From Holophagaceae bacterium (lineage in GTDB: Bacteria; Acidobacteriota; Holophagae; Holophagales; Holophagaceae): a stretch of DNA of 56,902 nt. The DNA lies in contig JANYBM010000080.1 in the NCBI GenBank assembly GCA_025361125.1, positions 1-56,902 on the forward strand, in the 5' to 3' direction. Under the pieces are notes generated by a model, which did not search any database, was not told where the DNA came from, and worked only from the letters and a program-made list of their open reading frames with translations. Shown piece by piece: positions 1 through 56,902 of this stretch. Within the stretch, counting starts at the first letter, position 1; each line of letters starts with the position of its first letter. Both the position numbers and the translations under genes were made by a program.

Positions 1-107
1 GCGCCACCTCGAATGTCGCCAAGGTCTGGCGGAACGGCAATGCCAGCGCCCTGACGGATGGAACCCAGACTGCTCGCGGGTATGGAATCGCGGTGACGGC
101 GCATTAA
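1..107 (+). CDS. C-terminal end of a repeat protein (partial)
   Basis: The first 107 bases are open in one frame and end in TAA at 105-107. The 34 visible residues include VWRNGNASALTDGTQTA and end GIAVTAH. This resembles the last unit of the tandem '(Y/V)WKNG..LTDGT..A...I.V' repeats found in uncharacterised, probably propeller-like exported bacterial proteins; that similarity is from memory. The rest of the gene lies outside the window. An inverted repeat at 181-216 follows it. No function can be assigned. Confidence 0.6.
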   Translation, partial: ATSNVAKVWRNGNASALTDGTQTARGYGIAVTAH

Positions 108-180
108 CGAACCCCAGCGCCCAAGGCCCGGGTTCATAGCCTTGGATAACTGACCTTCCCGATTTTTAGGCCAAACAGGA

Positions 181-216
181 CGGTCACCCCCTCACAGGAA
201 GGAGTAGGGGTGACCG
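181..216. terminator. Inverted repeat between convergent genes, probable terminator
   Basis: Perfect 10-bp arms CGGTCACCCC (181-190) and GGGGTGACCG (207-216) with a 16-nt loop. It lies between the plus-strand partial gene and the end of the minus-strand Ig-repeat gene. Read on the minus strand it is followed by TCCTGTTT, a weak T-rich tract, so it most likely ends the large minus-strand gene. Confidence 0.55.
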
Positions 217-227
217 CCCTGCCCCGA

Positions 228-3200
228 TCAGGGGTTGCCACCTGAGTAGCTGTGGTAGCCGAGGCGGTTGGTGGTGCCCACCGCGGCGGAATCCACCAGG
301 CTGAAATTGGGAGACTTGATCTGAAGCGTGTCCACCTGGATCCATTGAGAAAAGGTGAAGGTGGGGTTCGGGGCGGTGACGGAGAAGGCCCGGACATAGG
401 AGCGGTCGAGGCCCTTGACCAGGGTCCAGTTGCTTCCCGCGGTCGTGCCGGTGTTCCCCATCCACGCAACCGAGTCGTTGATTCCAATGACATCCGTGCG
501 ATGGCTGTAGGCCGTAGCGCCGAGCGTCCCAGTTGCATCTGGTGAGAGGAAAACCACGTCATCGCCGTTGAAATTGGCCACTGACGTGCTGATCCCAGTT
601 CCCGTCACGTAAGTTGGAGTCGGCAACACCGAGGCGCTGTTAAACAGTAGGATGCTCGCACCCGGCGCGATGGTGCCTATGAACGCGTAAGTGGAGTAAC
701 TGCCACCGGTGGCAGTGTAGGGGTTGGACCAGAGCCAAGCGTACATTGGGGTGTCAGTGGCGTTGAAAGTGGAGGCGCCGACATTGGTGATCTCGATCCA
801 CTTATTGTTGCTGGTGCCCTCATAATACTGGCTGATGATCAACTGCGGAATTGCCGCAGGCGGAGTCACCGTCAGCGTGAACGTCTTGACCGTGGCGGCA
901 GCTTCGCCGTCCGTGGCGGTGACAGTGATTAGGGTGGTCCCGGTCAGCCCCGCCTGTGGCACCAGGGTAAGGGTGATGGCACCGTTCGTGTTCCCGACCG
1001 TGATGTTGGAATCCAAAAGCAGGGTGGTGTTCCCGGACGTGGCGGTCACGGTGATACTGCCGGGTGCCGTGGCATCGTCCGCGACGGAGAAGTTAATGGC
1101 TTTGGAAGTCCCCACGGTGGTACTGGAATCGGGAATCGTGGAGGGTGTAAAAGTAGGCGCGGTGTTGCTCACCACAGTGAAAGTGAAGGTCTTGACCAGG
1201 GATGCCCCGGAGGCGTCGGTGAGGGTCACGGTGATGGTGGCGCTTCCGAGTTGGGCTGCCACAGGTGTGATGCCCAGGGAAACTGCGCCGGCGGTGTTGG
1301 TCACCACCAGCTGGTCATCGGCCACAAGGTTCTGGTCGCTGGAGAGGGCTGTCACAACCAGGCTTCCGGGTGGTGTGTAATCATCAGCCACCGTGAAAGC
1401 CACCGGGGGAACGGGATTCCCGACCCGGACGGAGAGGTTGGAAAGCGTGGTGGGCGAGATGGTTGGAGGCGCATTGGTGGGGTCCACCACCGTGACCACC
1501 CGCGTAATCGTATTGGTCTGGCCTAGGCTGTCCGTCGCGGAGAAGGTCGCAGTGAAGCTTCCGGCACTCGCATAGATGTGGGTCGTGGTCAGGCCAGTGG
1601 TTGCAGTGGGGCCATCCCCGAAGGTCCAGCTGCACCCCGAAGTTGTGTCAACGGTCCCGCCAGCCTGGTTGGGCATCACAGTGGCTTCGAAGGGGATGGA
1701 GTCCCCCATCTTCACCGTGTCTCCCTTAAGGATGGGGTTGGTGGTGATGGGAATGAGATCCCAACTCGGCTTCAGGATATGGACATTGGGTCCGCTGGCT
1801 TTTTCGAAATTGCCTCCCCATCCACGCACATCCACTGTGGCTTTCCAGGCATCCAAGGTGGCGTCATGGGGAAGGTTGGGGAAGAAATCCAACCCTGTCA
1901 GATCCTCTACCAATTTGACGGTAGTAGTGTACTTCCAGATATCGGCGCTCTCGACAGTCGCGTAGGAACGGTTGGAAGACATCCAGGCAATAACTCTAGG
2001 TAGCGTCTGCCCGGCTGCAGGTTCCGCTACAACGATCTTGTAGCAGGCAGTGGGGATGGCGATGGCAAGTGTCCCGACTGGCAGGCTTGCAGGCGTCCTG
2101 GTGTAGGTCGAAGTGGAAGGTACCCAGAAATCCGTTGTACCGGTGAAGATAGGACCTGTGTAGACCCAGGTGCGACCGAAGATGGCGGTCACCCCATTGT
2201 TGAAGACGCCACCGATGGATTTCCCGCCGACCGCTTCCTCCAGGTCATTCCACAAATGCTGGTTGTAGTAAGAAACCTGGGCGACCAGGTTGGACATGTA
2301 GGTGGCGTCATCCCCGGCCTGCTGGTTATACCGGTAGGCGACATCCGAGCGCATCGCCATGTGTCCCCGATCGAAGCCCTGGCCATTGGCCAGGTAGAAC
2401 ATGCTTCCGTGCGTACCCATGGAGGCCTTGGTTACCTGAGGGGCATCCAACCGGGTATCCGTCTGGTAGTCCCCGGTGCTGTTGGGGAAGGTGCTGTTGA
2501 CTTTGAAATCCGCGTAAGCGGTCCACGCTGGGTTCTTCAGAGTCTCGTCATACCCCAAACGGAAGGCTCCGTTGGGGAATTTGACCGGGTCCACGTGCAG
2601 GGAGGGCACGACCGTCAAAGGCCGACTGGGCACGGCCACAGGCTCGCCCCCTGGAATATAGAAAGGATTCGGTGCGACCACTGTGAAGGTGGCGCTGGAG
2701 CTTTCAATCGAGGTGATGTCGTCGCTGACTACCACCGTGTAACCGTCAGGCACTATCTTGAGGTCAGTGAAGCCAGTGGTGTAGCTGCTGGCAGTGGCTC
2801 CAGCAATGTTGGAACCATTCTTCCGCCACTGGTAGGTGAACGGCCCGAATCCGCTGGCCGCGACATTGAATTTGGCACCGTCTGGGGCTGTCACGGTCTG
2901 GTCCACTGGCTGAGTCTGGATAGTCAGATCCGAAGTCACGATGAGTATGGCCGCATCGCTTGTCACGCTCCCGGCCGGACCCGTAACCACCACCGTATAG
3001 CTGTCGGCATCGGTCGCGGTAATGGCCGTGAAGCTGAGGGATGGTGAAGTCATTCCAGGGAGATTCGTTCCATTCTTCTGCCACTGGTAAGTGAGAGGCC
3101 CCGTGCCGCTCGCCGCACAGGTCAGGGACACAGCACTCCCCTCGACGTAGCTGCCACCCTGCGGTTGGGTGGTGAAGGAAGGCAGGATGGGTGTGACTGT

Positions 3201-5957
3201 CAGGGTTGCCAGATTGCTCAACGATGATTGGCTTGCACCATTCGTGACGAGCACCGAGTAGTGGGTGCTGTTGTCGGTGGCATAAACGAGGCTTGGCGTC
3301 GTGAAAGTGGTGGCAACCGCCCCAGACAGATTGCTTCCGTTCCGCTGCCACTGGTAGGTGAAGGGACCGGTTCCACTGGCAGACACGGTGAAGGTGGCCG
3401 TCGTTCCATCCACCGCTGATTGATCCACAGGACCAAGCAATTGGGTGGGCTTGGGGATGACCGTGAGAGTGGCAGGATCACTGGCAGTGGCTTGACCTGC
3501 GGCGTTGGTCACGACTACGGAATACACTGCATGGTTGTCCGTGATGTAGACGATGGTAGGCGTCGTATAGTTGGCTGCAATCGCCCCTGGCAGGTCAATT
3601 CCGTTCCGCTTCCACTGGTAGGTGAAGGGGCCGGTGCCACTGGCAGACACTGTGAAGCTGGCGGTCGAACCATCCACGGCGGACTGATTGCCGGGACCGG
3701 CCAGTTGGGTAGTCATTGGAATCACGGTGAGCCTGGCTAGGCCACTGAATGAGAGGTGGCCTGCTCCATTGGTTACGACCACGGAATACACCGCATTGTT
3801 GTCTGTGGCATAGACGAGGGCAAGCGTCGTGTAAGTGGCGCCGACAGCCCCAGGCAAATTGAAGCCGTTTCGCTTCCACTGGTAGGTGAAGGGACCGGTT
3901 CCACTGGCAGAAACCATGAAGGTCGCAGTCGCACCATCCTCGGCCGATTGATCCACAGGACCGACCAGTTGGGTGGCCTTGACGATCACGGTCAGTTTCG
4001 CCGGGCCACTGGTGGTGCCCTGGCCAGCTCCGTTGGTTACCAACACGGAGAACACCGCATTGTTGTCCGTGGCGTAGACGAGGGCAGGCGTCGTGTAGGT
4101 GGCGCCCACAGCCCCAGGCAGATCAATTCCATTCCGTTTCCACTGGTAGGTGAAAGGGCCACTACCCGTCGCGACCACGGAGAAGGTGGCGGTCGAACCA
4201 TCCACTGCCGATTGATCGCCAGGACCGACCAGTTGGGTGGAGTTGGAAGTCACGGTGAGCTTCGCCTGGCCACTGATGGTGACCTGGCCAGCTCCGTTGG
4301 TCACGGCCACAGAGTACGCCGCATTGTTGTCTATGGCATAGACGAGGGGAAGTGTCGTGCAGGTGGTGCCGACAGCCCCAGGCAGATCGCTTCCGTTCCG
4401 CTTCCACTGGTAGGTGAAGGGGCCGGTTCCACTAGCGGCAACCGAGAATGTGGCGGTCGCACCATCCACTGCCGATTGATCGGCAGGACCGAGCAGTTGG
4501 GTGGGTTTGGGGATCACGGTGAGCTTCGCCTGGCCACTGGTGGTGACCTGGCCAGTTCCGTTGGTTACAGCCACGGAATACGCCGCATTGTCGTCCGTGG
4601 CATAGACGAGGGAAAGCGTGGTGTAGGTGGCGCCGACAGCCCCAGGCAGATTGCTTCCGTTGCGCTTCCACTGGTAGGTGAAGGGACCAGTTCCATTAGC
4701 GGTAACGGCGAAAAGGGCCGTCGAGCCATCCAAGGCAGACTGATCACTCGGCCCCACCAATTGGGTCGGTTTGGGGGTCACCGTGACTTTGGCGGGGCCG
4801 CCGGTGGTGGCTTGGCCTGCTCCGTTGGTTACGAGCACGGAACACACAGCATTGTTGTCGGTGGCGTAAACGAGAGTGGGGGTGGTGTAGCTGGAGGCAA
4901 TGGCCCCAGGCAGATCGGTTCCCTTCCACTTCCACTGATAAGTGAAGGGGCCGGTTCCACTGGCGGAAACCGAGAAGGTGGCTGAGGAACCGTCCACCGC
5001 GGACTGATCGCCCAGGCCAACCAATTGAGTGGGTTTGGGGGTCACGGTGAGCTTAGCCGAGCCACTGGAGACAGCCTGGTTCACCCCATTGGTCACCACC
5101 ACGGAATACAGCGCATTGTTGTCCACCGCATAGGCCAGGGAAGGTGTCATGTAGCTGGCGTTGGTGGCCCCCGGCAGAACCACGCCATTCCGCTTCCATT
5201 GGTAGGCGAACGGCGCCGTTCCATCCACGGATACATTGAAGCTCGCGGTGGAACCATCCAGCACCGTTTGATCGACCGGGCCAGTCAGCTGGGTGGCCTT
5301 GGGGGTCACGGTGACTAAGGCGGAATTGCTGGGGGTGGCCTGTCCGGCCCCATTGGTCACGACCACGGAATAAGCCATCTGGTTATCCGACGCATAGACA
5401 AGGGCCGGTGTGGTGCAGGTGGCCGCGTGGGCTCCGGCTACATCGACTCCGTTCCGTTTCCACTGGTAGGTGAACGGTCCAGTACCACTGGCGGCGATCG
5501 TGAAGGTGGCCGGTGCACCGTCCAGGACCGTCTGATCTGATAAGCCAGTCAGGACCGTGGTTTTGGGCGTCACACTCAACTTGACCGCATTACTGGTGAC
5601 GGTTCCGGCGGAATTGGAGATGACCACGTTGAAAGTCGCTCCGTGATCACTCGCGTAGACAACCTGCCCAGTCATATAGCTCGCATTGATGACCCCGGCC
5701 AAAGGAGCGCCGTTGCGGTTCCACTGGTACGTGAGGCCCTCACCACTGGCCACAACAGAGAAGCTGGCCGGGGTTCCATCCAGGACTGTCTGGTCGGTCG
5801 GCTGGGAGGTGATAGCTGGAGCGGACTTTTGACTGGATCCGCCACAACCCAAGGCAGCAAAAAGCGAACAGACCATGGCAGCCGGGACCAAAAAGCCACC
5901 CGCAGCCTTCGCCTGACGGCGGAACAGCTCACTCCAATGGGCGAAGAATTGCGGCAT
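228..5957 (-). CDS. Giant Ig-repeat lipoprotein with a DNA/RNA non-specific endonuclease domain and lamin-tail-like C-terminus
   Basis: 1,909 residues. The N-terminus is charged, then hydrophobic, ending in a lipobox-like LGC about residue 38, so it is probably exported and lipid-anchored. Residues ~44-1090 hold twelve Ig-like repeats of ~88 residues, each with a TYQWKRNG-type core. Residues ~1119-1370 form a Serratia-nuclease-type domain: DRGHM supplies the catalytic His, and YMSNLVAQ...NQ..W..LE the metal-binding Asn region, ending in an IPTACYKIVV strand typical of the fold. Then come a PKD-like domain (~1396-1489), two Ig/cadherin-like domains (~1490-1700), and a C-terminal ~200 residues starting QLIISQYYEG...KWIEITN, resembling a lamin-tail domain. 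An AGGAG Shine-Dalgarno sequence precedes ATG 5957. Likely role: cell-surface or released nuclease for extracellular nucleic acid. Its partner and target are unknown. Confidence 0.88.
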   Translation of the reverse strand: MPQFFAHWSELFRRQAKAAGGFLVPAAMVCSLFAALGCGGSSQKSAPAITSQPTDQTVLDGTPASFSVVASGEGLTYQWNRNGAPLAGVINASYMTGQVVYASDHGATFNVVISNSAGTVTSNAVKLSVTPKTTVLTGLSDQTVLDGAPATFTIAASGTGPFTYQWKRNGVDVAGAHAATCTTPALVYASDNQMAYSVVVTNGAGQATPSNSALVTVTPKATQLTGPVDQTVLDGSTASFNVSVDGTAPFAYQWKRNGVVLPGATNASYMTPSLAYAVDNNALYSVVVTNGVNQAVSSGSAKLTVTPKPTQLVGLGDQSAVDGSSATFSVSASGTGPFTYQWKWKGTDLPGAIASSYTTPTLVYATDNNAVCSVLVTNGAGQATTGGPAKVTVTPKPTQLVGPSDQSALDGSTALFAVTANGTGPFTYQWKRNGSNLPGAVGATYTTLSLVYATDDNAAYSVAVTNGTGQVTTSGQAKLTVIPKPTQLLGPADQSAVDGATATFSVAASGTGPFTYQWKRNGSDLPGAVGTTCTTLPLVYAIDNNAAYSVAVTNGAGQVTISGQAKLTVTSNSTQLVGPGDQSAVDGSTATFSVVATGSGPFTYQWKRNGIDLPGAVGATYTTPALVYATDNNAVFSVLVTNGAGQGTTSGPAKLTVIVKATQLVGPVDQSAEDGATATFMVSASGTGPFTYQWKRNGFNLPGAVGATYTTLALVYATDNNAVYSVVVTNGAGHLSFSGLARLTVIPMTTQLAGPGNQSAVDGSTASFTVSASGTGPFTYQWKRNGIDLPGAIAANYTTPTIVYITDNHAVYSVVVTNAAGQATASDPATLTVIPKPTQLLGPVDQSAVDGTTATFTVSASGTGPFTYQWQRNGSNLSGAVATTFTTPSLVYATDNSTHYSVLVTNGASQSSLSNLATLTVTPILPSFTTQPQGGSYVEGSAVSLTCAASGTGPLTYQWQKNGTNLPGMTSPSLSFTAITATDADSYTVVVTGPAGSVTSDAAILIVTSDLTIQTQPVDQTVTAPDGAKFNVAASGFGPFTYQWRKNGSNIAGATASSYTTGFTDLKIVPDGYTVVVSDDITSIESSSATFTVVAPNPFYIPGGEPVAVPSRPLTVVPSLHVDPVKFPNGAFRLGYDETLKNPAWTAYADFKVNSTFPNSTGDYQTDTRLDAPQVTKASMGTHGSMFYLANGQGFDRGHMAMRSDVAYRYNQQAGDDATYMSNLVAQVSYYNQHLWNDLEEAVGGKSIGGVFNNGVTAIFGRTWVYTGPIFTGTTDFWVPSTSTYTRTPASLPVGTLAIAIPTACYKIVVAEPAAGQTLPRVIAWMSSNRSYATVESADIWKYTTTVKLVEDLTGLDFFPNLPHDATLDAWKATVDVRGWGGNFEKASGPNVHILKPSWDLIPITTNPILKGDTVKMGDSIPFEATVMPNQAGGTVDTTSGCSWTFGDGPTATTGLTTTHIYASAGSFTATFSATDSLGQTNTITRVVTVVDPTNAPPTISPTTLSNLSVRVGNPVPPVAFTVADDYTPPGSLVVTALSSDQNLVADDQLVVTNTAGAVSLGITPVAAQLGSATITVTLTDASGASLVKTFTFTVVSNTAPTFTPSTIPDSSTTVGTSKAINFSVADDATAPGSITVTATSGNTTLLLDSNITVGNTNGAITLTLVPQAGLTGTTLITVTATDGEAAATVKTFTLTVTPPAAIPQLIISQYYEGTSNNKWIEITNVGASTFNATDTPMYAWLWSNPYTATGGSYSTYAFIGTIAPGASILLFNSASVLPTPTYVTGTGISTSVANFNGDDVVFLSPDATGTLGATAYSHRTDVIGINDSVAWMGNTGTTAGSNWTLVKGLDRSYVRAFSVTAPNPTFTFSQWIQVDTLQIKSPNFSLVDSAAVGTTNRLGYHSYSGGNP
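2690..5830 (-). repeat. Array of twelve ~264-bp Ig-domain repeats
   Basis: Within the nuclease lipoprotein gene, units of about 264 bp recur. Repeats 4 to 10 (about 3,200-5,040) are very similar at DNA level, for example the recurring CCACTGGTAGGTGAAGGG and CCAGTTGGGT. Outer units (1-3, 11, 12) are more diverged. This suggests recent amplification or gene conversion of the central units. Unit count may vary between strains. Confidence 0.85.
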
Positions 5958-6830
5958 GTCTGCTCCTGAATGCCCGCCGAGTTCGTTTCGGCCAGGAAGT
6001 TAGTTGATAAAAACAGTGAATTGAATTTTCAATTTATTGATTGAATGTAAATTCCATGTGATATATATAAAAATTATCAAATAATTATATTTGATAATTT
6101 TTTATAAACATATTAATAAATTTATTATTTGCCCTTGTTCTTGGCGCCCTTTGCCTGTAATTGTTTTGAGTCTCATTTGAGGATATCCCATCAAGGACTT
6201 CCACTAGACAAATACATCGGAAGGAAAACGAAAATATTCAATTTCTTTTCTCTTAATTTTCTATTAATGATAAATAAATTTACAAAAATAAAAACGAATT
6301 ATTAACGTATTTATAAATTAAAAAATAAAAATACTAACAATTTACAATTATAATAAATTATTATAAATAATAAATACAATAATTTTTTATAACTAAATAT
6401 AATAACCCAAAAAAACAATACCTTAATATTTTTTCAACGTCAATGATTGTTAGCTGAATTATGATGCTAATAATTTTTTTGTGATATTAGTCATAATTAC
6501 CACGCACCACTCCCTTCCCTACTCAATCCAGAGTCAGGGTGTTGGCGAAATTAGTGAGGTAGGACCCGAAGTGTCTAGATGGTTCACAAACCCCATTTAG
6601 AGGGCATGGGGGGGCTGGGCCTTTGCACTTATACAGCCGAGAATCGCCTGGATGACTCTCGGTTTCGTTGTCCAGGCTGTCCATTGCTTCCGGCCCAGGT
6701 AGTTCGAGCAAGCAAGGACTTCGTCAGCAAATGCGCCCTAGTGGAGCTTCAACCAAAGATCAAAAATCAGAAATTTCGCCAACTCATCGCAGAAATTCAG
6801 GACCAAGGCCCAAGGCGGTAGCATCACTGC
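5958..6830. other. 873-bp intergenic region with a strongly AT-rich block
   Basis: About 5,995-6,520 is overwhelmingly A+T (long runs of AAATAATAAATA type), in sharp contrast to the GC-rich flanks. It holds no plausible gene. It contains a perfect 14-bp inverted repeat (6,069-6,102) and many TATAAT-like hexamers, so it probably includes the promoter of the nuclease lipoprotein. The remaining ~310 bp before ruvC return to normal composition and show only a weak CCGAGA/TCTCGG inverted repeat near 6,640-6,665. Confidence 0.7.
6069..6102. repeat. Perfect 14-bp AT-only-stem inverted repeat
   Basis: Arms AAAAATTATCAAAT (6069-6082) and ATTTGATAATTTTT (6089-6102) flank the loop AATTAT. It lies 110 bp upstream of the start codon of the nuclease lipoprotein, inside the AT-rich block. 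It could be an operator, a site for a nucleoid-binding protein, or a weak terminator-like hairpin. The sequence alone does not decide. Confidence 0.7.
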
Positions 6831-7328
6831 ATGCCCCTTCCCCCAGTAACTCCTTCCATCTGCCTTGGCGTGGACCCCGGCTCATTGGCCTGCGGGTGGG
6901 CGGTGGTGTCGCGGCTGGGGTCTCGGATGGAGCTGGTGGAGGCTGGCGTGATCCGATCAAAGCGAGGCGCGGAGTTCTCCGAACGGATCCACGGAATCCA
7001 TCTAAGCCTCTCCGAGGTCATCGCCATGCATCACCCGCACTTCATGGCGGTGGAATCGCCCTTTATGGAAAAGAACAGCGCAACCGCCATCAAGCTGGGC
7101 CAGATCCGAGGGGGAATCCTGCTGACTGCAGCGCTGCACCAGTTGCCAGTGGGGGACTACAACCCCATGCAAGTAAAGAAGGCCGTGAGTGGCTACGGCT
7201 GGGCGGACAAAAATCAGGTGGGGAAAATGGTGATGACCATCCTGAACCTGAAAGAACCCCTCCAAGCGGATGCCGCTGACGCCGCCGCCGTAGCCATCGG
7301 GCATCTGCTGGCTACGCGACGAAGCTAG
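6831..7328 (+). CDS. ruvC: Crossover junction endodeoxyribonuclease RuvC
   Basis: 165 residues, normal length. RuvC resolves Holliday junctions during recombination, working with RuvAB. The four acidic catalytic residues are visible in their usual setting: D15 in LGVDPG, E75 in AVESPF, and D147 and D150 in ADAADAAAVAIGH. ATG 6831 gives the usual N-terminus just before strand 1; an AAGGCGG sequence lies 13 nt upstream. ruvA, ruvB and yebC are not adjacent. A large hairpin at 7,555-7,604 ends the transcript. Confidence 0.95.
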   Translation: MPLPPVTPSICLGVDPGSLACGWAVVSRLGSRMELVEAGVIRSKRGAEFSERIHGIHLSLSEVIAMHHPHFMAVESPFMEKNSATAIKLGQIRGGILLTAALHQLPVGDYNPMQVKKAVSGYGWADKNQVGKMVMTILNLKEPLQADAADAAAVAIGHLLATRRS

Positions 7329-7735
7329 GCATTATGTAAAAAGGAACCCGCCGGTTGCTGGCATGAAATTATGCTGCTTTCTCTTCGGCGAAATCTGCGG
7401 CTAGAGCGATACTTCCAGTGCTTGGCAGGCAACCCAGACGAACGGCTGCAACTGGTTTAAGAGGTCGTAACATTCTCCAACTTCCATCCATCGCGTAGGC
7501 CTGCGTCCGACATAGCAGATCCATACGCCTTGGCCAGAAAAGTTCTGGCAAAGTTGCGACCCCAAAAGGAAGGGCACCAAAGGGTGCCCTTTTTTGGGGT
7601 CGCAGCTTTGCGGGTATATAAGGTCCGCATGCTGGAAGGGCAGGCAGGGAAAGGCCGCCCCCGGGTTTAAAATCGCTGAGTTCTGCGATCTCGAGGTTCA
7701 AGATGGGCCTTTCGGTTTGGCGTTCAAGGGGAAAA
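7329..7735. other. 407-bp intergenic region between convergent ruvC and yyaL-like gene
   Basis: It holds two tandem hairpins: GCCAGAA/TTCTGGC at 7,533-7,549 and the long one at 7,555-7,604. A minus-strand reading frame covers 7,369-7,701, but it runs through the hairpin and shows no domain, so I do not call it a gene. 7,340-7,530 and 7,605-7,735 show nothing recognisable. Confidence 0.5.
7555..7604. terminator. Long bidirectional hairpin terminator
   Basis: Left arm 7555-7578 and right arm 7583-7604 pair over 22 bp, with only a 2-nt GG bulge in the left arm and an AAAG loop. The inner stem AGGGCACC/GGTGCCCT is followed by TTTTTT on the plus strand; the outer stem adds CCCCAAAA/TTTTGGGG, giving an A/T tract for each direction. 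It lies between convergent ruvC and the yyaL-like gene. Confidence 0.85.
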
Positions 7736-9739
7736 TTAGGGAGAAGTTTGGAGCAGCAGAAGCTTCAAATTTTGCGCATCTGCAACAGGTGCCGCACATG
7801 AATTTTTTTGACAAACGAAAGCCTGGGCAACCCCGAAAACTGCTTCTTTACCCCTATGCAAAGGAAGCGCCGGATCCGCGCCGGTCCAGCTCAAAACACG
7901 ATGGGGAAGGAACGTCTTATGGACTTCAGCCAGCAAGCTCCCGGCTTGCTTCAGATCACCCGTGATCACGATTTCAAGTGGCGCTCGAAGGGCTGAATCC
8001 AGAGCATTGATCATGCCAGGAAAAGCTCGGGGCGCTCGCTTCATCAAGGGCGCAAAACATGTCAGGATGCGGTCGGCTGAGGTTCTGAAATCATCCCGTT
8101 CCAAATGCCTGGCTAGGCGGAGCAATACGGTTGCCGCCAGGGTATTACTGCTGGGAAGTGCGTTATCGAAGCCCGGTTTCTGGCGAAACAGGAGATCACT
8201 TTGGCCGACTTCAGTACTGAAGAAACCACCATCCTTGGTGTCCTCGAACTTGGCGCGCATGGCCTCAGCGATAGATTCTGCCAAGCGCAGCCAACGGGCC
8301 TCGAAACAGGCTTCATAGACATCCAGCAAGCCATTGGCGACCGCGGCGTAATCTTCCAAAAACCCAGACGTGTGGGCGCGTCCTTGCCGGTAAACGCGAA
8401 GCAGGGTGTCGCCTTTCCATAGCTCGCGTTGCACAAATTCCGTGCACGCTAGAGCAGCATCCAGATAGCGTGGGTCGCCCAATACTTGAGCCCCGCGGGC
8501 GAAGGCCGAAAGCGCCAACCCATTCCAGGCCGCCAGTACCTTGTCGTCTTTGCCGGGGCGGATGCGGGTGTCACGATTCTTCCGAAGTTTTTCCCGAAGC
8601 AGCTGGAGCTTTGCATCCTGGTATTTCTGAAAATTCGCAACACGATCAAAGCAGTGCAGCACCGAAGCGCCCTGCTCGAAGTTGCCCCTCGCCGTGATGC
8701 CATAGGCTTCACAAAACCCCGGTGCTTCATCCCCCAGAACCGCTCGCACTTCTGCTGGCGTGAAGACGTAGAACTTCCCTTCCTCACCCTCGCTGTCAGC
8801 GTCTTCCGAAGAATGGAATCCGCCGGAGCCATCCTTCATATCCCGCAATAAGTAGTCCAGGCTTTCAGCCGCGATGGTTGCGTATTTTCCATCGCCGGTT
8901 TTTTGAAAGGCCGCCAGGTAGCAGCCGATGAGCTGCGCATTGTCATAGAGCATCTTCTCGAAGTGGGGCACCAGCCATTGCTCGTCCACGCTGTAGCGGG
9001 AGAAGCCGCCACCCAGGTGGTCGTACATCCCGCCTTCCCACATAGCATCCAGGGTGCGGATCGCCATGTGCTGATCAGTCTCGGAACCCCGCCGCAAGAT
9101 AAGTTCGATGGCCATGTGGCCAGGGAATTTCGGCGCGCTGCCAAAACCGCCCCATTGAGGATCGAAGCTGCTTCGAAATTGTTGCAGCGCGGCTTCAAAC
9201 ACGCCTTCATCAGGCAACGAATCTCCTGCTGCAAGCTTGGCCTGACGTTCCAGATCCCTGGTCAATTCCGCAGCCTGACCGTCCACCTCAGAACGCTTTT
9301 CTGTCCACAACTCTGAGATGCGATTCAACAGCTGAATGAAGCCTGGCATCCCCCGCATCGGTTCCGGTGGAAAGTAGGTGCCGCCGTAGAAAGGCCGCAG
9401 CTCCGGCGTGAGCCAAACGCTCATGGGCCAGCCGCCGCGACCGGTCAGGGTCTGCACCGCGTCCATGTAAAGGTCATCTAAATCCGGCCGTTCTTCTCGG
9501 TCCACCTTGATGGGGATGAAATGGTTATTCAGGATCTCGGCAACTTGCGGATTCTCAAAGGATTCCCGCTCCATCACATGGCACCAATGACAGGCGCTGT
9601 AGCCAATGGATAGAAAAATTGGCCGGCCGAGATCCCTGGATTCCTGCAAGGCCGCCGCGTCCCAGGGCCTCCAGTCCACGGGATTCTGGGCATGCTGGAG
9701 CAGATAGGGGCTGAGGCTTTCAGCAAGGCGGTTGGTCAT
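7736..9739 (-). CDS. Thioredoxin-domain protein of the YyaL/SSP411 (DUF255) family
   Basis: 667 residues, the usual family length. The N-terminal ~160 residues form the DUF255 thioredoxin-like domain, starting NRLAESLSPYLLQHAQNPVDW and carrying C50-H-W-C53. The remainder is an (alpha/alpha)6 barrel resembling N-acylglucosamine 2-epimerase, with motifs such as GGMYDHLGGGFSRYSVD and WNGLALSAFARG. The family is widespread but its reaction is not established. Start ATG 9739 follows GGTGGAG. No signal peptide, so cytoplasmic. It stands alone, divergent from ffh. Confidence 0.93.
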   Translation of the reverse strand: MTNRLAESLSPYLLQHAQNPVDWRPWDAAALQESRDLGRPIFLSIGYSACHWCHVMERESFENPQVAEILNNHFIPIKVDREERPDLDDLYMDAVQTLTGRGGWPMSVWLTPELRPFYGGTYFPPEPMRGMPGFIQLLNRISELWTEKRSEVDGQAAELTRDLERQAKLAAGDSLPDEGVFEAALQQFRSSFDPQWGGFGSAPKFPGHMAIELILRRGSETDQHMAIRTLDAMWEGGMYDHLGGGFSRYSVDEQWLVPHFEKMLYDNAQLIGCYLAAFQKTGDGKYATIAAESLDYLLRDMKDGSGGFHSSEDADSEGEEGKFYVFTPAEVRAVLGDEAPGFCEAYGITARGNFEQGASVLHCFDRVANFQKYQDAKLQLLREKLRKNRDTRIRPGKDDKVLAAWNGLALSAFARGAQVLGDPRYLDAALACTEFVQRELWKGDTLLRVYRQGRAHTSGFLEDYAAVANGLLDVYEACFEARWLRLAESIAEAMRAKFEDTKDGGFFSTEVGQSDLLFRQKPGFDNALPSSNTLAATVLLRLARHLERDDFRTSADRILTCFAPLMKRAPRAFPGMINALDSALRAPLEIVITGDLKQAGSLLAEVHKTFLPHRVLSWTGADPALPLHRGKEAVFGVAQAFVCQKNSCAAPVADAQNLKLLLLQTSP

Positions 9740-9870
9740 GAAGGCTCCACCTATATCATTTCATCACGTGTTGAGAATGCAGGCTTGTTCTCCCAGGATT
9801 TTTTTCGGGAGGTTTCTCGGTAACCCCGCCGTAGAATGGAGGATTGGCCGAAACCGGCCCTGGATGCCAA

Positions 9871-11247
9871 ATGTTTGATTCCCTCACTGAAAAATTAAGC
9901 AAGGCCATGAAGACCCTCCGGGGCCAGTCGAAACTCACGGAAACCAATATTGATGAGGCTTTGCGGGAAGTCCGCATGGCTTTGCTGGAAGCCGATGTGC
10001 ATGTGGCCGTGGCGCGAACTTTTTTGGCTCGCGTAAAAGCAAAGGCTCTTGGCGCCGAGGTACTTCAGGGCCTGAACCCGGGCCAGGCTTTCATTGACAT
10101 CGTCCACAAGGAACTGGTGGAAATCATGGGTGGTCAGGCGGATGAAAAACCGCTGGTTTTCGCCACCCAGCCGCCAACCGTGGTGATGATGGTGGGCCTT
10201 CAGGGCGCAGGTAAAACCACCACCTGCGGCAAGCTGGCCAAGTTCCTGAAGAAGAATGGCAGTTCACCCTTGCTGGTGCCCGCCGACGTCTATCGTCCCG
10301 CCGCCATCGAGCAGTTGCACATCGTCGCCAAAGACGCGGGCATCCCCAGCTTCCATCACGAAAGCAAAGATCCAGTGGAGATCTGCGTCGCAGCGGTGAA
10401 AGAAGCCAAGCTCAAAGGCTGGGACATAGTGATCCTGGATACCGCGGGTCGTCTGCACCTGGATGAATCCTTGATGGCGGAACTAGCGCGCATCAAGGCA
10501 GCTTGCGAGCCTTCCGAGATCCTTTTTGTGGCGGATGCCATGACGGGCCAGGATGCGGTGCGCTCCGCCGGGTCCTTTCATGAGCAACTGGGCATCACCG
10601 GCGTCATCCTCACCAAAACCGACGGAGATACCCGTGGCGGCGCGGCTTTCAGTATCAAGCAGGCCACCGGTCAACCCATCAAGTTCACCGGATCGGGAGA
10701 GAAGCTCGATGACTTTGAGCGCTTCCACCCCGATCGCATGGCCCAGCGCATTCTTGGCATGGGTGATGTGCTCAGCCTCATCGAACATGCCAAGGACAAG
10801 ATTGATGAAAAAGATGCGGAGCGCCTGGCCAACCGCATGGCCAAGAACCAGTTCACCCTTGAAGACATGCGTTCACAGTTCCAACAAGTCTCCAAGCTGG
10901 GCAGCATGACCAAGCTCATGGGCATGTTGCCACTGCCCGGCGTTTCCAAAGAGCAGAAGGAGCAGATGGCGAGCTTGGCCTCGGACAAGCGCATGAAGCA
11001 CCTGACGGCGATCCTGGATTCCATGACGCCCAAGGAGCGCTCTAACCACAATCTGCTGGATGCCAAGCGGAAACGTCGCGTGGCCGGTGGTTCAGGCCGC
11101 CCGGTGCAGGAAGTGAACCAGCTTCTGAAGCAATACCTGGAAATGAAAAAGATGATGACCCAAATGAACGATCCCAAATTCATGTCCCGCATGCAGCGCA
11201 TGGCTGGGGCCATGAAGGGCGGTGGCGGGATGGGGATGCCGTTCTAA
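9871..11247 (+). CDS. ffh: Signal recognition particle protein Ffh
   Basis: 458 residues from ATG 9871. Ffh is the SRP GTPase that, with 4.5S RNA and FtsY, delivers membrane proteins to the translocon. N domain followed by the G domain with GLQGAGKTTTCGKLA (P-loop), DTAGR, and TKTDGDTRGG; the C-terminal M domain is methionine-rich (MKKMMTQMNDPKFMSRMQRM). An in-frame TTG lies 27 nt upstream but a GGAGG overlaps it; MFDSLTEKLSKAMKTLRGQ is the canonical Ffh start. It heads the rpsP-khpA-rimM cluster. No 4.5S RNA gene was recognised nearby. Confidence 0.97.
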   Translation: MFDSLTEKLSKAMKTLRGQSKLTETNIDEALREVRMALLEADVHVAVARTFLARVKAKALGAEVLQGLNPGQAFIDIVHKELVEIMGGQADEKPLVFATQPPTVVMMVGLQGAGKTTTCGKLAKFLKKNGSSPLLVPADVYRPAAIEQLHIVAKDAGIPSFHHESKDPVEICVAAVKEAKLKGWDIVILDTAGRLHLDESLMAELARIKAACEPSEILFVADAMTGQDAVRSAGSFHEQLGITGVILTKTDGDTRGGAAFSIKQATGQPIKFTGSGEKLDDFERFHPDRMAQRILGMGDVLSLIEHAKDKIDEKDAERLANRMAKNQFTLEDMRSQFQQVSKLGSMTKLMGMLPLPGVSKEQKEQMASLASDKRMKHLTAILDSMTPKERSNHNLLDAKRKRRVAGGSGRPVQEVNQLLKQYLEMKKMMTQMNDPKFMSRMQRMAGAMKGGGGMGMPF

Positions 11248-11318
11248 TCCGACAGCCTGGAATTTCTCCTTGGGAAATCCTCCATCCCGAGATAAACTGA
11301 TTCGCTCAAGGAGTACCC

Positions 11319-11561
11319 ATGCTTTCCATTCGTCTTGCTCGTAATGGCGCGAAGAAGCGCCCTTTCTACCACATCGTTGTAAGCGAGAACGATCGCATTC
11401 CCACGGGTCAAGCCATTGAGGTGCTGGGTTTCGTGAACCCCATCGCGACCTCTGGCGAGACGGTCCGTATTGACGCAGACAAGGCCAAGGCCTGGATCGC
11501 CAAGGGCGCCAGCCCTTCCAAGACGGTGGTGGAACTCTTCAAGAAGCACGCGATTCTTTAA
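11319..11561 (+). CDS. rpsP: 30S ribosomal protein S16
   Basis: 80 residues, typical length. S16 binds 16S rRNA and supports 30S assembly. The N-terminus MLSIRLARNGAKKRPFYHIV is diagnostic. AAGGAG lies 7 nt before ATG 11319. It follows ffh by 71 bp. A hairpin with a T tract (11,580-11,631) lies between it and khpA, which would let S16 be made in excess of the genes downstream. Confidence 0.98.
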   Translation: MLSIRLARNGAKKRPFYHIVVSENDRIPTGQAIEVLGFVNPIATSGETVRIDADKAKAWIAKGASPSKTVVELFKKHAIL

Positions 11562-11579
11562 GCACAAGAGTCTTGAAAG

Positions 11580-11631
11580 CCGGTCCCGTCTGCACTGTCT
11601 GGTTAAGGTGCAACCACGGGTCCGGTTTTTT
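11580..11631 (+). terminator. Intra-operon hairpin with T tract between rpsP and khpA
   Basis: CCGGTCCCGT (11580-11589) pairs with ACGGGTCCGG (11616-11625) with one mismatch; an inner TGCAC/GTGCA stem (11591-11595/11608-11612) extends it, followed by TTTTTT (11626-11631). Probably a partial terminator that reduces read-through into khpA and rimM. Confidence 0.7.
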
Positions 11632-11645
11632 CGTTAGGGGATGTC

Positions 11646-11951
11646 ATGGCCGCTGATTTCGAAGCCTTTCTCAAGGATGTCCTGAGCCCCCTGGTGGATC
11701 ATCCCGAAGCTTTGCGTGTCGAGGTTCGCGAGGCTGGCAGGAAGCGTGAAGTCGTTCTTTTTGCCGAGCAGGTGGACCGTGGGCGCATCATCGGCAAGAG
11801 TGGCCGCATGATTTCGTCGCTCCGCACGCTGGTGCAGGCCGCCGGTGAGAAACAGGGCTTACTCGTGAACCTGGAGCTGTTTGATGAGGACGAACCAGAT
11901 CGGCCCCGACGAAACCGCACTGACGCTCACGAATCTTCCACGGAAGCCTGA
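11646..11951 (+). CDS. khpA: KH-domain RNA-binding protein KhpA
   Basis: 101 residues. A single KH domain with the GRIIGKSGRMI loop at residues 46-56 that contacts RNA. The family (YlqC/KhpA) commonly sits between rpsP and rimM and pairs with KhpB; known roles are in RNA binding and cell-envelope regulation in Gram-positives. The C-terminal ~20 residues are charged (DEDEPDRPRRNR). AGGGGA precedes ATG 11646. Its stop overlaps the rimM start by one base, indicating translational coupling. Confidence 0.92.
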   Translation: MAADFEAFLKDVLSPLVDHPEALRVEVREAGRKREVVLFAEQVDRGRIIGKSGRMISSLRTLVQAAGEKQGLLVNLELFDEDEPDRPRRNRTDAHESSTEA

Positions 11952-12493
11952 TGTTGCTGCTGGGCCACTTGGCAAAAGTGCAGGGACTGAAGGGTGAATT
12001 CCTTTTCCATTCGCTCATGGATGAACCCGAGCACTTACCCTCGCTTGAGGGCCTGATTCTGGCCCCCCCATCCATGAATTTAGAAGAAGCGATAAATTCT
12101 GAGCCCCCGGCCAGGAACGTCAAGGTCTGCCTGTTCCGTTGGCAGCAGGATCGCCCCTGTGTGGCATTTGAAGGCATACCGGATCGCACGGCCGCCGAAT
12201 CGTTCAAGGGCTGGGCGTTGTGGATGCCCGAAGCGCTTGCCACCAAGGCGCCCGATGAAAGCTTCCGCCACGAATGGATCGGCTGCAGTGTGTTCACCGA
12301 TGGCCAAAAAATTGGAGAGGTCGTGGTCCTTTCCCCCACGCCCATGGGCTACGACATGGTGACGGTGAGGGACTTGCGTCCAGGCCGCGCCGGCCTGCGG
12401 GAAGTCCCGTACATCAAGGCCTGGTGGAAGGTGGATCTGGCCAATCAGCGCCTTGATCTGGACGGGCCACCTGGAATCCTGGACCTCCAATAG
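11951..12493 (+). CDS. rimM: Ribosome maturation factor RimM
   Basis: 180 residues. RimM binds S19 in the 30S subunit and assists maturation of the 16S 3' domain. N-terminal RimM barrel (LLLGHLAKVQGLKGEFLFHS) and C-terminal PRC-type barrel (IGEVVVLSPTPMGYDMVTVRD...VPYIKAWW) are both present. ATG 11951 overlaps the khpA stop. In most bacteria trmD and rplS follow; here nifJ follows instead, 109 bp downstream. Confidence 0.95.
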   Translation: MLLLGHLAKVQGLKGEFLFHSLMDEPEHLPSLEGLILAPPSMNLEEAINSEPPARNVKVCLFRWQQDRPCVAFEGIPDRTAAESFKGWALWMPEALATKAPDESFRHEWIGCSVFTDGQKIGEVVVLSPTPMGYDMVTVRDLRPGRAGLREVPYIKAWWKVDLANQRLDLDGPPGILDLQ

Positions 12494-12563
12494 GCTGTGA
12501 CACTGCTCACGGATTAGCGTGCATCTCTTGAAGGAGCGGCTCAACGGGGGGAAGCTATAGAGA

Positions 12564-12587
12564 ATTCCAGATGGGGAAATCTGGAAT
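12564..12587. promoter_or_regulatory. Perfect 9-bp dyad just upstream of nifJ
   Basis: ATTCCAGAT (12564-12572) and ATCTGGAAT (12579-12587) flank GGGGAA. A TATAGA hexamer lies at 12,556-12,561 immediately before it, and the nifJ start codon is at 12,603. The position near a likely transcription start suggests an operator, or a 5' mRNA hairpin close to the ribosome binding site. No matching regulator is identified. Confidence 0.5.
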
Positions 12588-12602
12588 GGCTCTGGAGTTC
12601 TC

Positions 12603-15600
12603 ATGGACGCGCCCCGCATAATCACCATCGATGGAAATGAGGCTGCCGCCTCGATCGCCCATCGTCTAAGCGAAGTCATTGCGATCTATCCCATCACGCC
12701 TTCCTCCACCATGGGCGAACTCGCTGATGAGTGGTCCGCGGCCGGCCAGAGAAATATCTGGGGCACCATCCCCCGCGTTGCGGAAATGCAGAGCGAGGCT
12801 GGCGCCGCGGGCGCGGTGCACGGTGCGCTGCAATTGGGATCCATGAGCACCACCTTCACGTCCTCCCAAGGACTGTTGCTGATGATTCCGAACCTGTTCA
12901 AGATCGCGGGAGAGTTGACACCCTTTTGCATGCACGTGGCCGCCCGCACCATCGCCACCCACGCCCTTTCCATTTTCGGGGATCATGCGGATGTGATGGC
13001 CGCCCGCCAAACGGGTTTCGCCATGCTCTCCTCTTTTTCGGTTCAACAAGCCCACGACATGGCGCTGGTGGGCCATGCGGCTACGCTTCGCACCCGCGTG
13101 CCCTTCATGCATTTCTTTGACGGCTTCCGCACCAGTCATGAAGTGGCGAAGATCGAAATGCTCGAAGACAGCGTTTTGCGCGCCATGATCAAGGACGAAT
13201 GGGTGGCCGCGCACCGGGCACGGGCCCTCAGTCCCAACCACCCTGTCATTCGCGGGACCGCAGCTAATCCCGACACCTTCTTCCAGGCCCGGGAAGCTGC
13301 GAATGGGTATTACACTTCAGTGCCCGAAGCCGTTCAGCAGGAAATGGACCATTTCGCGGCCCTTACCGGACGCGCCTACAAGCTCTTTGAATACGAGGGA
13401 CATCCAAAGGCGGAGCGCGTCATCGTGATCATGGGCTCCGGTGCGGAGACGGTCCAGGAATACGTGGACTGGGCCATGGCTGGCGATGAACGGGTAGGCG
13501 TGCTCAAGGTGCATCTCTACCGACCGTTCTCGGTGCAACATTTCGTGGCGGCTTTGCCCACATCGGTGAAATCCATCGCCATCCTGGACCGCTGCAAGGA
13601 ACCTGGCGCTCCAGCGGAACCGCTCTTCCTGGACGTGTCCGCCGCGCTGCGTGAGGCCCATGAAGAAGGCTGGAGCCCCCTGCTCCAGGAACCGCGCCTC
13701 ATCGGCGGCCGCTACGGGCTCTCGAGCAAGGAATTCACGCCGGCGATGGCCAAGGCGGTGTTCGACGAGCTGAGCAAATCCAAGCCCCGGCGCAACTTCA
13801 CCGTGGGCATCAAAGACGATGTCACAGGACTCAGCCTGACGGTGGATGAAGCCTTCGACCTGGAACCCGCCAGCGTAACGCGCTGCCTCTTCTACGGACT
13901 GGGCAGCGACGGCACTGTGGGCGCCAACAAGAACAGTATCAAGATCATCGCCGAGGAAACCCCGAACCATGGCCAGGGCTATTTCGTCTACGACTCCAAG
14001 AAGAGCGGCGCCATCACCATCAGCCACCTCCGCTTCGGTCCCAATCCCATCCGCAGCCACTACCTAGTCCGCACGGCGAACTTCATCGCCTGCCACCAGC
14101 CTCAGTTCGTGGACCGCTTCGACATGCTGAATGAAGCCGTCAATGGAGCCACTTTCCTGCTGAACAGCCCCACCGCGCCCGAGGAAGTCTTCGCCACCCT
14201 GCCCCTGGAAATGCAGGATAAGCTCATCGCGAAACACATCAAGTTCTACACCATCGACGCCTACAAGGTCGCCAAGGAAAGTGGTATGGGCGGTCGCATC
14301 AACACGATCATGCAGACCTGCTTCTTCGCCATCTCCGGGGTGCTGCCCCAGGATGAGGCCATCGCCGCCATCAAGCATGCCATCGAAAAGACCTATGCCA
14401 AGAAAGGTGATGCCTTGGTCCAGCGCAATTTCGAAGCCGTCGACGCGGCCCTGGCGCACCTGCATGAAGTCACTGTTCCCGTGGCGCCGAATTCGAACCG
14501 GCATCGCCCGCCCGTGGTGCCTGATGCTGCGCCGAACTTCGTCAAACAGGTGAGCGCGATCATCCTCGAAGGCCTGGGAGACCGGCTTCCCGTGAGCGCC
14601 TTCCCCCCGGATGGCACCTGGCCCACAGGCACCGCCAAATGGGAAAAGCGCAACATCGCCCAGGAGATCCCCGAGTGGGATTCCAGCATCTGCATCCAGT
14701 GCAACAAGTGCGCGCTGATTTGCCCACACGCAGCGATCAGAGCCAAGGTTTTCGAACCATCCGCCCTTTCCGGCGCACCCGATGGATTCGCTTCCACGGA
14801 TTACCGGGGCCAGGAATTCAAAGGCCAGAAATATGTCATCCAGGTGGCGCCTGAGGACTGCACCGGCTGCACGCTCTGTGTGCAGGTCTGCCCGGTCAAG
14901 GACAAGAGCAATCCCAAGCACAAGGCTATCGACATGGTGCCCCAGGCACCTCTTCGTGAACGGGAAGCCGCGAATTTCGCATTCTTCCTGGATCTGCCCC
15001 AGGTTGAGAGCGAAGCCGTGAAACTGGATGTGAAGGGCACGCAGTTCCTGGAACCCCTGTTCGAATTCAGCGGCGCTTGCTCAGGCTGCGGAGAAACACC
15101 TTACATCAAGTTGCTGACCCAGCTTTACGGTGATCGCCTACTCATCGCCAACGCCACGGGCTGTTCTTCCATTTATGGCGGAAACCTCCCCACCACTCCC
15201 TACACGACGAACAAGGAAGGACGCGGGCCCGCCTGGGCCAACAGTCTTTTCGAGGACAACGCCGAGTTCGGATTCGGCATGCGCCTGGCAATAGAGAAAC
15301 AAGCGGAGCAGGTGCGCGAACTGCTTGTGCACCAGTCCTCCCTGTTACCCGAAGCTCTGGTACATGGCCTGCTGGACGCCACACAGCTCGACCAGGCGGG
15401 CATTCGTATCCAGCGTGACCGGGTGACCGAGTTGAGAACGCACTTGGGTGCTTCCAAGGATCCAGCAGCGATCCAGTTGCTGGAACTGGCGGACCACTTC
15501 GTGAAGCAAAGCGTGTGGATCATCGGCGGTGACGGTTGGGCCTACGACATCGGCTATGGCGGCCTGGACCATGTGTTGGCCTCGGGCCTGGATGTGAACA

Positions 15601-16178
15601 TTCTGGTGCTGGACACTGAGGTCTATTCCAACACCGGCGGCCAGGCATCCAAATCCACCCCGATGGGTGCCGCGGCGAAATTCGCGGTGAGCGGCAAGAC
15701 CACTCCAAAGAAGGATCTCGCATTGTTAGCCATGAGTTATGGCCACGTCTACGTTGCCAAGGTGGCTATCGGAGCCAAGGACGCCCAAACCGTGCGGGCT
15801 TTCCAGGAGGCCGAATCCTTCAAAGGCCCGAGCCTCATCCTGGCCTATAGCCCCTGCATTGCCCATGGCTACGATCTGGCCATGAGCGGGGAACAGACCA
15901 AGCTGGCGGTGGAAACTGGTTACTGGCCGCTGTTCCGCTACGATCCAAGGCGGCTCGAACAGGGACTCAGCGCTCTGGCTTTGGATTCCAACGCGCCGAA
16001 GGGCGAGCTGAGCAAATTCACCAGCAACGAAGCCCGTTTCCGCATCGTGGAAAAGCAGCATCCCGAAGCCTTCAGGCAGATGATGGCCGAAGCCACCGAA
16101 GAAAATGCCCGTCGCTACGCGGCTTATGAAAAGTTGTCCCGGCTGGATGCGGTCACGCCTTCCACAACCACTATTTAG
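12603..16178 (+). CDS. nifJ: Pyruvate:ferredoxin (flavodoxin) oxidoreductase, single chain
   Basis: 1,191 residues, the usual length of the fused homodimeric enzyme. It converts pyruvate plus CoA to acetyl-CoA and CO2, reducing ferredoxin or flavodoxin (reversible). Domain order: pyruvate-binding domain starting YPITPSSTMGELADEWS, the domain II/gamma region (KNSIKIIAEETPNHGQGYFVYDSKKSG), two 4Fe-4S motifs CIQCNKCALICP (~697) and CTGCTLCVQVCP (~753), a further C..C pair CSGCGE (~826), and the TPP-binding region GDGWAYDIGYGG...DTEVYSNTGGQ (~977-1010). CTGGAG precedes ATG 12603. The cytoplasmic DHOD-like gene follows. A long hairpin ends it. Confidence 0.97.
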   Translation: MDAPRIITIDGNEAAASIAHRLSEVIAIYPITPSSTMGELADEWSAAGQRNIWGTIPRVAEMQSEAGAAGAVHGALQLGSMSTTFTSSQGLLLMIPNLFKIAGELTPFCMHVAARTIATHALSIFGDHADVMAARQTGFAMLSSFSVQQAHDMALVGHAATLRTRVPFMHFFDGFRTSHEVAKIEMLEDSVLRAMIKDEWVAAHRARALSPNHPVIRGTAANPDTFFQAREAANGYYTSVPEAVQQEMDHFAALTGRAYKLFEYEGHPKAERVIVIMGSGAETVQEYVDWAMAGDERVGVLKVHLYRPFSVQHFVAALPTSVKSIAILDRCKEPGAPAEPLFLDVSAALREAHEEGWSPLLQEPRLIGGRYGLSSKEFTPAMAKAVFDELSKSKPRRNFTVGIKDDVTGLSLTVDEAFDLEPASVTRCLFYGLGSDGTVGANKNSIKIIAEETPNHGQGYFVYDSKKSGAITISHLRFGPNPIRSHYLVRTANFIACHQPQFVDRFDMLNEAVNGATFLLNSPTAPEEVFATLPLEMQDKLIAKHIKFYTIDAYKVAKESGMGGRINTIMQTCFFAISGVLPQDEAIAAIKHAIEKTYAKKGDALVQRNFEAVDAALAHLHEVTVPVAPNSNRHRPPVVPDAAPNFVKQVSAIILEGLGDRLPVSAFPPDGTWPTGTAKWEKRNIAQEIPEWDSSICIQCNKCALICPHAAIRAKVFEPSALSGAPDGFASTDYRGQEFKGQKYVIQVAPEDCTGCTLCVQVCPVKDKSNPKHKAIDMVPQAPLREREAANFAFFLDLPQVESEAVKLDVKGTQFLEPLFEFSGACSGCGETPYIKLLTQLYGDRLLIANATGCSSIYGGNLPTTPYTTNKEGRGPAWANSLFEDNAEFGFGMRLAIEKQAEQVRELLVHQSSLLPEALVHGLLDATQLDQAGIRIQRDRVTELRTHLGASKDPAAIQLLELADHFVKQSVWIIGGDGWAYDIGYGGLDHVLASGLDVNILVLDTEVYSNTGGQASKSTPMGAAAKFAVSGKTTPKKDLALLAMSYGHVYVAKVAIGAKDAQTVRAFQEAESFKGPSLILAYSPCIAHGYDLAMSGEQTKLAVETGYWPLFRYDPRRLEQGLSALALDSNAPKGELSKFTSNEARFRIVEKQHPEAFRQMMAEATEENARRYAAYEKLSRLDAVTPSTTTI

Positions 16179-16181
16179 GGT

Positions 16182-16224
16182 CCGTGCCAAGATAACCAGC
16201 GCTTTTCTGGTTATCTTGGCACGG
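16182..16224 (+). terminator. Perfect 18-bp hairpin downstream of nifJ
   Basis: CCGTGCCAAGATAACCAG (16182-16199) pairs perfectly with 16207-16224 across a CGCTTTT loop, starting 3 nt after the nifJ stop. No clean T tract follows (CCTCTTATG), so it may act as an mRNA 3'-end stabiliser or processing site, or as an attenuator before the DHOD-like gene, instead of a standard terminator. Confidence 0.7.
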
Positions 16225-16287
16225 CCTCTTATGTCGGCCCGTAATCCCGAAGACCTATTTTTTATCGCAACGACTTAGGGGAATGTC

Positions 16288-17289
16288 ATGGATCTCTCCA
16301 CAACCTACCTTGGCTTGACCTTGCCGCATCCGCTGATGGTGGGTGCCTCGCCCTTAGTGGACGACCTGGACACTGTTCGACAACTGGAAGACGCAGGCAC
16401 CGCCGCCATCGTGATGCACTCGCTGTTTGAGGAGCAGATCGAGCGTGAGTACCTCGGCACCATGCGGGACCTGGAACTGCATGCGAATGCAAATCCCGAA
16501 GGGCTCTCCTACCTGCCCGAGCCCCATGAATTCGCGCTGGGTCCCCATGCCTACCTGGAGCAGATCCGGCGCATCAAAGAGGCCGTGGCGGTACCTGTCA
16601 TCGCTTCACTGAACGGCACCACGGTTTCCGGCTGGCTGGATGGCGCCAAGCTCATGGAACAGGCAGGTGCGGACGCGCTGGAATTGAATGTCTACGAGGT
16701 CGCTACGGACCCGCTGCAGACAGCTGAGGCCCTGGAGCATCGTGTCGCCGACATGGTGCGCGCGGTTAAATCCCGGGTGAAGATTCCCGTGGCCATCAAG
16801 CTTTCCCCGTTCATCAGCTCGCTACCCAATTTTGCTCAAAAGCTTCAAGCAGCCGGTGCCGATGGGCTGGTGCTGTTCAATCGCATCGTCATGCCGGACT
16901 TTGATCTGGAGCAGTTGGAGCTGGTGCCCAAGCTGCTGCTTTCCAGGCCGACGGAATTGCCTCTTCGGCTTAACGCACTGGCGATTCTCCATGGCGCATT
17001 CAAGGGGAGCCTAGCCTGCAGTGGTGGCATCCACGATTCCCTGGGCGCCATCAAAGCCGTATTTGCAGGTGCCTCCAGCGTGCAGGTGGTTTCCGCCTTG
17101 CTCCAACACGGCCCTTCCTACCTCCAGACCCTTCGTGAAGGCATGGAGGAATGGCTGGAGCAGCACGAATACGAGAGCCTGGGTCAGGGCCTCGGCAGCA
17201 TGAGCCTGGCCACGGTCCCCAACCCCCACGCCTTCCAGCGCGCCAGCTACATGCGCGTGCTGCAAGGCTGGCGACCAGAAGTCAATTAG
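16288..17289 (+). CDS. Dihydroorotate dehydrogenase-like protein
   Basis: 333 residues, a TIM-barrel flavoprotein of the DHOD-like family. The N-terminus MDLSTTYLGLTLPHPLMVGASPL is typical. GADALELNVYEVATDP and PVAIKLSPFISSLPNFAQ match FMN-barrel strands, and LACSGGIHDSLGAIKAVFAGA the phosphate-binding end. True PyrD proteins show different active-site surroundings, and this subgroup repeatedly occurs next to nifJ, so a redox role linked to pyruvate:ferredoxin oxidoreductase is more likely than pyrimidine synthesis (inference). TAGGGGA precedes ATG 16288. Confidence 0.88.
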   Translation: MDLSTTYLGLTLPHPLMVGASPLVDDLDTVRQLEDAGTAAIVMHSLFEEQIEREYLGTMRDLELHANANPEGLSYLPEPHEFALGPHAYLEQIRRIKEAVAVPVIASLNGTTVSGWLDGAKLMEQAGADALELNVYEVATDPLQTAEALEHRVADMVRAVKSRVKIPVAIKLSPFISSLPNFAQKLQAAGADGLVLFNRIVMPDFDLEQLELVPKLLLSRPTELPLRLNALAILHGAFKGSLACSGGIHDSLGAIKAVFAGASSVQVVSALLQHGPSYLQTLREGMEEWLEQHEYESLGQGLGSMSLATVPNPHAFQRASYMRVLQGWRPEVN

Positions 17290-17301
17290 ACCATCGCGCA
17301 T

Positions 17302-17335
17302 AAACAAAGCGGCCCCCTCCGGGGCCGCTTTGTTT
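17302..17335. terminator. Perfect 15-bp bidirectional terminator
   Basis: Arms 17302-17316 (AAACAAAGCGGCCCC) and 17321-17335 with loop CTCC; the outer part gives TTTGTTT on either strand. It separates the convergent DHOD-like gene and sppA. Confidence 0.92.
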
Positions 17336-17348
17336 GCTCTGACAACGG

Positions 17349-19127
17349 TCAGCGGATGGAAATATCCATGGGCATCCTTGCGTACACGCCTTGGGGATCA
17401 TTCAGCGATGTGAGCATTTTCAGCTGGCGCTGGAACTCAGCCATCACTTGGTCTGCAGGCCCCTTGGTCAGCTTGCGCTCCTTCTCGCCGGAAAGCGCTT
17501 CCAGCAATTTCTCGATGGGCTTCTTCCCAACACCAGGGCCTTCCACGCGATAGTCACTTTCGATCTTGGCTGCCTTAGCGGCATAGCGGATAGCGTCTTC
17601 AAGACCACCCAATTCATCCACCAGTTTCAGCTTAAGGGCCTCGGAGCCACTCCACACGCGGCCCTGGGCGATCTCGTTCACACCCTCTTTGGGCAGGTGG
17701 CGGCTCTCGGAAACTTTGGACAGGAACTGGTCGTAGATGTGGTCCACGACGCTCTGAATGCGGGCCAGCTCGAATTCGGATTTCGGCCGTGAAAGGGTCA
17801 TTGGATTGGCCATCTTGCTGGTAGAGACTTCGTCCCAGGTGATGCCGTGCTCGTTAGCGAGCTTCTTCACATTGGGCAGCAGGCCGAACACGCCGATGGA
17901 GCCGGTGATGGTATTGGGTTCAGCGAAAATGCGGTCGCCATAGGTGCTGATCCAGTAGCCTCCCGACGCCGCAAGGTAACCCATGGAGATAATCACGGGC
18001 TTGACCTTCTTGGTAAGGATCACTTCCCGCTGGATGAGGTCGCTGGCGGACGCGCTGCCGCCGGGGCTGTTGACGCGCATGACCACTGCCTTCACGTTCT
18101 TGTCCAGGCGCAGTTTGCGGAGTTCCCGCGCTAGTTTGTCGCCGCCGATTTGACCGCCGTTGCCATCGCCATCCACAATCTCGCCCTCAGCGTAGATGAC
18201 CGCGATGCGGTTCTTACCCTTTTGAATTTCCGCGGGCATACCCGCATATTCATCCATGGAAATTTGTGGAAATTCCTTGTCCTTGGCGGTCTTCCCGGCC
18301 AGGGATTTCAATTGGTCCAGCACTTCGTCCTCGGCGGCGATCTGATCCACCAGACCCGCGGTCTTGGCTTCCGAGGCCAGCAAGATGCCCTGTTCATCGG
18401 CGATTTTCTGGATATCGTCGCTGGTCTTGTGGCGGTCCTTGGCGATGTTTCCCTTCCACTCATCCCAGATGTCGCCCAGCAATTTGGCAATCTGCTCGCG
18501 GTTGGCGTCGCTCATCTTGTCGAGGATGAAGGGCTCCACGGCGCTCTTGTACTTGCCCACCCGGGTAACCTGCACCTCGATACCGTATTTCTGAAAGGCA
18601 CCCCCAAAGAACATGGGCTCGGATGCGAGACCCGTCATTTCCATTTCGCCAAAGGGATTGACGATGACCTTACCGGTCCCCGCACAAAGGTAGTAGGCCC
18701 GTTTACCCCAGCCCATGTTGTAGGCCACTATCGGCTTTCCGCTGGTCTTGAAACGCTGGATAGCCTCCTTCAATTCCTTTAAGGCCGCAGGTCCCGAGCC
18801 ATAGCCGGCGGATTCTGGATTACCGGTGAGGTACAGGGCCGCTATGCGCTTGTCTGATGCTGCGCGGTCCAGCGCCTTGATGAGTGTGTAGAGCGGCGTT
18901 GCATTTTCCCGGCCACTCAAAGCCTGCCGCAAGGCTTCACCTGGTTCCGCATCACGAACCGAATCAGGAATGTTGGTGCTGAGATTAAAAACCAGCACCG
19001 CTTTCTCGGGCACCACAGTCTTGGACCCGCCCGCGGCCGCGATGGCGATGAACAGAATAAAAAATGCGCCGCTGAAGATCACCAGAGCCAACAGCGAGGC
19101 AAAAAGGTGTTTGAAAAAGTCCTTCAT
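17349..19127 (-). CDS. sppA: Signal peptide peptidase SppA (long form)
   Basis: 592 residues from ATG 19127, the 67K type with duplicated S49 domains. SppA cleaves leftover signal peptides in the cytoplasmic membrane. One N-terminal membrane segment (FASLLALVIFSGAFFILFIAIA) anchors it. The catalytic Lys is in RVGKYKSAVEPF (~190) and the nucleophile Ser in MGYLAASGGYWIST (~387); the VNSPGGSASASDLI oxyanion region is also present. A GTG four codons upstream (19139) overlaps the GTGGAG that serves as ribosome binding site for ATG 19127, so I take the ATG. Confidence 0.95.
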   Translation of the reverse strand: MKDFFKHLFASLLALVIFSGAFFILFIAIAAAGGSKTVVPEKAVLVFNLSTNIPDSVRDAEPGEALRQALSGRENATPLYTLIKALDRAASDKRIAALYLTGNPESAGYGSGPAALKELKEAIQRFKTSGKPIVAYNMGWGKRAYYLCAGTGKVIVNPFGEMEMTGLASEPMFFGGAFQKYGIEVQVTRVGKYKSAVEPFILDKMSDANREQIAKLLGDIWDEWKGNIAKDRHKTSDDIQKIADEQGILLASEAKTAGLVDQIAAEDEVLDQLKSLAGKTAKDKEFPQISMDEYAGMPAEIQKGKNRIAVIYAEGEIVDGDGNGGQIGGDKLARELRKLRLDKNVKAVVMRVNSPGGSASASDLIQREVILTKKVKPVIISMGYLAASGGYWISTYGDRIFAEPNTITGSIGVFGLLPNVKKLANEHGITWDEVSTSKMANPMTLSRPKSEFELARIQSVVDHIYDQFLSKVSESRHLPKEGVNEIAQGRVWSGSEALKLKLVDELGGLEDAIRYAAKAAKIESDYRVEGPGVGKKPIEKLLEALSGEKERKLTKGPADQVMAEFQRQLKMLTSLNDPQGVYARMPMDISIR

Positions 19128-19354
19128 GGTTTGCTCCACAGGGGAAACGGTTTGCGTGAAATCCCATCAATCTTTCAGTATGCCGTGATGCCCGAAGCCA
19201 GTCGCCATCAATTGGCTGTGGGCTGTGGGCAGGCAAGGAGTCAAGAAGCCGAGAGATTGAGTTCTGGACTCTGGACTCTTTACGCTCGGCTCTCGACCCG
19301 AGACCAAGCACTCTGGCATGTCGTATACTGAGTCTCTGTCAAGGAGCACTCAGG

Positions 19355-19783
19355 ATGTCCAACTATCCCGAACACATGGTCGCCCCCATGCGCGAAGAAC
19401 TCACCCAAATCGGCTTCGAACATCTGCTGAACCCAGCCCAGGTAGAACAGGCGCTTCAGCGTCCTGGAACCACCCTGCTGGTGGTGAACAGCGTATGCGG
19501 ATGCGCGGCTGCCGGGGCGCGGCCCGGCCTGACTTTAGCGCTCAGGGAGCGGGGCTTGAAATTCGATCACCTGGTCACGGTTTTCGCGGGCATGGAAAAG
19601 GAAGCCACCCAGGCCGCCCGGGAGTATTTCGAAGGCGCAGCCCCCAGCTCACCCCAGGCCGCCATCCTGAAGGACGGCCAACTCCTGCACCTGCTCCAAC
19701 GGACGGATTTCCTGGGCCATGAGCCCTCGGAAATCGCCACAACACTTGAATCGGCCTACAAGAATTCCTTGGCAACGGCGTAG
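19355..19783 (+). CDS. Bacilliredoxin (BrxA/BrxB, YphP/YqiW family)
   Basis: 142 residues, typical length. The family removes bacillithiol from protein cysteines or acts as a general disulfide isomerase. The thioredoxin-like fold carries the C48-G-C50 motif in VVNSVCGCAAAGARP, as in BrxA/BrxB. The N-terminus YPEHMVAPMREELTQIGF is characteristic. AAGGAG lies 9 nt before ATG 19355; TATACT at 19,324 could be its -10 box. Divergent from sppA. No bacillithiol synthesis gene is in the window. Confidence 0.92.
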   Translation: MSNYPEHMVAPMREELTQIGFEHLLNPAQVEQALQRPGTTLLVVNSVCGCAAAGARPGLTLALRERGLKFDHLVTVFAGMEKEATQAAREYFEGAAPSSPQAAILKDGQLLHLLQRTDFLGHEPSEIATTLESAYKNSLATA

Positions 19784-19908
19784 CACCGCAGGGTCAATTC
19801 ATGGTGCTTCTGCCCTTAGGAGGGCGGACATCGCCTTGTGCGCCCCGAGACCGTGATTGATCAGATTCCATGGCGCAAAGGGAACCCTTGCTTTGGGTAC
19901 AGGTGGTA

Positions 19909-21984
19909 TCAGAACCCCAGCACCTTTCGCATCCCCGCCAGCACACGATCAGTGTTGGGCAACGTGGCGCGCTCCAAGATACGGTTGAAGCCCACGGGGG
20001 TGAAGGTTGAGCCCACGCGTTCGATGGGGGCATCCAGCCAGGCAAAGCATTCGCTGGCGAGCTGAGCCGCCAGCTCCCCGCCAAAGCCGCCGAACACCTT
20101 GTCCTCATGTACGATCAGCACGCGATGGGTTTTCTTCACGGAAGCAAAAATGGTTTCGGTGTCCAGCGGGCTGAGGCTGCGGAGATCAATGACTTCCACG
20201 CTTTTGCCCTCGGCTTCCAATTTTTTGGCGGCTTCCAGGGCGAAATGGACGGGTGTTCCATAGGCCAGTACCGTGAGATCTCCGCCTGCATGCCGAATTC
20301 GCGCTTTTCCGAAAGGCACCGCGAAATCGCTGGGAACCGCAGCCTGGGCCAGTTTGGAGTTGTAAAGAAATTTTGGTTCCAGGAATAGCGTCACGCCCCG
20401 GCTGCGCATGGCCGTGCGCAGCAGGCCTGCCGCGTCATCAGCGAAAGCCGGCACCACCACGCGGATGCCCGGCAGGTTCGTGAGCCAGGCTTCGACGTTT
20501 TGTGAATGATAAAGCCCCCCGCCGATGTAGCCGCCGGAGGCCAGGCGGACGGTGACATTGGGCGTGAACTGGCCGTTGGTGCGCCAATATTCGTGGCTAC
20601 ACTCCACGATCTGTTCGGCGGCGGGCCAAATGTAATCGGCGAATTCCGCGCCTTCCACCACCACGCGGATCTTGTCGTTGAAACGGGAAAAGCCATTGGC
20701 GGTTCCCACAATGTAATCTTCGGCGATGGGCGCGTTAAAGACTCTTCCAGGACCAAATTCTTTCTGCATGCCTTTCGACACATTGAAGATTCCACCTTTC
20801 TCCTTGTTGGCCATGTCCTGGCCCCAGATAAAGGTGTCGGGGTTTGTGCGGAATTCTTCTTTCAAGGTCTGATTGAGGGATTGAATCAGGCTGATGGCTT
20901 CGCCGGTTTCATGGTGAACGCCATCCGGGAATTTTTCAGAAACCCAGCCCTCGGGAAGCACGAAATCGAAGATGCTATCAGCCCTTGGATCCGCGCTTTT
21001 TATGGCCGTGTCCGAAGCCTCATTATAGGTAGCAAGATTTTCGGTTTCGATGGTTTCAAGTTCGGCTTCAGCAAGCCCGTTTGCCAGGCAGAACGCCCGA
21101 AACCGTGGTAAAGGATCCGCAGCCTTGGCCGCCGCCAACTCTGCCGCATCCCGATACCACTCATGTTTGTCGGAGTTGGAATGCGCCCCGATGCGCACGC
21201 AAGTGGCATAAACCATGGCTGGCCCGGCTCCGGTCCACACATAGTCTTTGGCTTCCTGCATGGCCCTCATGGAATCCATCACGTCCAGACCATCGGCGCG
21301 AATGATCTTGAGATTCTGAAAACCCGTGAAATTATCGCAGGCGAACTCGTTGGCGGTCTGGTCGCGCTTGGGCACCGAAATCCCATAGCCGTTGTCCTGC
21401 ACTACGAATACGACCGGCAATTTTTCACGGTCGGCGCCGTTGATGGATTCGTAGCAGTAGCCCTCCGAAAGGGAGCTCTCGCCCTGGCTGCTGAAGACGA
21501 TGGCATCGGACTTGTAATACTTCACCGCCCGGGCCAACCCCACCGCATGCTGGGTGTGATTGCCCGTTAGGCTGGACACGTTCTGGATGCCGATTTCAGG
21601 CTTGGCGAAATGGTTCGACATGTGGCGACCACCGCTCGCCGTATCCGCCGCTTTGGAGATGCCATTCAGGATGATTTCCAGCGGTGTAAGACCACCCGCT
21701 AGGCAGGTCATCAAATCGCGATAGTAGGGGAAAAGGAAATCTTGGCCAGCTCGAAAACTGAGCCCCAGTGCCAATTGAATGCCATCATGGCCCGCACAGG
21801 GTGCATGGTAGGACCAGCCGATGGCCTGCTTGAGGTAGTTGGGCGCCTTGTCATCCAGCACCCGGCCCATGTGCATGAGGGAGTACATCCTTTTCAGCTC
21901 GTCTGGACCTGGGGTGGGAAGTTTTTCCTGGCTCCCGCCACCCAGAGCTTCCAGTGCTACCCGAATCAGTGTCGGTGTATCCAA
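19909..21984 (-). CDS. 2-oxoacid dehydrogenase E1, fused alpha and beta subunits
   Basis: 691 residues joining both E1 chains, which are separate in most bacteria. The alpha part (~1-340) has YHAPCAGHDGIQLALGLS, SGGRHMSNHF, and the TPP region around SSQGESSLSEGY...VVQDNGYGIS. The beta part (~360-691) has IWGQDMANKEKGGIFNVSKG, FNAPIAEDYIVGTANG and a transketolase C-terminal domain (KTHRVLIVHEDKVFGGFGGELAAQLA). Such proteins decarboxylate branched-chain 2-oxoacids or pyruvate and pass the acyl group to lipoyl-E2; the sequence suits the branched-chain type best. No E2 or E3 gene is adjacent. Monocistronic. Confidence 0.9.
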   Translation of the reverse strand: MDTPTLIRVALEALGGGSQEKLPTPGPDELKRMYSLMHMGRVLDDKAPNYLKQAIGWSYHAPCAGHDGIQLALGLSFRAGQDFLFPYYRDLMTCLAGGLTPLEIILNGISKAADTASGGRHMSNHFAKPEIGIQNVSSLTGNHTQHAVGLARAVKYYKSDAIVFSSQGESSLSEGYCYESINGADREKLPVVFVVQDNGYGISVPKRDQTANEFACDNFTGFQNLKIIRADGLDVMDSMRAMQEAKDYVWTGAGPAMVYATCVRIGAHSNSDKHEWYRDAAELAAAKAADPLPRFRAFCLANGLAEAELETIETENLATYNEASDTAIKSADPRADSIFDFVLPEGWVSEKFPDGVHHETGEAISLIQSLNQTLKEEFRTNPDTFIWGQDMANKEKGGIFNVSKGMQKEFGPGRVFNAPIAEDYIVGTANGFSRFNDKIRVVVEGAEFADYIWPAAEQIVECSHEYWRTNGQFTPNVTVRLASGGYIGGGLYHSQNVEAWLTNLPGIRVVVPAFADDAAGLLRTAMRSRGVTLFLEPKFLYNSKLAQAAVPSDFAVPFGKARIRHAGGDLTVLAYGTPVHFALEAAKKLEAEGKSVEVIDLRSLSPLDTETIFASVKKTHRVLIVHEDKVFGGFGGELAAQLASECFAWLDAPIERVGSTFTPVGFNRILERATLPNTDRVLAGMRKVLGF

Positions 21985-22252
21985 CCTCTACCTCCGTCCA
22001 TGGCCCCGGTGAGGGCCGCAGAGGGTAATCATCCCATGATTGGGGCTGCGCCTCAAAAGGCGGCACAGTTGGTCGGCTTTCGGACGCCCCAAGGCACCAT
22101 TTTGGACCGATTGAGCATTCGGAGACATGGATGGAGTTTGAACCAAACGGCTTCGTTCTGTATCGGAATCGTCACACCCAAGTCCAGAACCATGAGGACA
22201 AGTTGAACATAACCCAACAGCTTAGGAGTGATCAGCTGGAGGGTCTGTCAGC

Positions 22253-23260
22253 CTATGGGCCCATCGGCCGGAACGGGCGCCCCGAGCCATCCACCAGATG
22301 GGGGACGAAGATGTTGCGCGTCACATGGTCCGTGGCGATGTGCTGCGCCTTTGAAGCCAGTGCCACGTTGTATTCCCCCTGGCTGTCGATGCGCCACACC
22401 CTGCTGACGAAGCCCGCGCGGAAAACCGCCGCTGGTATGTTGAGCCCGTCGTTATTGTGGCAATTGAAGAACACCGCGTTCAGCCAGTTGTCTCCCGGCC
22501 GCAGATTCAATTTGGACAGAATATTATCCTCTGGCGCGGCGAATAGGTTTCTGTTGCCCACATACCCCTGATGCCCGTCGCGGAAACCGCCGTCGTAGCC
22601 CAGCACATCATAGAGGTATCGCTCGTTCGCCTTGTCGTTTCCCATCATCACAAAAATGAACTTGCCTCGAAGGCTGTCTAGATCCGGCCAGCCCACCCGT
22701 CGTACCGCATCCCTTAGATTGGTAGCCCCCGGAGCGCTTTGTTTCAGCACCGCAGGCCGATAGATCAGGCCGCTCATATTGGCATCAATCGTCGCATCCA
22801 GGTCGGCCGGATTATGCCCATCACCTTTCCAATCGTCCTTGAGCTCAAACCAAATCGTGATGACCTCGTGATTGGGGTGCTCGTTGTGGTACTTCCGGAA
22901 CTTGGCCAGCCCGCCTTTCAAATTGTCAATATAGTTGCCACCCGAAAACACATGGGTGACGTGGTACACGCTCCAGTTCCCTGCGGCTGCATCGTTGTGG
23001 AGGTCCAACTCGAAGGACCGTATGCCCCTGGCAAGCTGGGTCTCGATGTTGTCCTTCGGACCGTTGTCGTCATAGGAGTTGTGCGACGAAAGCTGCTGAA
23101 CCTGGTTGTACCGCAGCCGATGGTCGCGGACCACCGGCCCAGTGGCAGCCGCGGGCGGCGCCAGCCCTTGGGTCGATGCCGCCACGGGAGGAACCCGGCC
23201 CAGAGCGATCCCGACGACTGCACATGCCGCCAGCGTCAGTAGCGTATTGAACCGCATCAT
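22253..23260 (-). CDS. Secreted calcium-dependent phosphoinositide phospholipase C-like protein
   Basis: 335 residues from ATG 23260; a longer in-frame start at 23419 would place charged residues before the signal sequence. The N-terminus MMRFNTLLTLAACAVVGIAL...VAAS is a signal peptide. The PI-PLC X-type fold shows the catalytic His in QLSSHNSYD (H60), the GIRSFELDLHND metal/active-site segment (~79-90) and a second His in VYHVTH. HEVITIWFELKDDWKG follows. Likely exported; it would cleave a phosphoinositide or a related cyclic-phosphodiester-forming substrate. A weak GTGGA precedes the start. Stands alone. Confidence 0.85.
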   Translation of the reverse strand: MMRFNTLLTLAACAVVGIALGRVPPVAASTQGLAPPAAATGPVVRDHRLRYNQVQQLSSHNSYDDNGPKDNIETQLARGIRSFELDLHNDAAAGNWSVYHVTHVFSGGNYIDNLKGGLAKFRKYHNEHPNHEVITIWFELKDDWKGDGHNPADLDATIDANMSGLIYRPAVLKQSAPGATNLRDAVRRVGWPDLDSLRGKFIFVMMGNDKANERYLYDVLGYDGGFRDGHQGYVGNRNLFAAPEDNILSKLNLRPGDNWLNAVFFNCHNNDGLNIPAAVFRAGFVSRVWRIDSQGEYNVALASKAQHIATDHVTRNIFVPHLVDGSGRPFRPMGP

Positions 23261-23456
23261 AAATCCACGAAACAAAGGCCTCGCTTTGATGCCTGGGGCT
23301 GCGGTGTCAAAAGCTTGGGCAGATGGTCGGCACTCATTGGGCATGCGAAGGGATAACTGCCATATTTGCATCGGGTTGGCATGAGGTATTTTCCCCTTTT
23401 GAATATTGTGTATTGCCACTTGAAACTAGCCTGGTGCAACAGGTCTTTGAATCCAA

Positions 23457-24500
23457 TCAAGCGTTCTCCACATCTTCGGGCCGCAGGAACCGCCAGGTGA
23501 AGGCCAGATCCTGTTTCTTTAAGCTTTCTTTCAGGGCCATCTCGCAACGACGCTGGGCCATGTGGAGTTGAACATCATCCAGCTCGGTCTCCCAGAATGT
23601 GCCGCCCATGGCGATCTCGCCCATGGCTTCCCGGATGCGATCTATCAGGATCTCAGCGCCACTCTGAGGAGTATAGGGAAGCAGCAATAGGAACCGGTCG
23701 TGGCTGACATCCACCAGCAGATCCTCTCCCCGCAAACTTGACGAAATATCGTTCAGAACCTTTCGTCTTCGCGGGGATTCCGGCCAATGCCAAAGCACCA
23801 CGGCCATAGGTTCGCCCCGGCGCCGCGCCATGAAGAGATTGGCCCGCAGCCAGACCTCCAGGTAACGCTGATTGGGCAGTCCGGAAGTGGCACTTTGCAG
23901 GGCGCTGTCCTCTACCACCGCCGAGGTCAGATCCAGACTGTCCCTGGTCAAGCGCAACTCATGTTTCAGGGCTTCCACTTCCAAAGTCCGGCTCAGCAGA
24001 TTGGCCACGGCATTCACCAGGGCAATGGAGCTTCTGGAGAAATCGTTGGGTTTCGAATGCTGCACAGAGAGCACACCAATGGGGCGCCCCCCCTCTCGCA
24101 GAACCGAGCCGATATAGGAGCAGATCCCCAATTCTGTAAAGCCGGTCTCATTGATCCACTGAGAATCAGCCCCAGCATTTCGGATCACCAGGGAACGGTT
24201 GGGGTGTTCCATCGCCAGGGTACAAAAACTGCGATCCGGTATATGCAAAGAGCTAGCTAGGCCCGAATGCTTTGACTCTGCCCACCAAAAGGTTTCCAGG
24301 CCCAGATCTCCAAGGCGCACCATGATGGCCCGATCCACCTTCAGCTGTTTCACCAACAGGTTGAGACAGTGATCGAAGAGCTGAGTGGCATCGGAGGAAG
24401 CCTTTTCCAAAATGGAGGAAAGGGCATTCAAATGGTCTTCAGCTTCTTCGGGACGACGGTGCCTCGGCCCCACTTTGATGGCCTCGAACTCCGACTCCAT
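23457..24500 (-). CDS. GAF-domain protein with degenerate GGDEF domain
   Basis: 347 residues from ATG 24500, preceded by TGGAGG at correct spacing; an upstream in-frame TTG at 24512 lies before that Shine-Dalgarno. Residues ~25-185 form a GAF domain (AIMVRLGDLGLETFWWAES, SYIGSVLREGGRPIGVLSVQHS). Residues ~190-340 align with a GGDEF domain, with SGLPNQRYLEVWL at the start and VDVSHDRFLLLLP where GGDEF..LLP is expected; the GGDEF active site is missing, so no cyclic-di-GMP synthesis is expected. A direct repeat AAAATAAATT at 24,586-24,609 lies upstream. Likely a cytoplasmic sensor or scaffold; ligand unknown. Confidence 0.85.
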   Translation of the reverse strand: MESEFEAIKVGPRHRRPEEAEDHLNALSSILEKASSDATQLFDHCLNLLVKQLKVDRAIMVRLGDLGLETFWWAESKHSGLASSLHIPDRSFCTLAMEHPNRSLVIRNAGADSQWINETGFTELGICSYIGSVLREGGRPIGVLSVQHSKPNDFSRSSIALVNAVANLLSRTLEVEALKHELRLTRDSLDLTSAVVEDSALQSATSGLPNQRYLEVWLRANLFMARRRGEPMAVVLWHWPESPRRRKVLNDISSSLRGEDLLVDVSHDRFLLLLPYTPQSGAEILIDRIREAMGEIAMGGTFWETELDDVQLHMAQRRCEMALKESLKKQDLAFTWRFLRPEDVENA

Positions 24501-24712
24501 GGGTGCCTCCAAACAAACTGGCGAACGATTACCTACCGTGCATAGTAGTCCTTTAGATGCACAAGGGAACTAGGATGTTCTAAGAAAAATAAATTATAGA
24601 AAATAAATTTCTCGACTATTGATCCTGGGCAAGGATCGTTGGTTGTGGCTCCGGATGACCCTCCACGACCAAGCTGGAGTATCCCTACAGCCCACCCTCC
24701 AAAGCCTTCGGC

Positions 24713-25258
24713 TTAGTAACTGATGACCCGTAGGTTCGGATCTACTTCCTCCTGCAACATCCCCTCGATGTAGCGCAGGGTGCCACTGGTGGAACTGGGG
24801 CACGCGCCGCAGGCGCCGTGATAGCTGATTTGGAGGGTCTCGCCGTCGAAGGAAATGACTTCCAGGCCACCCCCATCTCCCGCCAGTCCAGGGCGGATGC
24901 GATTGTCCAAAAGGTCGTTGATTTTTTGCAGCTTCTCGTCGTCGCCCGCGTCCGGCCCCGCCGCGATATGGCCGCCCACGGAGGTCTCTTCAGTCTTCAA
25001 GTCCTCGATCACCTCGCAAATGGGATCTATAAGATCGGTCCATTCGGAGCCGCTCTCCTTGTTCACGGTGACGAACCGGTCCATGTAGAACACGGATGTC
25101 ACTTTACCCAGCGCGAAGATCCCTGAAGCCAGCGGGTCGCCGACTGCCGTGGCAAAATCCTTGAAACTGCGGGTGCCGGTGCGCAAGATCGCAGGCTGAA
25201 CGATGAATTTCAGCGCATCGGGATTCGGCGTGGGCTCGATGTTGATGACCTTCGGCAT
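24713..25258 (-). CDS. Nfu-type iron-sulfur cluster scaffold/carrier
   Basis: 181 residues. N-terminal Nfu domain (INIEPTPNPDALKF, residues 5-18) and C-terminal NifU-like domain with C150-G-A-C153, the CxxC that bridges a 4Fe-4S cluster between two subunits. It delivers Fe-S clusters to apoproteins. GGAGC precedes ATG 25258. Divergent from the inositol monophosphatase gene. Other Isc/Suf genes are not in the window. The Fe-S enzymes NifJ and the DinG-like helicase encoded here are possible clients. Confidence 0.93.
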   Translation of the reverse strand: MPKVINIEPTPNPDALKFIVQPAILRTGTRSFKDFATAVGDPLASGIFALGKVTSVFYMDRFVTVNKESGSEWTDLIDPICEVIEDLKTEETSVGGHIAAGPDAGDDEKLQKINDLLDNRIRPGLAGDGGGLEVISFDGETLQISYHGACGACPSSTSGTLRYIEGMLQEEVDPNLRVISY

Positions 25259-25371
25259 GGCTAGCTCCAGCCCAATAGGTTACCGCTTCGGTCAAGATTA
25301 CGCGATGGTAAAACCATGCTCCCATCATGGGGCAGCCCGACCCCCAAAGACAGCTGCGTGGAGGAACAGCC

Positions 25372-26151
25372 ATGTTCGATGCCCAGCGTGAAGCCTGTGT
25401 GGAGGCCGCCCGCGTGGGGGGTGAGGTTCTGCTGAAGCACTTCCGCAAGCTCCAACCGGGATCCATTCAAGAAAAAACGAAAAACGATTATGTGAGCATT
25501 GCCGACAAAGAAGCCGAAGCCGCCATCCGCACCGTTCTGGATTTCCGGTTTCCCCAATACGGATTCCAGGGCGAAGAGGGCGGCTCCTTCGGGGATGCGG
25601 AGCGGCGCTGGATCGTGGACCCCTTGGATGGCACCTTGAATTTCATCCAGGGCTTTCCCCACTGGTGCGTCTCCGTGGGCCTGTGGGATGGGGATGGCGG
25701 GGTCGTGGGATGTGTGCTGGACCCCCTTAAGGGCGATGAATTTATCGCCGTCCGCGGCATGGGCGCCACCTGGAACGGAACACCCATGCATGTTTCTGGG
25801 CAACCTGGCCTGGATGGCGCATTTCTCGCGGTCGGATTCGCATTCCAATTGGGTGACCGTTTCCCGATCTTCCTGGATGCCTTCCGAAACATCTTCCCCC
25901 GGGCCAAAGGCATGCGTCGCGCGGGTTCTGCCGCCCTGGACCTGGCCCACGTGGCGGCGGGCATTTTCGACGGTTATTTCGAGCTGGGATTGAAGCCCTG
26001 GGACCTGGCCGCGGGAGCCTTGCTGGTGCAGGAGGCGGGTGGCCGCATCAGCGATTGGCAGGGCGGCGAAACCTGGTTCGAAACGGGCGACATCGTGGCC
26101 GCGGCGCCAGGCGTGCATCCAGACCTATCGAGCGCGCTGAGCCTGAAGTAA
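25372..26151 (+). CDS. suhB: Inositol monophosphatase family protein
   Basis: 259 residues from ATG 25372, chosen because GGAGGA lies 8 nt upstream; an in-frame ATG at 25327 has no such site. Mg-dependent phosphatase of the FIG superfamily: E68-E69 in FQGEEGG, D83-P-L-D86-G-T in WIVDPLDGTLNF, and the distal GLKPWDLAAGALLVQEAGG. The substrate could be inositol-1-phosphate or a related sugar phosphate. The SuhB name is by family only. Confidence 0.9.
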   Translation: MFDAQREACVEAARVGGEVLLKHFRKLQPGSIQEKTKNDYVSIADKEAEAAIRTVLDFRFPQYGFQGEEGGSFGDAERRWIVDPLDGTLNFIQGFPHWCVSVGLWDGDGGVVGCVLDPLKGDEFIAVRGMGATWNGTPMHVSGQPGLDGAFLAVGFAFQLGDRFPIFLDAFRNIFPRAKGMRRAGSAALDLAHVAAGIFDGYFELGLKPWDLAAGALLVQEAGGRISDWQGGETWFETGDIVAAAPGVHPDLSSALSLK

Positions 26152-26210
26152 GTCGTGCGTCCGGAGCCCTCGGCCGGCTTGCGGGACCGGGGCCATGCGG
26201 GTACGCTCAT

Positions 26211-26234
26211 TATTGTATGGGATCCCAAATAATA
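26211..26234. promoter_or_regulatory. Imperfect palindrome over the marR start, possible operator
   Basis: A dyad centred on GGGATCCC (26219-26226) pairs 10 of 12 positions on each side over 24 bp and covers the start codon of the MarR gene at 26217. MarR dimers bind such short palindromes and often repress their own operon, so autoregulation of the MarR-CLC pair is plausible. Confidence 0.4.
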
Positions 26235-26729
26235 TCCTCCAGCACCGACCGCGACATGCGTGGGGTACTGGATGCGCTCCGCTGGATTGTCCGGGATCTG
26301 CGCGTGGCCTCCGCTTCCCCTGGTCTGCCATTGGGGCTCAGCGCCGCGCAGATGTTCGTGCTGCACGTGCTGCATAGCGAGCCGGGGCTTTCCCTCGGGG
26401 AGCTGGCCGATCGCACCGTGACGGACCAGAGTTCCGTGTCGGTGGTGGTCCGCAAGCTCCACGAGAAGAAACTGGTGGTGAAACGCCTTACGACAGAGGA
26501 CCGGCGGCGGATGGAGGTAAGCCTCAGCGCCAGCGGGCGACGGCTGGCCGAACGCACGCCAGCCCCCGTCCAGGAAGTCCTCATTGCGCGGCTCACTTCG
26601 CTCCTTCCCGAGGACCTGCGCCGATTGCGGCAGCTCCTGGAGCGGATCGCTCCACCGGAGGCCACTGCCCCACCAATGTTCTTCGACGACCAGCCACAGC
26701 CCGCAGGAATCGATCACCTCCATGACTGA
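26217..26729 (+). CDS. MarR-family transcriptional regulator
   Basis: 170 residues from ATG 26217 (MGSQIISSSTDRDM). Winged-helix core at ~40-135: LGLSAAQMFVLHVLHSEPGLSLGELADRTVTDQSSVSVVV..L..K.LV, then the wing with TTEDRRRMEVSLSASG. The reading frame stays open further upstream but overlaps the phosphatase gene, so the short form is preferred. No clear Shine-Dalgarno. Its last 8 bases overlap the start of the CLC gene, so the two form one operon; it probably controls the channel in response to a small ligand or redox signal. Confidence 0.88.
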   Translation: MGSQIISSSTDRDMRGVLDALRWIVRDLRVASASPGLPLGLSAAQMFVLHVLHSEPGLSLGELADRTVTDQSSVSVVVRKLHEKKLVVKRLTTEDRRRMEVSLSASGRRLAERTPAPVQEVLIARLTSLLPEDLRRLRQLLERIAPPEATAPPMFFDDQPQPAGIDHLHD

Positions 26730-28533
26730 ACCTGATCCGATTCTGAATCTGCCAGGTGACGGCATTCCCGTCGCTCCAAGCCTGGAGGGAGCCCTGGAAA
26801 ATGCCCGCATTCCCAGTGTTGGGGCAGTCATCGATGGAAGGGTGGCGTTCATCAGTTTGCTGGCCATGGGCCTGGGCCTGCTGGTCGGATTCATCGCCGA
26901 ATTCCTCATCCGCCTCATCGGGCTCGTGACGAACCTGGCCTTCCACCACCGGATCTCCATGGAATTCGCCTCGCCGGCGGGCCACCATCTGGGGCTTTGG
27001 GTGATTCTTGTTCCCGTGCTTGGAGGCCTGCTCGTGGGGTTCATGGCGCGCTTCGGCTCCACCGCCATCCGTGGCCACGGCATTCCCGAGGCCATGGAAC
27101 AGGTGCTCTTGAATCAGAGCCGAATCCCGGCGCGCATCACGATCCTCAAACCGCTTTCCGCAGCCATCGCCATCGGCACCGGCGGGCCCTTCGGTGCAGA
27201 AGGACCCATCATCGCCACCGGTGGCGCGCTGGGTTCGCTGGTGGGCCAGTTCATCCCCACCCATGCGCTCGAACGGAAAACGTTGTTGGCCGCTGGCGCC
27301 GCCGCTGGCATGGCCGCCACCTTCGGCTCTCCGGTTAGCGCGGTGCTGCTGGCGGTGGAACTGTTGCTCTTTGAAATGCGACCACGTTCCATCATCCCTG
27401 TCACCTTGGCAGCGGTGGTGGCCACGGGCGTGCGGTTTTCACTGGTCGGCATCAAGCCCATCTTCCCCATGGCCACCCTCGCCACCCCGAATGGAACCAC
27501 GCTCGGCATGTACATCCTGGTGGGCGCTCTGGTGGGGGTCGCCTCGGTCTACGTCACGAAGGCCGTTTATTGGATCGAGGACGCCTTCGAGCACCTGCCG
27601 GTGCATTGGATGTGGTGGCCCGCCATCGGCGGACTCGCGGTGGGCGCCATCGGCTATTTCGTCCCCCGCACGCTTGGCGTGGGCTACGACAACATCCAAT
27701 CCATCTTGTCGGCGGATCTCATTGGGACAACGCTGTTGGTGCTGTGCCTGGCGAAATTCATCTCCTGGTCGATCGCCCTGGGCAGCGGAACTTCCGGCGG
27801 CACGCTGGCGCCCTTGTTCACCATCGGCGGCGCGCTCGGCGCCCTTATTGGCGGCATTCTGATGAAGCTCCTGCCCCACGCGGGCATCGACCCGCGCATG
27901 TGCGCCCTGGTGGGCATGGCGGCGATCTTCGCCGGGGCTTCCCGCGCCATGCTTGCCTCGGCGGTGTTCGCCTTCGAGATCACACTGCAACCCATCGGCC
28001 TGATGCCGCTCCTCGGAGGCTGCGCGGCGGCCTACATGATCTCGGCGCTCATGATGCGGCACAGCATCATGACTGAGAAACTGGCCCGGCGGGGCGTTCG
28101 GGTCCCAGCGGAATACACCGCTGATCATCTAGACCAGTTGCTGGTGAAGGACTTCGCCTCGCGGAACGTGGCCTTTTTCCAGGCAGGGACAACACTCGCA
28201 GAAGCCCGGAGCTGGCTCTCCTCCCAGGCGAACGGCGTCACCCACCAGGGCTTCCCCGTCGTCGACCTGGAAGGACGCGCCATTGGCATGGTCATGGCAC
28301 GCGAGTTGACCCGTTCAGGTAAGCCGGATTCTACGCTTGTCTCTGACCTGATCCTGCGGCCTTTGGCGGTGGCCTTCGAGGGCACTTCCCTCCGGGAGGC
28401 GGCGGACCACATGATCCGTGAAGGGGTGGGGCGGCTGCCGATGGTGGATGAGAACCGACGGCTGCTTGGAATCCTCACCCGCAGCAATCTGCTGGAGGCA
28501 CACACCGCACGGTTGGAGTCCGTGGGCGGCTGA
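26722..28533 (+). CDS. CLC-family chloride channel/transporter with C-terminal CBS pair
   Basis: 603 residues from ATG 26722, which overlaps the marR stop. Ten or more membrane segments form the CLC fold. The gating Glu is in FGAEGPIIATGG (~159) and the anion filter is GSGTSGGTLAP (~354). In the segment FGSPVSAVLLAVELLLFEM the position of the internal proton Glu of EcClC appears to be Leu, so proton coupling may be absent or altered (inferred from a hand alignment). Residues ~467-603 hold two CBS domains that usually bind adenine nucleotides. Confidence 0.9.
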   Translation: MTEPDPILNLPGDGIPVAPSLEGALENARIPSVGAVIDGRVAFISLLAMGLGLLVGFIAEFLIRLIGLVTNLAFHHRISMEFASPAGHHLGLWVILVPVLGGLLVGFMARFGSTAIRGHGIPEAMEQVLLNQSRIPARITILKPLSAAIAIGTGGPFGAEGPIIATGGALGSLVGQFIPTHALERKTLLAAGAAAGMAATFGSPVSAVLLAVELLLFEMRPRSIIPVTLAAVVATGVRFSLVGIKPIFPMATLATPNGTTLGMYILVGALVGVASVYVTKAVYWIEDAFEHLPVHWMWWPAIGGLAVGAIGYFVPRTLGVGYDNIQSILSADLIGTTLLVLCLAKFISWSIALGSGTSGGTLAPLFTIGGALGALIGGILMKLLPHAGIDPRMCALVGMAAIFAGASRAMLASAVFAFEITLQPIGLMPLLGGCAAAYMISALMMRHSIMTEKLARRGVRVPAEYTADHLDQLLVKDFASRNVAFFQAGTTLAEARSWLSSQANGVTHQGFPVVDLEGRAIGMVMARELTRSGKPDSTLVSDLILRPLAVAFEGTSLREAADHMIREGVGRLPMVDENRRLLGILTRSNLLEAHTARLESVGG

Positions 28534-28622
28534 ATGGCGAATGCGGGGGTGACCCCGGCCACCTGATGCCCCACCATGACTATTTGGTTGATTGTTTGGT
28601 TGGTGATTGTCCCGAGGCCTTC

Positions 28623-30548
28623 ATGCGCGTTTTACTACTCCTGCTCGTAGGAATGTCCCAGGCTCTGGCGGCCCAGGCTCTGGCGCCACAATCAACACCT
28701 CCGCCCAAGCCCGCCGCGATCGACAAGGTGGGAAGCGCCAAGGCCACCAGGGGCGCGGACAGCCTGGACACCCACTCTTATGCGGACCCATCCTCCGTCC
28801 TCTCGACGCATATCGCCTTGGACTTGAGGGCCGATTTCGACCAGAAAAGCCTTGAGGGCAGCGCTGTGTTGAGCCTTCATGTGCTTGACCCCTTGGCGGG
28901 TTCGGTGGCCTTGGATACGCGCGATCTGGAGATCATGAAGACTGAAGTTTCGAGCGACGGAAAACATTGGCAAGCCGTGGGCCATGAACTCGCTGCCAGG
29001 GATCCGATCCTGGGCTCCAAACTCACGGTTGCCCTTCGCAAGGGTGCCCGGTTCCTTCGAGTGGCCTATCGCACCAGTCCTGGAGCCTCGGGCCTTCAAT
29101 GGCTGACGCCGGAGCAAACCGCGGGCAAGAAACTGCCCTTCATGTTCAGCCAAAGCCAGGCCATCAACGCCCGCTCCTGGGTGCCTTGTCAGGATTCTCC
29201 ACGCATCCGCATCACTTATTCCGCCGTGATCCATACATCCGATAATCTTCGCGCGGTCATGAGCGCCGTGAATGATCCCAAGGCGAAGCGGACGGGAACC
29301 TATCACTTCGCCATGCCCAATCCCATTCCCAGCTACTTGATGGCCATCGCCATCGGCGATCTGGATTTCCAAGCGCTCGGGAAACGCACCGGCGTGTATG
29401 CGGAGCCCTCGGTTCTTTCTAAGGCCGCAAAAGAATTGGAAGACACCGAGCAGATGGTGGCAGCTACCGAAAAACTCTACGGGCCTTACGCCTGGGGCCG
29501 CTACGACATCCTGATGCTGCCGCCCTCCTTCCCTTATGGGGGCATGGAGAATCCGCGCCTGACCTTCGCCACACCCACCATCCTGGCCGGTGACAAAAGC
29601 CTGGTGTCCCTCATCGCCCACGAGCTGGCCCACAGCTGGAGCGGCAATCTGGTGACCAACGCCACCTGGAATGATGTCTGGTTGAACGAAGGCTTCACCA
29701 CCTACGTGGAGCGCCGCATCGTGGAAGCCGTCTATGGGCGACGCCAGGCGGAAATGGAAGCAATGCTGGGCCGTCAGACTTTGCAACACCTGGTGGACAC
29801 ACTGCCCAGGGGCGACACAGCCCTTTGGTTTTCCATGAAGGGTCGGGATCCCGATGAGGACACCAGCGAAATTGCGTATGAAAAAGGTGCATTATTTCTT
29901 CGTACGCTTGAAGAGGCCTACGGACGAAAGCCATTCGACGCCTTCTTGCGGAGCTACTTCCATCGCCATGCCTTTCAGACCGTTACCACCTCCAATTTCC
30001 TGGACTACTTCCACAAATATTTCAGTGAGAATTTTCCCAAGACGAAGGAATTGGTGCCGATCCACGAATGGATTTATTCGCCTGGTATTCCAAAAGGAGC
30101 CGCTGTCCCGCAGAGCGATGCCTTCACATTGGTGGAATCCAAGATGAAGCCCTGGTTGGCTGGAATAGCCGCGGCTTCATCCATTGAGGTCAAGCATTGG
30201 TCTACCCAGGAGTGGCAGCATTTCCTCCAGAAGTTGCCGGAGGGACTCAACCTCATGCAAATGAAAGAACTGGATACGGCCTTTCATTTCACCAACGTGG
30301 GCAACGCTGAAATCGCCTTCCTTTGGCTGCAACTCTCCATCCGGCACGGCTACGCTCCCGCCAGCGAGAGGCTCCAAGCCTATCTCCTTGGCATCGGGCG
30401 GCGGAAGCTCATTCTGCCGCTCTATTCAGAATTGGGGAAGACGCCAGTCGGCAAGGCCCGCGCGCTGGAAATCTACAGGCAAGCCCGCTCTGGTTATCAC
30501 CCGATTACGCAAAACTCCATTGATCAACTGCTGGGGATGAAACCTTGA
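28623..30548 (+). CDS. M1-family metallo-aminopeptidase (leukotriene A4 hydrolase-like)
   Basis: 641 residues from ATG 28623, with GAGG upstream and a signal peptide MRVLLLLLVGMSQALAAQ; an earlier in-frame ATG (28566) lies before this. The zinc site is HELAHSW (~333) with the third ligand in WLNEGFTTYVERR; the substrate anchor GGMENPRLTF (~306) is intact. The C-terminal ~190 residues match the helical LTA4H-type domain (ELVPIHEWIYSPGIP). It removes N-terminal residues from peptides in the periplasm or outside the cell. Followed 13 bp later by the HhH gene. Confidence 0.93.
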   Translation: MRVLLLLLVGMSQALAAQALAPQSTPPPKPAAIDKVGSAKATRGADSLDTHSYADPSSVLSTHIALDLRADFDQKSLEGSAVLSLHVLDPLAGSVALDTRDLEIMKTEVSSDGKHWQAVGHELAARDPILGSKLTVALRKGARFLRVAYRTSPGASGLQWLTPEQTAGKKLPFMFSQSQAINARSWVPCQDSPRIRITYSAVIHTSDNLRAVMSAVNDPKAKRTGTYHFAMPNPIPSYLMAIAIGDLDFQALGKRTGVYAEPSVLSKAAKELEDTEQMVAATEKLYGPYAWGRYDILMLPPSFPYGGMENPRLTFATPTILAGDKSLVSLIAHELAHSWSGNLVTNATWNDVWLNEGFTTYVERRIVEAVYGRRQAEMEAMLGRQTLQHLVDTLPRGDTALWFSMKGRDPDEDTSEIAYEKGALFLRTLEEAYGRKPFDAFLRSYFHRHAFQTVTTSNFLDYFHKYFSENFPKTKELVPIHEWIYSPGIPKGAAVPQSDAFTLVESKMKPWLAGIAAASSIEVKHWSTQEWQHFLQKLPEGLNLMQMKELDTAFHFTNVGNAEIAFLWLQLSIRHGYAPASERLQAYLLGIGRRKLILPLYSELGKTPVGKARALEIYRQARSGYHPITQNSIDQLLGMKP

Positions 30549-30561
30549 ATTCGGATTTCAC

Positions 30562-31287
30562 ATGCTGCATTGGCTGAAAAATAAGCTCAAGCCCTCACGA
30601 AGGGAGAATGACAGTTCAGAGCCGGTGGAACCCTTCGTGATCTCCAGCGCACCTGGGTACCAGGTGCATTTCATGGCGGGGGGAACCGTGTCTGCACGTC
30701 CGCCAGGAAGGCGATTCCACGCGAAATTGTATCTCTGGACACCCCTTTTGGTGCTCCAATCCCATGGTCGCTTGATGGCAACGGACGCAGGCGCCACCCC
30801 AGATGAAACCCCGTCTGAATATGGAACCTGGGTGCAAGAACCCATAGCTCCCACCGGATGGGAGGCAGCCGAACTGGAACAGGACAGTGATGTGGGTCCG
30901 GTGAAACCATCCGTGATCCTACCTTTCCTGAAAGTCTTTCGCGGCATCGCCGAGAGTGATCTGGGGCCCCGGGAACAAGCCCGGAAATTCAATCGCATGC
31001 ACCTTCTGAATCCTGCCTGGAAATCTTTCGTGGAAACGCTCAGGCGCCCAAGTGAGTTCCATCCCGAAGGCGCGCCGGACCTAGCCTCCGTTTGGTTCTG
31101 TCCGCACTTGGAAGCCAACCTGAAAGGCGTTGGTTCTAAACTCGCCGCCGCCCTTTATCAAGCGGGGTTCCTGACGCCAACACACGTTCGTGCAGCCAAG
31201 GATGCCGAGCTGTTGGAAGTTCCCGGAATCAACAAAGCCACGCTGAAGCGAATAAGGCAGTACAAAGGCGAACCCAAAAGTAAATGA
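30562..31287 (+). CDS. Helix-hairpin-helix domain protein of unknown function
   Basis: 241 residues. Residues ~185-235 hold tandem HhH units (LKGVGSKLAAALYQAGFLT and LLEVPGINKATLKRIRQYKG) that normally bind DNA backbone non-specifically. Residues ~20-180 match no family I know; they include FHAKLYLWTPLLVLQSHGR and an acidic stretch. No signal peptide. It begins 13 bp after the M1 peptidase gene, so the two may be cotranscribed, but no functional link is evident. Confidence 0.75.
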   Translation: MLHWLKNKLKPSRRENDSSEPVEPFVISSAPGYQVHFMAGGTVSARPPGRRFHAKLYLWTPLLVLQSHGRLMATDAGATPDETPSEYGTWVQEPIAPTGWEAAELEQDSDVGPVKPSVILPFLKVFRGIAESDLGPREQARKFNRMHLLNPAWKSFVETLRRPSEFHPEGAPDLASVWFCPHLEANLKGVGSKLAAALYQAGFLTPTHVRAAKDAELLEVPGINKATLKRIRQYKGEPKSK

Positions 31288-31393
31288 ACGGCGCGAAGGT
31301 CACGAAGCAAGCGAAGATTCTGAAGAAATGTTTTCGTGATCTTCTTCGCCTCCGCCATCTTTACGGAGTGTTTTTCCCTTTTCGGAAAGCTAG

Positions 31394-33406
31394 TTACCAC
31401 ACGCTCTTGACCGCGGCATCAGGGAGTTTAAGGCCTTCTTTGCAGTCGAAAGCTTTGTAGAATTCCGGAAAGTCCATGACTGGGCCAATGACACGGTACC
31501 GGATGGGGCAATGCACATCGGAAGTCACCTGCAGGCGCAAGCTTTCAGGTCGCACGTTGGTGCGCCAGCCTTGAGCGAAGGCCAGGAAGAAACGCTGGTC
31601 TGGGGTCAATCCTTCCACAGTTTTCAATGTCTTGTTTTTGGACGCTAACTTGTAGGCGACATAGGAAATTTTGAGGCCACCCACATCGGCGATGTTTTCT
31701 CCCAGACTCTGCGAGCCATTGACATGCAGGCCTGGCAGAGGTTCGTAGGCATCGTATTGTTTCACCACCAGATCGGCGCGTTCTTTAAAGGCGGCAACAT
31801 CGCTGGGAGCCCACCAGTCTTTCAAATTCCCGCGCTCATCATACTGGCGGCCCTGATCATCAAAGCCGTGGGTCAATTCATGGCCGATGGTGGAGGCCAG
31901 CGCGCCGTAATTCACGGCGTCGTCGGCCTTCTCATCAAAAAACGGTGGCTGCAGGATGCCTGCGGGGAAGGCCATCTCGTTCAGGCTGGGATTGTAATAA
32001 GCATTGTTGGTCTGGGGTGTCATGCCCCATTCCGCGCGATCCACAGGCTTGCCAAGCTTGGCCATGCGGCGCTGGAACTCAAAAGCCCGCGCGGCTAAAA
32101 CGTTCAACACATGGGGCTGACGCTTGATTTCGAGTTTCGAGTAATCCCGCCAGGCATCTGGATAGCCCACCTTGGCACCCATGGTGTCGAGTTTGTGAAA
32201 GGCAGCCTGCTTGGTTTCCTCGCTCATCCACGGGGAATTCTGGATGCTCAGCCGCATGGCTTCTTTGTGAAATTTCACCATCTCCAGCGCGCGTGCTTTG
32301 GCGGCTGGGGAGAAAGCTCGCTTCACGTAAAGCTGGCCCAGGTCCTCGCCGATGGCTTGGTCGGTGGATTGCAGGACTCGCTTCCAGCGAGGCAGCATTT
32401 CCTTCCGGCCGGAAAGCGTCGCGCCATAGAAGGCGAAGTTTTGTTCTTCAAATGCATGGTTCAATTCCGCCGCGGTGGCGTTCAACAGGTTCCAACGCAG
32501 ATAGGACTTCCAATCGGCGAGAGATCCTTCCTGTGTGAGCTTGGAGAAGGCTTTCAGGAATTCCGGCTGGCCCACTAAAACATCCGTTTGTGAATCAAGC
32601 AGTGCGATGCCCTTGAAGTATGCGGGCCAGTTGAATTCCTTGGCGAGGTCCGCCAGTGCCAGGCGTTTCATTTTGTGATAGTTAGCGATTGGGTCCCGCA
32701 GATCCATCAGTCTCTTCGAGGCTTCCGCAAGCCGTGTCTCCAGGGCCAGGACTTTACCCGCAGCCTCTTTTGCAGAGGCTGGAGCATCCCCGGCCAGTTC
32801 AAATATCCGGGTGATGTGCGCCACGTATTTTTCTCGCAAAAGCTTCGAAGCATCATCCGTCCGCAAGTAGTACTCGCGTTCGGGCAAGCCTAGGTGGGCC
32901 TGGTTGAGCTGCGCGATTTCCGTGCTGCTGTCTTTGTCATCCGCCGCCACAAAAAACGTAAAGCCCCCATTGAGGCCGTGGCTATGCAACCAGGCCAACA
33001 TTTGAGCGAGGCCCGCAGGATCATTCATCGCGCTGATGCGAGTCAAGGCGTCGGCCAAGGGTGCGATCCCCGCTTTTTCGATGGCAGCTTCATCCATGCC
33101 CGAAGCGTAAAAGTCGCCGATGCGCTGGATGATGGTCCCCTTCGGTGCTTTCGTCTGTTTCGCCGAACTTTCGAGAATGTCCCTCAGGATGACCCAGTTG
33201 CGGTCATCAATTTCCTGATTTACGCCATAGGCCGCGTAAGCGCCAGGAATCGGGACTTTGTCGTAGCCTCCATTGGCAAACCCATAGAAATCCACGCATG
33301 GGACCGCGGTGCGATTCAAATAGGCGGTGTCAACGCCAAGCACAGGTCTGGGAGCCTCGGCCGCAAGGACCATGGCTGCGGTTGAAAGCAGGAGAAAACG
33401 TAGGTG
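31394..33406 (-). CDS. M13-family zinc metallopeptidase (neprilysin-like), copy 1
   Basis: 670 residues from ATG 33406, which gives the signal peptide MHLRFLLLSTAAMVLAAEA and leaves a 52-bp gap to the upstream paralogue. Zinc motif HELTHGFDD (~507), third ligand in LGENIADVGGL, and substrate-binding NAYYNPSLNEM. C-terminal WRTNVRPESLRLQV and DVHCPIRYRVIGPVMD are typical of M13. It cuts small peptides outside the cytoplasm. Second of two tandem copies. Confidence 0.94.
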   Translation of the reverse strand, partial: HLRFLLLSTAAMVLAAEAPRPVLGVDTAYLNRTAVPCVDFYGFANGGYDKVPIPGAYAAYGVNQEIDDRNWVILRDILESSAKQTKAPKGTIIQRIGDFYASGMDEAAIEKAGIAPLADALTRISAMNDPAGLAQMLAWLHSHGLNGGFTFFVAADDKDSSTEIAQLNQAHLGLPEREYYLRTDDASKLLREKYVAHITRIFELAGDAPASAKEAAGKVLALETRLAEASKRLMDLRDPIANYHKMKRLALADLAKEFNWPAYFKGIALLDSQTDVLVGQPEFLKAFSKLTQEGSLADWKSYLRWNLLNATAAELNHAFEEQNFAFYGATLSGRKEMLPRWKRVLQSTDQAIGEDLGQLYVKRAFSPAAKARALEMVKFHKEAMRLSIQNSPWMSEETKQAAFHKLDTMGAKVGYPDAWRDYSKLEIKRQPHVLNVLAARAFEFQRRMAKLGKPVDRAEWGMTPQTNNAYYNPSLNEMAFPAGILQPPFFDEKADDAVNYGALASTIGHELTHGFDDQGRQYDERGNLKDWWAPSDVAAFKERADLVVKQYDAYEPLPGLHVNGSQSLGENIADVGGLKISYVAYKLASKNKTLKTVEGLTPDQRFFLAFAQGWRTNVRPESLRLQVTSDVHCPIRYRVIGPVMDFPEFYKAFDCKEGLKLPDAAVKSVW

Positions 33407-33458
33407 CATGGATGTCTCAGATGAAATGGCCTGCTCATGGGCCATGGATGGAAGAGGG

Positions 33459-35507
33459 CTACCAAATACTCGGGCGCACATTCTCTGGGCGTTTCATGGC
33501 ATCGCCATCGTGGCAGGCGAAGGCCGTGTAGAACTCCGGCAGGTTGGAGAGTGGACCGATGGTGCGGTACTGACCCGGGCTGTGCGGATCGGTGTTGAGC
33601 CTCACCCGCAGGGCCTCTGGGCGCATGACGTTGCGCCAGATGATTGCGAAATTCAGAAAAAATCTTTGCGGCCCAGTGAAGCCGTCAATGGGGTCCGCCT
33701 GCTTTCCGGCCAGGCTCTTCTGCCAGGCCGCGTAAGAGATCTTCAGACCACCGAGATCGGCGATATTTTCGCCCAGGGTGAGTTTGCCGTTCACGTTCTG
33801 ATCCGGCAGCGCCTTGAAGGCGTCGAACTCTTTCACGACCAGATCCGTACGGCTCTCGTAGGCTTTTTTATCCTCCGGGGTCCACCAGTTTTTCAGGTTG
33901 CCTTCGGCATCGTATTGGCTGCCCGAATCGTCGAAGCCGTGGGTCATTTCATGGCCGATGACCGTGCCGATACCGCCGTAATTCACCGCATCGTCGGCCT
34001 TCGCATCAAAGAATGGCGGCTGCAGAATACCCGCCGGAAACACTATCTCATTCATGGTGGGGCTGTAGTAGGCGTTCACGGTGGAGGGCGTCATCCCCCA
34101 TTCCGTGCGGTCAATGGGCTGCCCCAGTTTCTCGATGTTGTGCCTGGATTCATAGGCCCGGGATCGCATGATGTTGCCGTAAAAATCCCCGCGCTTGATC
34201 TCGATCTTGGATGCGTCCTTCCATTGGTCGGGATAGCCTACCTTCACTCCAAAGGCCGCGAGCTTCTTCAGGGCCTGTTGCTTGGTGTCTTCACCCATCC
34301 AGGGCAGCGCGATTATTTTTTCTTTCAGCGCGGTGCGGAGATTCTCGATGAGCACCACCATTTTCTGTTTGGCTTCAGGGCTGAAGGCCTTTTTCACATA
34401 GAGTTGGCCCGCGGCTTCACCCAGCGCCGATGGGGTGTCCAGCACTGCCTGGACACGCTTCCAGCGATCCTGTTGTTGAGGGATTCCATTCAGCGTGCGG
34501 CTATTGAAATCGAACGCTTCATCCACGAATGGTTTGGAAAGATAGGGCGCCGCGGAACTGATCGCGTGCCAGCGCAGGTAAGCCCGCCATTCCGGCAAGG
34601 TCATCTGGTCCGCCAGGATGCCGAACTCTTTGAAGAAGTCTGGCTGACGCACGTTCACAGCCGCAAGGTGCTTGATCCCACGATCCTTGAAATAGGCGCT
34701 CCAATCAAACTGCGGTGCCAGTTGCACCAGCTCGGACACGGGCATTTTATGATAGGTCTTCTGGGGATCGCGCTGTTCCACACGAGTCATGGAGGCCTTG
34801 GCCAACCGCGTTTCCACCAGCATCACCGCATCGGCGTGAGCGCCCGCATCCAGGGGGTCTTCGCCCACCAACACCATCATCCTGGCCACATGCGCGAGGT
34901 ATTTTGCGCGCAGCTCCTTGGATTTCGCGTCGTCCTTGGTGTAGTAATCGCGGTCTGGCAAGCCCAGGCCACCTTGACTCAGTTGCACGATGTACTGCGT
35001 GCTGTTCTTGGCATCTTGACTGACCCCGAGGCCAAACCCGCCACCCCCCGCCCGCGCCTCGTGAAAGGACGCCAGCACTGGCGCCAGATCCTTCGGTCCG
35101 CGCATCGCCCCGATGCGATCCAGCCATGGTTTCAAGGGTGCGGCGCCCAGTTTTTCGACGGCCATCTCGTCCATGCCCGAAGCAAAGAAGTCGCCGATCT
35201 TTTGTTCATTGGAACCCTTCTTCCAATCCGTGCGTTTGGAAGTCTCCTCCAGGATGGCGTGCAGTGTGTCGCGGTTGCGGTCCGCCAATTCCTCGAAACT
35301 CCCGAAGCGCGCCTTGTCCGAGGGAATGGTGGTCCGCTTGAGCCATCCGCCGTTTGCATACTGATAAAAATCATCGCAAGGCTTCACCGAAGTATCCAAG
35401 TTCGCCGGGTCAATGGCCTTGGGAATGGCCTTGGGCACAGGGTTTTCAGCCACCAGCGTGGCGGCAAGCAGCCCAATGGAAAAAAGAGCAGGAGAGAGGT
35501 GGGACAT
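33459..35507 (-). CDS. M13-family zinc metallopeptidase (neprilysin-like), copy 2
   Basis: 682 residues with a short signal peptide (MSHLSPALFSIGLLAATLVA). HEMTHGFDD (~519), LGENIADLGGL and VNAYYSPTMNEI are all present, so it should be active. The same domain order as its downstream paralogue shows a tandem duplication, but the two have diverged considerably. It starts 35 bp after the mfd stop on the same strand, so read-through from mfd is possible. GAGGTTTC precedes the start. Confidence 0.94.
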   Translation of the reverse strand: MSHLSPALFSIGLLAATLVAENPVPKAIPKAIDPANLDTSVKPCDDFYQYANGGWLKRTTIPSDKARFGSFEELADRNRDTLHAILEETSKRTDWKKGSNEQKIGDFFASGMDEMAVEKLGAAPLKPWLDRIGAMRGPKDLAPVLASFHEARAGGGGFGLGVSQDAKNSTQYIVQLSQGGLGLPDRDYYTKDDAKSKELRAKYLAHVARMMVLVGEDPLDAGAHADAVMLVETRLAKASMTRVEQRDPQKTYHKMPVSELVQLAPQFDWSAYFKDRGIKHLAAVNVRQPDFFKEFGILADQMTLPEWRAYLRWHAISSAAPYLSKPFVDEAFDFNSRTLNGIPQQQDRWKRVQAVLDTPSALGEAAGQLYVKKAFSPEAKQKMVVLIENLRTALKEKIIALPWMGEDTKQQALKKLAAFGVKVGYPDQWKDASKIEIKRGDFYGNIMRSRAYESRHNIEKLGQPIDRTEWGMTPSTVNAYYSPTMNEIVFPAGILQPPFFDAKADDAVNYGGIGTVIGHEMTHGFDDSGSQYDAEGNLKNWWTPEDKKAYESRTDLVVKEFDAFKALPDQNVNGKLTLGENIADLGGLKISYAAWQKSLAGKQADPIDGFTGPQRFFLNFAIIWRNVMRPEALRVRLNTDPHSPGQYRTIGPLSNLPEFYTAFACHDGDAMKRPENVRPSIW

Positions 35508-35542
35508 AGAAACCTCGTTAGATGAGGTTTACAGCGTAGCAC

Positions 35543-38500
35543 TCAAACCCCGTCAGGCGAACCCAATAACCCCGCCCATTCCCGCAGCACTTCTTGTGCT
35601 TGGCGGATAGGCCCAAATTCCCCAGGTGAAACGGGTAGCAACACGGTGCCATCGGGATTGAATTGGGCATCTTTTTTGGCACGGACCCAGGCCATGAGAC
35701 TGCCTGGGTCCACCGGCGTCAAGGGACTGAGGCGCAACTTGAGGCGATTCCCGGCGAGGCTGACTTCCCCCACCGCCAGGGCTTGGGCCAGGACGCGGAC
35801 TTTCAGCAATTCAAAAAACCGGGCGCTCTCCTCGTCATCTTGGGGAATTTGTCCGAAGCGGTCTTCGAGATCCAGGCGGTACAAGTCCAGGTCGCGTTCG
35901 TTTTTCAATCGAGAAGCACGCTTGTAGGCCACCAGCCGTTCGCTCGCCGCATCCAGCCACCGACGGCCCAGTTGTCCAGGAGCGCCCAGGGTGATGCGCA
36001 CTTCAAAAGTGCCGGAAGGTTGCCCTTGCAATTCTTGGAGCGTTTCTTCCAGCAGCTTGATGTAAAGCTCAAAGCCGATGTCGTGGATCTGGCCCGACTG
36101 TTCACCCCCCAGAAGATTGCCAGCACCACGGAGTTCCAGGTCCAGCGCGGCCACCCGGAACCCGCTGCCCAATTCAGAAAAATCTTCCAGCGCCTGCAAT
36201 CGTTTGCGTGCGTCCTCGCTGATTTCACCTTTGCCGGGAATCAATAAATAGGCGTAGGCCGGCACGTCGCTGCGGCCCACGCGACCGCGCAGTTGATAGA
36301 GCTGCGAAAGGCCGAAAGTATCCGCGCGATGGACGATCAGCGTGTTGGCGTTGGGCACGTCCAGCCCATTCTCGACGATGGTCGTGGCCACGAGCACATC
36401 AATGCGGCCTTCCATGAAGGCAAGCATCACCTGCTCCAGGCCATCGTCCGTGAGCTGCCCATGACCCACCCCGACGCGCGCATCCGGCACCAGCTCCCGG
36501 ATTCGCGCAGCGACGCTCACGATGCTATCGACACGGTTATGGACCACGTAAACCTGGCCGCCGCGCCGCAGTTCGAATTGGATGGCGCTGGCGATGATCT
36601 CATCACTCCAGGGCGCGACGACCGTCTCGATGGCGAGCCGGTTTTTCGGTGGCGTCTCGATCAGGGAAATTTCGCGAAGCCCCGTCAGGCTCATGTGCAG
36701 CGTGCGCGGAATGGGCGTGGCGCTCAAGGCCAGCACGTCGACATTGGCGCGGAGATGTTTCAGTTTTTCCTTGTGGGAGACGCCGAATCGCTGTTCCTCG
36801 TCAATGACCACCAGGCCCAAGTCCGCGAAGGTGTTGCGGGCGCCGAGCAATTGATGGGTCCCGATGATGATCTCGACCTTTCCGTCGGCCACGTCCTGCT
36901 GGATTTGCTTGGCCTCGGCCTTGTCCACAAAGCGGTTGAGCATTTCGATGCGCACGGGAAATCCGGCGAAGCGTTCCTTGAAGGTTCTGAAATGCTGGAA
37001 GCAGAGAATCGTTGTGGGGCACAGCACCGCCACCTGCTTGCCCTCCAACGCCACCTTGGCGGCGGCACGCATGGCAACTTCGGTTTTGCCGAAACCCACG
37101 TCGCCCACTATCAGCCGATCCATGGGCTTGTGGCTTTCCAGGTCGGCCTTGATGGCCTCGCCTGCTTCGATCTGATCCTTGGTGGGCTCATAGGGAAAGC
37201 TGGCTTCGAACTCCGCCATTTCCGGGCCATCCGGCGGATAGGCATGGCCCTTTTCGAGCTTGCGCTTGGCGTAGAGTTTCAGTAATTCTTCGGCCATGTC
37301 GCGGATGGCTTTCTTGGCGCGCCGCTTGATCTTGGCCCAGGAGGCGCCGCCCAGCTTGTCGAGCGGGGGCAGCGAACCATCCGGCGAAACGAAACGCTGG
37401 ATCAGATCCGCGCGTTCGAGGCTGACCTGAAGCTGGCCGCCGTCGGAATAGCGGAGCTGGATGACTTCGTGCAGTTCTCCGCCGACGCTCAGCTCCTGAA
37501 AGCCTACAAATTCGCCGATGCCATGGTCCAGATGCACCACGCGATCACCGGGCCTCAGGTCCCGGAGATCGGACATGAAGGCACTGGACGCACTGCGTTT
37601 CGGCGGCGCGGCCATGGCTTTGCGCCCGAAGATCTCCCGTTCCGTGAGCACCAGAAGCCGAGCTTCCCTGATGTACATTCCTGCGCTGAGGGCCAGGTGA
37701 ACCGTGCGACAGCCGCTCTCGCTGCCGTTGCCCAAGGGCAATTCGTAGTCTGAGAGAATCTCGCCTAGGCGATCGCGCATTCCGGGGGTGGACCCCGCCA
37801 AATAAATTCGATGTTCTGTGAGTGCGAGTTCCTGTAAATAGGTGGCCAGCTCCGAGAGTCGGCCCTGGAATTCCCGCGGCTTTTGCGCCGTGAACGGCAC
37901 GGTGGCCTCGGTTTGCCATTCCGTAAGCTGGAGCGTGGCGCGGCTGGGATCATTGGGCAGGAAGCGGTCACCGAAATCTGGGCACACCACGCCGCCTCGA
38001 CGCAGAGATTCAAGGGCCAGGTCCACGCGCTCCTCTTCCTTGGCACGAAGCGCGTCGTTCCATTCCGTTTCCAGCCGCACGCGCAAACAGGGCGCCACCC
38101 AATGGGCGAGTTGTCCGCTGGGCTGAGCCAGTAATGGATAAAACAATTCTTCGCCGGGAAAGTGGCCATGGGTGGCCAGCCGCGAGCGGCGGAAAGCAAG
38201 ATCATCCACGGGTTCCGTGGTGCGATCCGCCCGGGATTGCACAGCTTTCAATAAGGGGGTTCCATCGCCACGGGCCGCCTCATAGCGAGGATAGATGGTC
38301 AGCTTTTCCAATTCCTCACCGGTGCGGCGCTGGGTGTCAGGATCAAAGGGCGCGAGCTTTTCCAATTCATCGCCAAAGGTTTCCAGGCGCAAGGGCTGAT
38401 CGAGATGATCCGGCCACAGATCAATGACCAGGCCCCGGGCGCTGAACTCCCCAGGGCTCGAGGCCAGCTCCGTACGCCGGTAGCCCAGCGCCACCAAAGT

Positions 38501-38968
38501 TTCCAGCAGCAATTCCCGGGGCACTTCGGTGCCCTTCTGCAATTCCAATTTCTGTTTCTGAAACCAAGTGGGATGGGGGAGTTTTTCAAAAGAGGCGAGC
38601 GGTCCCGTCACCAGCACCGTAACGCGGCGCTCCAGCAATCCGATGAGCGTGGCCAGACGGTCCCGCAGCACCATGCCAGGCGGGGACGATTCGCCCCCCA
38701 AATAAGGCGCCATTCCGGGGAAATGCGCCACTCCCGCACCCGGCAGCAGCACCCGCAGATCCTGAGCCAGGTGTTGAGCTTCGGCCTCGCTGGGCGCGTC
38801 CACCCACAAGGGTTGGAGCCGCCCTTCCCGTGTTATCCAGCGCGCCAGCAGCAGCGCGAGGGCCGAAGGCTCCGCCCAGCGCAACTTCGCATCAGGTAAC
38901 AAGCCTGAGCTAGTCCCATCCAAAAGTCGTAGCAGTTCATCGAGCTTGGCCCGGTCGCGGGATTCCAT
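35543..38968 (-). CDS. mfd: Transcription-repair coupling factor Mfd
   Basis: 1,141 residues from ATG 38968, which follows GGAGGG at short spacing; an in-frame GTG at 38998 is the alternative. Mfd removes RNA polymerase stalled at DNA damage and recruits UvrA. Visible parts: UvrB-homology region in the first third, the RNAP-interacting domain (LRPGDRVVHLDHGIGEFVGF), RecG-like helicase motifs GDVGFGKTEVAMRAA, DEEQRFGV, LSATPIPRTLHMS and LRGRVGRSDVPAYAYLL, and the C-terminal TRCF domain. Cytoplasmic. Confidence 0.97.
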   Translation of the reverse strand: MESRDRAKLDELLRLLDGTSSGLLPDAKLRWAEPSALALLLARWITREGRLQPLWVDAPSEAEAQHLAQDLRVLLPGAGVAHFPGMAPYLGGESSPPGMVLRDRLATLIGLLERRVTVLVTGPLASFEKLPHPTWFQKQKLELQKGTEVPRELLLETLVALGYRRTELASSPGEFSARGLVIDLWPDHLDQPLRLETFGDELEKLAPFDPDTQRRTGEELEKLTIYPRYEAARGDGTPLLKAVQSRADRTTEPVDDLAFRRSRLATHGHFPGEELFYPLLAQPSGQLAHWVAPCLRVRLETEWNDALRAKEEERVDLALESLRRGGVVCPDFGDRFLPNDPSRATLQLTEWQTEATVPFTAQKPREFQGRLSELATYLQELALTEHRIYLAGSTPGMRDRLGEILSDYELPLGNGSESGCRTVHLALSAGMYIREARLLVLTEREIFGRKAMAAPPKRSASSAFMSDLRDLRPGDRVVHLDHGIGEFVGFQELSVGGELHEVIQLRYSDGGQLQVSLERADLIQRFVSPDGSLPPLDKLGGASWAKIKRRAKKAIRDMAEELLKLYAKRKLEKGHAYPPDGPEMAEFEASFPYEPTKDQIEAGEAIKADLESHKPMDRLIVGDVGFGKTEVAMRAAAKVALEGKQVAVLCPTTILCFQHFRTFKERFAGFPVRIEMLNRFVDKAEAKQIQQDVADGKVEIIIGTHQLLGARNTFADLGLVVIDEEQRFGVSHKEKLKHLRANVDVLALSATPIPRTLHMSLTGLREISLIETPPKNRLAIETVVAPWSDEIIASAIQFELRRGGQVYVVHNRVDSIVSVAARIRELVPDARVGVGHGQLTDDGLEQVMLAFMEGRIDVLVATTIVENGLDVPNANTLIVHRADTFGLSQLYQLRGRVGRSDVPAYAYLLIPGKGEISEDARKRLQALEDFSELGSGFRVAALDLELRGAGNLLGGEQSGQIHDIGFELYIKLLEETLQELQGQPSGTFEVRITLGAPGQLGRRWLDAASERLVAYKRASRLKNERDLDLYRLDLEDRFGQIPQDDEESARFFELLKVRVLAQALAVGEVSLAGNRLKLRLSPLTPVDPGSLMAWVRAKKDAQFNPDGTVLLPVSPGEFGPIRQAQEVLREWAGLLGSPDGV

Positions 38969-39111
38969 AGCCCTCCAGTGTGACGCAGGAAAGGACACTT
39001 CCGACCTTTTGAAAGTTGCAGTCCCATGTGAACTGCCTTCGGGCCCTACGAGTGCTAGGCACGCTTAGCAGTTGACCTATCATTAAGTCTTTCTCCAAGA
39101 TCGGAAGGGTG

Positions 39112-40314
39112 ATGTCAAAGGGGATTTTTTTTAACATTCCAGCCAGTGGCCATGTCTACCCGTCCCTGGCCATGACCGCAGAACTCGTGCGGCGTGGCGA
39201 GGAAGTCATCTATTACTCCACGGCGAAGAATCGTGGCGTGATCGAGGCCACCGGTGCGGCATACCGGGCCTATTCCACCCTTGACGACACCTTCAATGAC
39301 ACGCCACGACTGAACGGCACGAATCGGGAACTCGCCGCAGAGGTCCTGATGGAGTTCAGCCAGGAAATGCTGCCAGAACTGCTCGAGGTGGTACGGGCCG
39401 AATCTCCGGATTACATCCTGCACGATTCGATGTGCACCTGGGGAACGCTGGTGGCCCGCATCCTGGATATTCCATCGGTCGTTTCACTGGCGCTCTGGAA
39501 ATTCACGCCGTCCATGAGGAGCCACTTCGCAGAAGAACATGGCGCTCCATACGAATCCGCCAAAGGGCTTTCGCACGCGATCCGCTTCCATCAAATTTCG
39601 CGCCAGATCGGCCAGCAATATGGGATCAAACCGCTGTCCTACCAGGAAGTATTCAACGCGAACGGCGACCTGACCATCAGCTACTCCTCGGCGGAGCTCC
39701 AGCCCGACTCGGAAACCCTGGATCCAAGCATCCATTTCGTCGGCACGTCCGTGGCGGCGCGGGGGGATGAACCAGATTTTCCCTTGGACCTGCTGGAAGG
39801 CGGGCCCGTCATCTATATATCACTCGGCACGGTGCTGAACAGGAATCCGAAATTCTTTCAAGCGTGCATGGCGGCTTTCGAGGACAGCTCTCGCACTGTG
39901 GTGATGGCCATCGGGAATCGCTTGGACATCAAGGCGCTTGGTCCCATACCTCCGAATTTCGTCGTGCACAATACCGTCCCACCCATCGAGATCCTGAAGC
40001 GGAGCGACCTGTTCATCACCCATGCCGGGATGAACAGTGTCCATGAGGCCCTGTACTTGAATGTCCCAATGCTGTTGGCACCCCAGCAATCCGAGCAGGC
40101 CATAACGGCTGCGAGGGTGGTGGAGTTGGGGACTGGGCTCCTGGTTGGAGAGATGACCCCCGAATCGCTCAGGATGAAGGCCGAAACCGTGTTAAACGAC
40201 CCGACCTACCGCCAGCGGGCCACCAGGCTGGGCGAATCGCTACGCACCGCTGGAGGGCCCCAACGCGCGGCTGATTTAATCCTGGCGCACGTTGCTTCCC
40301 TTGCGAGGCGATGA
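39112..40314 (+). CDS. MGT-type (GT-B, family 1) glycosyltransferase
   Basis: 400 residues from ATG 39112, with GGAAGG 4 nt upstream; a GTG directly before it is less likely. The N-terminus KGIFFNIPASGHVYPSLAMTAELV has the acceptor-side His of family 1 enzymes. The donor side shows VIYISLGTVLNRNP, VPPIEILKRSDLFITHAGMNSVHEAL and VPMLLAPQQSEQ, the UGT/MGT signature. Relatives (YjiC, CrtX, macrolide transferases) glycosylate small hydrophobic acceptors. First gene of a three-gene operon with a GT2 and a P450, implying a glycosylated, oxidised product. Confidence 0.9.
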   Translation: MSKGIFFNIPASGHVYPSLAMTAELVRRGEEVIYYSTAKNRGVIEATGAAYRAYSTLDDTFNDTPRLNGTNRELAAEVLMEFSQEMLPELLEVVRAESPDYILHDSMCTWGTLVARILDIPSVVSLALWKFTPSMRSHFAEEHGAPYESAKGLSHAIRFHQISRQIGQQYGIKPLSYQEVFNANGDLTISYSSAELQPDSETLDPSIHFVGTSVAARGDEPDFPLDLLEGGPVIYISLGTVLNRNPKFFQACMAAFEDSSRTVVMAIGNRLDIKALGPIPPNFVVHNTVPPIEILKRSDLFITHAGMNSVHEALYLNVPMLLAPQQSEQAITAARVVELGTGLLVGEMTPESLRMKAETVLNDPTYRQRATRLGESLRTAGGPQRAADLILAHVASLARR

Positions 40315-40317
40315 TCG

Positions 40318-41337
40318 ATGACCCTGGACGAGCCCTTGAAGCGAATAGATCAACGACCGATTCCGGTCGCCGACCCTGGTGTGAGGGCATTTCTCTGCGC
40401 GCGCAATGAACTGCCGCGGTTGCCTTTCCTGCTGGAATACCATCGCCGCTTGGGGGTGGAGCTTTTTTTTATCGTGGATAACGATTCCTCCGATGGGTCG
40501 GTCGAATATCTTTTGAGTGAACCGGATGTCCGCCTTTGGCACACGGGCTCCAGTTATCGGGAGAGCAACTTCGGCACAAAGTGGGCCGAAACGCTGATGA
40601 ATGAGTTCGCCGTGGATCAGTGGGCTCTGTTCATTGATGCCGATGAGCTACTGGTTTATCCCGAATGTGAACAGGTCGCCCTTACCACCGTGTGCGACTT
40701 TCTTGACCAGAACCATTTCCGCGTGTTACCGACGCCTCTGCTCGATATGTACTCCGACCGCCCAGTCATTGAAACAACCTATGAAGCCGGGCAGGACATG
40801 CTCTCGGTCTGTCCCTTTTTCGATAGCAAGGACTACTTTTTCAACCCCCAATCGGGCCACATCATTGGCGGGGTACGCCATCGGCTGTTCCGGTCTGCTG
40901 AACCAAAACCTGAACCCCCCATTGTGCTGAACAAGTACGCCCTGCGCCGTTGGTTGCCGGGCAACGACTTGGATAGAGGCGTCCATCGTTCGTTCCTGCC
41001 GGGCGTGAATAGCACTCTGCTGACAGGAGCACTGTTCCACTTCAAATTCATAGCCAGCTTCGTGCGGCATGCCCAGGAGGAATCCGTCCGGAAAGAGCAT
41101 TGGAACGGAGCCTCCGAATATGCGGACTACATGAGAAAATTTGCGGAATCGCCCAACCTCTGCCTCATGGGCCCGCACTCCATTCGTTACGAGAATAGCG
41201 AACAGCTGGTTCGCCTTGGCCTCATGCGCAGCTCGCCGAGCTTCCACGAGTTTGCAAAAAAGCCCGGTGATGACGAAGCTATTTCCCGGGTCACGCGATT
41301 CAGCGCGGGTGGCCTGGCAGGTGGCTTTGATGATTAG
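40318..41337 (+). CDS. Family 2-like glycosyltransferase
   Basis: 339 residues. The N-terminus VRAFLCARNELPRLPFLLEYHRRLGVELFFIVDNDSSDGS and the metal-binding ALFIDADELLVYP (~103-115) match the Glyco_tranf_2_4 (GT2/GT92-like) group. No membrane segments. ATG 40318 lies 4 bp after the MGT stop and its 3' end overlaps the P450 start by 8 bp, so the three are translationally linked. Donor and acceptor unknown; it could add a sugar to the product of the neighbouring MGT. Confidence 0.85.
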   Translation: MTLDEPLKRIDQRPIPVADPGVRAFLCARNELPRLPFLLEYHRRLGVELFFIVDNDSSDGSVEYLLSEPDVRLWHTGSSYRESNFGTKWAETLMNEFAVDQWALFIDADELLVYPECEQVALTTVCDFLDQNHFRVLPTPLLDMYSDRPVIETTYEAGQDMLSVCPFFDSKDYFFNPQSGHIIGGVRHRLFRSAEPKPEPPIVLNKYALRRWLPGNDLDRGVHRSFLPGVNSTLLTGALFHFKFIASFVRHAQEESVRKEHWNGASEYADYMRKFAESPNLCLMGPHSIRYENSEQLVRLGLMRSSPSFHEFAKKPGDDEAISRVTRFSAGGLAGGFDD

Positions 41338-42640
41338 GGAAACCACCATCCCCTTGGGTAGATTGCCGAAGGACTACCGCACGAACATGGGACCAGCCAT
41401 GGCCAGGTGCCATGTGGAATACGGGCCGATCTTCAGAGTCCATGGCCTCGGCGATGATTATATTTTCGTGATCGGCCCCGAAGCCAACAAGCTGGTGCTC
41501 CATACCCATCGGGAGGCCTTTTCCACGGCCATCGGCTGGGGGGAGATCCTGGGGCTGGGCGAGCATTTGGGCCACGGGCTCTTGAGCATGGATGGCCTGA
41601 CCCACGCGGACCACCGCCGCATGATGAACCCCGCCTTCGCGGTGGGCCATCTGAGCGAGTACCTGCGGGTGATGCAGCGGCTCGTCACCGAGGCCGTGGC
41701 CGACTGGGCGGCCCGCGGCACCGTGGATGTCTACGAGGAGGCCCGCCAGCTCACCTTCGCCATCGCTGCCGAAACCCTCGCCGGCCTCGATCCGGGAGCC
41801 GAGATTGAGCAGTTTGCCGCTTTATACGCCCAACTCCTCGATTTGCGCACCGTGGTCCCAGTTCAGGGCCGGGACGCTGCCTGGCGCCGACGCCGGGACC
41901 TGCTGTGGGACCGCCTGCGGGGGCTATTGCTCCCCAAGATCGAGGCGCGCCGCGCCCGGCCCGCCAGCGATGCCCTGGGCCTGCTCGTGGCCGCCCGGGA
42001 TCGCGACGGGAAGGCCCTTTCCGATGAGCAACTGATCGGCCACATGAACACCCTTCTGGTGGCGGGGCATGAGACCTCCACGAGCCTCATCGCCTGGTTC
42101 CTGTACCTCTTGAGCCAGCATCCGGACTACCTCGCCCGCATCCGGGGAGAACAGGAGGCCATCCTGGGGGATCGCGAGGGAGCGACCGCCGAGGACCTTC
42201 AGCGCATGAAGCTCCTGGGCTACGCCCTGAGCGAGACCGAGCGCCTGTACCCGCCCATCCCGAATGGGGCTCGGGGAGTGCTGACGGAGGTGCCCTTCCG
42301 GGGCCATGTCCTGCCGGCCGGCGCCAAACTCTTCTATTCCATCGTGGGCTCCCACTACCTGAAGGACGTGTGGACCGAACCAGAACGCTTCGATCCCGAT
42401 CGGTTCGCGCCGCCGCGCGAAGAAGACGTGAAGAACCCTTATGCACTGGTGGGTTTTGGGGGCGGCCCCCGCACCTGCATCGGCATCAATTTCGCCAAGC
42501 TGGAGATCAAGGCGCTCGCCACCCACTTGTTCCGCCGCTACGACCTCACACCGCTTCCAGGACAGGACATCCGGCAGCAGTACGACGTATCGGCGGCCCC
42601 GGTCCATGGCATCAAGCTCCGGCTGACGGCCCGCGCCTGA
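41330..42640 (+). CDS. Cytochrome P450
   Basis: 436 residues from ATG 41330, overlapping the GT2 stop; the frame is open further upstream but inside the GT2 gene. I-helix oxygen-binding AGHETST (~245), ExxR in ETERLYPP (~303), and heme loop FGGGPRTCIG with the Cys ligand (~383) are intact. The motif order and length fit a soluble bacterial class P450; no reductase or ferredoxin gene is adjacent. Substrate probably a lipid, terpenoid or polyketide-like molecule also modified by the two glycosyltransferases (inference). The IS element lies 49 bp downstream. Confidence 0.93.
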   Translation: MIRETTIPLGRLPKDYRTNMGPAMARCHVEYGPIFRVHGLGDDYIFVIGPEANKLVLHTHREAFSTAIGWGEILGLGEHLGHGLLSMDGLTHADHRRMMNPAFAVGHLSEYLRVMQRLVTEAVADWAARGTVDVYEEARQLTFAIAAETLAGLDPGAEIEQFAALYAQLLDLRTVVPVQGRDAAWRRRRDLLWDRLRGLLLPKIEARRARPASDALGLLVAARDRDGKALSDEQLIGHMNTLLVAGHETSTSLIAWFLYLLSQHPDYLARIRGEQEAILGDREGATAEDLQRMKLLGYALSETERLYPPIPNGARGVLTEVPFRGHVLPAGAKLFYSIVGSHYLKDVWTEPERFDPDRFAPPREEDVKNPYALVGFGGGPRTCIGINFAKLEIKALATHLFRRYDLTPLPGQDIRQQYDVSAAPVHGIKLRLTARA

Positions 42641-42688
42641 TCATTGGCGCCGGCAAGGCTCCGGCTCAACCCGCCTTAACCAGCCTTA

Positions 42689-43590
42689 GAGGGTGTTTCA
42701 AAATAATCATGCAGCCAGCCTCGCCAGCATCAGGCGAGTCATCGCAAGGTAGATCAAGGATTCCACTGACGCACAGAGTTGTTCGTAGTCCTTGCTGAAG
42801 CGCCGATAACGGCCTATCCACGCGAAGGTCCGTTCCACCACCCAGCGGCGAGGAAGCACCTGGAATCCGATTGGGACGACCGGAGGCTCAACTCCTGGCG
42901 GCACCCAGACGACTCGTCTCCCATTGATCTTTCGGACAATCTCGGTCCTCCACCCAGCCGTGTCCTGGATCCACCGCACAAGCTTTCCCTGGTACCCGCC
43001 ATCCGCGAAAACCAAAGACACCCTTGGGCACTGTCCCATCGCGGCTTTGACAAGCAGTCGTGCTCCGTCGCGGTCTTGGATATCCGCTGGGTGGACCTTC
43101 ACTTTGATGAGGAGCCCCTGCGTGTCCGTGAGGATGTGCCTTTTCCTACCTTTGACCTTCTTGCCCGCGTCGTAACCGCGAGGCCCCCTTTTTCGGTCGT
43201 CTTGACCGATTGGCTGTCGATGACGAGGGCCGACGGGTGGGGTTCCCGGCCCATCCCGATCCGGACGAACTCCCGCAGGGAGCGATGCACCTCTTCCCAT
43301 GCACCCTGCCGCTTCCAGGCCCGAAACTGGCTGTACACCGTTTCCCACGGAGGAAGGTCGTGAGGCAGCATCCGCCAGGAACAACCGGTGCGGAGCAGGT
43401 AGAAGATACCGTTGAGCAGTTCACGCAGATCCTGTTTGCGCGGCCTGCCGCGAGGGTCCTTCTTGGCCGGGAGCCTGGCTTTAAGGATCTCCCATTCTTT
43501 GTCGTTCAGGTCGCTGGGGTAGGTTTCGCGGTCCATGCCAAAATATCGGATCCAGGCGCTCTACGCGCAATATTATTTTAAAACACCCTC
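42689..43590 (-). mobile_element. IS5-family insertion sequence (IS427-like group)
   Basis: About 902 bp bounded by inverted repeats: GAGGGTGTTTCAAAATAAT (42689-42707) and, at 43572-43590, its complement with one mismatch (18/19). The flanks read CTTAG on the left and CTCAG on the right, counting one terminal base, which fits a CTNAG-type target, although the two copies differ at the central base. It carries one transposase split in two frames. Group assignment is from transposase sequence and target type; a database comparison would settle it. Confidence 0.85.
42707..43536 (-). CDS. IS5-family transposase, two frames joined by a probable -1 frameshift
   Basis: Frame A starts at ATG 43536 (MDRETYPSDLNDKEWEIL) and stays open to 43099; frame B is open from 43384 to the TGA at 42707. 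They join at an A5G5 run at 43,184-43,193: a -1 slip there gives the canonical DSQSVKTTEKGGPRGYDAGKKVKGRKRH. D in VIDSQS, D in FADGGYQGK and the E in VVERTFAWIGRYRR form the DDE triad. The arrangement looks like a programmed frameshift, as in related IS elements, so the element may be active. Confidence 0.85.
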
Positions 43591-43728
43591 TCAGGTGGCA
43601 TGAATCCTCGCTTTCTTGGGCTTTCTTGGGTTAGGGGTTGACATTTTTCGAGCACACCTCCGCCACGCCTCTCACTTTCGTGGGGGCGCGCAGGGTGGTG
43701 GGGGTTGCGGGTGGTGAGGGATTGATTC

Positions 43729-44169
43729 CTAGCCGGGGTGTTCCACGTCGGCCGTGAAGACCGGCTCATGGGTGGGTTCCGCGACCTTTCCGCCCGGCTC
43801 CGGCGTCACTGTGATCATAAATCGGTTGTGCGGCGTCATGGTGTCGAGACTCCCCTCAAGGTTGTCGTTCAACACCAGTGCGCCGATGTTTTGTTTGGCG
43901 GCATTCCGGGGCTGCAGCCATACCACGTAGACCACCGCGTCAGAGGCGATCTTTGATGGCGGGGCCAGATGTTTGACCCGGATGGAGACCTTCGTGTTGC
44001 CGTTGTCTCCCACCGTGGCTTTGACCGTTCCCTCGCTGGCGGGGACCCCGGAAGCCGACACCATGGTTTGGGGTTTTGCACACCCCAGATGAAGGCCGGC
44101 GACTCCCACCACAAGGGGCAGGGCGGCCGTCAAAGCAACTCGTTGGATGATTAAGCTTGGTCGGTACAT
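43729..44169 (-). CDS. Small putative lipoprotein of unknown function
   Basis: 146 residues from ATG 44169, with GAGGAG 8 nt upstream. The signal sequence ends in a lipobox-like LHLGC at ~30, so it is probably lipid-anchored. The mature part is a small beta-rich domain with VVYVVWLQPRNAAKQNIGALVL and NRFMITVTPEPGG; this reminds me of the extracytoplasmic fold in anti-sigma-K-like proteins, but I see no partner sigma factor and do not assign a function. The upstream 50 bp are AT-rich. Divergent from the V4R remnant. Confidence 0.72.
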   Translation of the reverse strand: MYRPSLIIQRVALTAALPLVVGVAGLHLGCAKPQTMVSASGVPASEGTVKATVGDNGNTKVSIRVKHLAPPSKIASDAVVYVVWLQPRNAAKQNIGALVLNDNLEGSLDTMTPHNRFMITVTPEPGGKVAEPTHEPVFTADVEHPG

Positions 44170-44297
44170 TTTCAGACTCCTCGTTCTAGAGGCTTCAGAG
44201 AGCAAGATTGTGACCAAAACAGTTAGTCATTTTATTTATTCATTTATAAATTTTTTTGTCAGGTACTCCCTGGCATGACCCATCAAGATGAAATAGC

Positions 44298-44417
44298 ATG
44301 TCCTTCAATTCGAGGGAGACCCGAACACTCATGCGGGCCGCCGACCTGGACCATAAAGAGCTGCTGGAGCTGGACGCGGAGGGATGCGTGAACCCCATCG
44401 GTGCACGAAGGATGTGA
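44298..44417 (+). pseudogene. 39-codon remnant resembling the N-terminus of a V4R/XylR_N sigma-54 regulator
   Basis: The frame encodes MRAADLDHKELLELDAEGCV followed by NPIGARRM and TGA. This resembles the start of XylR/DmpR-type activators ('DL.LRELLELDPEGG.IRF...R'), after which ~500 residues are missing. Recognition is from memory of the family. No convincing Shine-Dalgarno. The stop overlaps the GTG start of the YtxH-like gene. It most likely is the leftover 5' end of a deleted regulator. Confidence 0.45.
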
Positions 44418-44677
44418 ACAAGCCGTTGGCTGCCTCCGAGCCCTACTCGGGAGCCCTTTCGAGCGGCGGGCTGGTGCTGACCTTCCTGACGGGCGCCGCG
44501 ATGGGCGCTGCGCTCGTCGCCCTCACCACTCCCAAGTCCGGCCCCGAGCACCGCGGGGATTTGAAAAACATGGCCCAACGCGCGCAGCAGAAGGCCGGTT
44601 TTTTGGCGGAGGAAGCCGTGGAGGCCTGGAACGACCTGAATGAAGGGGTGGTCCTCGCCGCCGCGAATTTCGAATGA
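44414..44677 (+). CDS. YtxH-like small membrane protein
   Basis: 87 residues from GTG 44414; an in-frame ATG at 44384 is the alternative. One membrane segment (GGLVLTFLTGAAMGAALVAL) followed by TTPKSGPEHRGDLKN and an amphipathic helix, as in YtxH-type general stress proteins, whose molecular function is not known. The overlap with the preceding 39-codon frame (ATGTGA) would couple their translation. Located among decayed genes, so expression is uncertain. Confidence 0.6.
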   Translation: MNKPLAASEPYSGALSSGGLVLTFLTGAAMGAALVALTTPKSGPEHRGDLKNMAQRAQQKAGFLAEEAVEAWNDLNEGVVLAAANFE

Positions 44678-44780
44678 GCCATAGTTGGCCTGCTGGAGCG
44701 CATTTCAGAGCGTGATCCCGGTCATGGCTTGGCCACGCGGCAAGGTTGCACCTGAACGGCACTCAGCGCAGAGGTCAGCC

Positions 44781-44915
44781 ATGCACAAGGAGTCCCATCG
44801 CAGTGGACAAATTGGTTGGTTACGGGCGGCGGTGCTGGGTGCCAACGACGGCCTCATCTTCACGAGCAGCCTGGTGGTGGGCGTGGCGACCGCCGGGCCC
44901 AGCCGTTCCAGCAGC
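44781..44915 (+). pseudogene. Truncated VIT1/CCC1-family metal transporter (N-terminal fragment)
   Basis: From ATG 44781 the frame reads HKESHRSGQIGWLRAAVLG followed by ANDGLIFTSSLVVGVATAG, the first membrane region of VIT1/CCC1 iron/manganese transporters, which carry 'WLRAAVLGANDG' here. After about residue 45 the family similarity stops and the frame continues as unrelated sequence to 45236. 44,915-45,156 shows nothing recognisable in any frame. The gene is therefore a fragment. Confidence 0.7.
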
Positions 44916-45156
44916 GATTTTTCCGCTGGCGCCCCTTGGCCCGGTTTTCGGGGCAGTTCAGGCGGGTTCAATAGGTCTCGTTTCTCGGTGGCGACGGGTC
45001 AAGGTTGCCGTCGGCAGTGGTTCGGCTCAAACACAAGGTCCAGAAATGGAGGCGATCGAAGGAAGGTCGATTCTCGATCACACCCTGCAAACTCTGGGAT
45101 GCAGCGGTTCGGCTCGGAAAAGAGCTGCTTGAATTTGACGATTCGGGTCGCCCCGA

Positions 45157-46143
45157 TCACTTCGCCCAGGCGAGTCCGTCGGGGCCAGCGCCGACATCGA
45201 TGGTCGACGTCATCTCCCACTTCTCCAAGTCGATGACCGAGACCTTCTTCGCCCTTGAGCCGGGGACATAGGCGAACCTGCCGTCAGGGCGGATGAGCAT
45301 CTCCTAGGGTGCCGTTTCCACTGGGATTTTCTTCGCAACCTTCATCTGCCGCAGGTCCACCACGGCGACAAGGCTCATTTTGGGGATGGGGACGAGGAGC
45401 CATTTCCCGTCGGGAGTGGCGGCTGAGCCGTAGCCGCTGCCGGGGAGGTCGATCCAGCGGCTGATCGCGTGGGTCGCGGTGGCGATCACCGCCATGCGGG
45501 GCTTGGTCTGGTCGGAGGTGAAGACGAATTTGTCGTCGCGGGAGATGGCGATCCGCTGCGAGACGGCCGAGATCGGGATCACGGAGATTAGTTTGCGGGC
45601 CTCCAGGTCGAGCACCGAGACGCTGCCGGGATTCACGTTCGAGGTGTAGCCACGCTTCCCGTCGCAGGTGACAACGAGCATGTGGGACTGCGGCGCGCCG
45701 GTGGGAATCTTTCCGACGATCTGGAGGGTGTTCGAATCGACGATGGTTACGTCGTTGCCAAGTTCGGTCGTCACGTAGAGCAGTTTCTTCACCGGCTCGT
45801 AGACGACGCAGTGGGGCCGGACGCCGTGGCCAAAGTCGACTCGTCCGGTGATGGTGCCGGTCTGTGAGTCGATGGCGAGCATCTCGCTTCCATCCAATCC
45901 CGGCGCACCGACCCCGGAGCTGCCGTAAATCGGCATGAACACGGTGCGGTTATCGGGTCCGACCGCGATCTCATGCCCGTGCATGGTGGTCTGGCGCTCG
46001 TCGACGACGGCAATCTGCCGGTTCGCGGTGGGGTCGACGATACTCATCGTCTTGTCACCCTGGTTGACCACGAACAGCCTCGGTCCATCGGCCATGGCCG
46101 CCGACCACGCGATTGCCAAGGAAAGTCCCACAAGCTTTGTCAT
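45157..46143 (-). pseudogene. YVTN beta-propeller protein interrupted by an in-frame amber codon
   Basis: From ATG 46143 a signal peptide (KLVGLSLAIAWSAAMA) leads into YVTN-type repeats (RLFVVNQGDKTMSIVDP, KLLYVTTELGNDVTIVDS, AVVDLRQMKVAKKI). TAG at 45304-45306 ends the frame after VETAP, but the same frame continues with EMLIRPDGRFAYVP...KKVSVIDLEKWEM and closes at TGA 45157-45159, completing another repeat of the propeller. A C-to-T change of a CAG (Gln) codon explains this. If the stop is real, the last propeller blade is missing. A GTG two codons before the ATG is an alternative start. Exported, function unknown. Confidence 0.8.
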
Positions 46144-46500
46144 TGTCACGAAGCGAGGATAACCATTTTTTCCCTATCCCACCGGCTTTTTACTGTCCAT
46201 TGGAGGATCTATATGCCCGTCAGCCAGCCCGTTCATGCACGCTTGCAGTCGGGACGCGATAATCGAACCTAAAGTAATGCGGAAAACCCCGAGGAATTGA
46301 ACCGGGAGATCACCAACTTACTCCGAACGCACCCCCCAACAACGGTGTCCCCAATTCAATACCAGAAGGCATCTCAAGAAATCACGGTCGTTCCAATTCT
46401 ATTCCTGACGAAATGCATTCAAATCATTTCCCGACAATAGGTGTCATTTGTTCTCCCAATTTCCCTATCGGTTCGTGGATAGACTGGGTTTTTAGGACCG
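46144..46500. other. 357-bp region between propeller pseudogene and sigma-54 activator
   Basis: A 19-codon frame at 46213-46272 (MPVSQPVHARLQSGRDNRT) has an ideal GGAGGA 8 nt upstream. After its TAA the same frame runs open to TAG 46438-46440 with protein-like composition (NPEELNREITNLLRTHP). It could be a small gene broken by a nonsense change, but no family is recognised. The last 60 bp should hold the activator promoter; AGGA precedes its start. Confidence 0.35.
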
Positions 46501-47862
46501 ATGGCGGGAAACACTATGGCTATGGGGAAAATCCTGGTGGTCGAAAGTGGGCAGAATGATCTGCACGCGCGGCTGGTTCGAGCTGAAGGGTTCGAAGCCG
46601 TTCAGGTGGATAGCCTGGTGTCGGCGGAGCAGGCCTTTGCGCTGGACCGGCCAGATGTCGTCCTCTTGGATCGCAACCTTGGCGATGGCGGAGCGCTGGA
46701 ATTCATTCACCGCCTTCGAGACATGGATGCCGAAGTGCCCATCCTGTTGCTGTTGGACCCAGAATTCATCCACAGGGCCGCCGAGGCGGTTCGCTCCGGC
46801 GTGGAGCAGTTCCTAAGCAAACCTGTGGACCCGGATGCCCTGGCGGTGGTGCTGAGCCGCATCTTCGAGCGCGTGCAGCAACGGAAACGGAATCTGGCGG
46901 AAGAAAGCCGGAAGATCCGCTTTGCTGTCAGTCCTTTTTTCGGTACCAGCGCCGCGGTGCAGCGCTTTGAGGAGCAAGTCACCCGCGTCATCATGGTTGA
47001 CCGCCCCGTGCTGATCCAGGGCGAGACCGGTGTGGGAAAGAGTGCCTTGGCGCGCTGGATCCACAATCACTCCCCCCGGAAAGGCAACGCCTTCGTGGAA
47101 CTGAACTGCGCCGGGCTGGGTAAGGAAATGCTGGAAAGCGATTTGTTCGGCCATGAAAAAGGGGCTTTTACGGGTGCGGTGGTGGCCAAGCCTGGGCTCC
47201 TGGAAATCGCCCACCGGGGAACCATTTTCATGGATGAAATCGGCGACATGGACTTGGCGGTGCAGCCGAAAATTCTCAAGGCCATTGAAGAACGCCAGTA
47301 CCGGCATATGGGCGGCACCGAAGATCGCACCGTGGACGCTCGGCTCATCGCCGCTTCCCACAAAAACCTGCAACAGCTCGTGGCCGATGGGCGTTTCCGC
47401 AGTGATCTGTTCTACCGCATCGGCGGTCTGCCGATCCTGGTTCCGCCTTTACGGGAACGTAGGGAAGACATCGTGCCCCTCGCCAATTATTTTCTGTCGC
47501 GGTTCGCGTCTGAGTGGCGCTGCGGTGAATTGGAATTGTCCCAGACCACCGCCAAGACCCTAGAAAAACACGATTGGCCAGGCAACATCCGCGAGCTGAA
47601 AAATGCCCTGGAAAGGGCCATTATTTATCGCCAAGGGAATCTTCTTCAGCCTACGGACTTCCAACTGGGAACCGCAGGGCCGAGCAAGACCTCTGAAATT
47701 GATGTTTCGCTCACCTTGGCAGAGGTGGAGGCAGAGCACATTCAGCGGGTGCTTGATGCCTGCAGTGGTCGGGTGGACGAGGCCGCGCGAAAATTGGATA
47801 TTTCCCGCAGTTCTCTCTATCAACGGATGCAACGGCTAGGTGCCAGGCCAAAGCAAGGCTGA
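46501..47862 (+). CDS. Sigma-54-dependent response regulator (NtrC-type) with atypical receiver
   Basis: 453 residues. Receiver (8-120): D57 in VVLLDRNL and K107 in LSKPV are kept, but the acidic pair is E15-S16 and the switch Thr is replaced within ILLLLDP. AAA+ domain (~145-375): Walker A GETGVGKS, GAFTGA loop (~220) for sigma-54 contact, Walker B TIFMDEIGD, and RSDLFYRI arginine fingers. C-terminal Fis-type HTH (VDEAARKLDISRSSLYQRMQRLG). It should open sigma-54 promoters; one lies 112 bp downstream of its stop. No histidine kinase is adjacent, so it is an orphan and may not rely on normal phosphorylation. AGGA precedes ATG 46501. Confidence 0.93.
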   Translation: MAGNTMAMGKILVVESGQNDLHARLVRAEGFEAVQVDSLVSAEQAFALDRPDVVLLDRNLGDGGALEFIHRLRDMDAEVPILLLLDPEFIHRAAEAVRSGVEQFLSKPVDPDALAVVLSRIFERVQQRKRNLAEESRKIRFAVSPFFGTSAAVQRFEEQVTRVIMVDRPVLIQGETGVGKSALARWIHNHSPRKGNAFVELNCAGLGKEMLESDLFGHEKGAFTGAVVAKPGLLEIAHRGTIFMDEIGDMDLAVQPKILKAIEERQYRHMGGTEDRTVDARLIAASHKNLQQLVADGRFRSDLFYRIGGLPILVPPLRERREDIVPLANYFLSRFASEWRCGELELSQTTAKTLEKHDWPGNIRELKNALERAIIYRQGNLLQPTDFQLGTAGPSKTSEIDVSLTLAEVEAEHIQRVLDACSGRVDEAARKLDISRSSLYQRMQRLGARPKQG

Positions 47863-47866
47863 TTGT

Positions 47867-47898
47867 CCAGATTATAGAAAATGGATTCTATTTTCTGG
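47867..47898. promoter_or_regulatory. Dyad upstream of the sigma-54 promoter, candidate activator site
   Basis: Perfect 7-bp arms AGAAAAT (47876-47882) and ATTTTCT (47890-47896), within a region framed by CCAGA and TCTGG. The centre lies about 90 bp upstream of the -24 element, a usual enhancer distance. It could bind the activator encoded just upstream, or be a hairpin ending that gene. Confidence 0.4.
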
Positions 47899-47973
47899 AA
47901 ATCGGGTAAATCACCCTTCGATTCTAGTTTTATAAGTTGTTAATAATTAGATAATTATGTTTATTTTTTGAAC

Positions 47974-47989
47974 TGGCACAGAGTCTGCT
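47974..47989 (+). promoter_or_regulatory. Sigma-54 promoter
   Basis: TGGCACAGAGTCTGCT matches the -24/-12 consensus (TGGCACG-N4-TTGCW) with the invariant GG (47975-47976) and GC (47987-47988) exactly 10 bp apart. Transcription would start near 48,000 and give an ~85-nt leader before the secreted-protein gene. An AT-rich stretch lies just upstream, suitable for DNA bending. Confidence 0.75.
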
Positions 47990-48086
47990 TCTTGGTTGTC
48001 GGCCTTGGATTTCGGCCCTTCCGATTCCAGGCCACCCTCAAGCCCCCCACGGGGCGTTCAACCTCATTCCCCTGAGGAGGATAGCC

Positions 48087-48467
48087 ATGCGTCTGCGCTC
48101 TCTACTGCCCATCATTCTGGCTTCCCTTCCCTTGGCAGCGGGAACATCGGCCTCTGCTTCAGCCTCGGTATCCGTCCGAATCGTCTCCAAGGAATGGCTT
48201 GCGTCCAATGATGCCCGTCTGTTGGCGTCCCCCCGATCCGCCACGGCCACCTCCAGAGGCACCATTCAAGAAAACGGCGCGACTTATCTTTTGGTGGATG
48301 TCAAAGGGAACAGCTTCAAATTTGAAGTACCCCAGGGAACAGTGGTCCCCGAAGGAACTGTTCAGGTCAACTACGTCCCCCTGTACGACCAGGGCCATCA
48401 ACGGCTCGTGGCCATGACCATCAACGACCGAAATATGGTTCGGGAATACAAAAACACAAAGCCCTGA
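48087..48467 (+). CDS. Small secreted protein of unknown function
   Basis: 126 residues with a clear signal peptide (MRLRSLLPIILASLPLAAGTSASA). The mature ~100 residues contain a beta-rich segment (ATYLLVDVKGNSFKFEVPQGTVVPEG) and match no family known to me. GAGGAGG precedes ATG 48087; CCTCA/TGAGG (48062-48066/48073-48077) could fold next to that site. It is the first gene behind the sigma-54 promoter and is followed 26 bp later by the TPR gene, so both are probably sigma-54 controlled. Confidence 0.8.
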   Translation: MRLRSLLPIILASLPLAAGTSASASASVSVRIVSKEWLASNDARLLASPRSATATSRGTIQENGATYLLVDVKGNSFKFEVPQGTVVPEGTVQVNYVPLYDQGHQRLVAMTINDRNMVREYKNTKP

Positions 48468-48493
48468 ATGGCAACAACAGAAAGGGGTCTCCA

Positions 48494-49024
48494 GTGAATA
48501 GCATTTATCCGGGACATATCCTAGCCGAGCAAACTCCGAACGAACGCTTCCAGGATGCCCTTAGGGCATTCCAGGACCTGGATGTTCAGCGCGCTTATGA
48601 CCTCGTTCAATGCGCGATCCGCCAAGACCCAAACCAGGTGGATTATTACCTGTTCAAGGCCAAGCTTTTCGAAACCAGCGGCAGTGACCGCCGGGCCACG
48701 ATCCAATCCTACGAAACAGCGCTCAATCTACAACCAATGAATGCTGAAACCATGCTTCGGCTCGCTCAGCACCTGCAGGCAGAAGGCATGCAAGTCAGGG
48801 CCCTCACGCTTATTCAAAGAGCACGGGAACTTTCTCCCAACCATAAATTGTTGAAACGCATGGATATAACTTCCACTTCAACCAGCAAAGTAATGGACAT
48901 GGGTCCTGAGCCAGTTGAGTCCAAAGGTCTCAAGAACCTGGGCCAACAGACGAAAACCCTGCTTATCAAGATCCTGGAGAGAGTCGTTGGGGTTAGGGGG
49001 CGGGAGGGCGTGCCTACACGTTGA
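48494..49024 (+). CDS. TPR-repeat protein
   Basis: 176 residues from GTG 48494, with AAAGGGG 6 nt upstream. Residues ~15-115 form about three TPR-like helical pairs (AFQDLDVQRAYDLVQCAIRQ, ATIQSYETALNLQPMNAETM, LIQRARELSPNHKLLKRM). The C-terminal ~55 residues are basic, lack repeats and include QTKTLLIKILERVVGVRGR. No signal peptide. Cotranscribed with the upstream secreted protein. TPRs mediate protein contacts; the partner is unknown. Confidence 0.8.
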   Translation: MNSIYPGHILAEQTPNERFQDALRAFQDLDVQRAYDLVQCAIRQDPNQVDYYLFKAKLFETSGSDRRATIQSYETALNLQPMNAETMLRLAQHLQAEGMQVRALTLIQRARELSPNHKLLKRMDITSTSTSKVMDMGPEPVESKGLKNLGQQTKTLLIKILERVVGVRGREGVPTR

Positions 49025-49135
49025 AAACCTGAGAGCTGCCCCCTTCGCCGGCGCTTCCAACAGGGAACCAGGGGGTTTAAGATTTGTCTGAGGCAAGGTT
49101 GCTTGATAAAAGACCGCTTCGGCCACACTGGAACC

Positions 49136-51202
49136 ATGGCTCACACCATGGATAAATTCTTCGCGCCACCTGAAGGTCGGCTCTACGCCTGTTTTCCAGG
49201 GGCGGAGGAGCGGCCGGGGCAGGCGCGCATGGCGGAATTGGTTTGGGATGCCATCGAAGAAGGCGCGGCCACCAAGAAGGCTTGGCGCGACGCGGGTGGC
49301 GATCCTGAAGCAAAACCTGATGCGGTCGTACAAGCCATCGAGGCAGGTACGGGTACCGGAAAATCCTTGGGTTACCTGATCCCGGCCTTGGCCGCCGAGC
49401 AACGTCCCGTGCTGGTGGCCACGCGCACCAAACAGCTACAGCGCCAGTTGCTGGAAGAAGACGTTCCGCGGGCCAGCGGCATCCTGGGCCGACCGATCAA
49501 AGCCGTGGTGGCCAAAGGCCGAAGCAACTACCTTTGCAAGGCTGCCTGGGAACAGATGGAAGCGCAGCCACCTTCGGAAATGACCATGGCGGACCATGGG
49601 CTTTGGATGGCGCTTGCGAAATGGACCCAGGAAACCGAAATCGGCGACCGGGAAGAACTGGGCCGCTTCGGCGAGGGTGAATCGGAACTATGGGACAAGC
49701 TCAACGCCCGTTCCGAGCGCTGTACGGGAAAGCAATGTTCCCATTTCGAGGACTGCCACCTCACCACCCTGCGGCTGGAGATCACGACGGCCGATATCGT
49801 CATTGTCAACCATGCTTTGCTGCTGGCGGATCGCGTACTGCGGGAATCGGCCTTCGGCCAGGTGCTGCCGGACGCACCGGTGCTCATTCTGGACGAGGCC
49901 CACGACATTGAAGAACAGTTGACGGAAAGCTGCGCCGAGCAGTGGTCCAATCGGGCCATGACGATGCTCTTCCGCGATCTTGCGGATGAAGCCGCCAAGG
50001 AACCTGAAGGCACGGCCTTGGAAGCTCTTTTGCAGCCTTGGGAAGACGCGTGGCAACAAGTGCTTTCCTGGCTTCCACTGGGCAATGGGACTTTCGGGTT
50101 TGATGACCCACAACTACCGCTCAAGGAACTCGCGGATGCCGTGGTGGCTTGGATCTCCACAGGCCAATCCGCATGGAAGGAAACCAAGCGGCTGGCCTCG
50201 CGCTCACCTGATGCCAACCCTGATGTCCCCAATTGGCGCAAACTCTCCGAGCGCGTGGGCCTGGCTTTTCAGCGCATGGAACAGATCTTCGCGCAGCCCG
50301 AGGGGTGGGTCTCAACGCTCAACCGCGAAGGCCCCCACAGCTTTGGCTTCAAGGCCAATCCAGTGGATGTGCGGCCCTTCTTTCACCAACATCTGCGCCG
50401 GGGCTTTGACACCGTGCTGATGACCTCGGCCACCCTGCGGGATGGACGTGGTTTCAACGGACTGAAGCTCCGCCTGGGGCTCACGAAGGAAGAAGCGGAG
50501 CGCGCCGAGTTGGTGGAAAGCCCATTCGATTTCGAGACCCAAGGCCTGCTGTTCGTTCCCCCGGACTTGCCCGAACGCCGCGCAGCCCGGGATGGTGTGG
50601 GCGAACCCGCCTGGGTCGAAGGCAGTCTTTCCGCCATGGAACGATTGCTGCGCGCCTCCCGGGGCCGGGCGCTGATCCTGTTCACTAGCAGGCGTATGTT
50701 GGCGGCCTTCAAACCTCGGCTGGAAGCGGCTTTGCCAAACATCACCTTCTTCACCCAGGGCGATGGGCTGTCGCGAAGCCTGCTCATGGAACGCTTCCAG
50801 AAAACGCCTGATGCCGCACTCTTGGGCCTGGCAAGTTTCTGGCAGGGTGTGGACATGCCGGGGGAAGCGCTGAGCCTGGTTATCGTCACAAGTCTGCCCT
50901 TTGCGCCCCCGGATGATCCAGTGCTGCAGGCACGCATCCGCGAGGCTGATGCCAAATCCCAAGGCCTGGGATTCATCGGCATCCAGGTGCCAGCCATGAC
51001 GCTGAAGCTGAAACAGGGCATCGGCCGTCTGATCCGCACCAAACAGGACCGTGGCGTAGTCTGCATCCTGGATCCACGGCTGATGCTGCCCCACGAGGAC
51101 CGCTACGGGAAGCGCTATGCCGCCCAGGTGCGCGCCGCACTGCCGCCCTTCCCCATCACCCGGGATTGGCCGGAAGTAGAGGCCTTTCTCCGGGACCTCT
51201 GA
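49136..51202 (+). CDS. DinG/Rad3-type ATP-dependent DNA helicase
   Basis: 688 residues from ATG 49136; an upstream TTG (49103) and ATG 49148 are alternatives. Superfamily 2 XPD-like helicase: AIEAGTGTGKSLGYLIPAL (Walker A), LILDEAHDIEE (DEAH), LMTSATLRDGR, and LKQGIGRLIRTKQDRGVV (motif VI). Cysteines in NYLCKAAWE, RCTGKQC and EDCHL are spaced as the 4Fe-4S cluster of this family. It unwinds DNA 5' to 3' and acts on R-loops and damaged DNA. Its start follows the TPR gene by 111 bp. Confidence 0.92.
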   Translation: MAHTMDKFFAPPEGRLYACFPGAEERPGQARMAELVWDAIEEGAATKKAWRDAGGDPEAKPDAVVQAIEAGTGTGKSLGYLIPALAAEQRPVLVATRTKQLQRQLLEEDVPRASGILGRPIKAVVAKGRSNYLCKAAWEQMEAQPPSEMTMADHGLWMALAKWTQETEIGDREELGRFGEGESELWDKLNARSERCTGKQCSHFEDCHLTTLRLEITTADIVIVNHALLLADRVLRESAFGQVLPDAPVLILDEAHDIEEQLTESCAEQWSNRAMTMLFRDLADEAAKEPEGTALEALLQPWEDAWQQVLSWLPLGNGTFGFDDPQLPLKELADAVVAWISTGQSAWKETKRLASRSPDANPDVPNWRKLSERVGLAFQRMEQIFAQPEGWVSTLNREGPHSFGFKANPVDVRPFFHQHLRRGFDTVLMTSATLRDGRGFNGLKLRLGLTKEEAERAELVESPFDFETQGLLFVPPDLPERRAARDGVGEPAWVEGSLSAMERLLRASRGRALILFTSRRMLAAFKPRLEAALPNITFFTQGDGLSRSLLMERFQKTPDAALLGLASFWQGVDMPGEALSLVIVTSLPFAPPDDPVLQARIREADAKSQGLGFIGIQVPAMTLKLKQGIGRLIRTKQDRGVVCILDPRLMLPHEDRYGKRYAAQVRAALPPFPITRDWPEVEAFLRDL

Positions 51203-51234
51203 ACCTTGTTCCTGGGGAACGTATACTTATCTAG

Positions 51235-52086
51235 ATGAAGACAAAGTTGCTGTGCCTGCTGATCCCGACCCTTGTCACGGCCGGCGCTGCAGATTTGGCC
51301 AAACCCCGGCCGCGACGGCGCGCTGCTCCGGTCCCCCAAGCCTACATCTACACGTATACTGATAAAAAGGGGCACCTGATCATCAACAACCTGCCGCCAG
51401 GCGCGGTGGAAGGCCGAGGGCTCTCCTTGCAGCACGTCGGCATCGCCCACATTCAACTGGCCATCACCAAGATCGAAATGGGCCGCGTGTTGCGCAGCCC
51501 AGAACTGCTGGCCATGGTCGATGAGATTGCCACCCTGAATGGCGTGGACCCTTGGCTGGCCCGGGCCATCATCCAGGCCGAAAGCGCCTTTTACGACAAA
51601 GCCCGCAGCCGGGCTGGAGCCTTGGGCCTGATGCAGCTCATGCCCGCCACAGCGCTTCGCTTCGGCGTCACCAACCCGTTTGATCCCCGGCAAAACATCA
51701 TCGGCGGCACGAAGTATCTGAAATGGCTCATGGATTATTTCCGGGGCGATGGGGTCAAAGTCATCGCTGCCTACAATTCCGGTGAGAAAAATGTGGACCG
51801 TTACAATGGGATTCCACCTTTCAGCGAAACCCGCGCCTATGTGCCGAAGGTCATGGATCTCTGGAGCCGGCGCCTGGTGCAGGCTGACCCCAAAGCCGCA
51901 GGAGCCATGGCCTTGTTGAAAAAGGGCCAGGGGGGCTTCGAAGTGGATGAAAAGGTGGTCCCCACCATCGAACAAGTCGCCACCGTCAAGAAGCTGCCCA
52001 TCTACCAATGGACCGACCCCTCAGGCCGCATCCAGATCAGCGATTCCAAGCCCCCGGAAGGCGCGCTTAGCGTGAAGGTGTTCTAG
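51235..52086 (+). CDS. Lytic transglycosylase (SLT) with DUF4124-like segments
   Basis: 283 residues with signal peptide (KTKLLCLLIPTLVTAGA). SLT domain ~100-215: catalytic E116 in AIIQAESAFYDKARS, then GALGLMQLMPATALRFGV and AAYNSGEKNVDRYNGIPPF. Short segments at both ends (YTYTDKKGHLIINNLPP and YQWTDPSGRIQISDSKPP) match the DUF4124 pattern; the second looks like a repeat of the first. It cleaves peptidoglycan glycan strands in the periplasm. It starts 32 bp after the helicase gene. Confidence 0.92.
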   Translation: MKTKLLCLLIPTLVTAGAADLAKPRPRRRAAPVPQAYIYTYTDKKGHLIINNLPPGAVEGRGLSLQHVGIAHIQLAITKIEMGRVLRSPELLAMVDEIATLNGVDPWLARAIIQAESAFYDKARSRAGALGLMQLMPATALRFGVTNPFDPRQNIIGGTKYLKWLMDYFRGDGVKVIAAYNSGEKNVDRYNGIPPFSETRAYVPKVMDLWSRRLVQADPKAAGAMALLKKGQGGFEVDEKVVPTIEQVATVKKLPIYQWTDPSGRIQISDSKPPEGALSVKVF

Positions 52087-52570
52087 ACTCCTGATCCTTG
52101 GCGCTGACAGTGAGCTTGGGTCCACCGCAAAGCGCGATCATCAGCCTAGCTTTCGACTTTCACGGCGCCTTCTGAAGACGCTCACGCGGGGGTGCAGACC
52201 TGCTGCTCATCCGCGCATCAATGGACTCACGGTGACTTTCAAGGCGCCCGGTGCCAGGGCCAGCGGCAGCTTTCCCGGCGCTGTTACCACGACCACGGAC
52301 CCCATAGAGGTGACCGGCAGCACCACAGCTCTGAAGCGCAGGCATCATCCTGCGGGTCTATGCCTCAAGTCAGTCGGCATCGCTTAAACCTGCCATCAGA
52401 TTCTGACAACATTGTGACATTACATCTTTGTGCGCAGCCCCGTAGATGACCCCGCGGGCTAATTCTTAATCAGAAAATATCGTTGAATTTTGCTGCGCCT
52501 GCGACTCTGTTTTCAGTTATCTTCATTTAGACACCCCATCCCTTTTAGACACCTCATCCCGGAGCAACCC
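52087..52570. other. 484-bp intergenic region with a gene remnant
   Basis: Besides the Ig-like remnant at 52,217-52,342, the last ~150 bp contain AT-richer sequence around 52,455-52,530, a plausible promoter zone for the large secreted protein. I found no RNA gene or terminator. Confidence 0.5.
52217..52342 (+). pseudogene. Remnant of an invasin-like Ig-repeat gene
   Basis: One frame reads INGLTVTFKAPGARASGSFP followed by GAVTTTTD. This matches the 'GVTVTFTAPGSGASGTF.G...T..T' core of bacterial Ig-like surface repeats. There is no start codon with a ribosome site and the frame closes soon after. Probably a leftover of a deleted adhesin-type gene. Confidence 0.5.
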
Positions 52571-55500
52571 ATGCGCAACCGCCTAGGACTAGGCACTGCA
52601 TACTCGATGCGTCTGTCGCAGAGGCACAGGGCCATGGCCATCGCCCTTGCAGCGATGGTCATTAGCCTGACCGCCACGCCAGCCAAGATGGCTGCGCCGC
52701 GCGGCCCTGACCCTATTCTGGCCGCCAATGCCGCCCCAAAGGTCGCGCATGCCGCCCCGGACAATGGCAGTGCCAACAAACTGCAGGCCGCACCCACTCC
52801 GAGCCTTGTAGCGCCGATTTACGGTCGAGCCGTTGGCTTCGCAGAATCCCAGCCGCTCAGGAATTTCCCGGCGGAAAAGGTCTACCCTGTTGTTGATGAC
52901 GCCTATCGCTTCAAGCTCCTGGAGCACGAACTAGAGCAAGAGCAAGAAGAGGACGGGCCCCGATCGGTCAATGAGCTGAATTCCGAAGGGACGGGCGTCC
53001 AACCGGATCCGATGGCGCCGATGCAGAGGGAGGGCGCCCTACAGCGGGTGCTTCCCGCAAAGAACGGCGACACCAGGCTGCTTGCCATCCCCGCCGTACC
53101 CATGCCCGCCCCCTCTCTCACCTTCGAGGGCCTGAGCGCTGCCGACAACACCGCCGTCTTCGGCACCACCGTCGCCCCGCCTGATCCTACCGGCGCCGTC
53201 GGGCCGAACGACTACGTGCAGACCACCAACAACCTCGTGCGCGTCTACGACAAGAACGGCGTGGCGCGGGGGCCGGCCTTCAAGCTGAGCGGCCTCTTCG
53301 CCTCCCTGGGCGGGATCACCGCCACGAACGACCAGGGCGATACCATCGTCCTATACGACCGCATGGCCAACCGTTGGATGATCAGCCAGTTCGCCTTCAC
53401 AACCGCCACCACGCCGCCCTACCACCAGGCCATCGCCGTGTCCAAGACCGGCGACCCCACAGGCGCCTACTGGGTCTACGACTTCGTCATGCCGGGCGTC
53501 GAGTTCAACGACTACTTCAAGTTTGGTGCCTGGCCGGACGCCTACTACATGACGGACCGCCAGTTCACCAACGGGGGCCCCTTCAACAGCTTTGGCTGCT
53601 TCGCCTTCGACCGCGCCAAGATGCTGGCGGGAGACCCCACGGCCGGCTTCATCTACTTCAACCTCGGCACGCCCATGCCGCTCCTCAGCAACTCGTCGTC
53701 GGGCATGCTCCCCACGGACTTCACCGGCCTGACGCCCCCGCCCGTGGGCGCTCCCAATGTCTTCGCCGTTTATACCGATGATGCCTTCGGCGACCCCGCG
53801 GACGCCGTGCGGCTGTTCAACTTCCATGCGGACTTCGCCACACCGGCGAGTTCCACCTTCGCCGAGCGGTCTGAAAGTCCGGTCGCGGTGGCCGCCTTCG
53901 ATTCCCGGAATCCCAACGGACGTGGCGACATTCTACAACCGGCCCCTGCCGTCGCCGCTGCTGATTCGCTGGACTCCATCGGCGACCGGTTGATGCTGCG
54001 TCTCCAATATCTGAACCGCGCCGGCACCGAATCGCTCCTGATGACCCACACCGTCAACGCTGGGACTATCCCGGCCCCAGGCTTCGCGCCAACCCGCGCC
54101 CAATACATCGCTGGCGTCCGCTACTACGAATTCCGGAAGACGTCCCCGGGCGGGACCTTCACTGTTCCCGAGCAGGCCACGTTCTCGCCGGACACGAACG
54201 AGCGCTGGATGGCCAGCGTCGCCATGGATAACGCGGGGAACATCGCCGCCGGCTACAGCCTTTCCAGCACGACGGTCCCCCCGTCCCTGGCCTACGCTGG
54301 CCGACTGGCGGGCGATCCGGCGAACGGACTCGCCCAGAGCGAAACCATCCTGTTTTCGGGAACCGGCGTCCAGCGCGGCACCAGCAACCGCTGGGGCGAC
54401 TATAGCTCCCTCCAGGTTGATCCGAGCGACGATGCCACATTCTGGTATGTGAACCAGTATTATGCGTCCAGCCCCACCATCGGATTTGACTGGCACACGC
54501 GCATCGGCCGTTTCCTTTTCCCCGGCACCACCGCGCCCTTGCAGGGTACGCTCTCGGGCACCATCACAGCCTGCGATTCGGTGCTACCCCTATCCGATGC
54601 GATCGTGACCGTAACGGGCGGTCCGTCCGACGGGTTCTCGGCCACGACAATTGCCAATGGCACCTATTCGCTGAACCTCGTCCCCGGAGCCTACTCCGTC
54701 ACCGTCTCGAACGCCTCCCACACGTGCTCGGGCGTGGGTCCTTTCCCGGTGACCATCACCGCCAGCGCGACGACCCTCTTCAACACCTGCCTCAGTGGCA
54801 CACCGTCCTTCCAATACGTTTCAAATGCGGTCACAGGCGGCAACGGCAACGGCATGATTGAGCGCGACGAGTGCAACGATCTGGCGGTCACGATCCGCAA
54901 CAACGGCTGTCTGATCGCCACCGGCGTCACGGCCCACCTCACCACGGCCACCCCTGGCGTACTCATCAACCAGCCGGACACCACCTTCGCCACTTTGAAC
55001 GAAAATGCCACGGGTGTAAGCCAGATCCTCTTCTCCGTGAGCACTGCAGCGACCTTCGTGTGCGGCACGCCCATCACCTTTGTCCTGGTGATCACGTCGC
55101 CGCTGGGGGGGTCGATCTCCCTACCCTTCGCTGTCCAGACCTGCCAGTCCGTGCCGATTGTGATCAACGGAGTCCTGGACGCAGGAGATACCCAGCAAAC
55201 CGCTCGGCTCGGTCGGAACGGCGTCGTCAGCGGCTGCGCCACCGCCAAGGTGTTTCCGGGAACCCTCGGCGCGGGCAACCGATCCTACGACCTGTACTCC
55301 TGGACCAACGGGCCGACGGCCTCCTGTGTGACCATCACGACGGTCCCGGCCTGCAGCCCAGCGACGAACCCGATCATCACTGCGGCTTACCTCACGGCCT
55401 TCAATCCCGCCAACATCACCACGAACTACCGGGGCGACCCGGGCGGCAGCCCGGGGGTGAGCGGGAACTCCTTCTCGGTAAACGTTCCCGCCAACGGCGT

Positions 55501-56752
55501 ACTCCTGGTGAACGTGCACGAGATCAACGCGGGTACAGGCTGCAGCGGCTATACCCTCACCATCAACGGCCTCGTCACCAACAACACCGGCGGCGGCGCC
55601 TGTTCCGCCGACCTGTCCATCACCAACACACCCTCCCCCAGCCCCACGGTCGGGCCCGGCCAGAACCTCACTTTCACTTACCTGACCAACAACAATGGCC
55701 CTACCACGGCCTACAACGAGGTCATCAGCACCTCCACACCGCCTGGAACGACCTTCGTGTCCGCCAGCGCGTCTGCGGGGGGCGTGCTCGCCACTCCAGG
55801 CGTGGGCGGCACCGGACTCGTGTCGGGAACTTGGGCTGGCAGCACCGCCAATGGGGCCTCACATACCATGACTCTGGTGGTGAATGTCCCCCTAGCCACA
55901 GCGGAAGGCACGGTCCTCTCCAACACGGCGACCACCACTTCAGGAACCGCTGATCCGAACCCAGGCAACAATTCGGCCACCGCCAGTGTGACGGTATCCC
56001 AGGCTGACCTGTCCCTCACGGACGTGGCGGCGCCAAGCCCCACGGTCTACCAGGGTGAGACCCTTTCCTTCACTATGGCCTCTACCGACAACGGCACCGG
56101 CGTAGCCCAGGACCTGGCCATCAACACCACCACGCCAGCCTGGACCAGCTTCCTTTCGGCCACGGGCAGCGCAGGCGTGGTGCTCGCGCCGAACGGCCCC
56201 GCCACACTCACTGGCACCTGGCCAGGAGCCACCGGGGTGGGCGCCACCCGCACCCTAAACATGCTGGTAGATGTACTGCCGCTTACCCCCCCGGGCACGC
56301 TCATCACGGATAGTGCCACGACCAGTTCGACAATCTACGATCCGAACCCGGGGGATAACGCGGCTTCGGCTTCGGTCACCGTACTGCAGGCCAACGTGGA
56401 AACTGAACCCAACAACTCCTACGGCAATGCCATGCCCGTATCAGCACCCGGCATGTGCATCGGCCGCATCAACCCGGCGAACGACCTAGACTACTGGCGC
56501 GTCATCTTGCCCCAGGGTGCCACTCTTACCGCCACACTGACACCACCCAACCCACCGGGTAACCTCAGCTATTTCGTTTACATTTACAATCAGGCCGGCA
56601 AGATCGTGGCCCAGAGCACCCGGAGTGGCGGCGTAGTTAACATTGCCTCGATTCGCAATACTGGCGTGGCGCCCTTCTATTTTTACGTGGTAGTGCGGGC
56701 CCCGATTGGAGTCTCCAACCCGAATAGCTATCGCTTAAGTCTTTCCTGGTAG
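52571..56752 (+). CDS. Large secreted multidomain protein with DUF11 repeats and pre-peptidase-like C-terminus
   Basis: 1,393 residues from ATG 52571, preceded by CCGGAGC; earlier in-frame ATG codons would precede the signal peptide (RAMAIALAAMVISLTATPA). Residues ~185-660 form an unassigned, probably propeller-like region starting FGTTVAPPDPTGAVGPNDYV. A carboxypeptidase-regulatory-like domain (GTLSGTITACDS...ANGTYSLNLVPGAYSVTV, ~660-735) follows, then a long beta-rich segment, then two DUF11 repeats (ADLSITNTPSPSPTVGPGQN and ADLSLTDVAAPSPTVYQGET), and last a PPC-like domain (VETEPNNSYGNAMPV...YWRVILPQG). Exported, possibly surface-attached; function unknown. Confidence 0.87.
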   Translation: MRNRLGLGTAYSMRLSQRHRAMAIALAAMVISLTATPAKMAAPRGPDPILAANAAPKVAHAAPDNGSANKLQAAPTPSLVAPIYGRAVGFAESQPLRNFPAEKVYPVVDDAYRFKLLEHELEQEQEEDGPRSVNELNSEGTGVQPDPMAPMQREGALQRVLPAKNGDTRLLAIPAVPMPAPSLTFEGLSAADNTAVFGTTVAPPDPTGAVGPNDYVQTTNNLVRVYDKNGVARGPAFKLSGLFASLGGITATNDQGDTIVLYDRMANRWMISQFAFTTATTPPYHQAIAVSKTGDPTGAYWVYDFVMPGVEFNDYFKFGAWPDAYYMTDRQFTNGGPFNSFGCFAFDRAKMLAGDPTAGFIYFNLGTPMPLLSNSSSGMLPTDFTGLTPPPVGAPNVFAVYTDDAFGDPADAVRLFNFHADFATPASSTFAERSESPVAVAAFDSRNPNGRGDILQPAPAVAAADSLDSIGDRLMLRLQYLNRAGTESLLMTHTVNAGTIPAPGFAPTRAQYIAGVRYYEFRKTSPGGTFTVPEQATFSPDTNERWMASVAMDNAGNIAAGYSLSSTTVPPSLAYAGRLAGDPANGLAQSETILFSGTGVQRGTSNRWGDYSSLQVDPSDDATFWYVNQYYASSPTIGFDWHTRIGRFLFPGTTAPLQGTLSGTITACDSVLPLSDAIVTVTGGPSDGFSATTIANGTYSLNLVPGAYSVTVSNASHTCSGVGPFPVTITASATTLFNTCLSGTPSFQYVSNAVTGGNGNGMIERDECNDLAVTIRNNGCLIATGVTAHLTTATPGVLINQPDTTFATLNENATGVSQILFSVSTAATFVCGTPITFVLVITSPLGGSISLPFAVQTCQSVPIVINGVLDAGDTQQTARLGRNGVVSGCATAKVFPGTLGAGNRSYDLYSWTNGPTASCVTITTVPACSPATNPIITAAYLTAFNPANITTNYRGDPGGSPGVSGNSFSVNVPANGVLLVNVHEINAGTGCSGYTLTINGLVTNNTGGGACSADLSITNTPSPSPTVGPGQNLTFTYLTNNNGPTTAYNEVISTSTPPGTTFVSASASAGGVLATPGVGGTGLVSGTWAGSTANGASHTMTLVVNVPLATAEGTVLSNTATTTSGTADPNPGNNSATASVTVSQADLSLTDVAAPSPTVYQGETLSFTMASTDNGTGVAQDLAINTTTPAWTSFLSATGSAGVVLAPNGPATLTGTWPGATGVGATRTLNMLVDVLPLTPPGTLITDSATTSSTIYDPNPGDNAASASVTVLQANVETEPNNSYGNAMPVSAPGMCIGRINPANDLDYWRVILPQGATLTATLTPPNPPGNLSYFVYIYNQAGKIVAQSTRSGGVVNIASIRNTGVAPFYFYVVVRAPIGVSNPNSYRLSLSW

Positions 56753-56765
56753 ACCACCCAGAACA

Positions 56766-56797
56766 CCAAAAGGGCCGCCGTAAGGCGGCCCTTTTGG
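56766..56797. terminator. Perfect 14-bp bidirectional terminator
   Basis: Arms CCAAAAGGGCCGCC (56766-56779) and GGCGGCCCTTTTGG (56784-56797), loop GTAA, giving T tracts in both directions. It lies 14 bp after the stop of the large secreted protein and 28 bp before the end of the minus-strand partial gene. Confidence 0.92.
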
Positions 56798-56824
56798 TTT
56801 ACATGGAGGAGAACGTAAACCGGC

Positions 56825-56902
56825 TCAACACTGGCCAGGAGGATTCAAGGCGGACTCGAAGGTGGCCCCCACCAGCAACCAGGCCGCCAATATCTCAAGC
56901 CC
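56825..56902 (-). CDS. Possible C-terminal end of a minus-strand gene (partial)
   Basis: The minus strand is open from the window edge and ends in TGA at 56825-56827, giving LEILAAWLLVGATFESALNP and then PGQC. The bidirectional terminator just downstream supports a convergent gene here. Too short to identify. Confidence 0.4.
   Translation of the reverse strand, partial: GLEILAAWLLVGATFESALNPPGQC

Follow-up and report, generated by a model that had tools for sequence, protein, structure and literature searches.

In the window, the whole 56,902-nucleotide stretch of DNA that was analysed, one gene encodes a large modular protein in which a Serratia-type endonuclease domain lies behind an array of Ig-like repeats, and this combination of repeats and nuclease is far beyond chance. 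We favor the view, as a probable rather than a secure one, that the protein is an envelope-tethered general nuclease which scavenges or clears extracellular nucleic acid, rather than a toxin aimed at neighboring cells. Once exported by Sec and, probably, lipidated at C38, the protein would hold its metal-dependent nuclease away from the membrane on a beaded Ig stalk, and the nuclease would cut extracellular DNA and RNA at or near the cell surface without sequence preference. The PKD, Ig-like and lamin-tail-like domains that come after the nuclease may attach to the envelope, to matrix or to nucleic acid, and the products would probably be used as nutrients (phosphorus, nitrogen, nucleosides) and/or the cutting would loosen biofilm DNA. 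Genes for secreted nucleases have been noted in activated-sludge bacteria, Acidobacteriota among them (PMC11495043), and the window gene extends the known exported nucleases of this phylum to a stalked, probably lipid-anchored form.

Table 1. Positions of the features discussed (window coordinates unless a locus is named).
Feature	Position	Strand	Basis
Whole gene, modular exported nuclease (protein P0001; 1,909 aa, ATG start)	228..5957	-	
Ribosome-binding-like site AGGAG, 5 nt before the ATG	5963..5967	-	read directly
Signal peptide and candidate lipobox AALG-C38, residues 1-38	5844..5957	-	pattern match, hydrophobic region
12 Ig-like repeats, period 85-89 aa, residues 44-1096	2670..5828	-	Pfam and direct count
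Endonuclease_NS (PF01223), residues 1131-1364	1866..2567	-	Pfam, profile, model, fold match
DRGH motif, residues 1196-1199, with general-base His H1199	2361..2372	-	alignments
Metal-site Asn N1232 (= NucA N155)	2262..2264	-	alignments
PKD, residues 1416-1488	1494..1712	-	Pfam
Two Ig/cadherin-like (Big_9-type) domains, ~residues 1492-1695	873..1484	-	alignment, model; Big_9 matches in relatives
Lamin-tail-like domain, residues 1700-1810	528..860	-	sub-cut-off Pfam; cap alignable in 8 relatives
Upstream gap, AT-rich (21% GC) and lacking any convincing gene	5990..6500		composition scan, ORF check
Perfect 10-bp inverted repeat CGGTCACCCC/GGGGTGACCG immediately behind the stop codon, 16-nt loop; resembles a terminator but has no T run	181..216		read directly
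Operon-like trio in relatives: barrel, NHL/He_PIG lipoprotein, nuclease lipoprotein	L048:772-11150; L054:8273-19202; L058:7420-16710; L059:1460-11093		

An earlier note, made from the letters of this DNA, had proposed a series of Ig stalk, nuclease, PKD domain, Ig-like domains and lamin-tail-like tail, and the whole series was found by Pfam or by alignment. The Serratia-type identity given to the nuclease was borne out. Pfam scored Endonuclease_NS at 84.5 bits (E 1e-23), well above the cut-off of 23, and the protein contains the only copy of this domain in the source genome. Mitochondrial EndoG proteins were the best solved relatives in phmmer searches, and the profile of the window protein's own family matched Anabaena NucA (E 1e-69) and, less strongly, Serratia nuclease (E 7e-34). 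An AlphaFold model of the nuclease from a 36-row alignment (pLDDT 88, pTM 0.90) was matched by Foldseek to EndoG, Serratia nuclease and NucA with E values of ~1e-12 to 1e-15, and also to EXOG, the TM score by target being at most 0.78; the domain as modelled has the beta-beta-alpha-metal nuclease fold. An 819-residue model from 13 close sequences had left the nuclease part unmodelled, and it was the more diverse 36-row alignment that resolved it. Searches of the PDB and of viral folds with the 819-residue model returned generic Ig/cadherin-type matches, which were uninformative on function.

The DRGH motif and the metal-site Asn, described in the same note as intact, are in place. Alignment paired R122, G123, H124, N146, Q150, N155, W159 and E163 of NucA with R1197, G1198, H1199, N1223, Q1227, N1232, W1236 and E1240 of the window protein, so that the Glu is kept as well. 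The note had staked its reading on an Endonuclease_NS match and on the catalytic His and Asn, and all three were found. Two arginines are replaced, R93 by S and R167 by N beside a gap, and the NxxPQ motif has P changed to A. We take R93 and R167 to be accessory active-site arginines in NucA and Serratia nuclease which occur in many members of the family without defining it. R93 is missing in most Holophagaceae kin and R167 in all of the large family proteins, and distant acidobacterial proteins mostly keep both. The core RGH, N, Q, N, W and E are present in nearly all rows of the family alignment, with three exceptions: L036 and L038 have D for the first N, and L060 (2363-3226), with RSH for RGH and with Q replaced by M, may have lost or shifted its activity.

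NucA (PDB 1zm8, 2o3b), Serratia nuclease and EndoG/EXOG thus share with the window domain the fold and the core R-G-H, N, Q, metal Asn, W and Glu, but they are small single-domain enzymes, whereas the window domain is set within about 1,900 residues, carries extra loops (for example, some twelve residues ahead of DRGH) and is without R93 and R167. Since the core residues are kept but these arginines are replaced, an active enzyme whose phosphate-binding site is altered is probable, and its activity could be weak or altered. It most likely cleaves both DNA and RNA, with a predicted metal dependence and no sequence specificity. We consider it unlikely that the protein is instead catalytically crippled or non-catalytic, keeping the fold for adhesion or nucleic-acid binding, mainly of biofilm DNA. 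Such a protein might be expected to lack the equivalents of R93 and R167, to show the P to A change in NxxPQ and to carry a large adhesive complement of Ig, PKD and LTD domains, as this one does; however, the general-base His, the metal Asn and the Glu are retained family-wide, which decay would not preserve, and another Arg near the motif (e.g., the R of 'TRL') could compensate.

The twelve Ig-like repeats reported before the nuclease were confirmed in two ways: Pfam found 12 stretches of Ig_3 (E 2e-57), and YQW-centred repeats, counted directly, numbered exactly 12 at spacings of 85-89 aa. Repeats 2-10 are pairwise 59-81% identical in protein and 65-84% in DNA, and the array was therefore expanded by duplication, though not very recently. 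It is the longest Ig array among the relatives found. As a spacer keeping the enzyme off the membrane, twelve Ig domains would span ~50 nm if extended at 4 nm per domain.

The description of the protein as lipid-anchored held in part: an anchor is probable in the window protein, but the family as a whole does not share it, since a plain signal peptide is found in nearly half of the relatives. The candidate lipobox, MVCSLFAALG-C38, fits a PROSITE-type pattern but is non-classical at -3/-2 (classically L-A/S-G-C), and lipidation at C38 is therefore graded as probable. The Cys at this position is kept in close relatives of the protein. A lipobox-type Cys was seen in 14 proteins (that of the window, L036, L037, L048, L050-L054 and L057-L061), although only part of them fit the strict pattern, and LMPAC or APGC occurs in several. 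In 11 relatives (L039-L047, L049, L055) the region is of an ordinary signal-peptidase-I-like kind and has no lipobox Cys. That the lipid anchor is not universal in the family, to go by these N-termini, is new here, as are the gene linkage of the lipobox-type relatives and the exchange of C-terminal caps described below.

Surface display is not the default for Gram-negative lipoproteins, and nothing in the window shows export past the outer membrane; a lipoprotein which remains on the periplasmic side of a membrane and breaks down incoming DNA (during uptake or from phage) would suit both points. We nevertheless give this reading a low probability, and the window protein would more likely be exposed on the outer surface. 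At 1,900 aa with 12 Ig repeats the protein is long for the periplasm, and the relatives with plain signal peptides look secreted. In addition, an Oar-like outer-membrane barrel adjoins the lipoprotein relatives, and Oar, a TonB-dependent transporter, is required for secretion of the protease PopC in Myxococcus (PMC6434023).

This locus of barrel, NHL protein and nuclease in the relatives is the most promising lead from our analysis, as it offers a concrete and testable candidate for how these bacteria might handle extracellular DNA. Clustering of the flanking ORFs revealed a conserved pair of neighbors: an Oar-like protein with CarboxypepD_reg and an outer-membrane barrel, and a lipoprotein-like NHL/He_PIG protein of ~1,100 aa. 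In L048, L054, L058 and L059 the pair lies before the nuclease in the same direction with gaps of 4-80 bp, and in L050-L053 it is divergent from the nuclease. In L037 and L060 the end of an NHL gene is directly upstream of the nuclease, where the contig ends. Every one of the 10 linked nucleases, from 10 genomes, carries the lipobox-type Cys, and 0 of the 11 with plain signal peptides are linked (Fisher p 0.0005, an overstatement of the evidence since the rows are related; upstream sequence is also scant for L043). L048 falls within the plain-signal-peptide clade on the tree, yet it has both the Cys and the barrel/NHL locus.

Each genome contains 14-32 barrel-type match pieces, often several per gene; with so many barrels, a single one near a nuclease could be due to chance. 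The same gene set across genera, as it reads from these loci, would not easily arise that way. We tentatively suggest, with more doubt than confidence, that the Cys-type nuclease, the Oar-like barrel and the NHL lipoprotein form a dedicated surface machine of Holophagaceae for either Sus-like import of nucleic acid or Oar-type export, with anchored and free nucleases as alternative deployments switched along with the locus. Because Oar is needed for protease export in Myxococcus, export has to be given the same weight as import. The Oar-like protein with CarboxypepD_reg and barrel, found next to the Cys-type nuclease in relatives, is absent beside the window gene, as is the rest of the pair, and no relative of the NHL protein was found in its genome at E<=1e-40 (assembly 91.6% complete). 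The literature searched contained no account of a barrel/NHL/nuclease locus.

Behind the nuclease, the PKD domain was matched by Pfam at E 2e-9. The lamin-tail-like region scored 24.9 bits for LTD, and 28.5 bits when the C-terminus was scanned alone, so that the Pfam gathering score of 34.3 was reached by neither the full protein nor the C-terminus. Its pLDDT in the 819-residue model is only about 35-80. Nevertheless, a cap with the pattern 'LIISQYYEG..NKWIE.TNVG' was aligned at the same place in nine proteins (that of the window, L036, L037, L038, L041, L043, L044, L047 and L060), with weak LTD matches in L044 and L060. A second cap ('FEAGTKTxYA...LDDFxIxGY' or similar) is found in L039, L042, L046, L048, L050-L054, L056, L058, L059 and L061, and the sequences scanned gave no Pfam or NCBIfam match to it. 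The type of cap changes at least three times across a maximum-likelihood tree built from the nuclease domains; the tail has therefore been exchanged while the nuclease-PKD core was retained.

The nuclease segment was matched in 25 of 77 Holophagaceae genomes and PF01223 in 24 of the 77. Relatives include Geothrix paludis, a Geothrix MAG and a Holophagaceae MAG; identity in the nuclease is highest for G046 (73%), G060 (71%) and G068 (66%). The nuclease is absent from all four of the other genomes of the same genus. By Pfam, 16 relatives have Ig-like domains (Ig_3/I-set, some He_PIG), Endonuclease_NS, PKD, usually Big_9 and a C-terminal cap, and in L058 the PKD domain is followed by an Ig domain. 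Our systematic comparison covered Acidobacteriota (these 77 family genomes and 297 genomes of the phylum), and the latter yielded long Endonuclease_NS proteins in other acidobacterial families. Four of these (L088, L089, L090 and L091; 1,333-1,825 aa) contain LTD, Big_5 and Endonuclease_NS. Their ingredients are those of the window protein, but LTD and Big_5 are placed before the nuclease and TSP3, HYR, PKD or cadherin-like domains behind it. The nuclease domains measured among such proteins are only 22-31% identical to that of the window, and those that were aligned retain R93 and R167.

The earlier note knew of no exact parallel to the architecture, but our comparison gives no support to its being singular: the same domain order recurs in Holophagaceae, and LTD, Ig-like and Endonuclease_NS domains are combined elsewhere in Acidobacteriota. 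The Holophagaceae order, compared at the level of sequence, is thus a variant of a kind also present elsewhere in the phylum. In L091 (4239-9371; 1,711 aa), LTD, Big_5 and Endonuclease_NS occur with several cadherin-like/Big_9 domains and two PKD domains. Genomes of genus g9 encode stand-alone Endonuclease_NS proteins of 259-296 aa with an apparent signal peptide (L063-L067). A phage origin was rejected, since phage records gave only distant nuclease matches (25-29%).

Among described systems, ExeM of Shewanella, together with its relatives, is similar in being an exported, membrane-associated nuclease with an LTD that degrades extracellular DNA (PMC6085458), and removal of its LTD slows DNA degradation (PMC6085458). 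ExeM differs in having an EEP nuclease, an N-terminal LTD, an OB-fold-like region and a C-terminal transmembrane anchor, whereas the window protein has Endonuclease_NS, a lipobox and an Ig stalk; Pfam found no EEP catalytic domain in the window protein. In Izemoplasmatales, clustered loci for DNA degradation encode a protein with nuclease and lamin-tail domains (PMC8289736).

An attack on neighbors, raised in the earlier note, is very improbable. The protein would then be a contact-dependent or shed antibacterial toxin, either stalked or moved by outer-membrane exchange like SitA, and it does superficially resemble the SitA lipoprotein toxins of myxobacteria in combining lipoprotein and nuclease (PMC8546572); adhesin stalks can also be built from Ig arrays. 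However, no conserved small neighbor fit for an immunity role was found among the compared homologue loci, where a toxin with its immunity gene was looked for and rejected, and there is none beside the window gene. The nuclease is central rather than C-terminal, with more than 500 aa after it, the Pfam scan contained no delivery module and the catalytic domain is conserved (54-73% identity among kin) rather than polymorphic. PADLOC gave no match, and no NuiA-type inhibitor was found, a weak result since the controls were also silent.

The general nuclease that we favor is encoded by a gene which stands alone, with no DNA-catabolism gene adjoining it. The gap upstream is about 510 bp long and lies within a region of roughly 59% GC; beyond it are a divergent ruvC and then a DUF255/thioredoxin-type gene. 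In three genomes of the same genus (L102, L103 and L104) the block to the right of ~6790, from ruvC onwards, is conserved at 73-87%, and to the left of this position the nuclease is absent and other genes are present. As synteny is intact on the right and broken on the left, the nuclease was gained, moved in, or lost in the others. Foreign DNA was not indicated by composition: GC (59.9%) and GC3 (71%) match the neighbors, so that a recent import is not marked in this way, and it is synteny that marks the site as flexible. At the other end of the gene, positions 1-105 look like the 3' end of a plus-strand gene that runs convergently to the nuclease gene (C-terminal residues AKVWRNGNASALTDGTQTARGYGIAVTAH, then the stop) and is cut by the contig end.
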